Below, one piece after another: positions 1 through 51,177 of a stretch of 51,177 bases of DNA. Source of the stretch: Bacillota bacterium. GTDB taxonomy: Bacteria > Bacillota > Clostridia > Christensenellales > Pumilibacteraceae. A program made the translations under genes and the position numbers. How positions within the stretch are numbered: position 1 is the first letter of the stretch; every line of letters begins with the position of its first letter. The stretch spans positions 1 to 51,177 of the forward strand of contig WRDI01000002.1 in NCBI GenBank assembly GCA_009783515.1, given 5' to 3'. The notes below the pieces were generated by a model, which was not told the DNA's origin, searched no databases, and saw nothing but the letters and a program-made list of their open reading frames with translations.

Positions 1-2
1 AC

Positions 3-89
3 CGAAATAACTCCACAAAAAATGTGCAGTGGCACTTTACTACCGACAACGCAAGAGGAAAGCTAAAATGGCTATACCCGAAAATCTAA
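3..89 (+). CDS. Transposase C-terminal fragment (cut by window edge)
   Basis: An open frame enters from the left edge and ends at TAA 87-89. The 28 visible residues include WHFTTDNARGKLKWLYPKI. The pattern TT..AR.KL..LYP resembles the C-terminal tail I associate with IS630-like DDE transposases; this is recognition from memory, not a search. The bases just after the stop (about 106-125, GGGTCTGTTCACGTAAAA) could be the end of an insertion sequence, but the other end is outside the window, so terminal repeats cannot be checked. It could also be the tail of an unrelated gene. Confidence 0.35.
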   Translation, partial: RNNSTKNVQWHFTTDNARGKLKWLYPKI

Positions 90-129
90 TTGTGTCAAGC
101 AACTAGGGTCTGTTCACGTAAAAACATCG

Positions 130-296
130 CATTATACGGCGTCTACTCGGCTAAAAGTCGTTGGTTTTGTCGTCAGTTATGTACTTCCAGTACATTGTGG
201 CGGTAGAACGCCGCCTTTTAGTTCGAAAATCCGCTCATCAAAATGTTAAAAACTTGCGAGCAGTTAGTATAAAATTTGACTTATCCGCCATGTACG
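130..296. repeat. Hairpin-rich intergenic element, MITE-like
   Basis: This stretch holds no convincing gene. It contains a hairpin ATGTAC-ttcca-GTACAT (179-195) directly after GGTTTTGTCGTCAGTT, and a second GGCG/CGCC hairpin at about 199-214. The segment GGTTTTGTCGTC followed by a hairpin resembles GGTTTTGACGACAACGTAG at 27612-27631, also followed by a hairpin. The two may be diverged copies of one small non-autonomous element. Confidence 0.4.
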
Positions 297-298
297 AA

Positions 299-328
299 AA
301 AACCCCGGGGCGATTGTTCCGGGGTTTT
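299..328. terminator. Intrinsic terminator, usable in both directions
   Basis: A perfect 10-bp stem AAAACCCCGG / CCGGGGTTTT (299-308 and 319-328) with a 10-base loop. T-runs on both sides make it usable from either direction. It closes the minus-strand operon 2608-339. Confidence 0.8.
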
Positions 329-338
329 GTGTTGTTTG

Positions 339-878
339 CTAAGAAGCACAGGAAAGGTTGTGCGCTTGACCGCAAAGCTCGGAGATTTCGTCCTTTTTTT
401 TTTCGATTAAGGGATTTGTTTTCCGTATTTTCCGTTTAATTATTTTTGTGTAAAGCGGATACACGATAGCGGCGGCGGCGCCTCCAATTATCCCAAGAAC
501 AAATCCAACGATAACTTGCCAGCTTGCCGTGATAGGGTCGGCGTTAAGCATAATCAGGCTGAGCCCGCCGCCGAATATAAGCGCGGCGATAATTCCCATG
601 GCAAGCGAGAATATAGTCGCGAATTTTGTCTTGCTTTCCTCCATATAAGAGATAGAGTTTATGCCGTCTTCGATACGCGCCTGCAAGCGGTTTAGCTGTT
701 CACGGTTTTTGATTGTGCGGTCGCGCTTAAAGGTCAGCGTCGTATACAGCAAGCCGCGCTCTTGCCGCTCGAGCTCCCAGCCCAAGCTTGTATAGCGGTT
801 TGCTATTTCACTTACGCTTCTGCCGTCCGTCGTTTTGGTCATATACTCGTAATTGCAGTAATTATTTTGTTGTTCCAT
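339..878 (-). CDS. Two-helix membrane protein, third gene of the ABC operon
   Basis: I do not recognise this 179-residue protein. It has a soluble, charged N-terminal half (about 1-82) that is probably helical, two membrane segments (about 84-112 and 120-143), and a basic C-terminal tail rich in K and R (about 144-165). It starts 14 bases after the permease stop, so it is almost certainly co-transcribed with the ABC transporter and may be an accessory subunit. An intrinsic terminator lies just downstream at 299-328. The ending GQAHNLSCAS shows no known anchor. Function is unknown. Confidence 0.75.
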   Translation of the reverse strand: MEQQNNYCNYEYMTKTTDGRSVSEIANRYTSLGWELERQERGLLYTTLTFKRDRTIKNREQLNRLQARIEDGINSISYMEESKTKFATIFSLAMGIIAALIFGGGLSLIMLNADPITASWQVIVGFVLGIIGGAAAAIVYPLYTKIIKRKIRKTNPLIEKKKDEISELCGQAHNLSCAS

Positions 879-892
879 TGTTTTTACCTCCT

Positions 893-1705
893 TTACGCTA
901 AATCGCGTTTATTCAATATCAGACCTGAAAGCGAGCCGAAGCCCACAAACCCAATCCCCGCCGCCAAGACGCACATGATCAGAGTAAGAACATTTGCGTC
1001 AAGCGGCACGGCGATGCTTGCTACCGGATAGAAAAGAATGCCCGCCGCGAAGGTCGCGATAATCGTCATCCATAGTTTTTGTTTAAAAAGCACGGCAAAG
1101 ATAAGGTACAGCGGCACAAACACGCCCATTAAAACCATTTTTGACAAAAGGCACATAATCAGCCCGTAGGCTCCCGCCGCGCCAAGGTCAAACGATTTGC
1201 CCATAATCGCGCCCGCAATTACCGTCACCAAAAAGTACGCTAATATCATGCACGCGCCGCCGAATATCCCCACGACCGATTTTGACACCACATAATCTGA
1301 TTTTTTGGCGTGGACGGTGAAGATGTTTTTTACAAAGCCGCTGCCGTAATCATGCGACACAAAGATGGACAACAGGAGGGCGGCGAAGATAAACACCATG
1401 TTGACGTTTGCCATATTGGCGAAGTCCATAAGCCCCGCCGTTGCGCCGCTTAGCCCCTCGAACACCTGCCATGTATTGGTGAAGGACTGTGCGTCTGCAC
1501 CTTGCTCCGCGCCGACCATGGTAAGCACCAAGGCGGGGATAAGCGCGGCTATGCCCACAGTGATGTAGAACGCGGGGGTGTGGAACAGCCGGTAAAAGTC
1601 CAACTTAATCATGGGTTTGACGCGGCTGAAAAAAGTCTTGTATTTGCCGGCTTCCTTAACCGCGCCCGTCTTTCCGTTCTTGTTGTTTGCGCTTGTCGTT
1701 TCCAT
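893..1705 (-). CDS. ABC-2 type transporter permease
   Basis: A 270-residue integral membrane protein with a basic cytoplasmic N-terminus (1-32) and about six hydrophobic helices (first near 45-66, last near 240-262). The arrangement fits ABC-2 permeases that pair with a single ATPase to export lipids, peptides or drugs. Its start codon directly abuts the stop of the ATPase gene, and its ribosome site (AGGGGG) lies inside the ATPase 3' end, so the two are translationally linked. The substrate cannot be told from sequence. A nearby two-component system with a kinase of minimal sensor loop suggests, by analogy, an envelope-stress or peptide-resistance role; that is inference. Confidence 0.85.
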   Translation of the reverse strand: METTSANNKNGKTGAVKEAGKYKTFFSRVKPMIKLDFYRLFHTPAFYITVGIAALIPALVLTMVGAEQGADAQSFTNTWQVFEGLSGATAGLMDFANMANVNMVFIFAALLLSIFVSHDYGSGFVKNIFTVHAKKSDYVVSKSVVGIFGGACMILAYFLVTVIAGAIMGKSFDLGAAGAYGLIMCLLSKMVLMGVFVPLYLIFAVLFKQKLWMTIIATFAAGILFYPVASIAVPLDANVLTLIMCVLAAGIGFVGFGSLSGLILNKRDLA

Positions 1706-2608
1706 TTATGCGACCCCCTTTTGTGACATAAGTTTAAGATAGTATTCTTCCAGCCCGATTTTTTGGAAGGTTATTTCGTTTATGTCGATATTTTTCGAGT
1801 ATAACAGCCCCGCCACCTTCGAGCTTTCGTTTTCGTCGTAAACGCGTATCCCGCCGTCCTTTTGCTCAAAATCCTTATATCTTTGCGCCAAAACGCCCAA
1901 AGCCCTCGCGTCGTTTCCGGTCTTGACGAAAACAAAGTCGCGGCACCCCACACTCATCTCGTCCGCCTTCATTTCCTTAATAAGCGTGCCCCGCCTGATA
2001 ATCCCGTAATGTGTGGCGATTTTACTTAACTCGCCCAAAATGTGTGAACTGATTAAAATCGTTACGCCTTCTTCGCGCGTCAAGTCAATCAAAGTTTCGC
2101 GCACAATCCGCATTCCGTCAGCGTCCAAGCCGTTGATAGGCTCGTCCAAAATCATCAATTTGGGTCGTCCCAAAAGGGATTGCGCGACGCCTAAACGTTG
2201 CTTCATGCCTAAGGAACAATGCTTGAACTTACGCCCCGCCGCCCCTGCCATGCTGACAAGCCCTAAGACGCGCTCCACCTCCGTTTTGGGGTTTTTGACG
2301 TCGAGGTTTAACGCCTGCATATACAGGTTTTGATAGACCGTTGCCTCGGGAAAGCAGCCGGGGTTTTCTATCAAAACGCCCATGCCGGAACGGATTTTCG
2401 CATCGGTATAGTGCTTGCCGTACAGGCGTATATCCCCGTTGCTTGGCACCAGTAAGCCGCAAATCAGCTTTTCGGTCGTGGATTTGCCGCTGCCGTTCTC
2501 GCCGATAAACCCGTATATGCTGCCCTCCGGCACCTTCATATTAAGGTTTTGCACGGCGGGGATGTTCTTAAAGGACTTAGATAATCCTTGAGTTTCTATC
2601 GCGTACAT
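1706..2608 (-). CDS. ABC transporter ATP-binding protein
   Basis: A 300-residue ABC ATPase. Walker A is GENGSGKST at residues 36-44, followed by a signature-type loop LGMKQR, Walker B LMILDEP with the D-loop NGLD, and the switch histidine in ISSHILGE. The region after about residue 215 is the usual helper domain of exporter ATPases of the BcrA/CcmA type. It is the first gene of a three-gene operon with the permease and a small membrane protein, and its ribosome site is GGGAG. No AACGTAA boxes are seen upstream, unlike the neighbouring genes, so regulation by the local two-component system is not shown. Confidence 0.92.
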   Translation of the reverse strand: MYAIETQGLSKSFKNIPAVQNLNMKVPEGSIYGFIGENGSGKSTTEKLICGLLVPSNGDIRLYGKHYTDAKIRSGMGVLIENPGCFPEATVYQNLYMQALNLDVKNPKTEVERVLGLVSMAGAAGRKFKHCSLGMKQRLGVAQSLLGRPKLMILDEPINGLDADGMRIVRETLIDLTREEGVTILISSHILGELSKIATHYGIIRRGTLIKEMKADEMSVGCRDFVFVKTGNDARALGVLAQRYKDFEQKDGGIRVYDENESSKVAGLLYSKNIDINEITFQKIGLEEYYLKLMSQKGVA

Positions 2609-2637
2609 GATTTTTTCTCCCTAATGATTGTATTAGT

Positions 2638-2944
2638 TGGTAGTTTTCAGTTGACGGTTGTCAGTTGTTGACGGTCACTTCTAATCCTAACGCATTATTT
2701 ATATAGCGAAACCTTTGGGTCAACCCCGTCATTGCGAGCGGAGCGAAGCAACCCAGCTAAAACCCAACCATTTTATGCGGTCAATTAAGCTGGTTTGCTT
2801 CGCTCCGCTCGCAATGACGGATACTTGCTTGCGCGTTTAGTGCCAATTTGCAGTTTCCAAGGCGCCTTTTCAGCCCTAAACAGTGCCTTCAACTCGAAAT
2901 TTGCATTGATAACTTCCTCTGATAACTGAAAACAGATAACTCCT
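2638..2944. repeat. Repeat-filled spacer with a 31-bp inverted repeat
   Basis: Gene-free stretch. 2638-2685 holds short tandem units of TCAGTTGACGGT type. 2728-2758 and 2788-2818 form a 31-bp inverted repeat with one mismatch, of the GTCATTGCGAGCGGAGCGAA type. The loop between them contains TTTTATGCGGTCAATT, a core also seen at 37600. A last tandem fragment (AACTGAAAACAGATAACT) abuts the 3' end of the next gene at 2945. Confidence 0.85.
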
Positions 2945-3304
2945 TCATACCCCGCAGTCGATCATGTCGATCAAGCCTTGCATGTTCGTTCTCATCTCGG
3001 ACAGAATTGTTTGGTACCCCTCAAGGCTTACTGCCTGAGCGCGGAAGGCTTTTTCCCTCTCCGAGGCGCGTTTACAGCCCTCCCTCATGTTCTTTAGGAT
3101 AGCGCGTACCTTTGCTTTTAAGCCCTTCGCCGCCCTTATGTCCTCTGTGCCCGGATACGGCGCGACGGCCCTTTGGTGCATCGCCTTGGAGGCGGTCTTG
3201 ACAAAAGCCATATTCTCTTTATTGGCTTCGTGGGTGGCGTGGGTACTCTCCTTAAACCCATCAATCACCGCGGCGATTATGCCCTTTTTGTTTTCGTTTT
3301 CCAT
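2945..3304 (-). CDS. Small soluble protein of the putative response-regulator regulon
   Basis: I do not recognise this 119-residue protein. It has no signal peptide or membrane segment, is rich in K, R, E, A and M, and is probably all-helical, with a possible coiled coil at about 60-110. Its ribosome site is AAGGAG. What makes it notable is the promoter: a TATAAT at 3350-3355 preceded by three AACGTAA-like boxes at exact 11-bp intervals, the same arrangement as in front of the response regulator gene (7286) and the membrane protein gene (4259). It is therefore probably a target of that system. Function is unknown. Confidence 0.7.
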   Translation of the reverse strand: MENENKKGIIAAVIDGFKESTHATHEANKENMAFVKTASKAMHQRAVAPYPGTEDIRAAKGLKAKVRAILKNMREGCKRASEREKAFRAQAVSLEGYQTILSEMRTNMQGLIDMIDCGV

Positions 3305-3349
3305 ATTTGTTTCTCCTTATTTTTAAGTCCGCAGACTGTTTACGTTTAT

Positions 3350-3402
3350 ATTATAAAGGTAAAAAATAAAACCAACGTAATTTGAATGTAAAATCGACGT
3401 AA
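3350..3402 (-). promoter_or_regulatory. Promoter with three 11-bp-spaced regulator boxes
   Basis: Written on the plus strand: ATTATA (3350-3355, the -10 of the minus-strand gene), then AACGTAA at 3374, AATGTAA at 3385 and GACGTAA at 3396, each 11 bp apart. The first box occupies the -35 position. Direct repeats at one helical turn are typical binding sites of OmpR/PhoB-type regulators acting as activators. Confidence 0.7.
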
Positions 3403-3410
3403 ACTTTTTT

Positions 3411-3523
3411 CAATGCACAGCGCACAGTGGCGGTCAAATGAAAATAATAATTTTGTAATTTACCTTGTATAGTATGCCGATAATTATTCACTGAAATTTA
3501 TCCTTCACTGTGAGCTGTGCACT
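3411..3523. repeat. Facing tandem arrays (CACAGTG type)
   Basis: Left array CAATGCACAGCGCACAGTGG (3411-3430) faces right array CACTGTGAGCTGTGCACT (3506-3523). The core is AT-rich and begins CGGTCAAAT. This is one of the paired-array repeats found throughout the window. Confidence 0.8.
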
Positions 3524-3536
3524 ATCAAACGGCGGC

Positions 3537-4259
3537 TCATTTCTTCTCCTTAACAATATAAAAGCTCGTATCATCCGGTTTCCTCTTGACCCACAGCCCG
3601 CCCGAAACCGAGATTACAAGCGCGCCCACCGTACCCACGATAATATCCGTCATCGTATCAATCAGCCCGCTGCCCTGCGCGGAATCGGTCACCAACGCGT
3701 TTTTGCCGTCGATAATAACTTCGGAAAGGCCGTCCTGCCAACGCTGCATATTTAACTTAAAAATCGCGTCCATCGAATACTCGAAGATTTCCCACAGCGT
3801 CAGCAGCATTATCGCGAAGCAGAACGAAAACAGCGCGACAAAAAAGGGCGAGAGACGCACCCCGTCCTTGCTCTTGCTGAACGCGTACACAATCGAAAAC
3901 CCGCTTAGGGCGATTACCACCCCCGCCGTGGTGTGCAAAACCTTGTCGAACAAAAATATGTAGTCGTAAAAGCGGTAAATTTCGCCCAAAACAAAGTGTG
4001 CGACAATAAATACCGTCACAATAATCTGGAAAAACTGCGGCATTTTAAGGCGGAATTTTGTGCGCGCCACCATGGGGATATGCAGCAAAACGACGGTAAG
4101 CACGCAAAGCAGGACGTGCTCTATCATTTTTTCTATCGCCAAAGCCCCCACCCACAGCGACGTAATCGCGCTGCCTATCATGGTGGCAAGCGTAAAGCAC
4201 TGGCAGATGAGATATATGACAAACACTTTTTTCGCCCCAAAAAACTTAATGACGCCCAT
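3537..4259 (-). CDS. YjdF/DUF2238-like membrane protein
   Basis: A 240-residue integral membrane protein with about six helices (near 11-36, 44-64, 76-94, 104-128, 137-158, 205-228). Conserved polar motifs lie in the membrane: FDKVLH at 104-109, WEIFEYSMD at 156-164, and a glycine-rich last helix after GLIDTMTD. The DK.LH, WE..E and D(x)3D pattern is what I associate with the YjdF/DUF2238 family of inner membrane proteins, whose function is not established. The ribosome site is GGGGG. Its promoter carries the same regulator boxes as the response regulator gene, so it is a likely target of that two-component system. Confidence 0.75.
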   Translation of the reverse strand: MGVIKFFGAKKVFVIYLICQCFTLATMIGSAITSLWVGALAIEKMIEHVLLCVLTVVLLHIPMVARTKFRLKMPQFFQIIVTVFIVAHFVLGEIYRFYDYIFLFDKVLHTTAGVVIALSGFSIVYAFSKSKDGVRLSPFFVALFSFCFAIMLLTLWEIFEYSMDAIFKLNMQRWQDGLSEVIIDGKNALVTDSAQGSGLIDTMTDIIVGTVGALVISVSGGLWVKRKPDDTSFYIVKEKK

Positions 4260-4293
4260 TGTTTTGTCCCCCTTGCGGATGTTTTACGCTCTA

Positions 4294-4346
4294 ATGATAA
4301 CGGGGGGAAGTAAAATAAACGTAACGCGAATATAAACTTTATATAA
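4294..4346 (-). promoter_or_regulatory. Promoter with four 11-bp-spaced regulator boxes
   Basis: On the plus strand: ATGATA at 4294-4299 (a TATCAT -10 for the minus strand), then GAAGTAA at 4307, AACGTAA at 4318, AATATAA at 4329 and a weaker TATATAA at 4340, all 11 bp apart. The AACGTAA box starts 19 bp beyond the end of the -10, exactly as in the promoter at 3350-3402. Confidence 0.65.
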
Positions 4347-4380
4347 ATTTTTTTGGTTCTTATTCAATCCGGCTGACAGG

Positions 4381-4530
4381 CGCGAACCACCGGACGGGCA
4401 ATGCCCGCCCCTACGTATGCATTAAACCGTGCTTGTCGGATTGTTACAGACCTTAGGGGCGACCCTACGAAGCAAGACCGCGAATGCTTCTTGCCAAGGT
4501 CTTATCGGTCGTCCGCCTGTCCGCCCAATA
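4381..4530. repeat. GC-rich intergenic repeat (GGGGCGACC / GGTCGTCCGC type)
   Basis: Contains GGACGGGCAATGCCCGCCCC, a self-complementary module, and TAGGGGCGACCCTACG with GGTCGTCCGCC. Related pieces occur at 10143, 31299, 43880 and 45408. No gene is seen in this 389-base gap between the genes at 4259 and 4649. Confidence 0.65.
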
Positions 4531-4599
4531 GTTACATATACCAATCTAATCGAATGAGAATCGATTTTCTGTCGTTTTTCATAAGGTTTTACGAAAGAC

Positions 4600-4629
4600 A
4601 AAAAACCGCCCCATATAATTACAAGGCGG
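4600..4629 (-). terminator. Intrinsic terminator after the 274-residue membrane protein
   Basis: Read on the minus strand: CCGCC, a 14-base loop, GGCGG, then TTTTTT. It lies 20 bases after the stop of the gene at 5473-4649. Confidence 0.7.
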
Positions 4630-4648
4630 CGGGACAGTATCTAATTTG

Positions 4649-5473
4649 CTACTTAAGAACTTTCTTGCGCCCATGGGACTTCAAAAACATTGTTAGGCAA
4701 ACCAGCGCGGCGCACAGGCTGAAAAAGATTCCGCCGATTCCACTGGCAATTTTCGCGTACTCGTCGGCGACAAAATAGAGGATTGCCCGCTGCGTAAGGG
4801 CGAGCGCAATCAGGGCGTTTGCGACGTCGGTCAGCCGCAAATGGTGGATGATTTGGCTGTGGTTTTTTCGTGTCCTTATCGAATTGATTGTGGCAAGCAG
4901 GATTTTGACAAACGCCGCCGCTGCGACAAAATATATAATCCAAAGCGTATAATTGCTTGGGTTTTCGTCATAAAAAAAGGTGCTGACTATTGCGAAACTG
5001 AAATGCAAAAAGGATATAACCGAGGCGCAAATGGCAATATTTTTGGCGCAGTTTTTTTCTATCTCTTTTATCGCGGACCGATTTTTCGCGGGTTGGTTTA
5101 TTGTGTTTTGAGCTTTAATCGTTTCTATTATCGTGTTTTCACTTTCAATAGTGTTGTTTTCGGCTATTCCGTTTTGCGTGGCTTGACTTTTTTTTGTCGC
5201 CTCGCTTTCAAGCGTTTTCACACGTGCGTACCTTTTCAGCGCGTAAAACTTGACGACGCCCAAAATCAAGCTGTATGACCCCGTAATTCCGATAAAAAAA
5301 GATAACTGAACCGTGCTGATTATCGCCGTCGTCAAGCCGTACGCAAGATTGAACACCATGGTCGCGAATATCACGGATTGTAATTTCGCGATGATTTTTA
5401 TATCAGACCAAAAGCGTTTCAATTTTGCTCTTGCGCCCGACCAAAAGCCACTAAGTCTTTCTTCGATACTCAT
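4649..5473 (-). CDS. Polytopic membrane protein downstream of the kinase
   Basis: An unrecognised 274-residue membrane protein. A cytoplasmic start (1-27) is followed by helices at about 28-52 and 55-74, a long charged linker with many N, E and T (about 80-140), and four more hydrophobic segments to about residue 262; the C-terminus is basic. It begins 30 bases after the histidine kinase stop, has ribosome site AAGGGTG, and is followed by a terminator. It is therefore the last gene of the operon response regulator-kinase-membrane protein, and may be the partner or output of the kinase. No family assigned. Confidence 0.75.
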   Translation of the reverse strand: MSIEERLSGFWSGARAKLKRFWSDIKIIAKLQSVIFATMVFNLAYGLTTAIISTVQLSFFIGITGSYSLILGVVKFYALKRYARVKTLESEATKKSQATQNGIAENNTIESENTIIETIKAQNTINQPAKNRSAIKEIEKNCAKNIAICASVISFLHFSFAIVSTFFYDENPSNYTLWIIYFVAAAAFVKILLATINSIRTRKNHSQIIHHLRLTDVANALIALALTQRAILYFVADEYAKIASGIGGIFFSLCAALVCLTMFLKSHGRKKVLK

Positions 5474-5503
5474 TGTCGCACCCTTAATATCTAAAATTAA
5501 CCG

Positions 5504-6556
5504 TTATAATATCGGAAGAATGATGATAAATGTACTGCCTTCGCCCTCTTTGCTTTGGACTGTTATTCGTCCGTCGCACAGCCGTACAATACGCTTTACT
5601 ATGGACAGCCCCAAACCGTGTCCGTCGCCCGTATGTGAGGCGTCGCCTTGATAATACCGCTCGAAAATGCGCGCCGTTACCTCGTCGCTCATGCCGATGC
5701 CCGTGTCGGCAAAGGAAACGATAATATCATCCTCCGTCCGTGTCAGCATTATAGTGATGTCGCCGTTTTTAGGCGTAAACTTGATTGCGTTAGAAAGTAA
5801 ATTTTGCCACAAACTTTCCATAAGATTGGCGTCGCCCTCGTAAATCACGTCGGGCAGCCCCGCAGACAAATTGATATTTTTCTCCGACCACGCCGTCTCC
5901 ATGGCAATAGCTATTTCCTGTATCTGCCGCCCGAGATTGTACGGTTTTTTGTCGGACACTATCTCCTGCGCGTCGATTTTACTCAATAAAAGGTTGTTTT
6001 TGGCTAAGCTTGCCAGCCTGTCCGACTCTTTGACGATAATCCCCAAATACTTTTTGCGCTTTTCCTCCGGCAAATCCTCGTCAAGCAGCATTTTTGCAAA
6101 GCCGTTTATACTTGCGACGGGAGTTTTAAGCTCATGCGAAAAGCCGTCGACAATCTCCGCCCGCAACCTTTGTATGCCCGCGATTTCCGCCGCCATTTTG
6201 TTAAAGTCTTCGTATATGCCCTTAAAAGCGGAGGCGTTCGCGGTGGGGATATACGCGTCGGTCTTACCGTTCGCCACGTCGCTCATGGCGGAGGACAAAA
6301 CGTCAAAGTGCTTATAAACAAAGCGCGCGATAAAAATCGTCACGGGCACGGCAATGACAAGCATAACGGGAATCATATACACCATCCACAGCGGGTCGTA
6401 CGTCCCGTTCGAGCCGTTTGCCGCGTTTGCGATATAGGCAATCACGCCGAACGCCATAACGCCGCCGACCGCGATAACGGCGGCAAGCAGCGCAAGCCAC
6501 TTGTTTATGTGCTTTGCAGCGTCGCTGTGCTTTTTCTTAACCTTTTTGTCTTTCAT
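5504..6556 (-). CDS. Sensor histidine kinase with a minimal extracellular loop
   Basis: A 350-residue membrane histidine kinase. Two helices (about 20-44 and 57-80) enclose only about 12 external residues (NAANGSNGTYDP), so there is no real sensor domain. A HAMP linker (81-130) follows, then the H-box FSHELKTPVASINGF with the phospho-accepting His, N-box NLLSNAIKFTPKNG, G1 DTGIGMS and G2 GHGLGLSIVKR. Kinases with such short loops often sense signals inside the membrane or through a partner transporter; the neighbouring ABC exporter or the 274-residue membrane protein could be that partner (inference). It is co-transcribed with the response regulator upstream. Ribosome site AAGGCGG. Confidence 0.95.
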   Translation of the reverse strand: MKDKKVKKKHSDAAKHINKWLALLAAVIAVGGVMAFGVIAYIANAANGSNGTYDPLWMVYMIPVMLVIAVPVTIFIARFVYKHFDVLSSAMSDVANGKTDAYIPTANASAFKGIYEDFNKMAAEIAGIQRLRAEIVDGFSHELKTPVASINGFAKMLLDEDLPEEKRKKYLGIIVKESDRLASLAKNNLLLSKIDAQEIVSDKKPYNLGRQIQEIAIAMETAWSEKNINLSAGLPDVIYEGDANLMESLWQNLLSNAIKFTPKNGDITIMLTRTEDDIIVSFADTGIGMSDEVTARIFERYYQGDASHTGDGHGLGLSIVKRIVRLCDGRITVQSKEGEGSTFIIILPIL

Positions 6557-6559
6557 AGT

Positions 6560-6614
6560 TACCGCCTTTATTAGAGAATAGAGAATAGGGGGTTAGGGGT
6601 TAGGGGATAGAGAA
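6560..6614. repeat. Tandem array between response regulator and kinase genes
   Basis: TAGAGAATAGAGAATAG and GGGGTTAGGGGTTAGGGG units fill the gap between the two genes. The array begins immediately at the TAA stop of the response regulator gene. Confidence 0.85.
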
Positions 6615-7286
6615 TTACCCTTTCAAAACGGCCTTGTACCCCAAGCCTCGTATCGTCACAATTTCAAATTCCGTTATGTGCTCGAATTTGTTCCTAAGAC
6701 GGTTGACGTGTGAGCGGATTGTCGTTTCGCCGCTGGGACAATCATAGCCCCACACGTCGTTAAGCAGCTTGTCGTGCGAAAATAATTTATTAGGGTAGGA
6801 GAGCAGCTTGTATGTCAAATCGAACTCTTTCCGCGTCATTTCTATCGCCTGCCCGTCGTAAACGGCCTCGAACGTCGTCGCGTTAAGCTTGAATTTACCC
6901 AAAACGATTTCCTTATCCGCCGCGATTTTTGAGCGCCTAAGCAGCGCGTCTATGCGCCAAATAAGCTCGTCAAAATTTATGGGTTTGACCATATAATCGT
7001 CCGCTCCGACCGAAAAACCGTCTTTTTTATCGTCAAAGCCCTGTTTCGCCGTCGCCATTATGACCGGCGTGTGCATTCCCATGTTGCGTAACTGCCGCAC
7101 AAATTCATAGCCGTTCATTCTAGGCATCATTATGTCGCAAACGATTAAATCGACGGTTTTGCTTTCGACAACGCCCAAAGCCGTTTTACCGTCCGCCGCG
7201 CTTACTACGTCAAATTTCCTTTCAAGTTTTGCCGTCATAAGCTCTCTCATGCTTTCATTGTCCTCAACGATTAAGATTGTCGCCAT
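6615..7286 (-). CDS. OmpR-family response regulator
   Basis: A 223-residue response regulator. The receiver domain (1-118) has acidic residues in VEDN (9), the phospho-acceptor Asp51 in VCDIMMP, a conserved Thr79 and Lys101 in MVKP. The C-terminal winged helix (about 128-220) ends with the typical SHVNRLRNKF and IRGLGYKAV. It is the first gene of an operon with its cognate kinase. Its promoter has AACGTAA boxes with the same spacing as two nearby genes, so autoregulation is likely. The predicted transcript start near 7298 leaves a 5' leader of only about 12 bases containing a strong ribosome site GGAGGT. Confidence 0.95.
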   Translation of the reverse strand: MATILIVEDNESMRELMTAKLERKFDVVSAADGKTALGVVESKTVDLIVCDIMMPRMNGYEFVRQLRNMGMHTPVIMATAKQGFDDKKDGFSVGADDYMVKPINFDELIWRIDALLRRSKIAADKEIVLGKFKLNATTFEAVYDGQAIEMTRKEFDLTYKLLSYPNKLFSHDKLLNDVWGYDCPSGETTIRSHVNRLRNKFEHITEFEIVTIRGLGYKAVLKG

Positions 7287-7304
7287 ACCGCACCTCCGTC
7301 TAAA

Positions 7305-7335
7305 AGTTTAGCACCCTAATATAAAATCAACGTAA
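7305..7335 (-). promoter_or_regulatory. Promoter of the response regulator with two boxes
   Basis: On the plus strand: AGTTTA (7305-7310, minus-strand TAAACT as -10), AATATAA at 7318 and AACGTAA at 7329, 11 bp apart. AACGTAA again starts 19 bp beyond the -10. The match to consensus in the -10 is only fair, which would suit an activator-dependent promoter. Confidence 0.6.
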
Positions 7336-7438
7336 AATAACCCGCCCTATTTGCGGCGAAATTATGCCTTGAGTCTGTGGACGCCGCATAAAGCGCCGAT
7401 TTTGCGAGTTTTATTTGTAAACTGCTTAGCTACAGCCA

Positions 7439-7473
7439 AAGAGTCCCAAAACCATAAGGATTTTGAGACTCTT
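7439..7473 (-). terminator. Terminator after tRNA-Phe
   Basis: A near-perfect hairpin: on the minus strand AGAGTCTCAAAATCC, TTAT, then GGTTTTGGGACTCT and TTT. It starts 3 bases after the encoded CCA end. Confidence 0.85.
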
Positions 7474-7475
7474 AG

Positions 7476-7551
7476 TGGTGCCTCGGGGCGGAATCGAACC
7501 ACCGACACAAGGATTTTCAGTCCTCCGCTCTACCGGCTGAGCTACCGAGGC
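7476..7551 (-). tRNA. tRNA-Phe (anticodon GAA), CCA encoded
   Basis: A complete 76-base cloverleaf on the minus strand. The acceptor stem is GCCTCGG/CCGAGGC, the D-arm lies around AGCCGGTAGA, the anticodon loop CTGAAAA carries GAA, the T-loop is TTCGATT, and the 3' end ACCA is encoded. A single tRNA with its own terminator; no other tRNA lies in the window. Confidence 0.97.
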
Positions 7552-7556
7552 AGGGT

Positions 7557-7603
7557 GGGAGCGGCAAGCGACAATCATAAAACAAGCCGCGCTTGCCGCT
7601 CCC
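7557..7603. repeat. 14-bp perfect hairpin next to tRNA-Phe
   Basis: GGGAGCGGCAAGCG (7557-7570) and CGCTTGCCGCTCCC (7590-7603) are perfectly complementary with a 19-base loop, followed by GGGGGTTTTGGGGGGG. It lies upstream of the tRNA in its reading direction and could terminate transcription coming from the tmcAL side, or be an isolated repeat. Confidence 0.7.
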
Positions 7604-7757
7604 GGGGGTTTTGGGGGGGTGGCGAACCGATAATACCCATAGCGGGACTATTCGGAACATCGGTATTATAGCACAAAACGGGGAGGTTAGCAAGTGATTT
7701 GAGCTGCTTTTTATCTCTTTTTACATCTTTCGCGAGTTACAAATAGGACGGTGGGCG

Positions 7758-8924
7758 TTAAATAATTCTCAGCCTGTTGCAAAAGCGCGTGGAAGAGGAA
7801 TGGGTAATTACCGCGTAGAGATCAGACGCCTTTTTGTCGATGATAAAAATATCCTCGCCGGTTTGGTTGATATACGGCTTGTCCGTCAGCTTTATCACGG
7901 CGTTTTTTCCCAAGTCGCTCAAGTTGCTTTTGAAGGACGGCCTTATGCCAAGCACTCTGAACAAAAAGTCGCCGCTATACTTTAAAAATTTGCCGTCAAT
8001 GTCCAGCATGGTACTGAAAATGAGCCGGTTTATGCGGGAATAAGTATAGCGCTTTGATTTTACAGCCTCGATTATTTGGCTCAAATCCGCATATTTTTCC
8101 GCCGCCTTTTTCAGTTTTTTTTCCATGCCCTCCGCAAACAGAATATGCTTTTGGAGTAAGGATAGACGCAAAACAGATTCATATAAACCAACATCCAATT
8201 TGGGCTTGCCGTAATCAAAAGGGACGAAAGCCGAATAATCCGCGTCGCTTTGCAAAATAACGCGGATGGCTGTGGCGGAGGCGTAGGGTGGGATCAGCTC
8301 CTTGCTTTTATATCCTGCGTCCGTGCGTCTTATGAAGATAGGCTCGACGTCAAGTCTTAGGCGGGCTACGGCTTTTAAATATTCTATCGCCAGTACGTTG
8401 TTGGGCGAGGATAAAATCCCTAAAATATATTCTTTGTCATACTTAAAAGCGCTGTTTTTATCGGACAAATCGGATAAAAAGGCGGCGGTAGCCTCGGCAA
8501 GGCAGTTTGGGTAGCTTAGCCCCTGTTTTAAAAGGGCGCGCAAATATTCCCTCATTTTTGGCGGCTCGTCCGATTGTAAGTTCGCGATTTTTTTAAGCGC
8601 GTCTGTGTCGTCCGTTTCCACCCCGCACGAAAAATACTTTAATCCCTCAATTTGCGACAGGATTTTTATCGCGCCGAAAGCAAACACTTCGGCAGGCGCG
8701 GTGGAGTACACGACGGGTAGCTCTATCACGACGTCCGCTCCGCATTTAAGCGCGGCTTCGCTCCGTAGCCACTTGTCAAAAAGGGCAGGGAGGGCGCGCT
8801 GGGTAAAGTCGCCGCTCATCACGCAGACTATGTCCGCGCCGGTCGCTTGCTTGATCTTTTCCAAATGGTATTTGTGCCCGTTGTGGAAGGGGTCGTACTC
8901 GCAAATTATTCCGCATTTACGCAT
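7758..8924 (-). CDS. tmcAL: tRNA(Met) cytidine acetate ligase
   Basis: A 388-residue protein of the YlbM/TmcAL family. These enzymes use ATP and acetate to make N4-acetylcytidine at the wobble base of elongator tRNA-Met. The N-terminal nucleotidyltransferase fold is clear: GIICEYDPFHNGH with HNGH at 14-17, then SGDFTQR and the helix after WLRSEAALKCGADVVIELP. I start at the ATG before RKCGIICEYDPF because GGGAG lies just upstream; six extra codons upstream are unlikely. It is divergent from pta, which makes acetyl phosphate, the acetate precursor; this acetate theme fits, although it may be coincidence. Confidence 0.93.
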   Translation of the reverse strand: MRKCGIICEYDPFHNGHKYHLEKIKQATGADIVCVMSGDFTQRALPALFDKWLRSEAALKCGADVVIELPVVYSTAPAEVFAFGAIKILSQIEGLKYFSCGVETDDTDALKKIANLQSDEPPKMREYLRALLKQGLSYPNCLAEATAAFLSDLSDKNSAFKYDKEYILGILSSPNNVLAIEYLKAVARLRLDVEPIFIRRTDAGYKSKELIPPYASATAIRVILQSDADYSAFVPFDYGKPKLDVGLYESVLRLSLLQKHILFAEGMEKKLKKAAEKYADLSQIIEAVKSKRYTYSRINRLIFSTMLDIDGKFLKYSGDFLFRVLGIRPSFKSNLSDLGKNAVIKLTDKPYINQTGEDIFIIDKKASDLYAVITHSSSTRFCNRLRII

Positions 8925-9103
8925 AGGGTTTTTCTCCCACAAAAAATAAAAAAAACACTATAGTTTTCTTTACTTTTGTCCGTCGTTATGTTACAATTAT
9001 AACATATGTTCTTTTTTTTAGTAAAGGGAATCGGCGTACCGGTCGAAAAATTACTATAATCACTATTTTTTAAAAAACTTTTAGCAAGGAGCTGACAATC
9101 TGT

Positions 9104-10090
9104 ATGGAATTGATACAGGCTATACGCCGAAAGGCCGCCGCGCTATACAAAAGCATAGTATTGCCCGAAGGCGAGGAGGGGCGTACGATAAAGGCCGCGC
9201 AAATCATTACAAAGGAGCGGCTTGCCGCCGTCACGCTTTTGGGAAGCCGCGAGGGGATTTTAAAGGCTGAGCCCGCCGCAGACTTAAGCGGCATAAACGT
9301 CATCGACCCCGCGATCTGCAACATCGCGAAGTACGCCAAAATCCTGTACGACGCGCGTAAATCCAAAGGACTGACCGAGGAAGAAGCGAATAGGCTTGCC
9401 CGCGACCCCCTGTATTTGGGCGTTTTGATGGTCAAAGCGGGGAACGCAGACGGCATGGTGTCGGGCGCAATCCACTCCACGGGCGACGTGTTGCGTCCTG
9501 CCCTGCAAATTATAAAGACCGCGCCGGGAATAAACACCGTCTCGAGTTGCTTTATCATGCTTTTGCCAGAGGGGTGTAAATACGGCGACGGCGGCGTTTT
9601 GGTGTTTGCCGACTGCGCCGTCAACCCTAATCCCACGGCGGAGCAGCTAAAGGACATTGCTATATCAAGCGCGGCGTCGGCAAAAAGCATTGCCGGGATA
9701 ACCCCGCGCGTCGCTATGCTGTCTTTTTCGACAAAGGGCTCGGCGAAACACGAGCTTGCCGACAAGGTAATCGAAGCAACGCGTCTGGTGAAGGAAGCCG
9801 CGCCGGATTTGATAGTGGACGGGGAATTACAGCTTGACGCCGCCCTTGTCGAAAAGGTGGGAAAACTAAAAGCGCCTGACAGCAAGGTTGCGGGGCTGGC
9901 GAATGTGCTGATTTTCCCCGATTTGCAGGCGGGCAACATAGGGTATAAATTGGTCGAGCGCTTGGCGGGCGCCGAGGCGGTGGGCCCCATCTGTCAGGGC
10001 TTTAACATGCCTGTAAATGACCTTTCACGGGGTTGTAGCGTGGAAGATATTATCAATGTGGTCGCTATGACGGCATTGCAGTGCGGGTAA
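9104..10090 (+). CDS. pta: Phosphate acetyltransferase
   Basis: A 328-residue single-domain Pta/Ptb enzyme converting acetyl-CoA and phosphate to acetyl phosphate and CoA. The start [11 protein letters not shown]...[15 protein letters not shown] and the central [19 protein letters not shown] are characteristic of the short bacterial form (about 330 residues). Its ribosome site AAGGAG is 12 bases from the ATG, longer than usual, but no better in-frame start exists. No acetate kinase gene follows; ftsZ does. A TATAAT at 9055-9060 may be the -10, but no good -35 is seen. Confidence 0.95.
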
Positions 10091-10270
10091 GGGCAGTGCT
10101 TTGTAATGGGGGCCAACGCGGGGCAGATATTGCTTATTTGATTGCGGACGACCGGCGCGCTCCTACGAAAGATGTTCGACCTTACCCGATACCTGCTCCC
10201 CAACATTGCAAACAATTCAAACAAAATACATAACAAAACAACCAAAACAAAAAAACAAGGAGAAAAACTC

Positions 10271-11482
10271 ATGGAAAACATGGACACAATGCCCCAGCCC
10301 ATCCTCGCGGGGGCGAAAATCATAGTTATCGGCGTGGGCGGCGGCGGCAGCAACGCGGTAAACCGCATGATGGACGCCCAGGTCAAGAGCGCCAGCTTTA
10401 TCGCGGTCAACACCGACTTGCAAGCGTTAAGAATGTCTACAGCTCCCGTGCGCCTTCAAATCGGCGCGAAGCTGACGCAGGGCAAGGGCGCGGGCGCGGA
10501 CCCTACGGTGGGGCAGCGTGCCGCGGACGAAAGTAAATTGGCCATACGCGAGAAAATTAAGGACTGCGACATGGTGTTCGTCACCGCCGGTATGGGCGGG
10601 GGAACGGGCACGGGCGCGGCTCCCGTCATCGCGGCTCTCGCCAAGGAAATGGGCAAGTTGACTGTGGCGGTGGTCACCAAACCTTTCTCGTTTGAGGGCA
10701 GGGTGAAGATGGACCACGCCGAGATAGGAATCGCCAATTTGCGCAAGGTGGTTGACACGCTTGTCGTCATTCCAAACGAAAAACTGCTGAAAATCGCGGG
10801 CAGTATGACGTACGCCGACGCTTTCCGCTACGCCGACGACGTTTTGCGGCAGGAAATCCAAGGGATAAGCGACGTGATTATGAACCCGTCCATCATCAAT
10901 TTGGATTTTGCCGACATCTGCACGGTTATGCGCGGCAAGGGCGTGGCGCATATGGGCATAGGCCGCGGCAAGGGCGAGGGCAAGACCGTCGAGGCCGTCA
11001 AGCAGGCTGTTTATAACCCGTTGCTTGAAACGTCGATCGAGGGCGCGACAAGCGTGATATTGCACGTTATGGTGGGCGCGGACGTCAAATTGGACGAGGT
11101 AAACGAGGCGGCCGACCTTGTGCGGCAGGTTGTCGCCCCCGGAGCGCACATTATTTTCGGCAGCGATATTAGGAAGTCCATGCAGGACGAAATTATTATT
11201 ACCGTCATCGCGACGGGGTTCGAGACGCCCGAAAACGAGATACGGGTGGTGCCTAACCAACAGATTCCTCAGCAGGGTCAACATGGAAATCAGCCCGCCG
11301 CCGCGACCGCGTCGCCCGCCAAAAAGATAGGGGTGTTCGGTGAGGAGCTTAAGCCCGCCCCAGTTCCCGAAGCGAAACCGCCCGTGCCGCCTCCGCATGG
11401 CTTTACATCGTCGCGAGTGACGGTAGACGACGACTTCCCCGAGTTTTTGAAGAAGCTGAACCAGCGTAAGGATAATCAGTAG
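10271..11482 (+). CDS. ftsZ: Cell division protein FtsZ
   Basis: A 403-residue tubulin-like GTPase that forms the division ring. GTP-binding loops are visible: VIGVGGGGSNAVNRM at about 19-33 and the tubulin signature GMGGGTGTGAAP at 107-118. A variable proline/alanine-rich linker (about 335-385) leads to the conserved C-terminal peptide DDFPEFLKKL, which binds FtsA or similar anchors. The start is the ATG at 10271, with AAGGAG nine bases before it; an upstream in-frame ATG at 10142 would add 43 atypical residues and is rejected. No other division genes are adjacent. Confidence 0.97.
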   Translation: MENMDTMPQPILAGAKIIVIGVGGGGSNAVNRMMDAQVKSASFIAVNTDLQALRMSTAPVRLQIGAKLTQGKGAGADPTVGQRAADESKLAIREKIKDCDMVFVTAGMGGGTGTGAAPVIAALAKEMGKLTVAVVTKPFSFEGRVKMDHAEIGIANLRKVVDTLVVIPNEKLLKIAGSMTYADAFRYADDVLRQEIQGISDVIMNPSIINLDFADICTVMRGKGVAHMGIGRGKGEGKTVEAVKQAVYNPLLETSIEGATSVILHVMVGADVKLDEVNEAADLVRQVVAPGAHIIFGSDIRKSMQDEIIITVIATGFETPENEIRVVPNQQIPQQGQHGNQPAAATASPAKKIGVFGEELKPAPVPEAKPPVPPPHGFTSSRVTVDDDFPEFLKKLNQRKDNQ

Positions 11483-11499
11483 GGGTTACAGACAACCCA

Positions 11500-11534
11500 A
11501 AACGGCGACTGTAAATATGGCCGTCGTTTTTTTG
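11500..11534 (+). terminator. ftsZ terminator
   Basis: AAACGGCGAC (11500-11509), a 10-base loop, GCCGTCGTTT (11520-11529) and a T-run. It starts 18 bases after the ftsZ stop. One stem position is mismatched. Confidence 0.8.
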
Positions 11535-11549
11535 TGCTGTATACCTGTT

Positions 11550-11632
11550 GTAGGGTGCGGGGTGACGACGCACCGCACAATACAATACGACATCATGGGG
11601 TTTATGCGGTGCGCCCAAGGGCGGGGATATTT
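11550..11632. repeat. GC-rich repeat (TAGGGTGCGG / GACGCACCGC type)
   Basis: TGTAGGGTGCGGGGTGACGA with GCACCGCACAAT and GGTGCGCCC form a loosely self-complementary block. Similar blocks lie at 24243, 38735 and 43910. Confidence 0.6.
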
Positions 11633-11652
11633 TTACCTAAGGCCTAAATGCC

Positions 11653-11681
11653 TTGACAGTTTTTTGATTTTGGGCTATAAT
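11653..11681 (+). promoter_or_regulatory. leuS promoter
   Basis: TTGACA (11653-11658), a 17-base spacer and TATAAT (11676-11681): a full consensus match. Transcription should start near 11688, giving a leader of about 64 bases that is too short for a T-box. Confidence 0.9.
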
Positions 11682-11751
11682 GTGCGAATTGATTACTGCG
11701 GTGCGCGTGGATTAAGGCGTCAGACAAGCGGTCGCGGCAGGAGAGCAAGCT

Positions 11752-14244
11752 ATGGATTATTTGAAAAACGAAGAAAAATGGCGGAAAGAGTGGGAAAAAC
11801 AACATTTGGGGCATTTTGACCGCTCAAAAGCCGACAGTAAATACTATGTTTTAGAGATGTTTTCCTACCCCTCCGGCTTTAACCTGCACATGGGGCACTG
11901 GTACAACTACGCGCCAAGCGACACGTTTGCCCGCTTTAAAAAAATGCAGGGGTACAACGTGTTTCAGCCGATGGGGTTCGACTCTTTTGGGTTGCCCGCC
12001 GAAAACCACGCCATAAAAACGGGCATCCACCCAAAAGTCAACACAAATAAAAACATCGCATTTATGGAAAAACAGCTAAAGACGTTGGGCGCGATGTACG
12101 ATTGGGAGGCGGAGGTAATTACCAGCGACCCCTCTTATTATCGCTGGACGCAGTGGCTGTTTTGTGAATTGTACAAAAAGGGGCTGGCGTACCAAAAACA
12201 GGCGCCTGTCAACTGGTGTACCTCCTGCAATACGGTCATCGCCAACGAACAGGTGGTGGACGGGCGGTGCGAGCGCTGCAAGAGCGAGGTGGTGCGCAAA
12301 AACCTTGTGCAGTGGTTTTTCAAGATTACCGACTATGCGGAGGAATTACTATGGTGTTTGGACGTATTGGACTGGCCGGAAAAGACCAAGACTATGCAGC
12401 GGAATTGGATTGGGCGCAGCGAGGGCAGCGAGATCGTCTTTGAAATCACGGGCGAAACCCGCTTAAAAAACAAAAAGCCGTTAGAAAACGAAAAAATCAC
12501 GGTGTTTACAACCCGCGCCGACACCCTTTTCGGCACGTCCTATGTGGTTTTGGCGCCCGAACACCCCTTAGTGGACAAAATCACCTCCCCCGTGCAAAAA
12601 ACCGTTGTGGAAGAATATAAATACGCCGCGTCAAAGTTGAGCGACATAGAGCGCACTGGCGATAAGGGCGATAAAACCGGCGTATTTACCGGCGCGTACT
12701 GCACCCACCCTTTGACGAAGGAAAAACTACCCGTATGGATTGCCGACTATTGCCTTGCGCTTTACGGCACGGGGGCGGTAATGGGCGTCCCAGCTCACGA
12801 CACACGCGATTTTGATTTCGCCAAAAAGTACGGTTTGCCCATCGTCCGTGTGATAAAAACCGACAAAAACGATGTGGACGACTCTCTGCCTTTTATAGGG
12901 CGAGGGGTCTTGACAAACAGCGGAATTTACGACGGAATTGACAACGAAACAGCGAAAAAACAAATCACCGCGGGATTTGAAAAAAAGGGTGCGGGGAGGC
13001 TTAAAACCACCTATAAGCTGCGCGATTGGTCTGTTTCGCGCCAAAGGTACTGGGGCTGCCCCATTCCTATAGTGTACTGCGGACACTGCGGCGCGGTTCC
13101 CGTCCCTTATGAGCAGCTACCCGTTTTGCTTCCCGACGGCGTCAACTTCACACCCGACGGCAAAAGCCCTTTGAGTAAATGCGAAGAATATATAAACACG
13201 ACCTGTCCTGTTTGCGGCAAGGCGGCAAAACGTGACGCCGACACCCTGGACACCTTCGTTTGCTCAAGCTGGTACTTTTTGCGTTACCCCGACGCGCAAA
13301 ATACGTCAAAAGCCTTTAACAGCGAAATTATAAACAAAATGCTGCCCGTGGACAAGTACGTCGGCGGTCCCGAACACGCATGTATGCACCTTTTGTACGC
13401 GCGGTTTATGACCAAGGCGCTGCGCGACATGGGATACCTAAGTTTTGACGAGCCGTTTAAATCCTTAATCCACCAAGGCATGATTTTGGGCGAGGGCGGC
13501 GAAAAGATGAGCAAGTCCAACAACAATGTGGTCAATCCCGACGCCTTTACAAAGGAGTATGGGTCAGACGTTTTGCGCCTATTTCTGATGTTTGGGTTTT
13601 CGTATATCGAGGGGGGACCGTGGAGTGACACGGGCATTAAGGCATCCGCAAAGTTTTTGGAGCGTGTCGAGCGGATTTTGGATACGGCTTTGGCGGGACG
13701 GAACGTAAAGAGCGGAAGCGCACAAGAAAACGGGCGCGGCCCCACGGACGGCAAAAAAACGGAAAACGACGACAATGAATTGAATTACGCCCTTCATTAT
13801 GCGATAAAAAACGTCACCAAGGATTTGGAGGATTTTTCGTTCAACACGGCGATAGCGCGCATTATGGAGCTTGTCGGCGCAATGTACAAGCATAGTCAAC
13901 CCGACAACCGCCTGTATCGGTGCGGGATGACGCTGATAAAACTGATTGCGCCGTTTGTCCCTCATTTCGCCGAGGAAATGAATGTCATTTACGGCGGCAA
14001 ATCGTCGATATTTAATGAAAAATATCCCGTTTTCGACCCCGCTGCCCTAATAAAGCAGAAGATAGAAATCGCGGTGCAGGTCAATTCCAAAATCCGCTGC
14101 CGCATAGACGTCGAACCAGGCCTAACCGACGACGCCGTCACCTCCGCCGCACTAACCGATGAAAACGTCAAAAAAGTTTTGGCAGGTCTGACGGTCAATA
14201 AGGTGATTGTGGTGAGGGATAAGCTGGTTAACTTCATTGTATAA
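11752..14244 (+). CDS. leuS: Leucyl-tRNA synthetase
   Basis: An 830-residue class I synthetase that charges tRNA-Leu. The HIGH signature appears as HMGH at 46-49 ([12 protein letters not shown]) and KMSKS at about 584-588. An insert with paired cysteines (CTSCNTV and CERC near 156-175), the editing domain with the T-rich [10 protein letters not shown], a second zinc-like CGHCG/CPVC pair near 443 and 484, and the anticodon-binding domain follow in the usual order. Length is normal for bacteria. It has its own consensus promoter and ribosome site AGGAGAG. It converges on the BspA-like gene with a shared terminator. Confidence 0.98.
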
Positions 14245-14352
14245 CGAGCAAATTCGTTGATAATGCTCAATGTCGGTCGAGTTTTTTTGCAGTAAACAGA
14301 TCTTAATGCTTGTGGTACTTTTATAATAAATTTATCCTTACATCGAGCATTG

Positions 14353-14392
14353 AAAAAGGCGCTTTTGCAGGTGTTGCAGAAGCGCCTTTTTT
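14353..14392. terminator. Bidirectional terminator between leuS and the BspA-like gene
   Basis: A perfect 12-bp stem AAAAAGGCGCTT / AAGCGCCTTTTT (14353-14364 and 14380-14391), with an inner TGCA/TGCA pairing, flanked by A- and T-runs. It serves the two convergent genes. Confidence 0.92.
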
Positions 14393-14415
14393 ATCCGTTA
14401 ATTTGTTAAACTCTG

Positions 14416-17400
14416 TTATATCGGGGCAAACCTTGCTTCGTACACGACATCGCCGGTTAGCACGACCCTATAGCTTTCGTCCGTCGACACCAGCGCGCCG
14501 TCTAAATACCAACCGACAAACTTATATATTTCTTCGCCCGTTTCTTCGTCTTTCTCAGTCGTGGCAGTAAGAATCACGGCACTTCCCATAAATTTATCGC
14601 CCGTCACGGTGGCGGTACCCATACTCTCATCGTTGCTAAGCGCCGTCACAGACACGATTTTTCGGAATCTTGCTTCGATTGTTTGCGCTCCCGCCTCGCT
14701 GATAAGATATACATAGACCTCGTCCGTGCTGACAAGATTGCCGTCCGTGTACCAGCCTTGGAATACGTGCGTCTTGTTGTCATACTCCGCGGTAAGGGTC
14801 AACCTTGTTCCGGTTTTTTCCGTTATCGGCGCAGTATATTCCTGCCTGACTGCATTTGGCAGCGCATAGAAAACCTTGTTCTCCTCTTCTTCAGTAAAGG
14901 TTATGGTCAGCGTCGCGTCTTCGATAAGCCTAAACCGTGCCTCATAATCGGTGATAACGCCGGCCTCTACGATTACGGTAATTTCGGCCGCGAAGGAATA
15001 AAGTCCGCCCGCCACATACCAGCCGGCAAACCAATAGCCCGTTTCAGACTCGGCCTTAAGGACAATAACCGAGCTGTACGGAATATCAGCCGAAGTGAAA
15101 GCGCTTCCTCCAAGCTTAACCGTGCCGCCCGCGTTGTAATTTACGGTAATCCTTATCGGGTCGGCCTCCTCGAAGACAGCTACGATGCTGATATGATCTG
15201 CCGTGATAATGCTGATGTCCAACAGTCTGTCGGAGTTTTTCGTCGGCGCGGCGGAGCCCACGGTAACAATCCATTCGACAAATTTGTAGCCGGGTTTGCC
15301 GTTTGCCGCAAACGTGACGCTTGAGCCGTGAGATATTTCCGTCGTGAAAGTATCATCATGCCCATCGCCGCCGATACCGGCAGAAACTGTACCTTCGCCC
15401 ACAAACGTAACCGTTACGGGGACTTTGATCTTTATAAATGTCACGCGGGCGGTAATATTGCTCAAAGCCCCCGTCATTACATAGGTATGAGTTTCGGCGT
15501 TGTCGCCAAGGTTTACGCCGCTTCTGTGCCAACTGTCAATTTCAAAGAACTGGCTGGGAGTAGCTTTAAAGGTCACGGTTTCGTCCTCGGCAAGCAGTAC
15601 GCGTATCTCAACCGCGCGTGTTCCGGTACTGTCATAAATAGTGACCACATTTTTGGGGTCGTGAGTGCTGACAAGGGTTGCCGTTCCGCCGTCGGCAGCG
15701 GTAGGTAAGGTAATTATCACCCAAGCCCGCATCTTTACAAATTTTGCTTCTATTTCGACGTCGCGGTAAAATATTTTGCAATCGTACTCAAGGTTTTGGC
15801 TTACCAGTACATGGTTGATATACCAGCCCTCAAATTCGTATTCGGGATAGCATTCCGCTTTCAGGGTAAAGTAATCGTCGCAGCCGGTCAAACGTCCGCC
15901 GTGTAAAAACCTGTCGTCGTCGATGGGGTTGGGATTCATTGCAAGCTCGGCGTTATCAAGATAAATTTTGCCGCCCGCAACATCCTCGTCGATAAGCACG
16001 CGCACCCAAGCCGAATGGCGTCCGAACCGTGCGATATAAGTCTGCTCGTCAAGCGCTTTACCAAACGTCGCCGTCACGCTCGGTTTGTCATAATTTTCAC
16101 CGTCTATCGGATTGCCGTTTTCGTCATACCAACCGATAAAGTGATAGCCGTTGACGGTGTCGGGCGTCGCCACAAGCTCCATTTTTTCGTTTGGTGCTCT
16201 GTCGATTGTGCCGGGCTCTGGCGAAACCGTGTTGCCTTTGTTTTCGTCGGTTACCTGCAAAAACTCAAGCCCTATGGTAAGCAGAGGGTCGTCGGCGGCC
16301 TTAAGCATGTCGGCGTTGTCCGCCCAGTATTTATTGCCGACGTATTCCTCGCGCCCTTCGTCGATGTAGCGTCCGTAATTATCCCTGATACCCACCAAAA
16401 TCTTGCGGTAAATAGTGACGTCGAAAGGGTCGTATTCAGAAAACTGCAATCCTTCGTTCGGCGCGGCCGCCTCGAAAATTATTTCACCGTCCGCGTCCGA
16501 TAATTTGTCGGCGTCGCGGAAAGCGTGCATACCCACATAAAGCAGGCTGTCGCTACCGCCCGTAGCCTTAAAGGTGACGCTGTAAAGTTTTTTGCATTCG
16601 TAAAAGGCGTATTGCTCTATCCTTGTGACCAAAGAGTGTATGACTACCCTTTCTATCGTGGATTTAGCAAACGCGCCTTTACCTATGCTTACCGCCTCCG
16701 GGGGTATGTCAAAGGCGACAAGGTCTGCGGACAAAAGCTGTATCAGCGTTCCGACCGGCGTTATGGCGTAGTCGCCCAAAGCCGTCCTTTGTATGATTCC
16801 GCTGTCAAACAGCACATCTTTATATGCCAGCCAATTAAGGTCACCCTTGTAAAATTGCGCTGTGTCGTAATCGTTGATATATATTTTCAAAACGTCGTAA
16901 CCTATGGTGAACACGCCCTCGCCGCGTGCATAATATGCGTCAATCAGGTTTTCGTCTTTATCCCTGACCGCAATTGCTGTTCCGCCCAATTTGACGGCGG
17001 TTGTGGACTTAATTATAATATACCGCATCTCGTCGCAACCGAAAAAAGCCCTTTCGTCTATCTCGACAAGTTTTTCGGGTAGCTCGATATGGTCAAGCCC
17101 GGTGCTGTAAAAAGCCTCGCGGCCTATGCGCAAAAGCCCGGAGCCCTCTTCAAATGCGGCGGCCACAAATTCAATCAGGCGTGGGAATGCGCTTTCGCAG
17201 ATATATTTCAGTTCCTTATTAAACAACGCCTCCGTAAGGTCGGCCGCGTCGAAGGCGGCGGCGGCGATTCCTATGGTGTCGGGAAGATTATATGTCGTGG
17301 TAACGCCCTGCTCTGTGACCCTTCTTGTATACTTGGTCCTGTTCACAAGGTCTAATACGCCGTCCGCGATACCCGAGCCGTCTATCAGCCAGCCCTCCCT

Positions 17401-19575
17401 CGCGTCGCCGAGATAATTCAGGCTGCCCGCGGCCGCCGACCCGTAAACGTTGAAGATCATGTTATCACAGCCCGCGAAAACGTCGCGGCCTATGTCGGTC
17501 AGCTTGGGCGCAAGCTCGGCAAAGTTATCTATACTCTTTAGGGTTTTGGAATAAGCAAAAGCGCCGTTACCTATACGTTTGATGTCATTGGGTATCTTAG
17601 GGCTATTTTCCGCCCCTAAATACTGCACCAAAACCTTTTCCGCGGGAAGGGTATTGCCCGCGGCGTCCTTGCGGCTTTCTTCGATAATCGCAAAATCGCC
17701 CTGTATTATGCCTTGTGAATAGATATCAAGGTTCATACTGAACCAATTTGACTTAAAGCCCGCCAAGTTGTCTTTGACGTAGATCTTGGGGATACCCTGT
17801 GACATGATGAATATCGCCCCCTCCGGCTCGGTCGGGGAGGGGATAACTATGTCAGAGGGGAAGTTTACCATCACGTTACGAAGGTTTCTGCAACCGACAA
17901 ACGCGCTTTTACCTATGCCCCTGATGGAATCGGGTAGCTGTAAGGACACCAAATTGTTGCATGAATTAAAGCTGTATTCGCCTAACGTTTTTATGCTTGT
18001 GCCGCCGACCTTGTTTATACCGTCCCATGTTACTTCGCCGATACCAGAGTTTAAAAAGGCGTAATTGCCTATTTTTTCTAAGGATGCGGGGAAGGAAATT
18101 CCGCCAAGCCCGGTATTAGTGAAAGCATAAGCCCCTATCGACCTTAGCTTGCCGGGCAGACCGACCTCCGCAAGCTTTTCGCAACCGTTAAAAAGCCCAA
18201 ACGGGATGTCTGTGATGTTGTTTGGTAGCGTGACCTTCCTGATTCCGCTGTTTTTGAAAGCGTTAATGCCTATCCGCGTTATTTTGTTATCCAAAATGTT
18301 GACTATTTCGCCCCCGCCGTACTCTCCTAAACTCACCAAAGCGGTGCAATTTTCAAATGCCCCGTCGCCAATGGAGGTCAGCGAAGCGGGCAGGTGAATA
18401 TCGGTAAGCTTTGCGCAGCCGTAAAAGGCGTAGTAGCCCACGGCGGTGACGGTGTCCGCTAGCGCGTATTTGCCCGCGGAGGCTGTGCCTTCCAGCTTAG
18501 CGCAGTTAAAAAAGACATAGCTGGGAATTATCTTGTTTTCGTTTGGGGAAAGCTCAAAGAAAGTAAGTTCTTCACAGTTATAAAAGGCTGCATCGCCTAC
18601 CTTGATCTCTTTTTTGCCCACGGCGGGTTTTCCGTCGGGATATACGACAGGGGTGCCGTCGGGATAGGTTATTTTAGTCAGTGCGGGGCAGTCCTTAAAC
18701 GCCTCCGCGCCTATGTTGCGGAGGTCGTAGGGAATAATAAGCTCGGTCAGACGCTCGCCGCAGCCCTTAAACGCCTGCGAGCCTATGCTGACAATGTCGT
18801 CCGCAAGCTTTGTAAGGTCATATCTATAGATATAGGGGCCGTTAGGCACATCCTGAGTGGATCTGATGTCGTAAGGATTCACTTTTTTGACCTCGCTACC
18901 GCCTTCGCAAGGCGCGATCCATGTGCTCATATCCTCGGATCCCGACAAAAACCTAAAAGGCGCGGCAAAATGCCACTTATTCCCGATCCGCCGAAAATTC
19001 AGCTCCAGTCTGTAGGGTACCTCGTCGTCGACCAGGCTTGAGCCAAATTTTCCGGGCATATTGGCCGACGAATAATTCTCATTGTATTTGACAGTTATGT
19101 TGACGCGTATATAATATGAATCACTGTGGGCGACGTAGTAATCGTAATTGCGTATGTTTCGGGCGAGCGTTTCCTCCCACGCCAGCCTTAGTCCGTAATC
19201 CTTGCGGTCCGACGGATTGTACAAATCCTCGCCGGCTCTAAGGTACCTGTTCATATCCTCGGAAGAGGCGTCCCTTAAGAATGCCCTGTATTGCGATTTA
19301 CCCGCCTCGTAGTTTTCTACAAACTCCTTGTATTCGTCGCTACCCTTTTCATAAAGAGTCCCCGCCATTCTTGTGACGCTTTGCGCCTTGGCTGCGCGTA
19401 TGTATGCGTCAAAAGCCTTGACGCCCGGATTTTTGACTGCAACGGACACAATCAGAGCCGTACTTACGAGCAAAATTATACTCACGGCAACGGATATTAA
19501 GGCTATCCAGCGTTTCGTCAGCTTAAACTTGAACTTAAAACCCTTTTTTGTCCCGTTAGTTTCCGTATTCGACAT
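14416..19575 (-). CDS. Giant BspA-like leucine-rich-repeat protein, N-terminally membrane anchored
   Basis: A 1719-residue surface protein. A short basic cytoplasmic tail (KKGFKFKFKLTKR) is followed by one membrane helix at about 23-47 and no signal-peptidase site, so it is probably a type II membrane protein. After a non-repetitive domain (about 50-225), many BspA/LRR_5 units of the form IG..AF..C..L..I.LP..L run to about residue 1000. The C-terminal third has about seven InlB-type or bacterial-repeat domains marked by FxGWY..G.LVS.D..Y. There is no LPXTG sorting signal. Related proteins bind host or matrix ligands; here that is inference. I chose the ATG at 19575 because GGGAG precedes it. 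Confidence 0.88.
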   Translation of the reverse strand: MSNTETNGTKKGFKFKFKLTKRWIALISVAVSIILLVSTALIVSVAVKNPGVKAFDAYIRAAKAQSVTRMAGTLYEKGSDEYKEFVENYEAGKSQYRAFLRDASSEDMNRYLRAGEDLYNPSDRKDYGLRLAWEETLARNIRNYDYYVAHSDSYYIRVNITVKYNENYSSANMPGKFGSSLVDDEVPYRLELNFRRIGNKWHFAAPFRFLSGSEDMSTWIAPCEGGSEVKKVNPYDIRSTQDVPNGPYIYRYDLTKLADDIVSIGSQAFKGCGERLTELIIPYDLRNIGAEAFKDCPALTKITYPDGTPVVYPDGKPAVGKKEIKVGDAAFYNCEELTFFELSPNENKIIPSYVFFNCAKLEGTASAGKYALADTVTAVGYYAFYGCAKLTDIHLPASLTSIGDGAFENCTALVSLGEYGGGEIVNILDNKITRIGINAFKNSGIRKVTLPNNITDIPFGLFNGCEKLAEVGLPGKLRSIGAYAFTNTGLGGISFPASLEKIGNYAFLNSGIGEVTWDGINKVGGTSIKTLGEYSFNSCNNLVSLQLPDSIRGIGKSAFVGCRNLRNVMVNFPSDIVIPSPTEPEGAIFIMSQGIPKIYVKDNLAGFKSNWFSMNLDIYSQGIIQGDFAIIEESRKDAAGNTLPAEKVLVQYLGAENSPKIPNDIKRIGNGAFAYSKTLKSIDNFAELAPKLTDIGRDVFAGCDNMIFNVYGSAAAGSLNYLGDAREGWLIDGSGIADGVLDLVNRTKYTRRVTEQGVTTTYNLPDTIGIAAAAFDAADLTEALFNKELKYICESAFPRLIEFVAAAFEEGSGLLRIGREAFYSTGLDHIELPEKLVEIDERAFFGCDEMRYIIIKSTTAVKLGGTAIAVRDKDENLIDAYYARGEGVFTIGYDVLKIYINDYDTAQFYKGDLNWLAYKDVLFDSGIIQRTALGDYAITPVGTLIQLLSADLVAFDIPPEAVSIGKGAFAKSTIERVVIHSLVTRIEQYAFYECKKLYSVTFKATGGSDSLLYVGMHAFRDADKLSDADGEIIFEAAAPNEGLQFSEYDPFDVTIYRKILVGIRDNYGRYIDEGREEYVGNKYWADNADMLKAADDPLLTIGLEFLQVTDENKGNTVSPEPGTIDRAPNEKMELVATPDTVNGYHFIGWYDENGNPIDGENYDKPSVTATFGKALDEQTYIARFGRHSAWVRVLIDEDVAGGKIYLDNAELAMNPNPIDDDRFLHGGRLTGCDDYFTLKAECYPEYEFEGWYINHVLVSQNLEYDCKIFYRDVEIEAKFVKMRAWVIITLPTAADGGTATLVSTHDPKNVVTIYDSTGTRAVEIRVLLAEDETVTFKATPSQFFEIDSWHRSGVNLGDNAETHTYVMTGALSNITARVTFIKIKVPVTVTFVGEGTVSAGIGGDGHDDTFTTEISHGSSVTFAANGKPGYKFVEWIVTVGSAAPTKNSDRLLDISIITADHISIVAVFEEADPIRITVNYNAGGTVKLGGSAFTSADIPYSSVIVLKAESETGYWFAGWYVAGGLYSFAAEITVIVEAGVITDYEARFRLIEDATLTITFTEEEENKVFYALPNAVRQEYTAPITEKTGTRLTLTAEYDNKTHVFQGWYTDGNLVSTDEVYVYLISEAGAQTIEARFRKIVSVTALSNDESMGTATVTGDKFMGSAVILTATTEKDEETGEEIYKFVGWYLDGALVSTDESYRVVLTGDVVYEARFAPI

Positions 19576-19747
19576 TTCGATTCTCCCATTTAAAAATGTT
19601 TTTGCGGCGGACATAAATCGCACGCCCGCCGAAACGATACAACTGTCCACTATTAGTATTACGGTTATTGTAACATATTATAAAAAGTTATGTCAACCAA
19701 TAATTTCGTGAGAAATAGAGTATGGGATTTTCACAAAACCTCGCAAA

Positions 19748-19867
19748 CAGTGCACAGTGAAAGATAGAATTTTTCAACGCACAGTATACATTGCACAGTA
19801 ATGGTTGAATAAATTTCAAAATTAAATTTAACCACCACTGTGCGCTGTGTGCTGTGTACTGTGCACT
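19748..19867. repeat. Facing arrays (CAGTGCACAGTG type) that invade alaS
   Basis: Left array CAGTGCACAGTG (19748-19759) faces a longer right array of CACTGTGCGCTGTGTGCTG type (19836-19867). A further unit lies in between at about 19776-19800. The right array is read through by alaS and encodes its last residues. Confidence 0.85.
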
Positions 19868-21651
19868 AATACCGCCTTAATCCGCCTTACGCCCGCACTG
19901 GACGACGACTCCTTCAGTATCTTAAACTGTCCCAATTCACCGGTTGACGCGGCGTGGGGGCCGCCGCAGATCTCCTTCGAGTATCCCGCGATGGTATAAA
20001 CCTTGACCTTTTCGCCGTATTTTTGGGTGAATAGCCCTATCGCGCCGTTTTTTTGCGCCGTTTCCACATCTGTTTCGTCACAAGTAACGGGAATATTCGC
20101 TTCAATCGCCTTGTTTACAAGTTTTTCGACTTCCGCGATTTCGTCGTCCGTCATAGGTCGCCCAAAAGTGAAGTCAAACCGCAGTCTTTCCTCGGTGATA
20201 TTGCTGCCCTTTTGGTTGACGTTTTCGTCGTTCAACACCTTTTTCAGCGCGGCGTGCATAAGGTGAGTGGCGGTGTGAAGGCGTGTCGTTTGGGCGGTAT
20301 TATCGGCCAAGCCGCCCTTAAAATCTCCCTCCGCGCCCTCTCGGCTCTTTTGTTGATGCTCGACGAAAGCGGTGTCAAAGCCGGCTTTGTCAATCTTAAA
20401 GCCGTATTCCCGCGCCAATTCCTCGGTCATCTCGACGGGAAAGCCGTGCGTATCGTATAGCCTAAAACACGCCTTGCCACTGATGGTGTCGCCCACCTGA
20501 TAGCGAGCTAACTTCTCAAATTCCTTTAATCCTGCGGCTATGGTGCGCCCGAATCTTTCATGTTCCGCTTCGATTTCCGCCATGATTTTGCCATCGCCTT
20601 GCGCTAATTCGGGGTAAACGTTCTTGTAAACGTTAATTACGGCGCGGGCAATCTCGCAAAGTCCCCCGGACGGTATTTCCAGTTTATTTCCAAAGCGTAT
20701 AGCCCGCCTAAGCAACCGCCGTAGGATATATCCCTGCCCCACGTTGGAACATACCACCCCGCGCTCGTCCCCTATCATGTGTACAGATGTGCGGATATGG
20801 TCTGCGATAATACGAATCGCCCGCGTGGTTTCTTCATTCTCCCCATAAGTTTTGCCGCAAAGCGCTTCTATTTTACGTATTATCGGCAGAAAAACGTCCG
20901 TTTCGTACACGGATTTTAAGCCGCCCAAAACGCAAAGCATACGTTCCAGCCCCATCCCCGTGTCCACATTTTTTTGTGTGAGCGGCTCAAACGTCCCCTC
21001 CGCCGTCTTGTTGTACTGCATAAAAACGTCGTTCCCGATTTCTAAGTACTTGCCGCAGCGGCAGTCCGGCCCGCAACCGACTTTGCAATCGGGGCGGTTT
21101 GCGGCCATAAACATCTCCGTGTCCGGCCCGCAGGGCCCCGTCATGCCGGCAGGTCCCCACCAGTTGCATGCTTTCGGGAGGTAAAAAATCCGCGATTTAT
21201 CAATGCCGCAATCCTGCCATAATTGCGCGCTTTCCGTATCGCGCGGGCAATCGTCGTCGCCCGCGAAAACCGTAACGGCAAGGTTTTTTGTATCGATGCC
21301 AAGATAGTCGGGACTTGTCAAAAACTCGTAACTCCACGCAATTTTTTCTTTTTTGAAGTAATCGCCGAGCGACCAGTTGCCGAGCATCTCGAAAAACGTG
21401 CAGTGGCTGGCGTCCCCCACGTCGTCGATGTCGCCCGTGCGCACGCATTTTTGCACGTTGCAGAGGCGCTTCCCCGCGGGGTGCTTTTCGCCCAAAAGGT
21501 AGGGCACAAGCGGGTGCATCCCCGCCGTAGTAAACAGTACGGTAGGGTCGTTTTCGGGAATCAGCGACGCGGAGCCGATAAAGGCGTGGCCTTTTTTTTC
21601 GTAAAACTGCCGCCAAAGTTGGCGCAGTTCGTTGTGTGTGACGTTTTTCAT
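19828..21651 (-). CDS. alaS: Alanyl-tRNA synthetase, short form without the C-Ala domain
   Basis: A 607-residue AlaRS; most bacterial enzymes are about 870. The class II catalytic core (from MKNVTHNELRQLWRQFYEKKGH), the tRNA-recognition domain and the editing site are all present: HTATH at 459-463 and CGGPH at 562-566 give the metal-binding His/Cys set. The sequence stops right after the editing domain, lacking the coiled coil and the DHHA1-like C-Ala domain used for dimerisation and tRNA binding. Short forms are known in some lineages. The last 12 or so residues (HSTQHTAHSGG) are encoded by a tandem repeat array, and the stop lies beyond it, so the end may have been eroded by repeat insertion. 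Ribosome site AAGGA. Confidence 0.95.
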   Translation of the reverse strand: MKNVTHNELRQLWRQFYEKKGHAFIGSASLIPENDPTVLFTTAGMHPLVPYLLGEKHPAGKRLCNVQKCVRTGDIDDVGDASHCTFFEMLGNWSLGDYFKKEKIAWSYEFLTSPDYLGIDTKNLAVTVFAGDDDCPRDTESAQLWQDCGIDKSRIFYLPKACNWWGPAGMTGPCGPDTEMFMAANRPDCKVGCGPDCRCGKYLEIGNDVFMQYNKTAEGTFEPLTQKNVDTGMGLERMLCVLGGLKSVYETDVFLPIIRKIEALCGKTYGENEETTRAIRIIADHIRTSVHMIGDERGVVCSNVGQGYILRRLLRRAIRFGNKLEIPSGGLCEIARAVINVYKNVYPELAQGDGKIMAEIEAEHERFGRTIAAGLKEFEKLARYQVGDTISGKACFRLYDTHGFPVEMTEELAREYGFKIDKAGFDTAFVEHQQKSREGAEGDFKGGLADNTAQTTRLHTATHLMHAALKKVLNDENVNQKGSNITEERLRFDFTFGRPMTDDEIAEVEKLVNKAIEANIPVTCDETDVETAQKNGAIGLFTQKYGEKVKVYTIAGYSKEICGGPHAASTGELGQFKILKESSSSAGVRRIKAVLVHSTQHTAHSGG

Positions 21652-21671
21652 AGTTTTTCCTTTCTCGTATT

Positions 21672-21855
21672 GGATTAGGGGTCGGGGGTCGGGAGTCGGG
21701 GGTTAGGGTCGGTCAAATTTAATTATTAAAATGACCGCTTAAATTCCCCTCCCTCGGAGGGGTGCCCCACGAACACTTCCATTCCCCTCCTTCGGAGGGG
21801 TGGCGCGTAGCGCCGGGGTGGTCGAGGGGCGGGGTGGTTCATGGAGCGGGGTGGA
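21672..21855. repeat. Composite repeat, left copy (inverted relative to 22447-22563)
   Basis: Tandem units GGGGTCGGGGGTCGGG (21677-21709), then TCAAATTTAATTATTAAAATGACCG, then CCCCTCCCTCGGAGGGGTGC and ACGAAC, a second CCCCTCCTTCGGAGGGG hairpin, and GGGGCGGGGTGGTTC. Read on the minus strand, the modules match those of the copy at 22447-22563 in the same order. Together the copies bracket the lipoprotein gene 21885-22415. Confidence 0.85.
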
Positions 21856-21884
21856 AAACATGGTAGACAAGGTGTTCATAAATC

Positions 21885-22415
21885 CTATCGCCCTCCGGAA
21901 AACCAAAGCGTTAAACTCATAAAATATTCGTCAATAAGGGTTTTGAAAGAGTCTATCATGTGCCGAATAATAACGCTTTGTGACCCTGTTTGACTTTCGT
22001 CGCTATCATAGTCCGCCGCAAACATACATTCTCTATTGTCTAAAACTGTTAGGGTCAACAAAGTAAAACTATTATCCTTGTATGTTATTTTTATACCCAC
22101 GCCGTCATGAGAATATAAAATCTGTCTGTACACGCCTCCGGCATGTTCGTATATATCGCATAACTTGACGATAAAGCTTTCGACTTCGGCAATCTCCAAA
22201 GTTTCTAAAATTACCAGTTTGCCGGAATCAAAAAGCTGTTTTTCTAACGGATTATCTCTCGCGCCCACATTGTCGTAATTGACTAACTCAACGCTGATAA
22301 TTGCTTTGTCCGGTCTTTCATACAGTATATACATACGGTCGCAAGAAGATAGCGTCAATAACATAACCGCACACACTAATCCTAAAATCACTCTTTTTAT
22401 TTGTTTTCTAAACAT
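21885..22415 (-). CDS. Small lipoprotein bracketed by inverted repeats
   Basis: A 176-residue lipoprotein of unknown function. The signal peptide is short and basic (MFRKQIKR), followed by a hydrophobic stretch and lipobox LSSC with Cys25. The mature part is acidic and mixed alpha/beta in character, with no cysteine-rich or catalytic motif that I recognise. The C-terminal codons (FSGGR and TAG) fall in the sequence CTATCGCCCTCCGGAA, which also occurs at 46284 in a non-coding repeat, so the repeat supplies the stop. Ribosome site AAAGGAGAG. The gene sits between inverted composite repeats, separating alaS from glnS. Confidence 0.8.
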   Translation of the reverse strand: MFRKQIKRVILGLVCAVMLLTLSSCDRMYILYERPDKAIISVELVNYDNVGARDNPLEKQLFDSGKLVILETLEIAEVESFIVKLCDIYEHAGGVYRQILYSHDGVGIKITYKDNSFTLLTLTVLDNRECMFAADYDSDESQTGSQSVIIRHMIDSFKTLIDEYFMSLTLWFSGGR

Positions 22416-22446
22416 TCAAATAATCTCTCCTTTACCTAACGACATT

Positions 22447-22563
22447 TTTTGCGAACCACCCCGCCCCTTGTCATGGAAGCGTTCGTGGGGCACCCCTCCG
22501 AGGGAGGGGAATTGCGCTAAACTCATTAAATCAAATTTAACCTTCCCTGACCCCTAACCCTTA
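22447..22563. repeat. Composite repeat, right copy (ends in glnS stop codon)
   Basis: GAACCACCCCGCCCC, GGAAGCGTTCGTGGGGCACC, the hairpin CCCCTCCGAGGGAGGGG, ATTAAATCAAATTTAACC and tandem CCCTGACCCCTAACCC in this order. This matches the minus strand of 21672-21855. The tandem tip overlaps the last codons and the TAG stop of glnS. Confidence 0.85.
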
Positions 22564-24173
22564 TAACTATCCTTCAGCGATACAATCCTGTTATAAACCG
22601 CCCCTTCTTCCTTACAATCCCTCACGAAATATCCCAAACGCATAAACTGATACCTCTCAAACGGCGGTGACTCTGTCAAAAACACTTCCGCTTTTCCGTT
22701 CAACACCCTGATAGAATCATAATTCAGCCTGTCCGCAAAGTCGCCCTTGCTCTCGTCCGCCGTCAGCAAATAATCGTACAGCCGCAAAGTAATATCCGCG
22801 CAGGTTTTGGCGTCCGCCCAGTGTATTGTTCCCTTCACCTTCATTCCGCTGTTGTCACTGCCCGACTTCGTCCCCTCGATTATCTCCGCTCTTATCAAAT
22901 TAACCTGCCCGTTGTCACCCATTTCGTATCCCGTGCACCTTATCACATACGCGTTTTTAAGCCGCACCGCGCCGCCGGGCGACAAACGGAAATACTTGGG
23001 CGGCGGGTCGACCACAAAGTCGTCGCGTTCAATAAAAAGCCTGTTGGAAAACCTGATTTTTCTGCTCCCTTTTTCCGGCTGATTCGGGTTTATTTCAAAG
23101 TCTAACTCCTCTGCAAAGTCCTCCGCCCTATTCTCAATAATTAACTCTATTGGGTCGGACACAACCATAACCCTGTCGGCGGTCAAATTCAGCTCATCGC
23201 GTATACAGCTTTCCAAAAGGGCGGTGTCAACTTCGCTGTTCGCCTTGGCTACGCCAATCCTTTCGCAAAACTCGCGTATTGACGCGGGTGTGTACCCACG
23301 CCGCCTTAGGCCCGCCAAGGTGGGCATACGCGGGTCGTCCCACCCCTCCACAAACCCCGTGTCCACCAGTTTTTTCAAATACCGCTTGCTCATTATCGTG
23401 CGTTTTATCGCTAAACGGGCAAATTCGTACTGGTGAGGCGGCGGGTCGAACTCGCAGTGCTCCACCACCCAGTCATACAAAGGGCGGTGGTCCTCAAACT
23501 CCAACGTGCAAATGGAGTGCGTGATTTTTTCCACCGCGTCCTCTATGGGGTGCGCGAAGTCGTACATGGGGTAAATACACCACTTGTCCCCTTGGCGGTG
23601 ATGTTTTTCGTGCAAAACGCGGTAAATAATAGGGTCGCGCATATTGATATTCGGGCTTGCCATATCTATTTTGGCGCGCAAAACAAGCCCGCCGCTCTCG
23701 ACTAATCCGTTTTTCATGTCTTCAAAAAGGCGCAAACTTTCCGAAATGGGGCGGTTGCGGCAAGGGCTTTCCGTCCCCTTTTCGGTCAAAGTGCCGCGCA
23801 TTTGTTTCATTTGTTCCGCCGTTACGTCGTCGATATACGCCAAACCCTTTGTTATCAGTTTGACGGCGCACTCGTACATCGCGTCAAAGTAATCGGAGGC
23901 GTACAAAATATCCTCCCATTTCGCGCCCAGCCACGCCACGTCCTCTATAATGGATTGGACGTACTCGTCCTCCTCCTTGCAGGGGTTGGTGTCGTCGAAG
24001 CGCAGGTTAAATTTGCCGCCGTACTTGACCGCCGTGCCGTAATAATTAAGGCAAATCGACTTTGCGTGCCCAATGTGCAAATATCCGTTAGGTTCGGGCG
24101 GAAACCGTGTAAGAATTTCTCTCACCCGCCCCTCGCTCAAATCTTCTTCGATAATTTCTTCAATAAAATTCAT
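22554..24173 (-). CDS. glnS: Glutaminyl-tRNA synthetase
   Basis: A 539-residue class I GlnRS that charges tRNA-Gln directly. The catalytic start FPPEPNGYLHIGHAKS (HIGH at 33-36), the KMSKS-type loop IMSKR near residue 260, and the two beta-barrel anticodon-binding domains (after about 340) are all visible. Length is normal. Having GlnRS means that tRNA-Gln need not be made by the GatCAB route. Ribosome site GGAAGGG. The stop codon TAG lies in the tandem repeat GGGTTAGGGGTCAGGG that follows, so the last residues (YKG) border a repeat. Confidence 0.97.
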   Translation of the reverse strand: MNFIEEIIEEDLSEGRVREILTRFPPEPNGYLHIGHAKSICLNYYGTAVKYGGKFNLRFDDTNPCKEEDEYVQSIIEDVAWLGAKWEDILYASDYFDAMYECAVKLITKGLAYIDDVTAEQMKQMRGTLTEKGTESPCRNRPISESLRLFEDMKNGLVESGGLVLRAKIDMASPNINMRDPIIYRVLHEKHHRQGDKWCIYPMYDFAHPIEDAVEKITHSICTLEFEDHRPLYDWVVEHCEFDPPPHQYEFARLAIKRTIMSKRYLKKLVDTGFVEGWDDPRMPTLAGLRRRGYTPASIREFCERIGVAKANSEVDTALLESCIRDELNLTADRVMVVSDPIELIIENRAEDFAEELDFEINPNQPEKGSRKIRFSNRLFIERDDFVVDPPPKYFRLSPGGAVRLKNAYVIRCTGYEMGDNGQVNLIRAEIIEGTKSGSDNSGMKVKGTIHWADAKTCADITLRLYDYLLTADESKGDFADRLNYDSIRVLNGKAEVFLTESPPFERYQFMRLGYFVRDCKEEGAVYNRIVSLKDSYKG

Positions 24174-24235
24174 AGGCTTTCCCTTCCGTGTCCGCGTTTT
24201 TTTGTTTGGTTTTTGTGATGCGACAACTGTTTATA

Positions 24236-24342
24236 TCGTTATCCCGTCGCAGGGTGCGGCGCCTCGACGCACTGTAATTTATAACGCGCAATATACCGCA
24301 ATATTGCATGATCGTTGCGCGGTGCGCCGCCACATTCGAACA
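24236..24342. repeat. GC-rich repeat (GCAGGGTGCGG / GACGCAC type)
   Basis: GTCGCAGGGTGCGGCGCCTC, ACGCACTG and GCGCGGTGCGCCGCC lie between two convergent-looking gene ends. Same family as 11550-11632. No gene seen. Confidence 0.55.
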
Positions 24343-24726
24343 CTACGGCTGATTACAACAGAAATTAATGTCGTCGCTTAGTATTTCCAAATACTCCCCG
24401 CAGTCCACAAAACCGAATTGTAAAAAACAGGTGTGGTCAATGGCTTTTATTATATTCTCATACGCCTTTTTCACCCTAACCATCATACCCGTCATATTTC
24501 GGACAACAGCAAGCAGTGTCCTTGCCAATAAATCATAGTACGCAAAGGGGCTATTCGTAACCACCTGCTTTATCCAAACAACCCCGCCGTCAAGCATTAG
24601 CACTCCCGCGCCGATGTCCCCGTTCTCTTGCATTACAAACACTCGGCAGGCGGAATTTACTACAAATCCGAATTTTTCGCCGCACTCTTGCGCCCTTATT
24701 CCGCTGATTTCAAAAACTTCCACCAT
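24343..24726 (-). CDS. Unrecognised small protein, possibly GNAT-like
   Basis: A 127-residue soluble protein that I cannot assign. The beta-strand-rich first half (FVVNSACRVFVMQENGDIGAG, about 21-41) and a helix near 60-80 loosely recall half of an acetyltransferase fold, but the acetyl-CoA loop (Q/RxxGxG/A) is missing. It is divergent from the rpmG operon. A good promoter (TTGACT, 17 bases, TAAAAT) ends 11 bases before the ATG, giving a leader of about 5 bases, so translation would be nearly leaderless. Confidence 0.6.
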   Translation of the reverse strand: MVEVFEISGIRAQECGEKFGFVVNSACRVFVMQENGDIGAGVLMLDGGVVWIKQVVTNSPFAYYDLLARTLLAVVRNMTGMMVRVKKAYENIIKAIDHTCFLQFGFVDCGEYLEILSDDINFCCNQP

Positions 24727-24737
24727 AATACCCGCAT

Positions 24738-24766
24738 ATTTTACCCCAAATCGGCAATTAAGTCAA
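24738..24766 (-). promoter_or_regulatory. Promoter of the 127-residue protein, very short leader
   Basis: On the minus strand: TTGACT (24766-24761), 17-base spacer, TAAAAT (24743-24738). The start codon is at 24726, about 5 bases beyond the expected transcript start. Confidence 0.75.
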
Positions 24767-24858
24767 TAGTTTTTACCGCAATAGTAAATTAATACGTTAG
24801 CTAACTTGCAAAAAATAATCAATAAGCATAAAAAATCCCAAAACAAGCCTAAAAACTG

Positions 24859-24888
24859 TTGACTTATAACCTAAGGATATGGTAACAT
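24859..24888 (+). promoter_or_regulatory. Promoter of rpmG-secE-nusG
   Basis: TTGACT (24859-24864), 18-base spacer, TAACAT (24883-24888). Transcription should begin near 24895, at the foot of a small hairpin. Confidence 0.6.
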
Positions 24889-24893
24889 ACCCA

Positions 24894-24936
24894 AGCACCG
24901 CCGCAAGGGGGTGTTTTTAAAGTGCAGTTTTGCACA
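24894..24936 (+). other. Two hairpins in the rpmG leader
   Basis: AGCACC / GGTGTT (24894-24899 and 24910-24915) followed by TTT resembles a weak terminator. GTGCA-GTTT-TGCAC (24923-24936) follows. These may attenuate transcription of the operon or protect the mRNA 5' end. Confidence 0.4.
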
Positions 24937-24978
24937 TGAATATATGAGAGTATATAAAGGAAATAGGGGAAAACCGCG

Positions 24979-25128
24979 ATGAGAACGAAAATCACCCTCG
25001 CCTGCACGGAATGCAAGCAACGAAACTACGACAACATGAAGAACAAAAAGAACGACCCAAACAGAATCGAGTTGAAAAAATATTGCCGGTTCTGCCAAAA
25101 GCACACCGCCCATAAGGAAACGAAATAA
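24979..25128 (+). CDS. rpmG: Ribosomal protein L33
   Basis: A 49-residue L33 of the large subunit: [18 protein letters not shown]..., ending HTAHKETK. The zinc-type cysteine pairs are present (Cys9/Cys12 and Cys36/Cys39), so this is the C+ form that depends on zinc. The stop overlaps the secE start by one base (TAATG), so the two are translationally coupled. Placing rpmG before secE is the usual order in Firmicutes. Confidence 0.97.
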
Positions 25129-25436
25129 TGGTCGACAAAAACGAAAAAAAGCACAAAAAAGAGAAACCGGAGAAGCGCAGGTTTCGCCGTGTGCGCGAGA
25201 CTTGGTCCGAACTTAAAAAGGTCACATGGCCGTCATTTAGCACGGTGGTCAAAAGCTTGGGTGTGGTCCTTTTAATCATGGCGATTTTTATTGCCGTCCT
25301 TTTGGTTTTCGATATTATTTTGCGGGTATTCGGATTTAACCCGCTTATTGGCAAGGGGATCACATGGTCATCCGCGCTTGAGCCGTTGCGCCCCATATTC
25401 TGCGCGGTAAATTCATTTTTTAGTAGGGGCGTATGA
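25128..25436 (+). CDS. secE: Preprotein translocase subunit SecE
   Basis: A 102-residue SecE with a long, very basic N-terminus (about 1-35, KNEKKHKKEKPEKRRFRRVR), the amphipathic stretch VRETWSELKKVTWPS that lies along the membrane, and one transmembrane helix (about 43-63). SecE clamps SecY in the translocon. The family's core is about 60 residues, so the basic extension is somewhat long. Its end overlaps nusG by four bases (ATGA), which suggests coupled translation. Confidence 0.95.
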   Translation: MVDKNEKKHKKEKPEKRRFRRVRETWSELKKVTWPSFSTVVKSLGVVLLIMAIFIAVLLVFDIILRVFGFNPLIGKGITWSSALEPLRPIFCAVNSFFSRGV

Positions 25437-25993
25437 ATAATTTAGACGACATAAGGGCGGTAGCGCCCGCGGACGAGGCCAAATGGTATGTTCTTCACAC
25501 CTATTCCGGCTATGAAAATATGGTCAAGGAAAACCTCGAAATGGTTTTTAAAAAGAATAACCTCCTTGACCGTTTGATAGAAATCACCATTCCCGTCGAG
25601 GACGTGGTGGAGGAGAAAGCGGGTAAGCGCAAATTGGTGCAGCGCAGGATGTTCCCTTGCTATGTGCTTATAAAGATGATTTATGACAACAGCATGTGGC
25701 ACATGATTGTCCAGACCCGCGGAGTGACGGGATTTGTGGGCCCTCAAGGGCGCCCGATCCCGTTATCAGAGGAAGAAATCCGCAAAATGCACCTTGAGAA
25801 GGTTGTGGTAACCACCGACTTTAAGGTGGGCGACAGCGTAAAGGTCAACGACGGTCCTTTGGCAGGCTTTGTGGGGGAAATCGATTCTATCGACCCCGCC
25901 GCGGGCAAGGTGAAGGTCGTTGTAAGCATGTTCGGGCGACTCACCCCGGTGGATTTGGAGTTGTTCCAGGTGTCGCGGGTAGAAGAATTTTGA
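25433..25993 (+). CDS. nusG: Transcription factor NusG
   Basis: A 186-residue NusG. The NGN domain (about 15-115, KWYVLHTYSGYENMVKENLE) contacts RNA polymerase; the KOW domain (about 130-180, GDSVKVNDGPLAGFVGEI) links to NusE or Rho. Motifs MFPCYVLIKM and VRGVTGFVG-like (TRGVTGFVGPQGRPIPL) are standard. Translation is coupled to secE by a four-base overlap. A facing tandem array begins four bases after the stop, splitting nusG from rplK, which are normally close. Confidence 0.97.
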   Translation: MNNLDDIRAVAPADEAKWYVLHTYSGYENMVKENLEMVFKKNNLLDRLIEITIPVEDVVEEKAGKRKLVQRRMFPCYVLIKMIYDNSMWHMIVQTRGVTGFVGPQGRPIPLSEEEIRKMHLEKVVVTTDFKVGDSVKVNDGPLAGFVGEIDSIDPAAGKVKVVVSMFGRLTPVDLELFQVSRVEEF

Positions 25994-25996
25994 GAT

Positions 25997-26125
25997 AATG
26001 CGCAATGCTCAATGCGCAATGCTCAATGAAGGACAAATTTTAAGAAATGTGCCGTGCACTGCAATTATTGTACGCTCAAAAAAACGCGACCATCATTGAG
26101 CATTGAACATTGTGCATTGTGCATT
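25997..26125. repeat. Facing arrays (CAATGCGCAATGCTC type) after nusG
   Basis: Left array AATGCGCAATGCTCAATG... (25997-26028) followed by AAGGACAAATTTTAAG. The right array CATTGAGCATTGAACATTG... (26094-26125) faces it. Confidence 0.9.
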
Positions 26126-26216
26126 AAAAAAGGCATAACCGGGAGAACCGCACACAAGGTTCGTTTGTACCGCGATTGTAAATATTAAGGGGAAACCCTC
26201 GTTACAAGGAGAAAAA

Positions 26217-26642
26217 ATGGCAAAAAAAGTAACCGCAGTGATAAAACTGCAACTACCCGCCGGCAAAGCGACTCCGGGACCGCCCGTCGGTTCCTCGCTT
26301 GGCCCGCACGGCGTCAACATCCCGGCATTCACCAAGGATTTTAACGAAAAAACCAAACCGCAAGAGGGCTTAATCATCCCCGTCGTCATCACTGTATATG
26401 CCGACAGGTCCTTTACGTTTATCCTAAAGACCCCGCCCGCCGCCGTGCTTATTAAAAAGGAATGCGGAATCCCCAGCGGCTCGGCAAAGCCGCAGAAGGA
26501 TAAGGTGGCTAAGATAACCAAGGCGCAGGTGCGCGAAATCGCCGCGCTTAAAATGCCCGACCTTAACGCCGCAGACATCGACGCGGCGATCAGTATGGTC
26601 GCGGGTACCGCCCGTAGCATGGGCGTCGTCGTAACGGACTAA
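26217..26642 (+). CDS. rplK: Ribosomal protein L11
   Basis: A 141-residue L11 that binds the GTPase-centre RNA of 23S rRNA. The start [20 protein letters not shown] and the proline-rich hinge [14 protein letters not shown] are diagnostic; the C-terminal RNA-binding domain ends near [26 protein letters not shown]. Ribosome site AAGGAG. It precedes rplA by 12 bases. The leader before it (26140-26205) contains complementary AAGGGGAAACCCT segments and may hold regulatory structure, but I cannot name one. Confidence 0.98.
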
Positions 26643-26654
26643 AAGGAGGGCGAC

Positions 26655-27341
26655 ATGAAACACGGAAAAAAATACAGGGCGTCCCTCACCGAGGTCGACG
26701 TAAAAAAGACGTACGAGCCTACGGAGGCCTTCAAAAACGCTATTGCAACGGCAAAAGCCAAGTTTGACGAAACAATCGAGCTTCACGTAAGACTAGGCGT
26801 TGATCCGAGGCAAGCCGACCAGCAGGTGCGCGGTACGGTGGTGCTCCCCAACGGCACGGGCAAAACGGTGCGCGTGTTGGTAATAGCCAAGGGCGACAAG
26901 GCGGAAGCGGCCGAGAAAGCGGGCGCGGACATCGTGGGAGCCGAGGACATCATCGCAAAAATTCAGACCGAAGGGTTTATGGACTTTGACGTATGTATTA
27001 CCACCCCCGACATGATGGGGCAAATGGGTAAGGTCGCCAAGATTTTGGGTCCCCGCGGGCTTATGCCCTCGCCCAAGTCCGGCACTGTCACGCAGGATTT
27101 GCCGAGAGCCATTGCCGAGACCAAGGCGGGCAAGGTGGAATACCGTTTGGATAAAACTGCGATTATCCACTGTCCGATAGGCAAAAAGTCGTTTGGCGAA
27201 GAAAAACTAAGCGAAAACTTTGCTACGCTGATGGAAGCGATTGTCAAAGCAAAGCCGGCGGCGGCAAAGGGGCAGTATATCAAGAGTGTGACGGCTGCCA
27301 GCAGCATGGGGCCTGGAATCAAAGTACAATACAAAGTATAA
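26655..27341 (+). CDS. rplA: Ribosomal protein L1
   Basis: A 228-residue L1, the stalk protein near the E site and a known autoregulator of rplKA in other bacteria. The start [15 protein letters not shown], the central [19 protein letters not shown] and [16 protein letters not shown] are conserved. Ribosome site AGGAGGG. The L10 leader follows in the 395-base gap before rplJ. Confidence 0.98.
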
Positions 27342-27378
27342 AAGTATAAGAGCATAATCTTAACAATAAATTAATAAT

Positions 27379-27440
27379 TCAACCGCAGACAGTAAGTGGT
27401 GTTACACCATAACCTCTGAAAGGGGGCTTACCGAGGTGAA
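27379..27440 (+). promoter_or_regulatory. L10 leader (binding site for the L10-L12 complex)
   Basis: The sequence ACCGCAGACAGTAAGTGG and CTTACCGAGGTG, in the gap between rplA and rplJ, matches the L10 leader of Firmicutes. GTAAG (27392-27396) pairs with CTTAC (27427-27431), enclosing a GGTG/CACC hairpin (27398-27408) and a CCTC/GGGG arm. In known cases L10(L12)4 binds here and represses rplJL. A further GTACC/GGTAC stem (27445-27489) lies downstream. Confidence 0.85.
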
Positions 27441-27569
27441 AAAAGTACCGATCTTTTTGAGTTTGAAACAACTTTTTACGATTTGGTACAAAGCGATTTT
27501 TCGTGTTATTTTTTCAGTCTCGGCGTATTGTCGGGACTGATTTTTATTAAAAACCAACAATAAAGAATC

Positions 27570-27680
27570 TGCCGCAAGGATTGAAAATGATGGATTTTTG
27601 TGGCTGACAAGCGGTTTTGACGACAACGTAGCGGCGCTACGTTTAGGAAAAATAGCGTAGTCAGCCGCAAAAAGACACGA
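27570..27680. repeat. MITE-like hairpin element between L10 leader and rplJ
   Basis: An outer stem GTGGCTGAC (27600-27608) / GTCAGCCGC (27659-27667) encloses GGTTTTGACGACAACGTAGC and the hairpin GTAGC-ggc-GCTAC. Its left side (GCCGCAAGGATTGAAAATGA) and GGTTTTGACGAC resemble the element at 130-262. Confidence 0.5.
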
Positions 27681-27736
27681 AAAGACGCATTTATCAACAC
27701 TTGAAGGCAGATTTAAAAAATTTAAAGGAGGTAAAT

Positions 27737-28228
27737 ATGTCCGAAAAAACTTTACAAGTCAAGCATGAGAAGGTTTCCGAGATTTTGGATAAGGTCAAAC
27801 GCGCCAAGGGTATCACCTTGGTGGATTATCGCGGCATTAGCGTCGCCGACGACACAAAACTCAGAAATGAATTCCGAAAAGAAAAGGTCGAGTACAGGGT
27901 GCTTAAAAACCGCCTGTTGCTTCGCGCCCTTAACGAGGCGGGGCTTACGGGTATGGACAAGGTGTTGGAAGGCCCGACTGCGGTGGCTTTTTCTTATGAC
28001 GACGCGACCACATCCGCCCGCGTGACCTGCGACAACCTAAAAAAGATTCCCAAGCTGTTAGTCAAGGCGGGTATCGTGGAAGGCAAAATTCTTAATGCCG
28101 CCGAGACGGTCGCGGTCTCTGCTATTCCGCCGTTTAACGTGCTTGTGGCGCAGTTATTGGGGCTTTTGACCAATCCCATGCGTTCGCTTGCCGTTGCGGT
28201 CAGCGAAGTGGCGAAGCAACGCGCGTAG
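27737..28228 (+). CDS. rplJ: Ribosomal protein L10
   Basis: A 163-residue L10, the base of the L7/L12 stalk. The N-terminal RNA-binding domain contains GITLVDYRGISVADDTKLR and VLKNRLLLRAL; the C-terminal helix that carries L12 dimers is AQLLGLLTNPMRSLAVAVSE. I start at the ATG at 27737 because AAAGGAGGT lies at 27724-27732; the upstream in-frame TTG at 27701 is rejected. Expression is probably controlled by the L10 leader. A tandem array begins two bases after the stop and separates it from rplL by 270 bases. Confidence 0.97.
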   Translation: MSEKTLQVKHEKVSEILDKVKRAKGITLVDYRGISVADDTKLRNEFRKEKVEYRVLKNRLLLRALNEAGLTGMDKVLEGPTAVAFSYDDATTSARVTCDNLKKIPKLLVKAGIVEGKILNAAETVAVSAIPPFNVLVAQLLGLLTNPMRSLAVAVSEVAKQRA

Positions 28229-28230
28229 GA

Positions 28231-28380
28231 AATGCACAATGCTCAATGCACAATGCACAATGGCGGTCGGATTAGAAAATAGAGAATAGTGAATTTGTTC
28301 GTCGTTGCGATGAGCCCCTTTACAGCGGTTCGTCATTGCGAGGAGCGAGGAACGAGCGACGTGGCAACCCAGCTTAATAT
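28231..28380. repeat. Tandem array and half of a GTCATTGCGAG repeat before rplL
   Basis: AATGCACAATGCTCAATG... (28231-28262) followed by GCGGTCGGATTAG, TAGAGAATAGTGAAT, and then a CGTCATTGCGAGGAGCGAGG unit at about 28331. No gene in this gap. Confidence 0.85.
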
Positions 28381-28498
28381 CACATTATTTGCGGGGTTTC
28401 CGTAAAAAACACAACCAAATCAACTCAAAAAACCAAAACCAAAAAAACAAAAAAAAATAAAACCGCCGTATGGGCGGATAAAAAGGAGATTAACAAAA

Positions 28499-28876
28499 AT
28501 GGCAGATTTAAACAAAATCTTAGAGGAAATCAAGGGCATGAGCGTCCTTGAACTCAACAGTTTAGTGAAGCTGATTGAAAACGAGTTCGGCGTATCGGCC
28601 GCCGCTATGGCAGTTGCCGGTCCCGCCGCGGGAGCCGCAACCGCAGTAGTTGAAGTCGAAGAACAGACTGAATTCAACGTCATTTTGAAGGAAATCGGCG
28701 CCAACAAGATCGCCGTCATCAAAGCGGTCCGCGAGCTTACCAGCCTTGGGCTTTCTGAAGCCAAGGCAGTGGTTGACAACGCCCCGAGTACCCTTAAAGA
28801 GGGCGTCAACAAGGAAACCGCCGAAGCAATCGTCGCCAAGTTTAAGGAGGCGGGCGCGGTCTGCGAGATTAAATAA
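28499..28876 (+). CDS. rplL: Ribosomal protein L7/L12
   Basis: A 125-residue L7/L12 that recruits translation factors. The N-terminal dimerisation part (1-30, [20 protein letters not shown]), an alanine/glycine hinge (about 38-52, with [10 protein letters not shown]) and the factor-binding C-terminal domain ([20 protein letters not shown]) are complete. Ribosome site AAGGAG. A strong terminator follows 52 bases later, so rpoB is not read from this operon. Confidence 0.98.
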
Positions 28877-28928
28877 CTGGTTTTTCCCATCAAAAATCCA
28901 TAAAAAGGGAATATTTAACCGGTTTTTT

Positions 28929-28977
28929 CTAAGGAAACGAGAAATTTTTCAAGTTTCCTTAGAATTTTTCCGTTTTT
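28929..28977 (+). terminator. rplL terminator
   Basis: Perfect 10-bp stem CTAAGGAAAC / GTTTCCTTAG (28929-28938, 28953-28962) followed by two T-runs. It ends the ribosomal protein operon. Confidence 0.9.
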
Positions 28978-28980
28978 AGC

Positions 28981-29009
28981 TTGACAAATCTTTTGACTTG
29001 GGATATACT
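28981..29009 (+). promoter_or_regulatory. Promoter of the 45-residue membrane protein
   Basis: TTGACA (28981-28986), 17-base spacer, TATACT (29004-29009). It starts four bases after the rplL terminator. Confidence 0.85.
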
Positions 29010-29052
29010 AACAGCGGGTGTATGCGAACATGAATAAGCTGACACAGGGAGT

Positions 29053-29190
29053 ATGATTATGGAAGTATGGATGTATTTACTAGACCCGATTATGATTACG
29101 GCGATTGCTGTGGCGGCGGTGTCGGCGATTGTGCTTTTTGTGGTGGCTTTCAGGATAGGCAGGTCCAAAAAAAAGCGGGACATAGAGTAG
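29053..29190 (+). CDS. 45-residue single-span membrane protein
   Basis: A small open frame: MIMEVWMYLLDPIMITAIAV then a hydrophobic helix to about residue 33 and a basic tail FRIGRSKKKRDIE. It has its own promoter 44 bases upstream, a ribosome site AGGGA, and its own terminator at 29274, so it is very probably a real, independently expressed gene. The positive-inside rule places the C-terminus in the cytoplasm. I do not recognise the family. It may instead start at the ATG of residue 3. The stop TAG is the first base group of a TAGTGACC repeat array. Confidence 0.65.
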   Translation: MIMEVWMYLLDPIMITAIAVAAVSAIVLFVVAFRIGRSKKKRDIE

Positions 29191-29264
29191 TGACCGGTAA
29201 TCGGCGGCCAGTGATCGGGCGAGATTGAGTAGAATTTTATAACGATTGAGTAGAATTTTATAAC
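29188..29264. repeat. Tandem array plus perfect 21-bp duplication
   Basis: TAGTGACCGGTAATCGG and CCAGTGATCGGG units, then GATTGAGTAGAATTTTATAAC twice in tandem (29223-29243 and 29244-29264) with no mismatch. Confidence 0.9.
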
Positions 29265-29273
29265 GCTTGTATA

Positions 29274-29306
29274 AAACCTTTCGTTCAACAAACGGGGGGT
29301 TTTTAT
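29274..29306 (+). terminator. Terminator of the 45-residue protein gene
   Basis: AAACCTTTCGTT / AACGGGGGGTTT: a 12-bp stem with three G-U pairs, a five-base loop and a T-run. Confidence 0.8.
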
Positions 29307-29413
29307 TGATTCTCCTTTATCGTAGTTTTGACCTCCATTGTGCGTTGTACATTATACATTTAATGGCGGTTTTTTTATTCACGATTTGACGCATTACAGC
29401 ATATCACGATTCC

Positions 29414-30712
29414 ATGAGGGTACTCAAATTCGGCGGCACGTCCATGGCGACGTCGCAAAGTATTTCAAACGTAGTGGATATCATACACCGGCAAAACGCC
29501 GACGTGGCAGTGGTGTCCGCGCCGGGCAAACGCTTCACGGGTGACGACAAAACAACAGACCTTTTATTTGATTGTTATGACGCGTTTTTGAAAAGCGGCA
29601 GGTGCGACGTACCGTTTGCAAAGGTTGAAAACAGGATTGTCGAGCTTGCCGAAGGGGTGGGTGTGACGGGCATAAAGCCGTACCTTGACCAAATCCGCCA
29701 CGACATCAACGCGGGCGCGGGGTTTGGGTATACTGTCAGCCGCGGCGAATTTTTGTCCGCCCTCCTTATGCGGCATTTGCTTTCGTGCGAGTTTATCGAC
29801 GCCAAGGAAGTGATTAAGTTTGACATAGCGGGCAAAATCGACTTGGAGTTAAGTTACCAAATGATTGCCGAAAGACTGCGGGGGTGCGGCCGCGCCGTGG
29901 TGCCGGGTTATTATGGCGCGATGCCGGGCGGCGAAATAAAAACATTTACCCGCGGCGGGTCTGACGTGTCGGGCGCTGTTGTCGCGGCGGGGGCGGGCGC
30001 GGTCGAGTACCAAAACTGGACGGACGTGGACGGCGTTTATTTTTGCCCGTTGACTGACATTTGCTCCGTCGTGCCCGCGCTTTCTTATCAGGAAATGCGG
30101 CAAATCGCGTTTTTGGGCGGGAGCGTGTTACACCCCGACAGCCTGCCTCCGCTTATGGAGCGGGGGGTGGAGGTACGGGTCAAAAACACCTTCAACCCTG
30201 CGGCGGCGGGGACGCTTATCACGGGCGCGGAAAAGGCGGAATTTTTACGACTGGAGGCGGCGGGAGGGGAGAATAAGGAGAATAAGACTAAGACGCGGGC
30301 TGAAAGCCTGCCCGTGGCGGTGAGCGGTCTAAGCGGCTTTAAATTGTTGAGTTTTTATTCGGCGGGAAGCTGTGGCGGGGACTACGCCAAAAAGCTGTTC
30401 GATTTGTGCAAGCAGCGGGGGGCGAAGGTTTTTACCGTGGCGTCGGGTGTGGACAGATACGAGGTCGTCCTCAGCGGCGAAACAGGGCGGCTGACGGATT
30501 GCGAAGGAGAACAAGACATCGCAGTTATCACGGTGGTGCGCGGGGATAAAAATTATATTATCCGCCGTATTTGCGAATGGAGCAAAGAGTTTTTGTTTTT
30601 GCAGTGGGCGGGCGAGGGCGGTATAATTTTGGGCGTAAAAAAAGAGGAGATTAACAACTGGCTCCGCTTTTTCTGCGACATGAAATACAGTAATCCTGTC
30701 CGCGAACCGTAA
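29414..30712 (+). CDS. Aspartate kinase
   Basis: A 432-residue aspartokinase, the first step from aspartate to lysine, threonine and methionine. The start VLKFGGTSMA, the serine-rich VVSAPGKR, the FTRGGSDVSGAVVA and NWTDVDGVY segments of the kinase domain, and two C-terminal ACT-like regions (about 300-425) support this. Whether it is the lysine- or threonine-controlled isoform cannot be told, so no symbol is given. The region between kinase and ACT (EAAGGENKENKTKTRAES) is an unusual, low-complexity linker. No clear ribosome site precedes the ATG. It is monocistronic here. Confidence 0.9.
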   Translation: MRVLKFGGTSMATSQSISNVVDIIHRQNADVAVVSAPGKRFTGDDKTTDLLFDCYDAFLKSGRCDVPFAKVENRIVELAEGVGVTGIKPYLDQIRHDINAGAGFGYTVSRGEFLSALLMRHLLSCEFIDAKEVIKFDIAGKIDLELSYQMIAERLRGCGRAVVPGYYGAMPGGEIKTFTRGGSDVSGAVVAAGAGAVEYQNWTDVDGVYFCPLTDICSVVPALSYQEMRQIAFLGGSVLHPDSLPPLMERGVEVRVKNTFNPAAAGTLITGAEKAEFLRLEAAGGENKENKTKTRAESLPVAVSGLSGFKLLSFYSAGSCGGDYAKKLFDLCKQRGAKVFTVASGVDRYEVVLSGETGRLTDCEGEQDIAVITVVRGDKNYIIRRICEWSKEFLFLQWAGEGGIILGVKKEEINNWLRFFCDMKYSNPVREP

Positions 30713-30764
30713 TTGTGGCAGCTTTACGTGTCTTTATTTTTTAAGCCAATCAGCTTTTAACCAG

Positions 30765-31148
30765 TCAGAGCGTCACGAAAGGATAAATATAAACCTTGCC
30801 CAAGAGGGCGATTTGAACTATAATCAGGGCGATCACAATCAGGACGCAGGCGATTGATATAACGATAGAAAAATTCGCGGACATAAACCTTCCGCGCAAA
30901 CGCTGCTTTATCGAAAAAAACAGCCCTAAAAACAAAAAAACGAGGGTGGGATAATGCGTCCACAGCCAGATTTTTACTCCGACGTCAAGGCTCACCCAAA
31001 AGCCCGCCCCCGCCGAAGACGCAAGCAAAAACGCGAGGATACTGCTTGAAAGGCCTATCCCGCCAAAAAGCTTTCCCGAAAAGGTGCTTTTTTTATCCAT
31101 TTCGATAGATTCGGTAACGGATTTTTCTAATTCGTCGATTAGTTTCAT
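30765..31148 (-). CDS. Three-span membrane protein of unknown function
   Basis: A 127-residue protein with a soluble, acidic start (MKLIDELEKSVTESIEMDKK) and three hydrophobic segments (about 29-50, 60-77, 93-120). I do not recognise it. The start is the ATG at 31148; a longer frame upstream would read through the tandem repeat array (encoding LNAQ units) and is rejected. It lies downstream of rpsT on the same strand, but repeats fill the gap. Confidence 0.6.
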   Translation of the reverse strand: MKLIDELEKSVTESIEMDKKSTFSGKLFGGIGLSSSILAFLLASSAGAGFWVSLDVGVKIWLWTHYPTLVFLFLGLFFSIKQRLRGRFMSANFSIVISIACVLIVIALIIVQIALLGKVYIYPFVTL

Positions 31149-31156
31149 AATTATAT

Positions 31157-31291
31157 AATGCTCAATGAAGTTCAAATTTCCAAAACATATACGCAATGAA
31201 CCAAGAAATGCGTACACGTTTTGTGAAATCGCTAAAATTAAAAAGCAACAACGCAATTGCGCATTCAGCATTGCTTGCGCGTTGAGCATTG
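31157..31291. repeat. Facing arrays between rpsT and the 127-residue protein
   Basis: AATGCTCAATG (31157-31167) followed by AAGTTCAAATTTCC, and CAATTGCGCATTCAGCATTGC ... TTGAGCATTGA at 31254-31291 in the opposite sense. Confidence 0.8.
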
Positions 31292-31324
31292 AAAAAAGGG
31301 ACGACCCTACGCCGTCCCCGCCAT

Positions 31325-31990
31325 TTACTTGGTCTTTTCTTCCGCTGCTTTCTTTGCCTTTGGTTTAACCTCGCCCACCGCCGCCTCCTTTTTAGGGGCT
31401 TTTTTCACGGGCTCGTTTTTCTCGCTTTTGGGCTTGTCTTTTTTGGACGCCTTTTTGGGCTCGTCATTTTTGGTTTCGTCATTTTTAAAAACTTTTTTTG
31501 CCGGTTCGTCCTTTTTCTTGGTTTCCTTGGCTGGCTTTTTGGGCTCTTCCTTCTTGCCCTTTGTGGTGTCCTTTACGGGTTTGTCTTTCTTGTCTTTCGC
31601 CGCCGCCTTTTCAGCAGCCTTACGCTGGGTTTCCGCCCTTGCCGCCTCGCGCGCTTCCTTAGCCGCCAGCGCTTTTTGCGCCGCGACCGCCTTGTTGTCC
31701 TTCTTGACTTCGACGGTCACCCTGCCGCTTTGTATGTCCGATAGGCGCGCCGAAACAGCCGCCTTTTTGCGCGCCGCGTTGTTTTTGTGTATCGCGCCTT
31801 TCGCGCAAGCGGAGTCAATGACCGCCACGGTGAGCGGCAGCAACCTTTCGGCCTCTGCGATATTATTTGAATCTATGGCGGCGTCAAATTTCTTTATCGC
31901 CGTCTTGACCTTGCTTATCTGGACACGGTTGTTTTGACGCTTCGCCTCACTGACGAGCACGCGTTTTTTTGCCGATTTAGTGTTGGGCAC
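31325..31990 (-). CDS. rpsT: Ribosomal protein S20 with a long Lys/Ala/Glu-rich tail
   Basis: A 221-residue S20; the usual length is about 87. The S20 core is clear: PNTKSAKKRVLVSEAKRQNN at the start, KTAIKKFDAAI, and the signature KGAIHKNNAARKKA near 67-81. From about residue 90 a highly charged, low-complexity tail of about 130 residues follows, made of KDKKDKPVKDTTKGKK-like and KKAPKKEAAV-like units. The start is GTG at 31990, since GAGGAG precedes it by nine bases; an upstream ATG would add 18 poor residues. The tail is one continuous frame with no frameshift. It is divergent from gpr, a conserved neighbourhood in spore formers. Confidence 0.93.
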   Translation of the reverse strand: MPNTKSAKKRVLVSEAKRQNNRVQISKVKTAIKKFDAAIDSNNIAEAERLLPLTVAVIDSACAKGAIHKNNAARKKAAVSARLSDIQSGRVTVEVKKDNKAVAAQKALAAKEAREAARAETQRKAAEKAAAKDKKDKPVKDTTKGKKEEPKKPAKETKKKDEPAKKVFKNDETKNDEPKKASKKDKPKSEKNEPVKKAPKKEAAVGEVKPKAKKAAEEKTK

Positions 31991-32059
31991 GGTTGAATTC
32001 TCCTCATGCGGCGACATTACAGCCGCCGAAACGATATAATACAATTCTATAACTTACTA

Positions 32060-32088
32060 ATTTTAGCACAAATTTTGTACAAAATCAA
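32060..32088 (-). promoter_or_regulatory. rpsT promoter
   Basis: Minus strand: TTGATT (32088-32083), 17-base spacer, TAAAAT (32065-32060). The leader is about 63 bases. Confidence 0.75.
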
Positions 32089-32144
32089 GTGTTAATGCCC
32101 TCGTTTTGTACATAATCCGCTTTTTTTTACGACAAAATAGTGTT

Positions 32145-33026
32145 ATGGTCACGAAAAATAATAAGACAGGTATAAAACGCGGCGGTGAGGCGCAAAGCAA
32201 GGGTGCAAATACCCTTAATCGTTTGAAAAAAATACGCAGCGATATGGCTATGGAACTGCTGGATTTTGAAGGCTTTGGCACTTATCGCCCCTCTCCCGAC
32301 CCATACGAAGTCAAAAGAAGCGAGATTATCGTCGATAAAAAGCTGTCCAAAAAGATAGGCAAGGCGGAGGGTACTTATATCACGCTTGAGAGCGGCGCTA
32401 TGTCGGCAAGGATTGGCGAAGGGTACGAGCCTTTAAGAATGGCCATTTGCGACGCGATAAAGAAACTTGCGCCAAGAGCCGAAAACGTGCTTGTGGTGTG
32501 TTTGGGCAATCCAAATCTGACGGCGGACGCACTCGGCAGTCGCGTGTTCGAAAATCTGAAAATAACACGGAGCCTGCCGGAGGAAATCAAGCCGCAGATT
32601 ATTCTGTCCGCGCTTTGCCCCAATGTGTTCGGCGCCACGGGGATAGAAAGCTTTGACATCATCAAGGGGGTGGTAGAGCGTATATCCCCGCAGCTTATTA
32701 TAGCCGTGGATAGCCTTGCGTCGGCGGCGGTGGGGCGTATTGCCTCGGCGTTTCAGTTATGCTCGTCGGGGATCACTCCGGGTAGCGGAGTGGCAAATCA
32801 TAGGATTAGGTTGGATAAGTCGTCTTTGGGGGCGGACGTCGTGTCGATAGGCGTGCCGCTTGTGGTTTACGCCTCCACCATCATCGCGGAGGCGGCGGGC
32901 GAAAAGGCGTTAAAAAACGCGGGAGAGGACATCATGAATTTGATTGTGACGCCCAAGGACATAGACGTGCTGGTGGAGAACTGCGCGGAGGTTATTGCGG
33001 CGGGGATAAATCGGGCGTTTGGGTGA
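32145..33026 (+). CDS. gpr: GPR endopeptidase (germination protease)
   Basis: A 293-residue aspartic-type protease that degrades small acid-soluble spore proteins during germination; it is made as a zymogen. Diagnostic segments are IRSDMAMELLDFE (the start of the processed form in relatives), VVCLGNPNLTADALGSRV with one catalytic Asp, and IIAVDSLASAAVGRI with the other. It implies that the organism forms, or once formed, endospores. The extra N-terminal 28 residues are basic and low-complexity. The ribosome site before the ATG at 32145 is poor. No sigma-G promoter could be identified with confidence. Confidence 0.93.
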   Translation: MVTKNNKTGIKRGGEAQSKGANTLNRLKKIRSDMAMELLDFEGFGTYRPSPDPYEVKRSEIIVDKKLSKKIGKAEGTYITLESGAMSARIGEGYEPLRMAICDAIKKLAPRAENVLVVCLGNPNLTADALGSRVFENLKITRSLPEEIKPQIILSALCPNVFGATGIESFDIIKGVVERISPQLIIAVDSLASAAVGRIASAFQLCSSGITPGSGVANHRIRLDKSSLGADVVSIGVPLVVYASTIIAEAAGEKALKNAGEDIMNLIVTPKDIDVLVENCAEVIAAGINRAFG

Positions 33027-33049
33027 GTGTGAAGTTAAGGTCAAATAAT

Positions 33050-33178
33050 AATGCGCAATGCTCAGTGCGCAATGCTCAATGAGGGTCGAAATTCTTCTTA
33101 TGACACTTTGCTTAACCTTCGTGGCACATTATTTAAATTTATCCTTCATTGAGCATTGCGCATTGAGCATTGCGCATT
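33050..33178. repeat. Facing arrays between gpr and murI
   Basis: AATGCGCAATGCTCAGTG... (33050-33081) then AGGGTCGAAATTC; AAATTTATCCTTCATTGAGC... (right array 33147-33178). The right array ends 20 bases before the murI start. Confidence 0.9.
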
Positions 33179-33198
33179 TGAATCGCATATATACTATC

Positions 33199-33903
33199 AT
33201 GGCTATCATCGGCGTAATCGACAGCGGAGTCGGAGGGGTAAGCACCCTCTCGGCCGTATCGTCGCTGTTGCCAAGCGAAAATTATATATACGTCGCGGAC
33301 AGGTCGCATTGCCCTTATGGCGGGAGAAGCGACTCGTTTATTATCGAGAGGGTTGGCGGGATTTGCGAAATGCTTGTCGGGATAGGGGCGGACGCGGTGG
33401 CTTTGGCGTGCAACACCGCCACAAACGTATGCATTGATATATTGCGGGAGCGTTTTAGCCGTACCTTGATTGTGGGTGTGGAGCCGGCGATTAAGCCCGC
33501 CGTGGAGGAGTTGACCTTCGGCAAGGCTTTGGTGCTTTTGACTCCCGCCGCCGCTGTCCAGTCAAAGTTTTTATCGCTTTTGGAAGCGTTTGACAGGGAC
33601 AGGATTATTGTCAGCCCTCAGCCGAGCTTAGCCGCGCTGATAGAAAATAATATCGGGGACCTAAAAAAGATCGGCGGCGAGGTTGAAAGGCTTTTATCGC
33701 CGCTTATAACGCCTGAGATAGAGAGTGTGGTGTTGGGCTGCACGCATTATTGCCTGATTAGGGACAAAATAGCCGATATATTCGCAGCAAAAATCTACGA
33801 TGGCAATGTCGGCGCGGCGATAAGGCTTTATTCGCTCTTAAAGCAAAAAAAGCTGATTTCACGGGGCGGGCGGGGCGAGGGAGTGAGGTTTGTCAGACTT
33901 TAA
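33199..33903 (+). CDS. murI: Glutamate racemase
   Basis: A 234-residue racemase making D-glutamate for peptidoglycan. The start IGVIDSGVGG, YVADRSHCPYG, the first catalytic Cys in ACNTAT (about residue 70) and the second in LGCTHY (about 181) are all present. I start at the ATG at 33199; a longer frame upstream would read through the repeat array. There is no ribosome site before the ATG: the tandem array ends 20 bases upstream. Slightly shorter than the typical 260-270 residues. Confidence 0.95.
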   Translation: MAIIGVIDSGVGGVSTLSAVSSLLPSENYIYVADRSHCPYGGRSDSFIIERVGGICEMLVGIGADAVALACNTATNVCIDILRERFSRTLIVGVEPAIKPAVEELTFGKALVLLTPAAAVQSKFLSLLEAFDRDRIIVSPQPSLAALIENNIGDLKKIGGEVERLLSPLITPEIESVVLGCTHYCLIRDKIADIFAAKIYDGNVGAAIRLYSLLKQKKLISRGGRGEGVRFVRL

Positions 33904-33920
33904 AAGCATTTTTTTAAAGC

Positions 33921-34793
33921 TCATACGCTTTGTACCGGCAAAAACTCGATGTATCCGCGCTCGCCGCGGGGTTCTAACTGAATGCGCGGATTTTTGTCGT
34001 CCCATATATAGCCGAGTATTTTCGGGTCATACTTTTTTTCCGCTTCCCACAAAGCGTCAATCGCCTCGCAGTAGTTTTCGTCCTCAAACGGCTCGCCCTG
34101 AAACATCAAATATTTCGCGGCGGGCAAATCTATTATGTCAAAGCCTTCCGGGATTTCGCCTTTATAATCTGCCTCAACCTCTGTGCCCTGGACATATTCC
34201 GACGTATCCGGCTTTATCAGCTTTTTTGGAAGCCACATGGATACCGGCTCTGGACTGACGCTTTTTATGCTTAACAGCTTGCCCCAAATGTCGCAGCCTA
34301 CCTCTCCGCAATAGTCAAAGTAATTCGTCGCCCTTATCCCGCGCTTTATTATTACCTTTCTCGCGGGCTTTTCTGTTACCGTAATAAAAATGTTTACGGT
34401 TGTTTTCATGGTTTTTTGCTCCTTTTCTTTAAATTCGACATTAAATGGATGGAAAAGCGGAATCATCACGGGGTTAAGCGCGTATTCCTTCGGATTTAGC
34501 CCAAATTCCTTATAAAACGCCCTTGTATAGCTTTCGGGCGTAAAATATCCCGCGTCAAAGGCGGCGTCGGTTACCTTTATCCTCTCGTCGCGAAGCTTCA
34601 GCGCCGAGCTTGAAAGCTTTAGCTTTCGGATATAGTCCGACGGGCTGTGCCCCGTGTATTGCAAAAACAGCCGATAACAGTACCACGGCGAATACCCGAC
34701 AGCCGACGCCAAAGCGGACAGGGTTATTTGTTCCGCCGTGTTTATTCGTATATAGTCCTGCATTTTGCATACTGTTTCAGCCTTAAAATCCAT
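33921..34793 (-). CDS. AraC-family regulator with GyrI-like effector domain
   Basis: A 290-residue regulator. The N-terminal pair of helix-turn-helix motifs spans about 8-108 (LSALASAVGYSPWYCYRLF and VTDAAFDAGYFTPESYTRAF); the C-terminal half (about 130-290) is a GyrI/SOUL-like small-molecule binding domain, including the typical YFDYCGEVGCDIWGKL and FQGEPFEDE. This architecture is known from multidrug-sensing regulators such as Rob. Possible -10 TATAAT and ribosome site AGAGGT lie upstream. It is convergent with murI. Target genes are not evident. Confidence 0.93.
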   Translation of the reverse strand: MDFKAETVCKMQDYIRINTAEQITLSALASAVGYSPWYCYRLFLQYTGHSPSDYIRKLKLSSSALKLRDERIKVTDAAFDAGYFTPESYTRAFYKEFGLNPKEYALNPVMIPLFHPFNVEFKEKEQKTMKTTVNIFITVTEKPARKVIIKRGIRATNYFDYCGEVGCDIWGKLLSIKSVSPEPVSMWLPKKLIKPDTSEYVQGTEVEADYKGEIPEGFDIIDLPAAKYLMFQGEPFEDENYCEAIDALWEAEKKYDPKILGYIWDDKNPRIQLEPRGERGYIEFLPVQSV

Positions 34794-34895
34794 CTAACCT
34801 CTGATTGTCGAGGGTATTATATCAAATTTTTTTATCATAATCTTGACTTTTTTTGCCTAAAATCAGGGGCGCAGCCCTCTGACCACTGACCACTG

Positions 34896-35693
34896 TTAAA
34901 ATTCGTGCATAAAATGTCGGTACTTTTTCGGACAAAACTGACGTTGCAAGCGCGGGTTTGCGCGTTCTTTAATCGAGACGTTTTTGTGGTACTGTTTCCA
35001 AATCGACTGAAAAACCCTTTCGCAATCGCTTAATTCTATTTCCACGCCGCTTTCGACGGGCAAATATTCAAGGCTTTGACCGTCCCACACGGCAATTTTT
35101 TGCCGCTTATAATCGTGCAGTACGAAAGACTGGGCATTAAAGCGGTGCACAAAATCCCGCGTCAAAATTTCAAGAATATCGTTGTCGGCCGAGAAAAACC
35201 CGTAATAAACGCCGCTCGCCGTCTCCATAAATCGCACAAAGCCGCACAAAAGGTGCGCCTCGCCGCGAACCTTGCGCACGATGTCGCCAAAGGCGACCAC
35301 CTCGGCGCGGTCGTACATGCTGAATGCGGCGCGCCCGTGCTTTGTGAACAGTTTAAGGTAATTAAGGAGGATTTCTTCCTTGTTCGGGTTGCCGGAGCGG
35401 TAGCCGTCGGCGAAATCGCAGTAAAACTCTTTGCCGCCCTTGTTTTCTAAGCCGCGTCGCACCGTGCGGGCGGTTTCCACGTCCTCGGGTGCGAAAACGT
35501 ATTCGTCCAAAAAGTTTCGGTCGTGCTTTTCGTTGACGATTGTTTTTTCCACGTTTGCAAGGGCGCGGGTGTTGCCGTTTGGAGTTCCGCTCTCGTTTTC
35601 GTGTCCGCTATTAGTCCCATTTCCGCCCGTAAAATAGGCGTGAACGGCGCACAAAAACCCCACATAATTATCCGCGCAAACAATTTTTTTCAT
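34896..35693 (-). CDS. DUF4130/TIGR03915-type probable DNA metabolism protein
   Basis: A 265-residue protein I assign to the family described as probable DNA metabolism protein, always found with a radical-SAM partner. Supporting segments: MKKIVCADNYVGFLCAVHAY, the central IVRKVRGEAHLLCGFVRF, FVHRFNAQSFVLHDYKR, and the C-terminal QSIWKQYHKNVSIKERANPRLQ with RQFCPKKYRHFMHE. In about half of relatives, as I recall, this domain is fused to a uracil-DNA glycosylase-like domain; here it is not. The partner gene lies 210 bases upstream on the same strand. The reaction is unknown; DNA repair or modification is the working idea. Confidence 0.85.
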   Translation of the reverse strand: MKKIVCADNYVGFLCAVHAYFTGGNGTNSGHENESGTPNGNTRALANVEKTIVNEKHDRNFLDEYVFAPEDVETARTVRRGLENKGGKEFYCDFADGYRSGNPNKEEILLNYLKLFTKHGRAAFSMYDRAEVVAFGDIVRKVRGEAHLLCGFVRFMETASGVYYGFFSADNDILEILTRDFVHRFNAQSFVLHDYKRQKIAVWDGQSLEYLPVESGVEIELSDCERVFQSIWKQYHKNVSIKERANPRLQRQFCPKKYRHFMHEF

Positions 35694-35759
35694 GTTATTG
35701 TTCCTCGCAAGCCATTTTTTCCTGTCGGTTTTGTTTTTTTGTCATCCTGAATTTTTTTT

Positions 35760-35836
35760 GTCATCCTGAGCGTAGCGAAGGATCTCAACCTTTTTCTTGT
35801 CAAGAGGAATAGATCCTTCGCTGCGCTCAGGATGAC
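35760..35836. repeat. 26-bp inverted repeat (GTCATCCTGAGCG type)
   Basis: 35760-35785 and 35811-35836 are inverted copies with one difference. A third partial GTCATCCTGA lies at 35741. AGGCTAAAGCCCGTTT occurs twice just after. This splits the radical-SAM pair. Confidence 0.9.
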
Positions 35837-35902
35837 AGGAGAGGCTAAAGCCCGTTTGTTGACAATGAAGGCTAAAGCCCGTTTTTCGCAATGAGATCAT
35901 TA

Positions 35903-37360
35903 TTAAAACAGCGTTTCAAACGATTCGCTTTGCCGCGCTTTGTCCGCCTTATATTCTAATAATGGGTTGTCGCCGCCTCCCAAAGCCGCCTCGGAAAACT
36001 CGGAAAGGCTCGGCGCCCCCGCACCATAGCCCCCCGCCCCAAAACCCGTTTTGCCGTCGCCCAAGCCGTTCCGTTCGTTCCTCTCGCTTAGAACACTCGC
36101 TATATCGTTGTCGAAAATGCTTAACTGCCGCGGCGCGTTGTTGTTTTGCAAAAGGGGGAGTTTGTCGGTCAGTCGCAAACGTATCAAATCGGGTTTGTCG
36201 CCAATCCCTCTATATTCTCCCGCCGCGGTGACGAAAAACAAAGCCCGCGTCAGCGCCACCCGCATTTTTTTGAGCGAGTCAAACGTCAAAACACTATGCT
36301 TTCTCGCCTGCATGATACGAAAAGCATTGCGGACGCCTATCCCCGGTACGCGCAGCAGCATATCGTAGCTCGCCGTATTGATTTCTACGGGGAACAGGTC
36401 GATGTTGCGCAAAGCCCAGTCGCATTTTGGGTCGACGTCAAGCGCGAAATTGCGGTCTGCGGGCACCAATTCGTCGGCGTCAAAGCCGTAAAAGCGCAGC
36501 AGCCAGTCCGCCTGATACAAGCGGTTTTCACGCCGCAAATCGGGAGGCAGGGCGGGCAGGCGGCTGTCGTTGTTGACGGGGGTATAGGCGGAGTAATATA
36601 CGCGCTTAAGCCCGAACTTCCTGTACAAAGCCTCCGTCAAGCGTATTATTTGTCCGTCCGCGTCGGGGCTGGCGCCTATTATCATCTGCGTAGTCTGCCC
36701 TGCGGGAATTTTTTTGACAAGGCGCCGCGGAGTGTGCGCGTTGGACAGTGCGACGCCGGATAATTGACGCATGGGGGACACCAACATTTCCTTTTTCTTT
36801 TGCGGCGCTAGCAGTTTAAGGCTGGTTTCGCTTGGTAATTCGATGTTTACGCTCATGCGGTCGGCAAATGTGGCGGCGAGGTCGATAAGGTGCGCGCTTG
36901 CCCCCGGAATTGCCTTTATGTGGATATAGCCGTTAAATTTGTACTCTTTGCGCAGCATAGTTAGCGTTTGGATTATCAGCTGCATGGTGTGGTCGGGGCT
37001 TTTCTCCACCGCGCTACTTAGGAAAAGCCCCTCTATGTAGTTGCGGCGGTAAAAGCCCATAATGAGTTCGCAAACCTCGCGGGGAGTCAAACTGGCGCGT
37101 GGAGTGTCGTTGCTGCGGCGGTTGACGCAGTACAGGCAGTCGAACTCACATTTATTCGTCATCAAAAGTTTGATTAAAGAGATGCAACGCCCGTCCGCGG
37201 TAAATGAATGGCACACCCCTGCGATATGGCACGCACCAAGCTGACCCTTTTGCGCTACACGTGCGCTGTTGGAGGAGGAACAGGACACGTCGTACTTTGC
37301 ACCTTCGGTGAGGATTTTTATGCGTTCCTCTAAGGTCTGCGTTTCGCCGATATTAACCAT
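35903..37360 (-). CDS. Radical SAM protein, putative DNA modification/repair (TIGR03916 type)
   Basis: A 485-residue radical SAM enzyme. The 4Fe-4S motif is CEFDCLYC (Cys71, 75, 78). A Cys-rich N-terminal segment (Cys27, 44, 50, 59) precedes it. The SAM barrel includes EGLFLSSAV and IELPSE. Downstream is a helix-hairpin-helix, LLRVPGIGVRNAFRIM at 335-350, a non-specific DNA-binding element, so the substrate is probably DNA. The last 90 residues are low-complexity and glycine-rich. It matches the family that always accompanies the TIGR03915 protein, here the next gene downstream. Ribosome site AAAGGT. No enzyme activity is established. Confidence 0.9.
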   Translation of the reverse strand: MVNIGETQTLEERIKILTEGAKYDVSCSSSNSARVAQKGQLGACHIAGVCHSFTADGRCISLIKLLMTNKCEFDCLYCVNRRSNDTPRASLTPREVCELIMGFYRRNYIEGLFLSSAVEKSPDHTMQLIIQTLTMLRKEYKFNGYIHIKAIPGASAHLIDLAATFADRMSVNIELPSETSLKLLAPQKKKEMLVSPMRQLSGVALSNAHTPRRLVKKIPAGQTTQMIIGASPDADGQIIRLTEALYRKFGLKRVYYSAYTPVNNDSRLPALPPDLRRENRLYQADWLLRFYGFDADELVPADRNFALDVDPKCDWALRNIDLFPVEINTASYDMLLRVPGIGVRNAFRIMQARKHSVLTFDSLKKMRVALTRALFFVTAAGEYRGIGDKPDLIRLRLTDKLPLLQNNNAPRQLSIFDNDIASVLSERNERNGLGDGKTGFGAGGYGAGAPSLSEFSEAALGGGDNPLLEYKADKARQSESFETLF

Positions 37361-37373
37361 AATAAACCTTTTG

Positions 37374-37460
37374 AATGCTCAATGCTCAATGCGCAATGCT
37401 CAATGAAGGTCAAATTTATTAAAATTGACAATGTAATTGTGCATTGAGCATTGTGCATTG
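37374..37460. repeat. Facing arrays upstream of the radical SAM gene
   Basis: AATGCTCAATGCTCAATG... (37374-37405), core AAGGTCAAATTTATTAAAAT, and GTGCATTGAGCATTGTGC (37438-37460). The left array begins 13 bases from the start codon, so it is in the promoter region of the gene. Confidence 0.9.
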
Positions 37461-37530
37461 CTTATATTATAGCACAAATAATATTGACACATGGTTGTCA
37501 AGTTTAAAAAGTTTTTTGTGAAATTATTTT

Positions 37531-37664
37531 CAGTGAACAGTGAAGGATATATTTAGAACCACCCCGGCGCTTTGCGCCACCCCTCCGAGGGAGGGGAATT
37601 TTATGCGGTCAATTTTATTCTAATTTGACCTTCATTGAGCATTGTGCATTGAACATTGTGCATT
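37531..37664. repeat. Composite repeat ending in the stop codon of the LRR lipoprotein
   Basis: CAGTGAACAGTGAAGG, AACCACCCCGGCGCTTTGCG, CCCCTCCGAGGGAGGGG, ATTTTATGCGGTCAATTTTA, AATTTGACC and tandem CATTGAGCATTGTGCATTG. The tandem tip touches the TAA of the gene at 37663. This is the clearest complete example of the modular family. Confidence 0.9.
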
Positions 37665-38667
37665 ATATCACGCTGATATACTCCGTCAATACCCCCCACT
37701 CCGGATGCGCCCGATATTCCTCCAAAGCGGCGGGGGAAACATTAATCACAAGACCGTCCAAATTGTCCACATCAAAGTCAAACGCCGCGAAATTCGTCAC
37801 GCCGCTCCCCAAAAGCGTCAGTTTTTTTATCGGGCAGCCCTTAAACGCGCCGTCCGCAATCTCTATGTCTTCATTCACAACAACTTCGGTCAGCGATGTG
37901 CAACCCTCGAACGCGCTCTCGTCTACTCCTATAAATACGTCTTTAAGCATTTCGTCCGTTTTGTCCTTATTTGTCCGCACAAGCGAGGAGGGCAACTCGA
38001 TTTTTTCGATGGATGTACAACCGCTAAATGCCATATAGTCGATTGACTTCAGCTCCATGGGAAGTTTGACATCACTTAGGTTAATACAGTTTTCAAACGC
38101 TCCCGCACCGATCATTTTCAGTGCGGCGGGCAGGGGAATGTAATCTAGGGCGGCGCAGCCCGAAAACATCCTGTCGTTTATGCGCTGCATATCCGCCGGC
38201 AAAAATACGGTTTTTAGGCCGGTACACTGCTGAAACGCCCAAGAGTTAATGCTTATAACGCTGTCGGGAATAGTTATCCCTTCAAGCGATGAACAGCCGT
38301 AAAACGCCTCCGAGCTTATTATTGCCAAACGCGGCGGCAGGGCGATTTGTTTTAGGCTAACGCAATTTTTGAAGGCTTGGGCGGCGATAATCGTCACAAA
38401 TTGCGGGATTTTTACCTGCGTTAAGTCGCGGCAATTCATAAACGCGTGTGAATCTATTACCTCGACGTACGCGCCGACGCGGCTTTGGGGAATGGTGACG
38501 GCGGTGTAGTCCGTTTTGCCGCCGCCCGAAACCACCACATAATAGCGACTGAATTCCTCATCGTATTCCTTTACGTAAACCAGCCCCTCGGTGCCGTAGG
38601 GCTCGCAACCGACAAGGGTTATAGCGGCGGCAAGGAAGATGATCGTGATGATAAATATTTTTTTCAT
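37663..38667 (-). CDS. BspA-like leucine-rich-repeat lipoprotein
   Basis: A 334-residue lipoprotein. The signal peptide MKKIFIITIIFLAAAITLVGC ends in a good lipobox (LVGC, Cys21). From about residue 65 to 300 there are about nine LRR_5 units of the form I...AF.NC..L..I.LP..L, as in BspA-type surface proteins. It is likely on the outer face of the membrane. The promoter (38674-38702) is so close that the transcript should begin at the ATG itself, and there is no ribosome site; see findings. The stop codon abuts a tandem repeat array. Confidence 0.9.
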   Translation of the reverse strand: MKKIFIITIIFLAAAITLVGCEPYGTEGLVYVKEYDEEFSRYYVVVSGGGKTDYTAVTIPQSRVGAYVEVIDSHAFMNCRDLTQVKIPQFVTIIAAQAFKNCVSLKQIALPPRLAIISSEAFYGCSSLEGITIPDSVISINSWAFQQCTGLKTVFLPADMQRINDRMFSGCAALDYIPLPAALKMIGAGAFENCINLSDVKLPMELKSIDYMAFSGCTSIEKIELPSSLVRTNKDKTDEMLKDVFIGVDESAFEGCTSLTEVVVNEDIEIADGAFKGCPIKKLTLLGSGVTNFAAFDFDVDNLDGLVINVSPAALEEYRAHPEWGVLTEYISVI

Positions 38668-38673
38668 GCAAAT

Positions 38674-38702
38674 ATTATAGCGTAAATGCGGTTTTTTGTC
38701 AA
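38674..38702 (-). promoter_or_regulatory. Consensus promoter giving a leaderless mRNA
   Basis: Minus strand: TTGACA (38702-38697), 17-base spacer, TATAAT (38679-38674), then six bases and the ATG at 38667. The expected transcript start is the A of the ATG. Confidence 0.88.
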
Positions 38703-38734
38703 TAGAGTTGAGGCGGAAAATGGTTTTTTGCAAG

Positions 38735-38822
38735 GTGCAGTGCCCCCGACGTACCGTATATTTCATGTGATGTTGTATATTCAGTGGATAAACGTCGTGT
38801 CGGGACTCCGCGCCCTACGACA
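38735..38822. repeat. GC-rich repeat overlapping the tocopherol-cyclase-like gene end
   Basis: GTGCAGTGCCCCCGACGTACCG and CGTCGTGTCGGGACTCCGCG with CCTACGACA. On the minus strand the repeat TAGGGCGCGG begins with the TAG stop of the gene at 38815. Confidence 0.6.
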
Positions 38823-39759
38823 ACAAGTTAAGTTCTCCCGCAGTTTCGAAAGCGCAATGGCTGATACCAAATATGTCGATTTCTTCGCCTTCGATAACAA
38901 GCTTGCCGTTAAAGGAAGCCGATAAGTCCTCGCAGACCTCTCGGGTCATTTCGCCGTGCTTGTCGGGGGCAAGCAATTTTTGCCCGTGGTCGCTTGTTTT
39001 TACGGTCACAGAGAGATGAGTATCGCCTTTTTTGAAAATCATGTTTATGTCTTTGTTTTCTTTGTCCCATAGGCTTTGCGCTGTTAGTTTAAGCCGTGCG
39101 AAATTGTAAAGCGAGAGGTTGTGTTGCTTTCCATTGTGGCTTATCAGGCAGAAAAACCCCCGCCTTTTGGCGACCGGATAGGCGACGGCTGCTGCAATGC
39201 TTGTATCCTTGGCGCTTGCGTGAAGCCATACGTAATTCGGTGGGAAGTGCCGGCCATAATCCTTTTCGATATATCCTTTTGCGTTTATGTCGCGCTTTTC
39301 GCCGTTTTTGTCCAACGTCCCGTTTGCGCAGTGGCTCATACTTACCAGGGCGTGGCAACAAGGCAGAGGCAAAAAGGCAAACGGTCCCATAATCGACGGG
39401 GCGTACAGGCTTTTTTTAAAGGGGGTGATTGAGTCATATTTTATTTGGCATTTAACGGCGAATTTGTCATTTTTTTCGTCAAACAGACTTACGTCAATAC
39501 CTTTTATGGAAAAAATATTGCCTTCGATTTTGATGCTCATGTCCTTTTTGGAGAACGAAAAAGCGGACAGCGGAAAACGGAAAACGCGGGAGCACTGACG
39601 GTCGATGTATTGGATAAATGCGTGTTCCGTCCCTTTGTGCTTGCTCACCCCCGCAATAAAGGAAAAAGGAAACTCCTCCGTATGGCGGAAGTACCAGCCC
39701 TCGAAGCAATTTTTTTTGTGGGCGCATAGGTAGTTTTGCGGGTGTAAGATTTTTGACAT
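38815..39759 (-). CDS. Tocopherol-cyclase-like protein
   Basis: A 314-residue protein with the hallmarks of the tocopherol cyclase family: KKNCFEGWYFRHT near the start (21-33), the lipocalin-like strand stretches, and GYIEKDYGRHFPPNYVWLHA (about 162-181). In plants and cyanobacteria members cyclise a prenylquinol; in anaerobic Firmicutes the function is not known. There is no signal peptide. The start is the ATG at 39759 with AAGGA upstream; 19 more codons are possible but atypical. It lies 25 bases after the FAD/Rieske gene, so the two form an operon. Confidence 0.8.
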   Translation of the reverse strand: MSKILHPQNYLCAHKKNCFEGWYFRHTEEFPFSFIAGVSKHKGTEHAFIQYIDRQCSRVFRFPLSAFSFSKKDMSIKIEGNIFSIKGIDVSLFDEKNDKFAVKCQIKYDSITPFKKSLYAPSIMGPFAFLPLPCCHALVSMSHCANGTLDKNGEKRDINAKGYIEKDYGRHFPPNYVWLHASAKDTSIAAAVAYPVAKRRGFFCLISHNGKQHNLSLYNFARLKLTAQSLWDKENKDINMIFKKGDTHLSVTVKTSDHGQKLLAPDKHGEMTREVCEDLSASFNGKLVIEGEEIDIFGISHCAFETAGELNLLS

Positions 39760-39784
39760 TATCCCATTCGTTCCTTGAGAGTGA

Positions 39785-41407
39785 TCAGCGGCCACTAATA
39801 TCCACTCTCTCCGCATTCTCCAGTGCGGGATTATTCAGCAAATTGCCGTTTACGTCAAAGCGCGAGCCGTGGCAGGGGCAGTCCCATGATAATTCGTCCT
39901 TGTTCCATTTCAGGCCGCATCTCATGTGGGGGCAGTACGCGCTTATGGCATGAAGCCTGCCCGCGCCGTCGCGGTAAACCCCTATGCGCTTGCCTTTCCA
40001 TCTTACCACCGCGCCCATACCTTTTTGTATCCGCTTAATCTTTTTCGCGTCCGCGTTTATTAACAAATTGGCGAATTCGCCCGCGATTACCCCGAAATTA
40101 GCAAGAAATTGTAAGGGCGCGGCGGGCAAATAGGCGCGGCGGGTGTCGAAAATATTGCGGGTGTGTTTGCCCTCAATCTGGTCGGCGATAAGCGCGGCGC
40201 AGGCGGGCGCGACGGAAAACCCCCATTTGTTAAAGCCGCTGACCACATATACGCCGCTTTCATTTTTGTCTTTGTTTTCGTTTTGCTCGTCTTTGTCCGC
40301 TTTGCCTCCGCAGCCGTTCCTGACCCTTGGCTCCCGATCCATGGTCTCTTCATCGTCAAACGGAGCGAAGCCGTTGTGCCTTCCCGCAAACGGCAAAAGG
40401 TCAAACGTCATGCAGTCTTGGGCGGCGAAACGGGATACAATCCGCGCTCCCCCAAAGTTCTGATGAATATTGTTTTCCACGGTTTTATAACCGCTTTTGT
40501 GCTTGTATTTGCCCGTGCGCACATTGGCCCCGCCGCACATTACGCCGCCGTCCACCGGGCGGTACTCGAAGCCTTTATTCTCCGCGCTCTCGTAAATATT
40601 TTGCATTTGAGTGTCGTATGTTTGTGTCCCACCGCCCCCGCTTTCGTCGAAAACCACGTTGTGGCTGCGGTGCTGGTACATTTTTATAAAGTACAGTCCC
40701 GAAAGGTTGATATACGGATAGTGCGTGGCGATAATAATATTATTCGCAAGGATTGTGTGCCCATTGACCTTTAGGGATATTTGGCCGTTGTCCGCGTGTT
40801 TGGGCTCGACAAGGGCGGGGGAGTCCTCGAAAACCTTCCCGCCCTTTTGTTTTATAGCCGCGACAAGAGCATGTAGGAATTTATATGGGTCAAGACAGGC
40901 TTGGTCTTTAAGCGTCAAAGAGGCGGTGACGGGAAAAGGTAATTCGTAATTACAGCACGACAATTCTGTATCCTGCCCAAGTTCGTCATAGGCGGCGTGT
41001 TCCTTTATTATCTGCTTTTTGCCCTTTCTTGTGGTGGAAAAAAGCACCATATCGCGGATTTTGTAACCGCATTCTATTTTTTCGTCGCGGATTATTTGTT
41101 TTAATCTTTCCGCGCCATTTTTATTCAGTTGTAAATATTTGGCGGCGACGTCGTACCCGTGCTTTTTTATCAGGCGGTCATACAAAAGGTCGTGAGCAAA
41201 CGTTACAATGGCGGAGGAACGCCCCGTTTCGCCGCTCCCTATTTTTGCGGCTTCGATCAAGACGACTTCAAATCCCCGCGTAACCAGTTCATAGGCGCAG
41301 GTCGCTCCTGCAAGCCCACCGCCGATTATTAAAACATCGGTTGTTATGTCGCTTTCAAGGCGGGGGTAGCTTGCCACGCCTTTTGTATACCAAAAAGAGT
41401 ATTCCAT
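39785..41407 (-). CDS. FAD-dependent oxidoreductase with C-terminal Rieske domain
   Basis: A 540-residue protein. The DAO-type FAD domain starts at about residue 24 with VLIIGGGLAGATCAYEL (GGGLAG at 29-34). The Rieske [2Fe-2S] domain is at the C-terminus (about 445-540) with ligands CPH and CPCHG. A low-complexity insert (DKDEQNENKDKNES) interrupts the FAD domain near 370. Fusions of this kind occur in Clostridia and Bacilli; the substrate is not known, but amino-acid-like compounds are typical for DAO. I start at the ATG at 41407, because residues before it (YLLQIIDF) look non-native. Operon with the tocopherol-cyclase-like gene. Confidence 0.9.
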   Translation of the reverse strand: MEYSFWYTKGVASYPRLESDITTDVLIIGGGLAGATCAYELVTRGFEVVLIEAAKIGSGETGRSSAIVTFAHDLLYDRLIKKHGYDVAAKYLQLNKNGAERLKQIIRDEKIECGYKIRDMVLFSTTRKGKKQIIKEHAAYDELGQDTELSCCNYELPFPVTASLTLKDQACLDPYKFLHALVAAIKQKGGKVFEDSPALVEPKHADNGQISLKVNGHTILANNIIIATHYPYINLSGLYFIKMYQHRSHNVVFDESGGGGTQTYDTQMQNIYESAENKGFEYRPVDGGVMCGGANVRTGKYKHKSGYKTVENNIHQNFGGARIVSRFAAQDCMTFDLLPFAGRHNGFAPFDDEETMDREPRVRNGCGGKADKDEQNENKDKNESGVYVVSGFNKWGFSVAPACAALIADQIEGKHTRNIFDTRRAYLPAAPLQFLANFGVIAGEFANLLINADAKKIKRIQKGMGAVVRWKGKRIGVYRDGAGRLHAISAYCPHMRCGLKWNKDELSWDCPCHGSRFDVNGNLLNNPALENAERVDISGR

Positions 41408-41553
41408 AAAGTCTATTATTTGCAGTAAATACATTGCTGATACATTGAAAAACAGTCTCGTTTATTATAGCGCTTTTGGGACACTCCAAAAGTGCCGTAA
41501 TCAATAACATTTTTTTCAATAGAACGCTTTCTCAAAAAAATAACCATAAACTC

Positions 41554-41582
41554 TTGCAAAACCCATAAAAATACGTTATAAT
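41554..41582 (+). promoter_or_regulatory. holA promoter giving a leaderless mRNA
   Basis: TTGCAA (41554-41559), 17-base spacer, TATAAT (41577-41582), six bases, then GTG at 41589. Same geometry as 38674-38702. Confidence 0.85.
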
Positions 41583-41588
41583 ACTTCC

Positions 41589-42539
41589 GTGAGGTTTACA
41601 GAGTTAAAACGTCATATCGCCCAAAGCATTGACCAAAAAAATTTTTATCCTTGCTACTTAGCGGCGGGCGACGACGCCTATCTTGTCCAAAAGGCGGAGG
41701 AAATGCTTTGCGCCGTCGTGCAGTTCAAGGAAATGAACGTCGCGCTTATTTCAGATTCGGCGGGGCGGGACGAATTATACCGTGCCCTCGATACCCCGCC
41801 ATTTATGTCGCCCTACCGCCTGATAGTATTGGACGGCAAGCGTTTTAAGGAACTGACGGAATACTTAAAAGCGCCGCATTCGGGTGTCGTCGTGCTTATG
41901 AAGGGCGTGGCGGCGGTAAGCGTGGCGGGGGCGGAGCTAATCGACTGCTCTCGATTGACGGCGCAGGAGCTTTCGCGCTCGATAATGTTTGAATGCGACA
42001 AAAACGGCGTTTCCATAGGCGCGCAGGCGGCGGAAATGTTGGCGGAATATTGCGGACGGTCGATGGGGCGGGTCAAAAACGAATTATATAAACTGATGGA
42101 CGCGGGCGAGGGAATAATAAACGCGGAAATGATACGGGCGTTGGTTCAACCCGAACTCGAATACAAGGTTTTTGAGCTGACCGATGCGATAGTTAAGAAG
42201 GAAACGCAGTGTGCTCTTACGATTTTGGAGGATATGCTGAGCGAGGGGTACGGCGCTGCGCCCAAGGTCTATGGACTGTTGTACTCGCATTTTAAACGGC
42301 TTTTAGCGGTGTCTTTGTCGCCGAATGACGAAAATTTAAAGAATTATTTGGGAGTGAAGGATTTCGCCGTGATCATAGCGGCGAGGCAGGCAAAGGCGTT
42401 TTCAAAAATAAGGCTCAAGACGCTTGTCGATAAGTTGCACGCCCTTGACTTTGGCATAAAAACGGGCAAAGCGGGTGACAGGGTGGGCTTGACGGCTTTT
42501 GTGGTGGAGGCGGCGGATACAGTGGTCAGTGGTCAGTAG
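41589..42539 (+). CDS. holA: DNA polymerase III delta subunit
   Basis: A 316-residue delta subunit, the wrench of the clamp loader. The family pattern is present: FYPCYLAAGDDAYLVQKAEEML, then the AAA-like region ending LAEYCGRSMGRVKNELYKL, and the C-terminal collar helices (about 200-310). It lacks a P-loop, as expected for delta. The start codon is GTG, lying at the predicted transcript start with no ribosome site. The final residues TVVSGQ and the TAG stop are encoded by a CAGTGGTCAGTGGTCAGTAG array, so the natural end has been replaced by repeat. Confidence 0.92.
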   Translation: MRFTELKRHIAQSIDQKNFYPCYLAAGDDAYLVQKAEEMLCAVVQFKEMNVALISDSAGRDELYRALDTPPFMSPYRLIVLDGKRFKELTEYLKAPHSGVVVLMKGVAAVSVAGAELIDCSRLTAQELSRSIMFECDKNGVSIGAQAAEMLAEYCGRSMGRVKNELYKLMDAGEGIINAEMIRALVQPELEYKVFELTDAIVKKETQCALTILEDMLSEGYGAAPKVYGLLYSHFKRLLAVSLSPNDENLKNYLGVKDFAVIIAARQAKAFSKIRLKTLVDKLHALDFGIKTGKAGDRVGLTAFVVEAADTVVSGQ

Positions 42540-42642
42540 TCAGTGATGTGCAAATTTATTAATGTCATACTGAGCAAAGCGAAGGATTTAAACCGTTTAT
42601 TTTTTTTAAAAGTAATAGATTCTTCGCTTCGCTCAGAATGAC
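42520..42642. repeat. Array at holA end plus GTCATACTGAGC inverted repeat
   Basis: CAGTGGTCAGTGGTCAGTAG (42520-42545) then GCAAATTTATTAA, followed by inverted 42564-42587 and 42619-42642 (three mismatches). No gene in the gap to cdaA. Confidence 0.85.
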
Positions 42643-42814
42643 AACAAAAATATTGAGCTACGCCATACACATCACACCTATTTTATCACGTCACAAGTTT
42701 TTTGAAACACCTGCAAATAAGCGGTATATCTTTTGCTTTTAGCGAAATAATTAGATTTACGCGCAAAAACGAGCATTATTTTTGCGTTTATTAGTTCAAG
42801 TGTCCGTGTTTCTT

Positions 42815-42843
42815 TTGACAAATCGCGCGTATTTTTGTATAAT
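42815..42843 (+). promoter_or_regulatory. cdaA promoter
   Basis: TTGACA (42815-42820), 17-base spacer, TATAAT (42838-42843): perfect consensus. Transcription should begin near 42850, so any start codon must lie downstream of that. Confidence 0.9.
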
Positions 42844-42879
42844 CGCTACATACGGCAGAAGTTTGAGGTTATAAAGCGA

Positions 42880-43737
42880 TTGGTTGAGTTTTTCAAAAAT
42901 TTATTACAACGGCTTAAAGAGGAATTCAGCTCTTGGCAGGGTGTCGCGGCGGCGGTTTTCGACGTCCTTTTAGTCGCGCTCGGTCTGTACCTCTTGTTCC
43001 TGTTTTTGAAAAAGCATAACTGTTCGCGGCTTATCAAATTCTTCCTTATCGCGCTGTTTGTTTTCACCGTTTTGGGCTCGGAGTTGTTGGGGCTGACGAT
43101 GCTTGGCAGGATAGTGAAGGAAGGGCTGGTTGTCGTTGTTTTGGCGGTCGTCCTCCTGTTTCCGCAAGAAATACGTCGAAAATTGTGGCAAATTTCCTCG
43201 CCCGCTGCCGACGCCGCGATATTCACCACAGGGTACGACTGCTCGGACGACGAGTTGCGCGCCACCATTAATGAAATTGTGCGCGCTGTGCAGAACATGG
43301 CGAAAAAGGACGTGGGCGCGCTTATCGTCATCGCGCCGCAGGGGGCACCCAATAATGTTTTGGAGAGCGGTACCAAATTGGACGCCATTTTGACGGGGCC
43401 GTTGTTGGAGTCAATTTTTAACACCAAATCGCCGCTTCACGACGGGGCGGTGTTTGCACGCGGCAACCGCGTTATCGCCGCAGGTTGTTTTTTGCCGCTG
43501 ACCCAAAGCGCGAGCCTTGACAAAGAATTAGGCACCCGCCACCGCGCCGCCGTCGGTATATCCGAAACAAATAACGTGTTGGCGATTATCGTATCCGAGG
43601 AAACGGGGATAATTTCCATTGCTACAAACGGAGAATTGTCGCGGTATTACGATTCGGTCATGCTACACGACAAGTTAGAGCAGGTGTACGGGCTTAAGGC
43701 GGTGTTGGGCGGGAAGAAGCTGAGGAAGCGGAAGTAG
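42880..43737 (+). CDS. cdaA: Diadenylate cyclase (c-di-AMP synthase)
   Basis: A 285-residue CdaA/DacA. Three membrane helices (about 22-100) precede the DAC domain, with catalytic DGA in HDGAVF and RHR in GTRHRAAVG. It makes c-di-AMP, which controls potassium and osmolyte transport in Firmicutes. The start is uncertain: frames extending to 42835 would begin before the promoter's transcript start. I prefer TTG at 42880, with GAGGT 10 bases before it. CdaA normally precedes a YbbR-domain gene (cdaR); here only a 36-residue membrane peptide lies downstream. Confidence 0.93.
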   Translation: MVEFFKNLLQRLKEEFSSWQGVAAAVFDVLLVALGLYLLFLFLKKHNCSRLIKFFLIALFVFTVLGSELLGLTMLGRIVKEGLVVVVLAVVLLFPQEIRRKLWQISSPAADAAIFTTGYDCSDDELRATINEIVRAVQNMAKKDVGALIVIAPQGAPNNVLESGTKLDAILTGPLLESIFNTKSPLHDGAVFARGNRVIAAGCFLPLTQSASLDKELGTRHRAAVGISETNNVLAIIVSEETGIISIATNGELSRYYDSVMLHDKLEQVYGLKAVLGGKKLRKRK

Positions 43738-43741
43738 GGGC

Positions 43742-43935
43742 AGGTATCAGATATCAATTATTTAGGTATCAGGTATTAGGTTAATGTTGGTTAAATCATA
43801 TTATTTTGTCATTCTGAGCGAAGCGAAGAATCTATTTCGCTTTTTATGAGGTGAAGGTCTTTCGCTTCGCTCAGGACAGGGGCGACCCCTGGTCGTCCGC
43901 CATGTCGTAGGGTTCGGCGCCCCCGACGCACCGCA
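43742..43935. repeat. Mixed repeats between cdaA and the 36-residue gene
   Basis: AGGTATCAGATATCA and AGGTATCAGGTATTAGG (43742-43783), the pair GTCATTCTGAGCGAAGCG (43808-43833) and AGGTCTTTCGCTTCGCTC (43855-43877), then CGACCCCTGGTCGTCC and TAGGGTTCGGCGCCCCCGAC. A lone half copy lies at 44110-44136. Confidence 0.8.
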
Positions 43936-43995
43936 TAAATCACACCATATAAATTACGCCACATATTTTTGACAGGAAAGGGAGTTTGAATAACT

Positions 43996-44106
43996 GTGAA
44001 AAAGAAAACCAAGGAAAGAAAAATTAAGCTATATCACATAGGTTATGCGGCATTGGCGCTATTATGTTCGGCGGCGCTGTGGTTTATTACGTTTGTGCTG
44101 TATTGA
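43996..44106 (+). CDS. 36-residue single-span membrane peptide in the cdaR position
   Basis: GTG-started frame: a basic start VKKKTKERKIKLYHI, then the helix GYAALALLCSAALWFITFVL, then tyrosine and stop. GGGAG lies 11 bases upstream. The pattern of a basic stretch followed by LALLCSAALWF recalls the N-terminal anchor of YbbR/CdaR proteins (SLK.LALL.A..LW), which is the gene expected after cdaA. It may therefore be a remnant or a minimal regulator. Alternatively it is a chance reading frame in a repeat-rich spacer. Confidence 0.45.
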   Translation: MKKKTKERKIKLYHIGYAALALLCSAALWFITFVLY

Positions 44107-44166
44107 GAGGTATAGATTCTTCGCTGCGCTCTGAATGACAAATAAAAAAATATTGGAGATATTACA

Positions 44167-45345
44167 ATGAAAATTCCCGTAAAATTCGGCGAGGTTTTGC
44201 TCCCCAAATCTGATGTCGACATGGAAAAGTGGTGCGTCGTAGCCTGCGACCAGTACACCTCGCAACCCGAGTATTGGCATGACTTGGACCATTACATAGG
44301 GGACGCCCCGTCCACCCTCAGGATGATTTTCCCCGAAAGCTTTTTAGAGGACGAGCCGCAGAAGCGAATCGGCAAAATTATCGCGCACATGGAGGAATAT
44401 CTTGATAAAAACATTTTCCGTGCGGTTGATAACGGGTTGATTTTGGTCGAGCGCACCTCCCCCACGGGCGCGGTGAGGCACGGCCTGACCATGCTTGTCG
44501 ATTTGACCGCGTACAGCTTCCGCCCGGAGGACAAGGCGTTGATTCGCGCCACGGAGGGCACGGTGATAGAGCGTATTCCGCCCCGCGTGGAAATCCGCAA
44601 AAACTGCCCGCTTGAGCTGCCGCATATCCTTGTGCTGATTGACGACGAGGACAGGACGGTAATCGAGCCGCTTATCGGGGGGGCGCATACCAAGTTGTAT
44701 GACACCGCTTTAAATAAGAACGGCGGACACGTAAGGGGTTTCCATATCGCCGACCATACGGGGGTGGAAAAGGCGTTGAATGTTTTGTTAGAAAAGTCGA
44801 TTGAAAAATACGGGCAGGAGCTTTTGTTCGCCGTGGGCGACGGCAACCACTCGCTTGCCACCGCAAAAGCGTGCTACCGCGAGGATATTCCCGCCAGCCG
44901 TTACGCGCTTGTCGAAGTCGAAAACATCTATGACGAGGGGATTGTTTTCGAGCCCATCCACCGCGTGGTGTTCCCTAATAACCCTAAATTGTTTGTGGAA
45001 AAATTAAGGGCGATAGGCGGGACGTTAAAGGGCACCCTGTTTGTCGGCGAGAATGTCGAAACTTTTATGCTGCCCGAAAATTCGATAGAGGGCGTGGACA
45101 GGGTGCAAAAACTTATTGATTTATACCTTAAGGAACACGGCGGCAGGGTGGATTATATTCACGGCGAGGAGGATTTGCGCGGGATTTGCGCGGGCGAGGG
45201 CGGCATAGGCATTGTATTAAAGGCGATGGACAAGGGGACATTGTTTGATTATGTGGTCAAAAACGGCGTATTGCCCCGCAAAACCTTCTCTATGGGAGAG
45301 GCAAACGAGAAGCGGTATTATATAGAATGCAGGAAGATTAGATGA
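44167..45345 (+). CDS. DUF1015 family protein
   Basis: A 392-residue soluble protein of the DUF1015 family. Segments I associate with it are VPCDQYTS-like (VVACDQYTSQPEYW at 24-37), MEEYLDKNIFRAVDNGLILVER, and the C-terminal AVGDGNHSLATAKACY around residue 223-238. The length fits the family. The biochemical role is not known; ATP-related ParB/SerK-like folds have been proposed for distant relatives. Ribosome site GGAG. It is the only full-length gene between cdaA and the following lipoprotein and seems monocistronic. Confidence 0.85.
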   Translation: MKIPVKFGEVLLPKSDVDMEKWCVVACDQYTSQPEYWHDLDHYIGDAPSTLRMIFPESFLEDEPQKRIGKIIAHMEEYLDKNIFRAVDNGLILVERTSPTGAVRHGLTMLVDLTAYSFRPEDKALIRATEGTVIERIPPRVEIRKNCPLELPHILVLIDDEDRTVIEPLIGGAHTKLYDTALNKNGGHVRGFHIADHTGVEKALNVLLEKSIEKYGQELLFAVGDGNHSLATAKACYREDIPASRYALVEVENIYDEGIVFEPIHRVVFPNNPKLFVEKLRAIGGTLKGTLFVGENVETFMLPENSIEGVDRVQKLIDLYLKEHGGRVDYIHGEEDLRGICAGEGGIGIVLKAMDKGTLFDYVVKNGVLPRKTFSMGEANEKRYYIECRKIR

Positions 45346-45407
45346 GTGTGGAGTTTGGAGTGGGAAGTGAGGAGTGTGGAGTTAAGGTTGAGATTATAAT
45401 CGTAGGG

Positions 45408-45467
45408 GCGACCATCGGTCGTCCGCATCGTTGTAGGGCGGGGGCTTGCCCCCGCCGCGCTGAGAAA
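45408..45467. repeat. GC-rich repeat (GGGGCGACC / GGTCGTCCGC type)
   Basis: TAGGGGCGACCATCGGTCGTC and GGCGGGGGCTTGCCCCCGCC, two self-complementary modules. Same family as 4381-4530. Confidence 0.75.
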
Positions 45468-45551
45468 AGTTGAAAATTTCACAAAAAACCGTGTCACATT
45501 TTGGCGATCTGAATTGTTTATATAGTAGACATAAATAAACGGGAGGTTTCT

Positions 45552-46067
45552 ATGAAAAAGACTGTTGCGGTTTTTGCAGTAATACTGTCAATTTTTTGCA
45601 TTTCAATTTTTGACGGTTGCGGAAATGAGTACAAAAACAAAGTGATTGTATCAATAGAATTTGGCTCAACCGATTATATGGGCGGGAGGATGTACAATAA
45701 ATTCTACGATTTTCAAAAAATGAATTATTCTACACAGCACCTGTGGGGCGCCGAGCCATATCCTGACCATTGGGAACAAGAGGATATTGATTTGTGGGAT
45801 TCGCTTGCGAATTATCAGGTCAGGGGGACTTTTACAGAGGAAAAAGCAGCGGAATTTTTCGAAAACATAAAAAAGCACGGCATTTTTGAATTAAAAAAGA
45901 GATACGAACCAAAGGAATTGATACTTGACGGCGGCGGTTGGTGCTTAACAATCACATTTGACGACGGAACTGCTTTTACGAGCAGTGGGTCGAATTGTTC
46001 GCCAAAACAATTTAAAGAGATAAGAAAGGATTTTGAAATATTAACTGGCTATGAGTTGTTTGAATAA
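45552..46067 (+). CDS. Putative small lipoprotein
   Basis: A 171-residue protein with signal peptide MKKTVAVFAVILSIFCISIF and Cys23 at a weak lipobox (FDGC). The mature part is acidic and aromatic, with WxxxDxWDSL-like and DGGGWCLTITFDDGT segments. It resembles no family that I can name, but its size, overall order and the closing FDDGT...F..I...F recall the other small lipoprotein at 21885. Ribosome site GGGAGGT. AT-richer than its neighbours. Function is unknown. Confidence 0.7.
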   Translation: MKKTVAVFAVILSIFCISIFDGCGNEYKNKVIVSIEFGSTDYMGGRMYNKFYDFQKMNYSTQHLWGAEPYPDHWEQEDIDLWDSLANYQVRGTFTEEKAAEFFENIKKHGIFELKKRYEPKELILDGGGWCLTITFDDGTAFTSSGSNCSPKQFKEIRKDFEILTGYELFE

Positions 46068-46282
46068 GTTTCGCATTGTAGCCCTGTGGGGTGGTAATCG
46101 GGCTTACGCGCGGCGGCATACGAGAGGTCAACGCCAACGAGCTGAGTGACGGTTGGTTATACGGAACCTGCTCGCGCCGTTTTAATGCCGCGTGTTTTTG
46201 TGGCGCGTTAAGTTACAGGCGCCGGAAGCGGGTGCGGGGGAGTTTTCGCAGGCGCATATTCAAGAGGAAAGTATGGATTGTT

Positions 46283-46384
46283 GAGTACGCCTATCGCCCT
46301 CCGGAACCACCCCGCCCCGCCACCCGCCACCCCGCCCCTGTCAGAGAAGCGTTCGTGGGCACCCCTCAAGAGGGGAATTTTTAC
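46283..46384. repeat. Composite repeat without tandem tip
   Basis: CTATCGCCCTCCGGAACCAC, CCCGCCCC, AGAGAAGCGTTCGTGGGCAC and CCCCTCAAGAGGGGAATTTT. No gene is visible between 46068 and 46516. Confidence 0.8.
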
Positions 46385-46444
46385 GGTTATTTTTAAATAA
46401 AAATGTCACGCAACAAACGGTTGCTAAAAAACACGGCAAGCTGC

Positions 46445-46473
46445 TGGACAAACGGGTTAATATCGTGTATAAT
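46445..46473 (+). promoter_or_regulatory. Promoter of the XRE/zinc-ribbon gene
   Basis: TGGACA (46445-46450), 17-base spacer, TATAAT (46468-46473). The leader is about 37 bases with GGGAGG near the start codon. Confidence 0.75.
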
Positions 46474-46516
46474 AATGATATAATAAAGACGATTGCTAAA
46501 CGATGGGGGGAGGGTT

Positions 46517-46978
46517 ATGGAAACCAAGGACGTGATTGCGGATATCCGCAAAAGCAGGGGAATGACGCAGGACGACATGGCGGCGAGGCTGTTTGTTACG
46601 CGGCAGGCGGTGTCGAGGTGGGAGAGCGGCGAAACTACGCCCAATATCGAGACGCTTAAGGCTATTTCTAAGGAGTTTAACGTGTCGGCGAACACGCTCT
46701 TGAATCTGCCCGACGGCGCGGTTTGCCAGTCCTGCGGCATGGATTTGACCAAGGTTGAGGACTTTGGGACGACGGAGGCGGACGGCGCGCATACGGATTA
46801 CTGCCGCTATTGTATGCAGAAAGGAGCTTTCACGCATAACAGGAGTATAGACGAGCAGGTAGAACTGAATTTGCATTTTTTGGACGAGTACAACGCCGCC
46901 AAGAGGTTGACGTTTACGTCCGACGAGGCACGGCGGGAGCTTAAGACGCATTTGGCGGGGTTGAAAAGGTGGCGGTAA
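46517..46978 (+). CDS. XRE-family regulator fused to a zinc ribbon
   Basis: A 153-residue protein. The helix-turn-helix lies at about 5-60 (MTQDDMAARLFVTRQAVSRW, ESGETTPNIETL). A four-cysteine zinc ribbon follows: CQSCGMDL and CRYCMQKG (about 71-105). The C-terminal helices (about 110-150) have LNLHFLDEYNAAKRL. Such HTH plus zinc-ribbon proteins are common in Firmicutes, probably as regulators; the ligand is not known. I start at the ATG at 46517, as GGGAGG precedes it. The gene ends in TAA, immediately followed by a TTAGTGACCAGTGGCC array. Confidence 0.88.
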   Translation: METKDVIADIRKSRGMTQDDMAARLFVTRQAVSRWESGETTPNIETLKAISKEFNVSANTLLNLPDGAVCQSCGMDLTKVEDFGTTEADGAHTDYCRYCMQKGAFTHNRSIDEQVELNLHFLDEYNAAKRLTFTSDEARRELKTHLAGLKRWR

Positions 46979-47054
46979 TTAGTGACCAGTGGCCAGTGAC
47001 CAGTGAAGAATAGATTTTATTAAAATATATCAATGTAATTGAGCATTGAGCATT
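46979..47054. repeat. Facing arrays, TGACCAGTGGCC to CATTGAG type
   Basis: TTAGTGACCAGTGGCCAGTG (46979-47004) followed by AAGAATAGATTTTATTAAAA, then AATTGAGCATTGAGCATT (47037-47054). The two arms have different tandem units, so arm exchange seems to occur. Confidence 0.8.
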
Positions 47055-47078
47055 ATAAAAGATTTCACTAAACGAACA

Positions 47079-47107
47079 TTGACATATGTAAAAACATATG
47101 CTATACT
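47079..47107 (+). promoter_or_regulatory. hicAB promoter with palindromic operator
   Basis: TTGACA (47079-47084), 17-base spacer, TATACT (47102-47107). The spacer contains two copies of CATATG (47083-47088 and 47095-47100) with TAAAAA between. This inverted repeat inside the promoter is a likely binding site for the HicB antitoxin. Confidence 0.8.
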
Positions 47108-47124
47108 GTAAGCAGGAGTATTGC

Positions 47125-47319
47125 ATGAAACCGCTGACGAGCAGAGAGATAATAAAAAGGCTTAAGGAGGACGGCTGGTACGAGGTTCATGCGGTCGGCA
47201 GCCATCACCAATTCCGCCACCCGACAAAAAAAGGCAGGGTGACGGTTCAGCACCCGCAAAAGGACATAAGCGGCGACACGCTGAAGTCCGTCGAGCGGCA
47301 GTCGGGACTCAAATTTTAA
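47125..47319 (+). CDS. hicA: HicA mRNA interferase toxin
   Basis: A 64-residue HicA. The double-stranded-RNA-binding-like fold is visible: LTSREIIKRLKEDGWYEV, the catalytic histidine in GSHHQFRHP (about 25-33) and VTVQHPQKDIS. HicA cleaves mRNA when free. AGGAG precedes the ATG at 47125. The antitoxin gene begins 14 bases downstream. Confidence 0.95.
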   Translation: MKPLTSREIIKRLKEDGWYEVHAVGSHHQFRHPTKKGRVTVQHPQKDISGDTLKSVERQSGLKF

Positions 47320-47333
47320 TATGAGGTATAGTT

Positions 47334-47729
47334 ATGTATAAGGACTTTTATTGTTATCCAGCCGTTTTGGAGCAGGGTGAAAGCGTAAACGTGTTTTTCC
47401 CCGATTTTGACGGCTGTGTAAGCGGCGGGAATACCGTTGAGGAAGCTATCAAAAACGCCCGCGAGGCATTGAGTTTGCATGTTTTCGGAATGGAGGAGGA
47501 CGGCGAGGAGCTACCCGACCCGTCCGATATCAAGAGCATCGGGCTGAAAGAAAATCAATATACCGTGCTGGCGGATATTAACTATGGGCTGTTTAAGGAA
47601 AAAATGGAAAAGAAAGCCGTCGATAGAATGGTTACTCTGCCCAAATACCTGAACGCGGCGGCAAAGGCAAGCGGAATAAATATCTCACAGGTGTTGCAAG
47701 AGGCGTTAAGAAAGAAGCTGGGTGTATAA
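47334..47729 (+). CDS. hicB: HicB antitoxin
   Basis: A 131-residue HicB. The N-terminal domain (about 1-65, FYCYPAVLEQGESVNVFFPD, FDGCVSGGNTVEEAI) binds the toxin. The C-terminal ribbon-helix-helix (about 105-131, RMVTLPKYLNAAAKASGINI, SQVLQEAL) binds DNA. With hicA it makes a classic two-gene toxin-antitoxin operon, here placed directly upstream of the 23S rRNA unit. It is probably autoregulated through the CATATG repeats in its promoter. Confidence 0.95.
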   Translation: MYKDFYCYPAVLEQGESVNVFFPDFDGCVSGGNTVEEAIKNAREALSLHVFGMEEDGEELPDPSDIKSIGLKENQYTVLADINYGLFKEKMEKKAVDRMVTLPKYLNAAAKASGINISQVLQEALRKKLGV

Positions 47730-47734
47730 TTGGA

Positions 47735-47886
47735 GGTTAGAGAATAGAGAGGTTAGAGGTCAGTACCCCAACCGATTGTGCTTTCCATCCCACCCCGCCC
47801 CCGTCAGAGAAGTGTTCGGGCTTTGCTACAAATGTGCCACAGGCACATTTGCTTAACGCGCCGCCCCCCTCAAGAGGGGAATTTTG
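47735..47886. repeat. Composite repeat between hicB and the rRNA promoter
   Basis: TTAGAGAATAGAGAGGTTAG, CACCCCGCCCCCGTCAGAGA, AAATGTGCCACAGGCACATT hairpin, CCCCCTCAAGAGGGGAATTT. No gene in 47730-48033. Confidence 0.8.
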
Positions 47887-48033
47887 GGTGCACGTCTCTG
47901 CCAATAGTGAATATCCCGCCATATTTTTGGGCAAAATATGGCAAGAGGGTGAAAATCCTCTACTGATCATTGACCGCTGGTCATTGATATCTGAAATTAC
48001 TACAAATTACCAAAAAAACTTTGTGAAAAACGG

Positions 48034-48062
48034 TTGACACGGGGCTTTATATATGTTATCAT
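48034..48062 (+). promoter_or_regulatory. Strong promoter of the RNA/23S unit
   Basis: TTGACA (48034-48039), 17-base spacer, TATCAT (48057-48062). Transcription should start near 48069. This is the only strong promoter seen before the 23S gene. Confidence 0.85.
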
Positions 48063-48068
48063 ATGCTC

Positions 48069-48171
48069 CTGCCGACTGATTTTGTCGGCGCCGCGACACA
48101 GGACAACCAAGTATTAGCAGTAATACCGCTGGGAGCATAACGTACCGTAGTGGTGCTTGTATGCTTTTTTT
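48069..48171 (+). ncRNA. Unassigned structured RNA ending in an intrinsic terminator
   Basis: About 103 bases. Hairpin GCCGAC/GTCGGC (48071-48089), an unpaired-looking segment CCGCGACACAGGACAACCAA, hairpin GTATTA-gcag-TAATAC (48111-48126), then GCATAACGTACC / GGTGCTTGTATGC (48135-48146, 48152-48164) followed by TTTTTTT (48165-48171). The last stem has a five-base loop and is a good terminator. TATGCTCC (48062-48069) could instead pair with GGAGCATA (48132-48139), excluding the terminator. It looks like either a small RNA gene or an attenuator before the 23S gene. I recognise no known class. Confidence 0.55.
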
Positions 48172-48189
48172 ATGCCCTGTCGGGTATTG

Positions 48190-48618
48190 TACATTGACAA
48201 CTGCATATGGAAAGAGAAATAGGATATAGAAGAGATAAGCTATAATCGGGAGGTGTTTGCGCGCTTCCCGGAAAGACTGGAGAGTAATTTGGGCGATATA
48301 CGTATTAAAGCGTATAAAGCCATAAGCACTAAACAGGGTAGCCGGTCTGCTTTCAAAATCACAAGGGATTTTTGAACGGATTTATAAGATTAATTACGAC
48401 TTCTCACGCTTTCAGGCGCAGCGGCGCTGCGTAACAAAGCGGGAAAGACTGGGATTTAAACTAAAAAGCCTTAGAATGAATTGTGATTTTGAAAGCAGAA
48501 CGGCGCAAATAGCGTGTCTTTGATATACTAATAATTTTCAATCAAAAGTCTTGTAAACAATAATTGGGAATAGACGACGGGCTTAGTTTTAAGAAATTAA
48601 AGCGAAAGCCTGTAAATA
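48190..48618 (+). other. Structured 23S leader with a perfect 19-bp inverted repeat
   Basis: The sequence ACATTGACAACTGCATATGG (from 48191) resembles the ACATTGAAAACTGCATA box common in Firmicute 16S-23S spacers. TCTGCTTTCAAAATCACAA (48346-48364) is perfectly complementary to 48481-48499; after one mismatch, GCCG/CGGC adds four more pairs. Inside is CGCAGC-ggc-GCTGCG (near 48417-48431). It is probably a processing or antitermination structure of the precursor rRNA. No 16S or tRNA is present. Confidence 0.75.

Positions 48619-51177
<2,559 letters not shown>

Follow-up and report, generated by a model that had tools for sequence, protein, structure and literature searches.

The window analysed here is a stretch of 51,177 nucleotides from a 1.49-Mb genome (G000; 140 contigs, 86% complete), and the block under study lies at one end of it, on contig C2. 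All genes in the block are encoded on the minus strand:

339 to 878, minus strand: 179-aa protein.
893 to 1705, minus strand: ABC-2 type permease, 270 aa, PF12730 (ABC2_membrane_4).
1706 to 2608, minus strand: ABC ATPase; the nearest NCBIfam model is of the lantibiotic-protection type, with a score below cut-off.
2945 to 3304, minus strand: 119-aa protein, predicted soluble, a putative target.
3537 to 4259, minus strand: DUF2238/YjdF-like (Wok-type) integral membrane protein, 240 aa.
4649 to 5473, minus strand: 274-aa membrane protein without family assignment, third gene of the regulator-kinase operon.
5504 to 6556, minus strand: histidine kinase, 350 aa, HisKA and HATPase_c domains, His141 in SHELKTP, two transmembrane helices.
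6615 to 7286, minus strand: response regulator of the OmpR/PhoB family, 223 aa, phospho-acceptor Asp51, recognition-helix Arg191 (TTIRSHVNRLR).

The regulator possesses a receiver domain (Pfam Response_reg, PF00072, 6.5e-30) with its phospho-acceptor aspartate and a winged-helix Trans_reg_C domain (PF00486, 2.6e-18), and is thereby a member of the OmpR/PhoB family. Its partner kinase had been described in the initial annotation as having almost no external loop. Hydropathy analysis extends this description to three orthologues, in each of which two transmembrane helices are joined by about 7-14 residues (segments 17-46/54-82, 18-49/57-84 and 11-48/48-72). Intramembrane-sensing histidine kinases are defined by a linker of fewer than 25 residues between the transmembrane helices and by the lack of an extracytoplasmic domain (PMC4388633); the kinase is of this type. 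Since almost no part of it is extracytoplasmic, its stimulus is probably a change within the membrane or at its surface, and membrane or envelope stress would be a plausible signal. Candidates for an accessory sensing component are the 274-aa membrane protein, whose gene is not found at the regulator locus of the relative G032 described below, and the ABC transporter. A HAMP-like stretch was also seen in the kinase by eye.

The nearest working analogue is SaeRS of Staphylococcus aureus, in which a kinase with a nine-residue linker is paired with an OmpR-type regulator acting on GTTAAN6GTTAA, 11-bp direct repeats (PMC4388633, PMC5083920). The likeness is one of layout, namely a short-loop kinase together with 11-bp direct repeats; the letters of the box and the controlled genes differ, and no SaeP/SaeQ-like auxiliary proteins were recognised at our locus.

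Arrays of short boxes precede three of the genes. In transcript orientation, the unit is TTTACGT-N4, repeating every 11 bp:

3350 to 3403, minus strand: promoter of the 119-aa gene, four boxes (3403-3397 TTTACGT, 3392-3386 TTTACAT, 3381-3375 ATTACGT, 3370-3364 TTTATTT); -10 TATAAT at 3355-3350.
4294 to 4347, minus strand: promoter of the DUF2238-like gene, four boxes (4347-4341 TTTATAT, 4336-4330 TTTATAT, 4325-4319 GTTACGT, 4314-4308 TTTACTT); -10 TATCAT at 4299-4294.
7305 to 7336, minus strand: the regulator's own promoter, two boxes (7336-7330 TTTACGT, 7325-7319 TTTATAT); -10 TAAACT at 7310-7305.

Boxes start 48, 37, 26 and 15 bp upstream of the first -10 base in the promoters of the 119-aa and DUF2238-like genes, and 26 and 15 bp upstream in that of the regulator. 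A 7-bp motif in direct repeat with a 4-bp spacer is the arrangement expected of an OmpR/PhoB-family site. The initial annotation had proposed direct boxes at 11-bp intervals in three promoters, that of the regulator included, with an AACGTAA lying 19 bp from the -10; all three arrays are where it placed them and the distance is true of each. Its account of the boxes as AACGTAA-like holds for the tandem 11-bp spacing but less well for the word itself, which occurs in exact form once per array, the remaining boxes being degenerate (roughly TTTAYNT).

Taken by itself, AACGTAA occurs in the window no more often than chance predicts (8 times against 10.7 expected), as would be anticipated if the repeats were nothing other than chance periodicity in AT-rich DNA. 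The signal must therefore be carried by the tandem spacing and by the fixed phase relative to the -10. We accordingly searched with a phase-fixed pattern, TTACGN5TTTANNTN8TANNNT, representing the -26 box, the -15 box and the -10, and used the reversed pattern as a control. This pattern was drawn from the promoters of the window, such that only sites in the relatives G032 and G043 count as independent; it has three matches in the 1.49-Mb genome, exactly the three promoters, and the control has none. The initial annotation had named random recurrence of the repeats across coding DNA as grounds for abandoning its reading, and the confinement of matches to the locus speaks against such recurrence. 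Further sites at two mismatches occur in this genome at the control rate. The genomes used are incomplete, and additional targets may be missing from this one given the 86% completeness of the assembly.

Across 74 genomes of the family the control pattern has 26 matches, or 0.35 per genome. A four-box pattern is more discriminating, with two matches in this genome (both at the locus), one in G043 and none in any control. Judged by pattern, the system is present in 3 of the 74 genomes and is thus sporadic; seven other family matches of the phase-fixed pattern lack upstream boxes. A scan of 396 genomes of the order added a single match, in G118, which falls inside a coding frame and was rejected as chance. 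The sole other genome of the genus has no regulator orthologue (best match 37%).

Conservation provides the independent evidence. The nearest named relative with the system is G032 (Bacillota bacterium Emb289P3bin92), a termite-gut assembly whose sample code, Emb289, stands for Embiratermes neotenicus (PMC7024585). Its regulator, on contig C134, is 83% identical to ours and is preceded by TTTACGTTGAT TTTAGATTCGC CTGT-TACAAT. Between the two regulator promoters the boxes are identical at 13 of 14 positions, and the 40 bp upstream at 10 of 40. The DUF2238-like gene of G032 (72% identity) lies on a different contig, C13, where it is the first gene of an operon that continues with those for the ABC ATPase and the permease, and its promoter carries four boxes in the same phase as in the window. 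When held out of training, this promoter scored 34.6, a value reached by 0 of 20,000 Markov shuffles; the next best among 952 G032 windows scored 11.5, and the promoter region of a G032 paralogue 1.9. For comparison, the best array in the window itself, that of the 119-aa gene, scored 43.6. A triple box on contig C20 of G032 was also observed, with a phase unlike that of the other arrays.

The third genome, G043, encodes a regulator of 52% identity, and two boxes precede its gene. A four-box in-phase array overlaps the end of the kinase gene and precedes an operon encoding a GT4 glycosyltransferase, PlsY and a CmpB-like protein; exact matches to TTTACGWN4TTTACAT in this genome are these two arrays only. 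The boxes are therefore kept in both relatives, including at an unlinked G032 target, and the loss of conservation that the initial annotation had regarded as fatal is not seen. Chance periodicity can consequently be discarded: the matches with fixed phase are conserved and confined to the locus, and no shuffle attained the held-out score.

The same box phase, with exact 11-bp steps, recurs in seven promoters across the three genomes. In every one the -26 box covers the -35 position and the -15 box lies within the -35/-10 spacer, a placement at which a bound regulator could instead block polymerase as a repressor, to be relieved by its phosphorylation or dephosphorylation. We regard repression as unlikely. 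At spacings of 15 to 19, -35 candidates in the seven promoters reach at most 3 of 6 matches, leaving none that polymerase could use without an activator, and a repressor would have no need of the far-upstream reach of the four-box sites. Moreover, the layout is within 2 bp of that of the PhoB-activated phoA promoter. Sites of E. coli PhoB overlap the -35 (PMC3348028), and the PHO-box units of E. coli phoA, as read from the genome, begin 28 and 17 bp upstream of the -10, against 26 and 15 bp here. The missing -35 and the phoA-like layout together lead us to infer activation in the manner of PhoB.

The phosphorylated regulator would bind head-to-tail on TTTACGT-N4 units in 11-bp steps, and its occupancy of the -26 box would stand in for the missing -35 and recruit RNA polymerase. 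The two boxes of its own promoter would accommodate one dimer, and the four boxes of the target promoters two tandem dimers. M. tuberculosis PhoP offers a parallel, in that its 7-bp motifs must be exactly 4 bp apart and three or four of them are bound more tightly than two (PMC4832192); the shared features are the motif length, the spacer and, as proposed here, the tandem dimers, whereas its motif is TCACAGC and its regulon differs. By analogy with this tighter binding, two boxes for the regulator and four for its targets would set different thresholds. Targets in this genome would be the DUF2238-like and 119-aa proteins and, probably by read-through, the ABC transporter.

That the locus encodes a small regulatory circuit of a well-known kind is well supported. 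We further consider it very probable, on the strength of the sequence comparisons, that this two-component system activates itself and a few nearby membrane or envelope operons through its putative binding to the boxes. The self-controlling OmpR-type regulon outlined in the initial annotation is in this sense supported by conservation, by rarity within the genome and by the unlinked target in G032, with binding and activation as its inferred elements.

The identity of the regulator acting on the boxes can be addressed through phylogeny. In a tree of 35 regulators, those of G000, G032 and G043 form one clade (support 100/99) and have in common a T-[IL]-R-[ST]-H recognition-helix motif. Arginine at position 191 is exclusive to this clade; the position is occupied by D, N, T or V in all 32 other regulators. 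Beyond the family, the next best candidate among named genomes, a regulator of 48% identity, does not group with the clade and was rejected as an orthologue. In M. tuberculosis PhoP, base contacts are made by residues of the recognition helix (PMC4832192), of which Glu215 corresponds, as judged by eye, to the position of Arg191. With the arrays restricted to a clade that has its own recognition helix, box and helix have been inherited together.

This bears upon the possibility that a different regulator binds the boxes and that the adjacent OmpR-type gene is simply one of its targets. The genome does encode further regulators of the OmpR type (10 matches in total); however, the genomes with arrays are the three that have this clade, each of them with an array in front of the regulator gene itself, and the recognition helix of the clade is its own. 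Furthermore, G021 has a DUF2238-like protein (53% identity) but lacks an orthologue of the regulator, and the 91 bp of sequence available there contain no array. We consider it very doubtful that another regulator is responsible.

An equally slender probability is assigned to the regulator being the phosphate (Pho) regulator of the lineage and the boxes being PHO boxes. The geometry does equal that of the PHO box, which comprises two 11-nt units (PMC4415409), and PhoB and PnpS/PhoR are among the nearest NCBIfam models. Nevertheless, the scores fall well short of the equivalog cut-offs (168 against 296 bits for PhoB, 215 against 400 for PnpS), the pstB genes lie on contigs C5 and C69 of this 86%-complete assembly without a pattern match while the three genome matches are all on C2, and the targets are non-phosphate genes. 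The 7+4-bp direct repeats resemble those of E. coli PhoB and B. subtilis PhoP, but the box is TTTACGT rather than CTGTCAT and the recognition helix has Arg191 in place of the usual Asp. The proposed regulon yields a clean and cheap prediction: one box, one regulator, seven promoters. Although read from raw sequence, it has withstood independent tests, namely conservation in relatives, a held-out target unlinked to the regulator, and inheritance alongside a single regulator clade.

Among the targets, assignment of the 240-aa protein to DUF2238 requires some care. The initial annotation's YjdF/DUF2238-like label gains from profile-profile comparison (hhalign E 6.3e-22 between its family and a YjdF set, 1.8e-5 against E. 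coli YjdF alone) and from the motifs DKxxH, ExxE and DTxxD, which line up between the two. It is weakened by the lack of a PF09997 match at the Pfam cut-off, which homologues of 44% identity also fail to reach (17.8-20.3 bits against 26.4). Membership is therefore supported by profile-level homology and motifs, with the curated Pfam score falling short. DUF2238 has been placed in the Wok family, within the Lipocone superfamily; these are predicted to be membrane enzymes acting on lipid head groups, some of them proposed as cardiolipin synthases (PMC12419801). The window protein resembles this family and E. coli YjdF in the three motifs; its Pfam score is sub-threshold, and any enzymatic activity is a prediction.

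The 119-aa protein conforms to its earlier description as soluble in having no membrane helix. It has no family, no phage match and no convincing homologue among the 101 genomes searched; its proposed role as a target follows solely from its promoter.

The ABC genes were not among the members proposed in the initial annotation. Their ATPase and permease are 74% and 75.5% identical to counterparts in G032, where the ATPase gene directly follows that of the DUF2238-like protein, and this synteny makes them probable regulon members. In the window no box array precedes the ABC operon itself, and the 336 bp between this operon and the 119-aa gene contain a strong hairpin; its transcription would probably be by read-through from the promoter of either the 119-aa or the DUF2238-like gene.

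An ABC transporter adjoining a two-component system is also the arrangement of the BceRS-BceAB and CprRK-CprABC peptide-resistance modules, and Bce kinases are intramembrane-sensing (PMC3023708, PMC5786555). A Bce-type module was rejected, since in place of a BceB permease (10 transmembrane helices and a large extracellular domain) the locus has the 270-aa ABC2_membrane_4 protein. LanFEG and Cpr types have two permease genes where one was found here, and the HAMP-like stretch of our kinase is a further difference from the Bce and Cpr modules.

The targets may share a membrane lipid or envelope theme, represented by the DUF2238-like protein in two genomes and by PlsY with a lipid-type glycosyltransferase in G043; for this glycosyltransferase the nearest NCBIfam model, scoring well below cut-off, is that of IagA/BgsA, which makes the LTA glycolipid anchor. 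It is tempting to speculate that a dedicated system with its own type of recognition helix controls remodelling of membrane lipid head-groups, through a DUF2238/Wok enzyme and an ABC transporter in two genomes and through a glycolipid-type glycosyltransferase and PlsY in the third, although we hold this only tentatively. If true, it would offer a way into the physiology of DUF2238, a family with a so far only predicted function. In any case, a widespread, uncharacterised family with a proposed role in lipid head-group modification becomes linked to a membrane-sensing type of kinase, and this within a gut lineage represented in this analysis by metagenome assemblies only. Single-sequence models of the two target proteins gave pLDDT values of 54 for the DUF2238-like protein and 64 for the 119-aa protein.

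Directly upstream of the regulator promoter lies a tRNA-Phe (GAA) gene, at window positions 7476-7551. Because the system is sporadic within the family, tRNA-linked acquisition of the two-component system is possible.

Additional copies of the putative regulator box were encountered beyond the phased promoter arrays. At window positions 3340-3346, a box of reversed orientation reads AACGTAA on the minus strand; it follows closely, on the downstream side, the -10 of the gene for the 119-aa protein. In G032, the family genome carrying the 83%-identical regulator orthologue, three boxes spaced at 11 bp lie on the strand of rnpA (contig C20, 15673-15701), with a consensus promoter approximately 58-80 bp downstream of them; their phase is off by one relative to the other sites. 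This triple box may constitute a further site in that genome.

Between the genes for the 119-aa protein and the ABC ATPase, a strong inverted repeat with 36-nt arms that are 94% complementary (CCGTCATTGCGAGCGGAGCGAAGC...) spans window positions 2726-2820; it has the appearance of a mobile or repeated element, or of a terminator. Two GC-rich intergenic stretches, at 4380-4550 and 45380-45430 (GGGGCGACC / GGTCGTCCGC), are mutually similar and probably represent a dispersed repeat.

The permease gene is followed by one further reading frame, which could be a third gene of the transporter operon:

339-878, 179-aa two-helix membrane protein with weak likeness to the DUF2207 C-terminal domain.

Follow-up and report, generated by a model that had tools for sequence, protein, structure and literature searches.

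Bacterial 16S and 23S rRNAs are normally kept equal through co-transcription. In Escherichia coli, the rrn leader is subject to pausing and attenuation, that is, to premature termination in an rRNA leader, as in the proposal made below; that leader precedes a linked 16S-23S operon, unlike the leader described here, and we know of no conserved element in it resembling the P2 hairpin of this report. Unlinked rRNA genes as such are already known (Brewer 2020, as far as PMC8178347 relays that work). Roles in rRNA antitermination are known for the ribosomal proteins S4 and S10, which belong there to the boxA system (PMC10931766), and LoaP is an antiterminator that acts by binding an RNA hairpin (PMC12691694). 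In the literature searched, we found nothing relevant on an rRNA-leader attenuator of the kind proposed here.

The window (the whole stretch of DNA analysed, 51,177 nt) is contig C2 of a Clostridia MAG, a draft genome of 1.49 Mb in 140 contigs. It ends in a 23S rRNA gene on the forward strand (48619..51177; Rfam RF02541, 2427.9 bits), which is truncated by the contig end. No 16S gene precedes it or is present elsewhere in the window, and the organism's own 16S gene sits on a separate contig with its own promoter; the 23S gene is therefore unlinked from 16S. The element, which an earlier note on this DNA had placed before the 23S leader, lies wholly inside that leader, the gene itself starting at 48619, about 410 nt from the boxA-like site. 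The leader also contains a long inverted repeat, GTCTGCTTTCAAAATCACAA at 48341-48366 and TTGTGATTTTGAAAGCAGA at 48480-48505, possibly a processing stem. Small HicA-like and HicB-like toxin-antitoxin genes were recognized by eye immediately 5' of the 23S promoter (47125-47729), and an L10 leader (RF00557) is located at 27365-27511, about 1.4 kb 3' of the NusG gene (25484-25963).

All parts of the element are on the forward strand. A scan located a sigma-70-type promoter, TTGACA-17-TATCAT with TG before the -10, at 48034..48062 (11/12 matches), bearing out the consensus promoter that the earlier note had seen ahead of the hairpins; relatives have the same promoter type. Hairpin 1 (GCCGAC..GTCGGC, 48071..48089), identified by folding and covariation, would lie at the 5' end predicted for the transcript; in relatives it is usually RGCTGTC..GACAGC, and it occurs in 16S leaders too. 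The P2 hairpin (48107..48132) has the conserved core CCA-A-GTAT..ATAC-CGC-TGG, as established by comparison of 22 representatives, with a 1x3 internal loop in which A is opposite CGC. Next come P3 (48133..48166; base AGCATA..TATGCTT), a terminator-like hairpin identified by fold and covariation, and a T7 tract (48165..48171) completing a signal like that of an intrinsic terminator. The earlier reading of two hairpins and a terminator with seven T residues thus agrees with the fold and with conservation in relatives. The segment GACACAGGACAACCAA, however, had been taken to be single-stranded; in the minimum-energy fold of 48069-48185, positions 48090..48105 pair with 48173..48185 to form P1, a pairing also seen across the family, and the CCAA of that segment is the 5' strand of P2. 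The 3' strand of P1 is present only in read-through RNA. The boxA-like sequence CATTGACAACTGCATA follows 3' of the terminator at 48192..48207; within the order it is conserved among 23S leaders and, by analogy with the known Firmicutes rRNA boxA, is predicted to function as such.

The fold of the window sequence alone only modestly beats shuffles (z -1.4 to -1.7), and comparison across genomes was therefore needed; P3 was also not listed by a simple terminator scan of the window. As the earlier note had supposed, no described class was recognized: Rfam 15 gave no match in 47900-48640, with E values as high as 5 allowed, and only LSU rRNA was matched at 12 homologous loci. The proposed search of related genomes was positive, in that the same architecture, counted as a P2 core and a P3 with U-run 5' of the boxA-like site, was present in 24/26 readable 23S leaders of the window's family (f1, Pumilibacteraceae), and the element is carried by Pumilibacter muris and P. 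intestinalis of this gut Clostridia family. The f1 23S copies without P2 and P3 include L034, L046, L193 and L194; the first two are the exceptions in the count and belong to genomes G002 and G014, each with a second locus carrying the element. Beyond that count, two element-free copies were found, one in G019, which also has an element-bearing copy, and one in G010, so that at least G002, G014 and G019 contain both kinds. A covariance model, R1, in which P2 is paired and the remainder is plain sequence (P3 was left unpaired because MAFFT misaligns the terminator arms, and was tested separately), matched 35/60 f1 genomes, a lower bound because R1 misses divergent f1 members visible by eye (e.g. 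L042, L058 and L060). These matches were at one site per genome, with two in G027, nearly all of the genomes being drafts in which repeats may be collapsed. R1 had no match in 41 genomes of other families of the order and, across 391 genomes of the class, matched only the window's own genome.

When 396 genomes of the order were scanned with an IUPAC pattern of P2, it was found in 22 f1 genomes and, by chance, at one place elsewhere. The pattern matches beyond f1 (G285 in the order, and five more from other phyla or families) were rejected as chance or coding matches from which the rest of the leader is missing. P2 as a motif ahead of other genes was likewise discarded, since its sole other match in the own genome lies within a coding gene resembling cysteine desulfurase. 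A reading of P2 as a copy of a site in 23S rRNA was also rejected: no identical core was present in the 2559 bases of the truncated 23S gene, in which loose two-strand matches, an uninformative criterion, also occur. In the single genome of f31, another family of the order (G090), the interval between promoter and 23S (L197) contains a terminator-like hairpin with T7 and the P2-like AUGGUUUGAACCUCAU, which may represent, from this one sequence, an older or distant relative of the element.

The element was confined to 23S leaders, no P2 core being found in any of the 17 readable 16S leaders of f1. The rRNA promoter type is present in these leaders, which come from 17 genomes; most also have the GCTGTC hairpin, a boxA-like site is usual, and 16 of them have no convincing hairpin with a U-run. 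The own 16S leader (L087) has a short CCCGG hairpin and then TTTTTT near the transcript start, which is not common to the others, as well as tandem GTGGACA and CAACCGT repeats. Among the sister families, f33 has the usual linked order 16S-tRNA-tRNA-23S, and f8, f10, f14, f17 and f25 have a 23S gene that is likewise unlinked, with tRNA-Ala and tRNA-Ile in its leader; in L188, L189, L191, L196 and L059, the interval from promoter to 23S contains tRNA-Ala(TGC) and tRNA-Ile(GAT). The f1 element thus occupies the place of two tRNAs.

To analyse the structure we used 22 representatives of <80% identity and a permutation test in which each leader's own partner strands were compared, after centring, with strands from other genomes; because the representatives still share kinship, the permutation p-values are optimistic. 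The P3 stem was found to covary (z 5.0, permutation p below 5e-5), its pair changes being compensatory, and a U-run of 6 to 8 (in one case UUUUAUU) is directly 3' of P3 in 22/22 representatives, giving the covarying hairpin and U-run of an intrinsic terminator. Covariation was also detected in hairpin 1 (permutation p = 0.003) and in P1, the leader strand against the strand after the U-run (z 3.15, permutation p = 0.0018; in a second form of the test, p = 0.0055, with Fisher 3e-4 on shuffles); P1 was judged by the centred permutation and shuffle tests, since whole-duplex energies are confounded by length. The covariation among homologues that the earlier note had proposed to look for is thus present, and such comparisons, together with the conservation, lift the predicted element above chance. 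Because P1 can form only in read-through RNA, the structure of the full-length transcript appears to be under selection, and P1, P2 and P3 could together be a domain for cleavage or folding of pre-23S RNA, in processing or assembly, with the U-run incidental; the position of the element, at the site of the tRNA-Ala and tRNA-Ile of sister families, would also suit such a role. However, processing needs no U-run, which abuts P3 in every representative, and genomes with two copies have element-free 23S leaders, and we consider a processing domain quite unlikely.

The consensus of P2 in the 22 representatives is YCA-W-GUAY, a loop and RUAC-CKC-UGR, and its internal loop is asymmetric (1x3). Pairs CA/UG and GUA/UAC, which flank this internal loop, do not vary, the outer pair switches from C-G to U-A, representing covariation, and the pairs towards the loop change in step in most members. 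Near-invariant nucleotides round an internal loop are, as a sequence pattern, as expected of a binding site. In L047 and L054 (with L198), the P2 loop is enlarged by insertions, from roughly 30 to more than 100 nt long, that bring in extra hairpins, and the internal loop is retained. Most unpaired regions of the element are not conserved, which bears on one of the two possibilities raised in the earlier note, a highly expressed small RNA or attenuation of rRNA synthesis. A small RNA that is abundant, about 100-120 nt long and active in trans, 23S being supplied by read-through, would fit the strong rRNA promoter, the terminator-like end and the lack of an Rfam match, but it would be expected neither to keep a fixed position between the 23S promoter and boxA, in single copy and never elsewhere, nor to leave its unpaired regions free to vary, and P1 would serve no purpose in it. 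This free-standing RNA is very unlikely in our view, and attenuation fits better, because the element was seen in 23S leaders alone, where it lies between promoter and boxA-like site, and because P1 cannot form without read-through.

The attenuation proposed here would not depend on strand exchange. The switch partner TATGCTCC suggested in the earlier note was not supported: its ATGCTCC, proposed to pair with the terminator arm, overlaps the expected start as well as the -10 and is not conserved, and the family lends no support to a competing pairing between leader and terminator 5' arm (permutation p = 0.79). For leader and 3' arm the p-value was 0.03, which is unconvincing among seven tests, and the conserved antiterminator pairing, excluding the terminator, by which a strand-exchange attenuator or riboswitch is recognized was not found in the family. 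Any control would therefore have to act through a bound factor or through kinetics. The lack of a competing structure would also be compatible with P3 being an unregulated partial terminator, setting a fixed lower level of 23S relative to 16S, or a hairpin pause at which factors load before boxA, with P2 merely insulating or strengthening P3; terminator strength also differs widely among members. But P2 is conserved in sequence far beyond the needs of insulation, in elements less than 80% alike, and a fixed loss of 23S would need a reason, given that several genomes showed one copy each of 16S and 23S. We therefore regard an unregulated P3 as unlikely.

Any control would most likely be exerted by a factor bound to P2, which adjoins the base of P3, and a large-subunit protein would be an attractive candidate. 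LoaP was rejected as a general factor, scoring above the cut-off in only 2/61 genomes searched; the remaining matches to the LoaP model in these 61 genomes were below the cut-off, as expected for housekeeping NusG. The best promoter-like site is 5' of the element (mean 10.2/12, versus 8.3 after it), and 23S transcripts should thus pass P3. Against attenuation stand the A+U-rich P3 of many members and, in 5/23 leaders, a 10/12 promoter-like match, built on the TTGACA of the boxA-like site, that is located 3' of the terminator. P3 precedes boxA, so that a complex loaded there could not yet protect the polymerase at P3.

On balance, we favour, with modest confidence, the explanation that the element is a family-specific transcription attenuator, acting in cis on the unlinked 23S rRNA gene, in which a factor reading P2 probably shifts the balance between termination and read-through. 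RNA polymerase would start at the rRNA-type promoter, make hairpin 1 and then P2, and meet the terminator P3 before the boxA-like site at which the rRNA antitermination complex would load. Part of the transcripts would stop in vivo at P3 (about 100 nt in the window), and the remainder would read through, P1 closing round P2 and P3 and 23S being made. A factor recognizing the conserved P2 internal loop, probably a protein and less likely a small molecule, would shift this balance.

In these genomes the 16S gene, too, is preceded by the promoter, and usually by boxA, but not by the element, and the likely purpose of the element would therefore be to keep 23S output in step with 16S or with the available large-subunit proteins, which suggests that 23S output is set by the cell separately from that of 16S. 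More tentatively, and as a possibility rather than an expectation, a dedicated RNA sensor may adjust 23S synthesis independently of 16S where the rRNA genes are unlinked, for example with free large-subunit protein acting at the P2 internal loop, giving rRNA feedback by conditional attenuation. A conserved attenuator of 23S only would be a concrete and testable answer to how 16S and 23S are balanced in lineages with unlinked genes, and the presence of the element in the two Pumilibacter species, both represented by named strains that have genome records, makes it testable in a culturable commensal. Judged from its sequence and structure, the element is a candidate new RNA family and a putative new form of leader attenuation, and such an attenuator would extend the catalogue of structured RNAs accordingly.

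T-box leaders are similar in being Firmicutes leaders with a terminator, but the element has no RF00230 match, specifier domain or strand exchange. The boxA/NusB-S10 system acts in the same kind of leader, with a boxA-like site, and concerns read-through of rRNA; the element, however, precedes boxA and is restricted to 23S leaders, and boxA cannot yet have acted when P3 is made. In the LoaP-dfn system (PMC12691694), an RNA hairpin 5' of an intrinsic terminator is likewise read, there by a protein and without strand exchange, but that hairpin is of the UNCG type, which the element lacks, and LoaP is rare in the genomes searched, as given above. The leader attenuators of Firmicutes ribosomal-protein genes, such as the L10 leader (RF00557), share with the element a conserved leader hairpin before an intrinsic terminator and, by analogy, a ribosome component as a plausible controller. 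They show no sequence or covariance-model match to the element, in which no conserved antiterminator pairing was found, and they control mRNA, whereas the element precedes an rRNA gene, so that attenuation would act here on rRNA itself rather than on ribosomal-protein mRNA.
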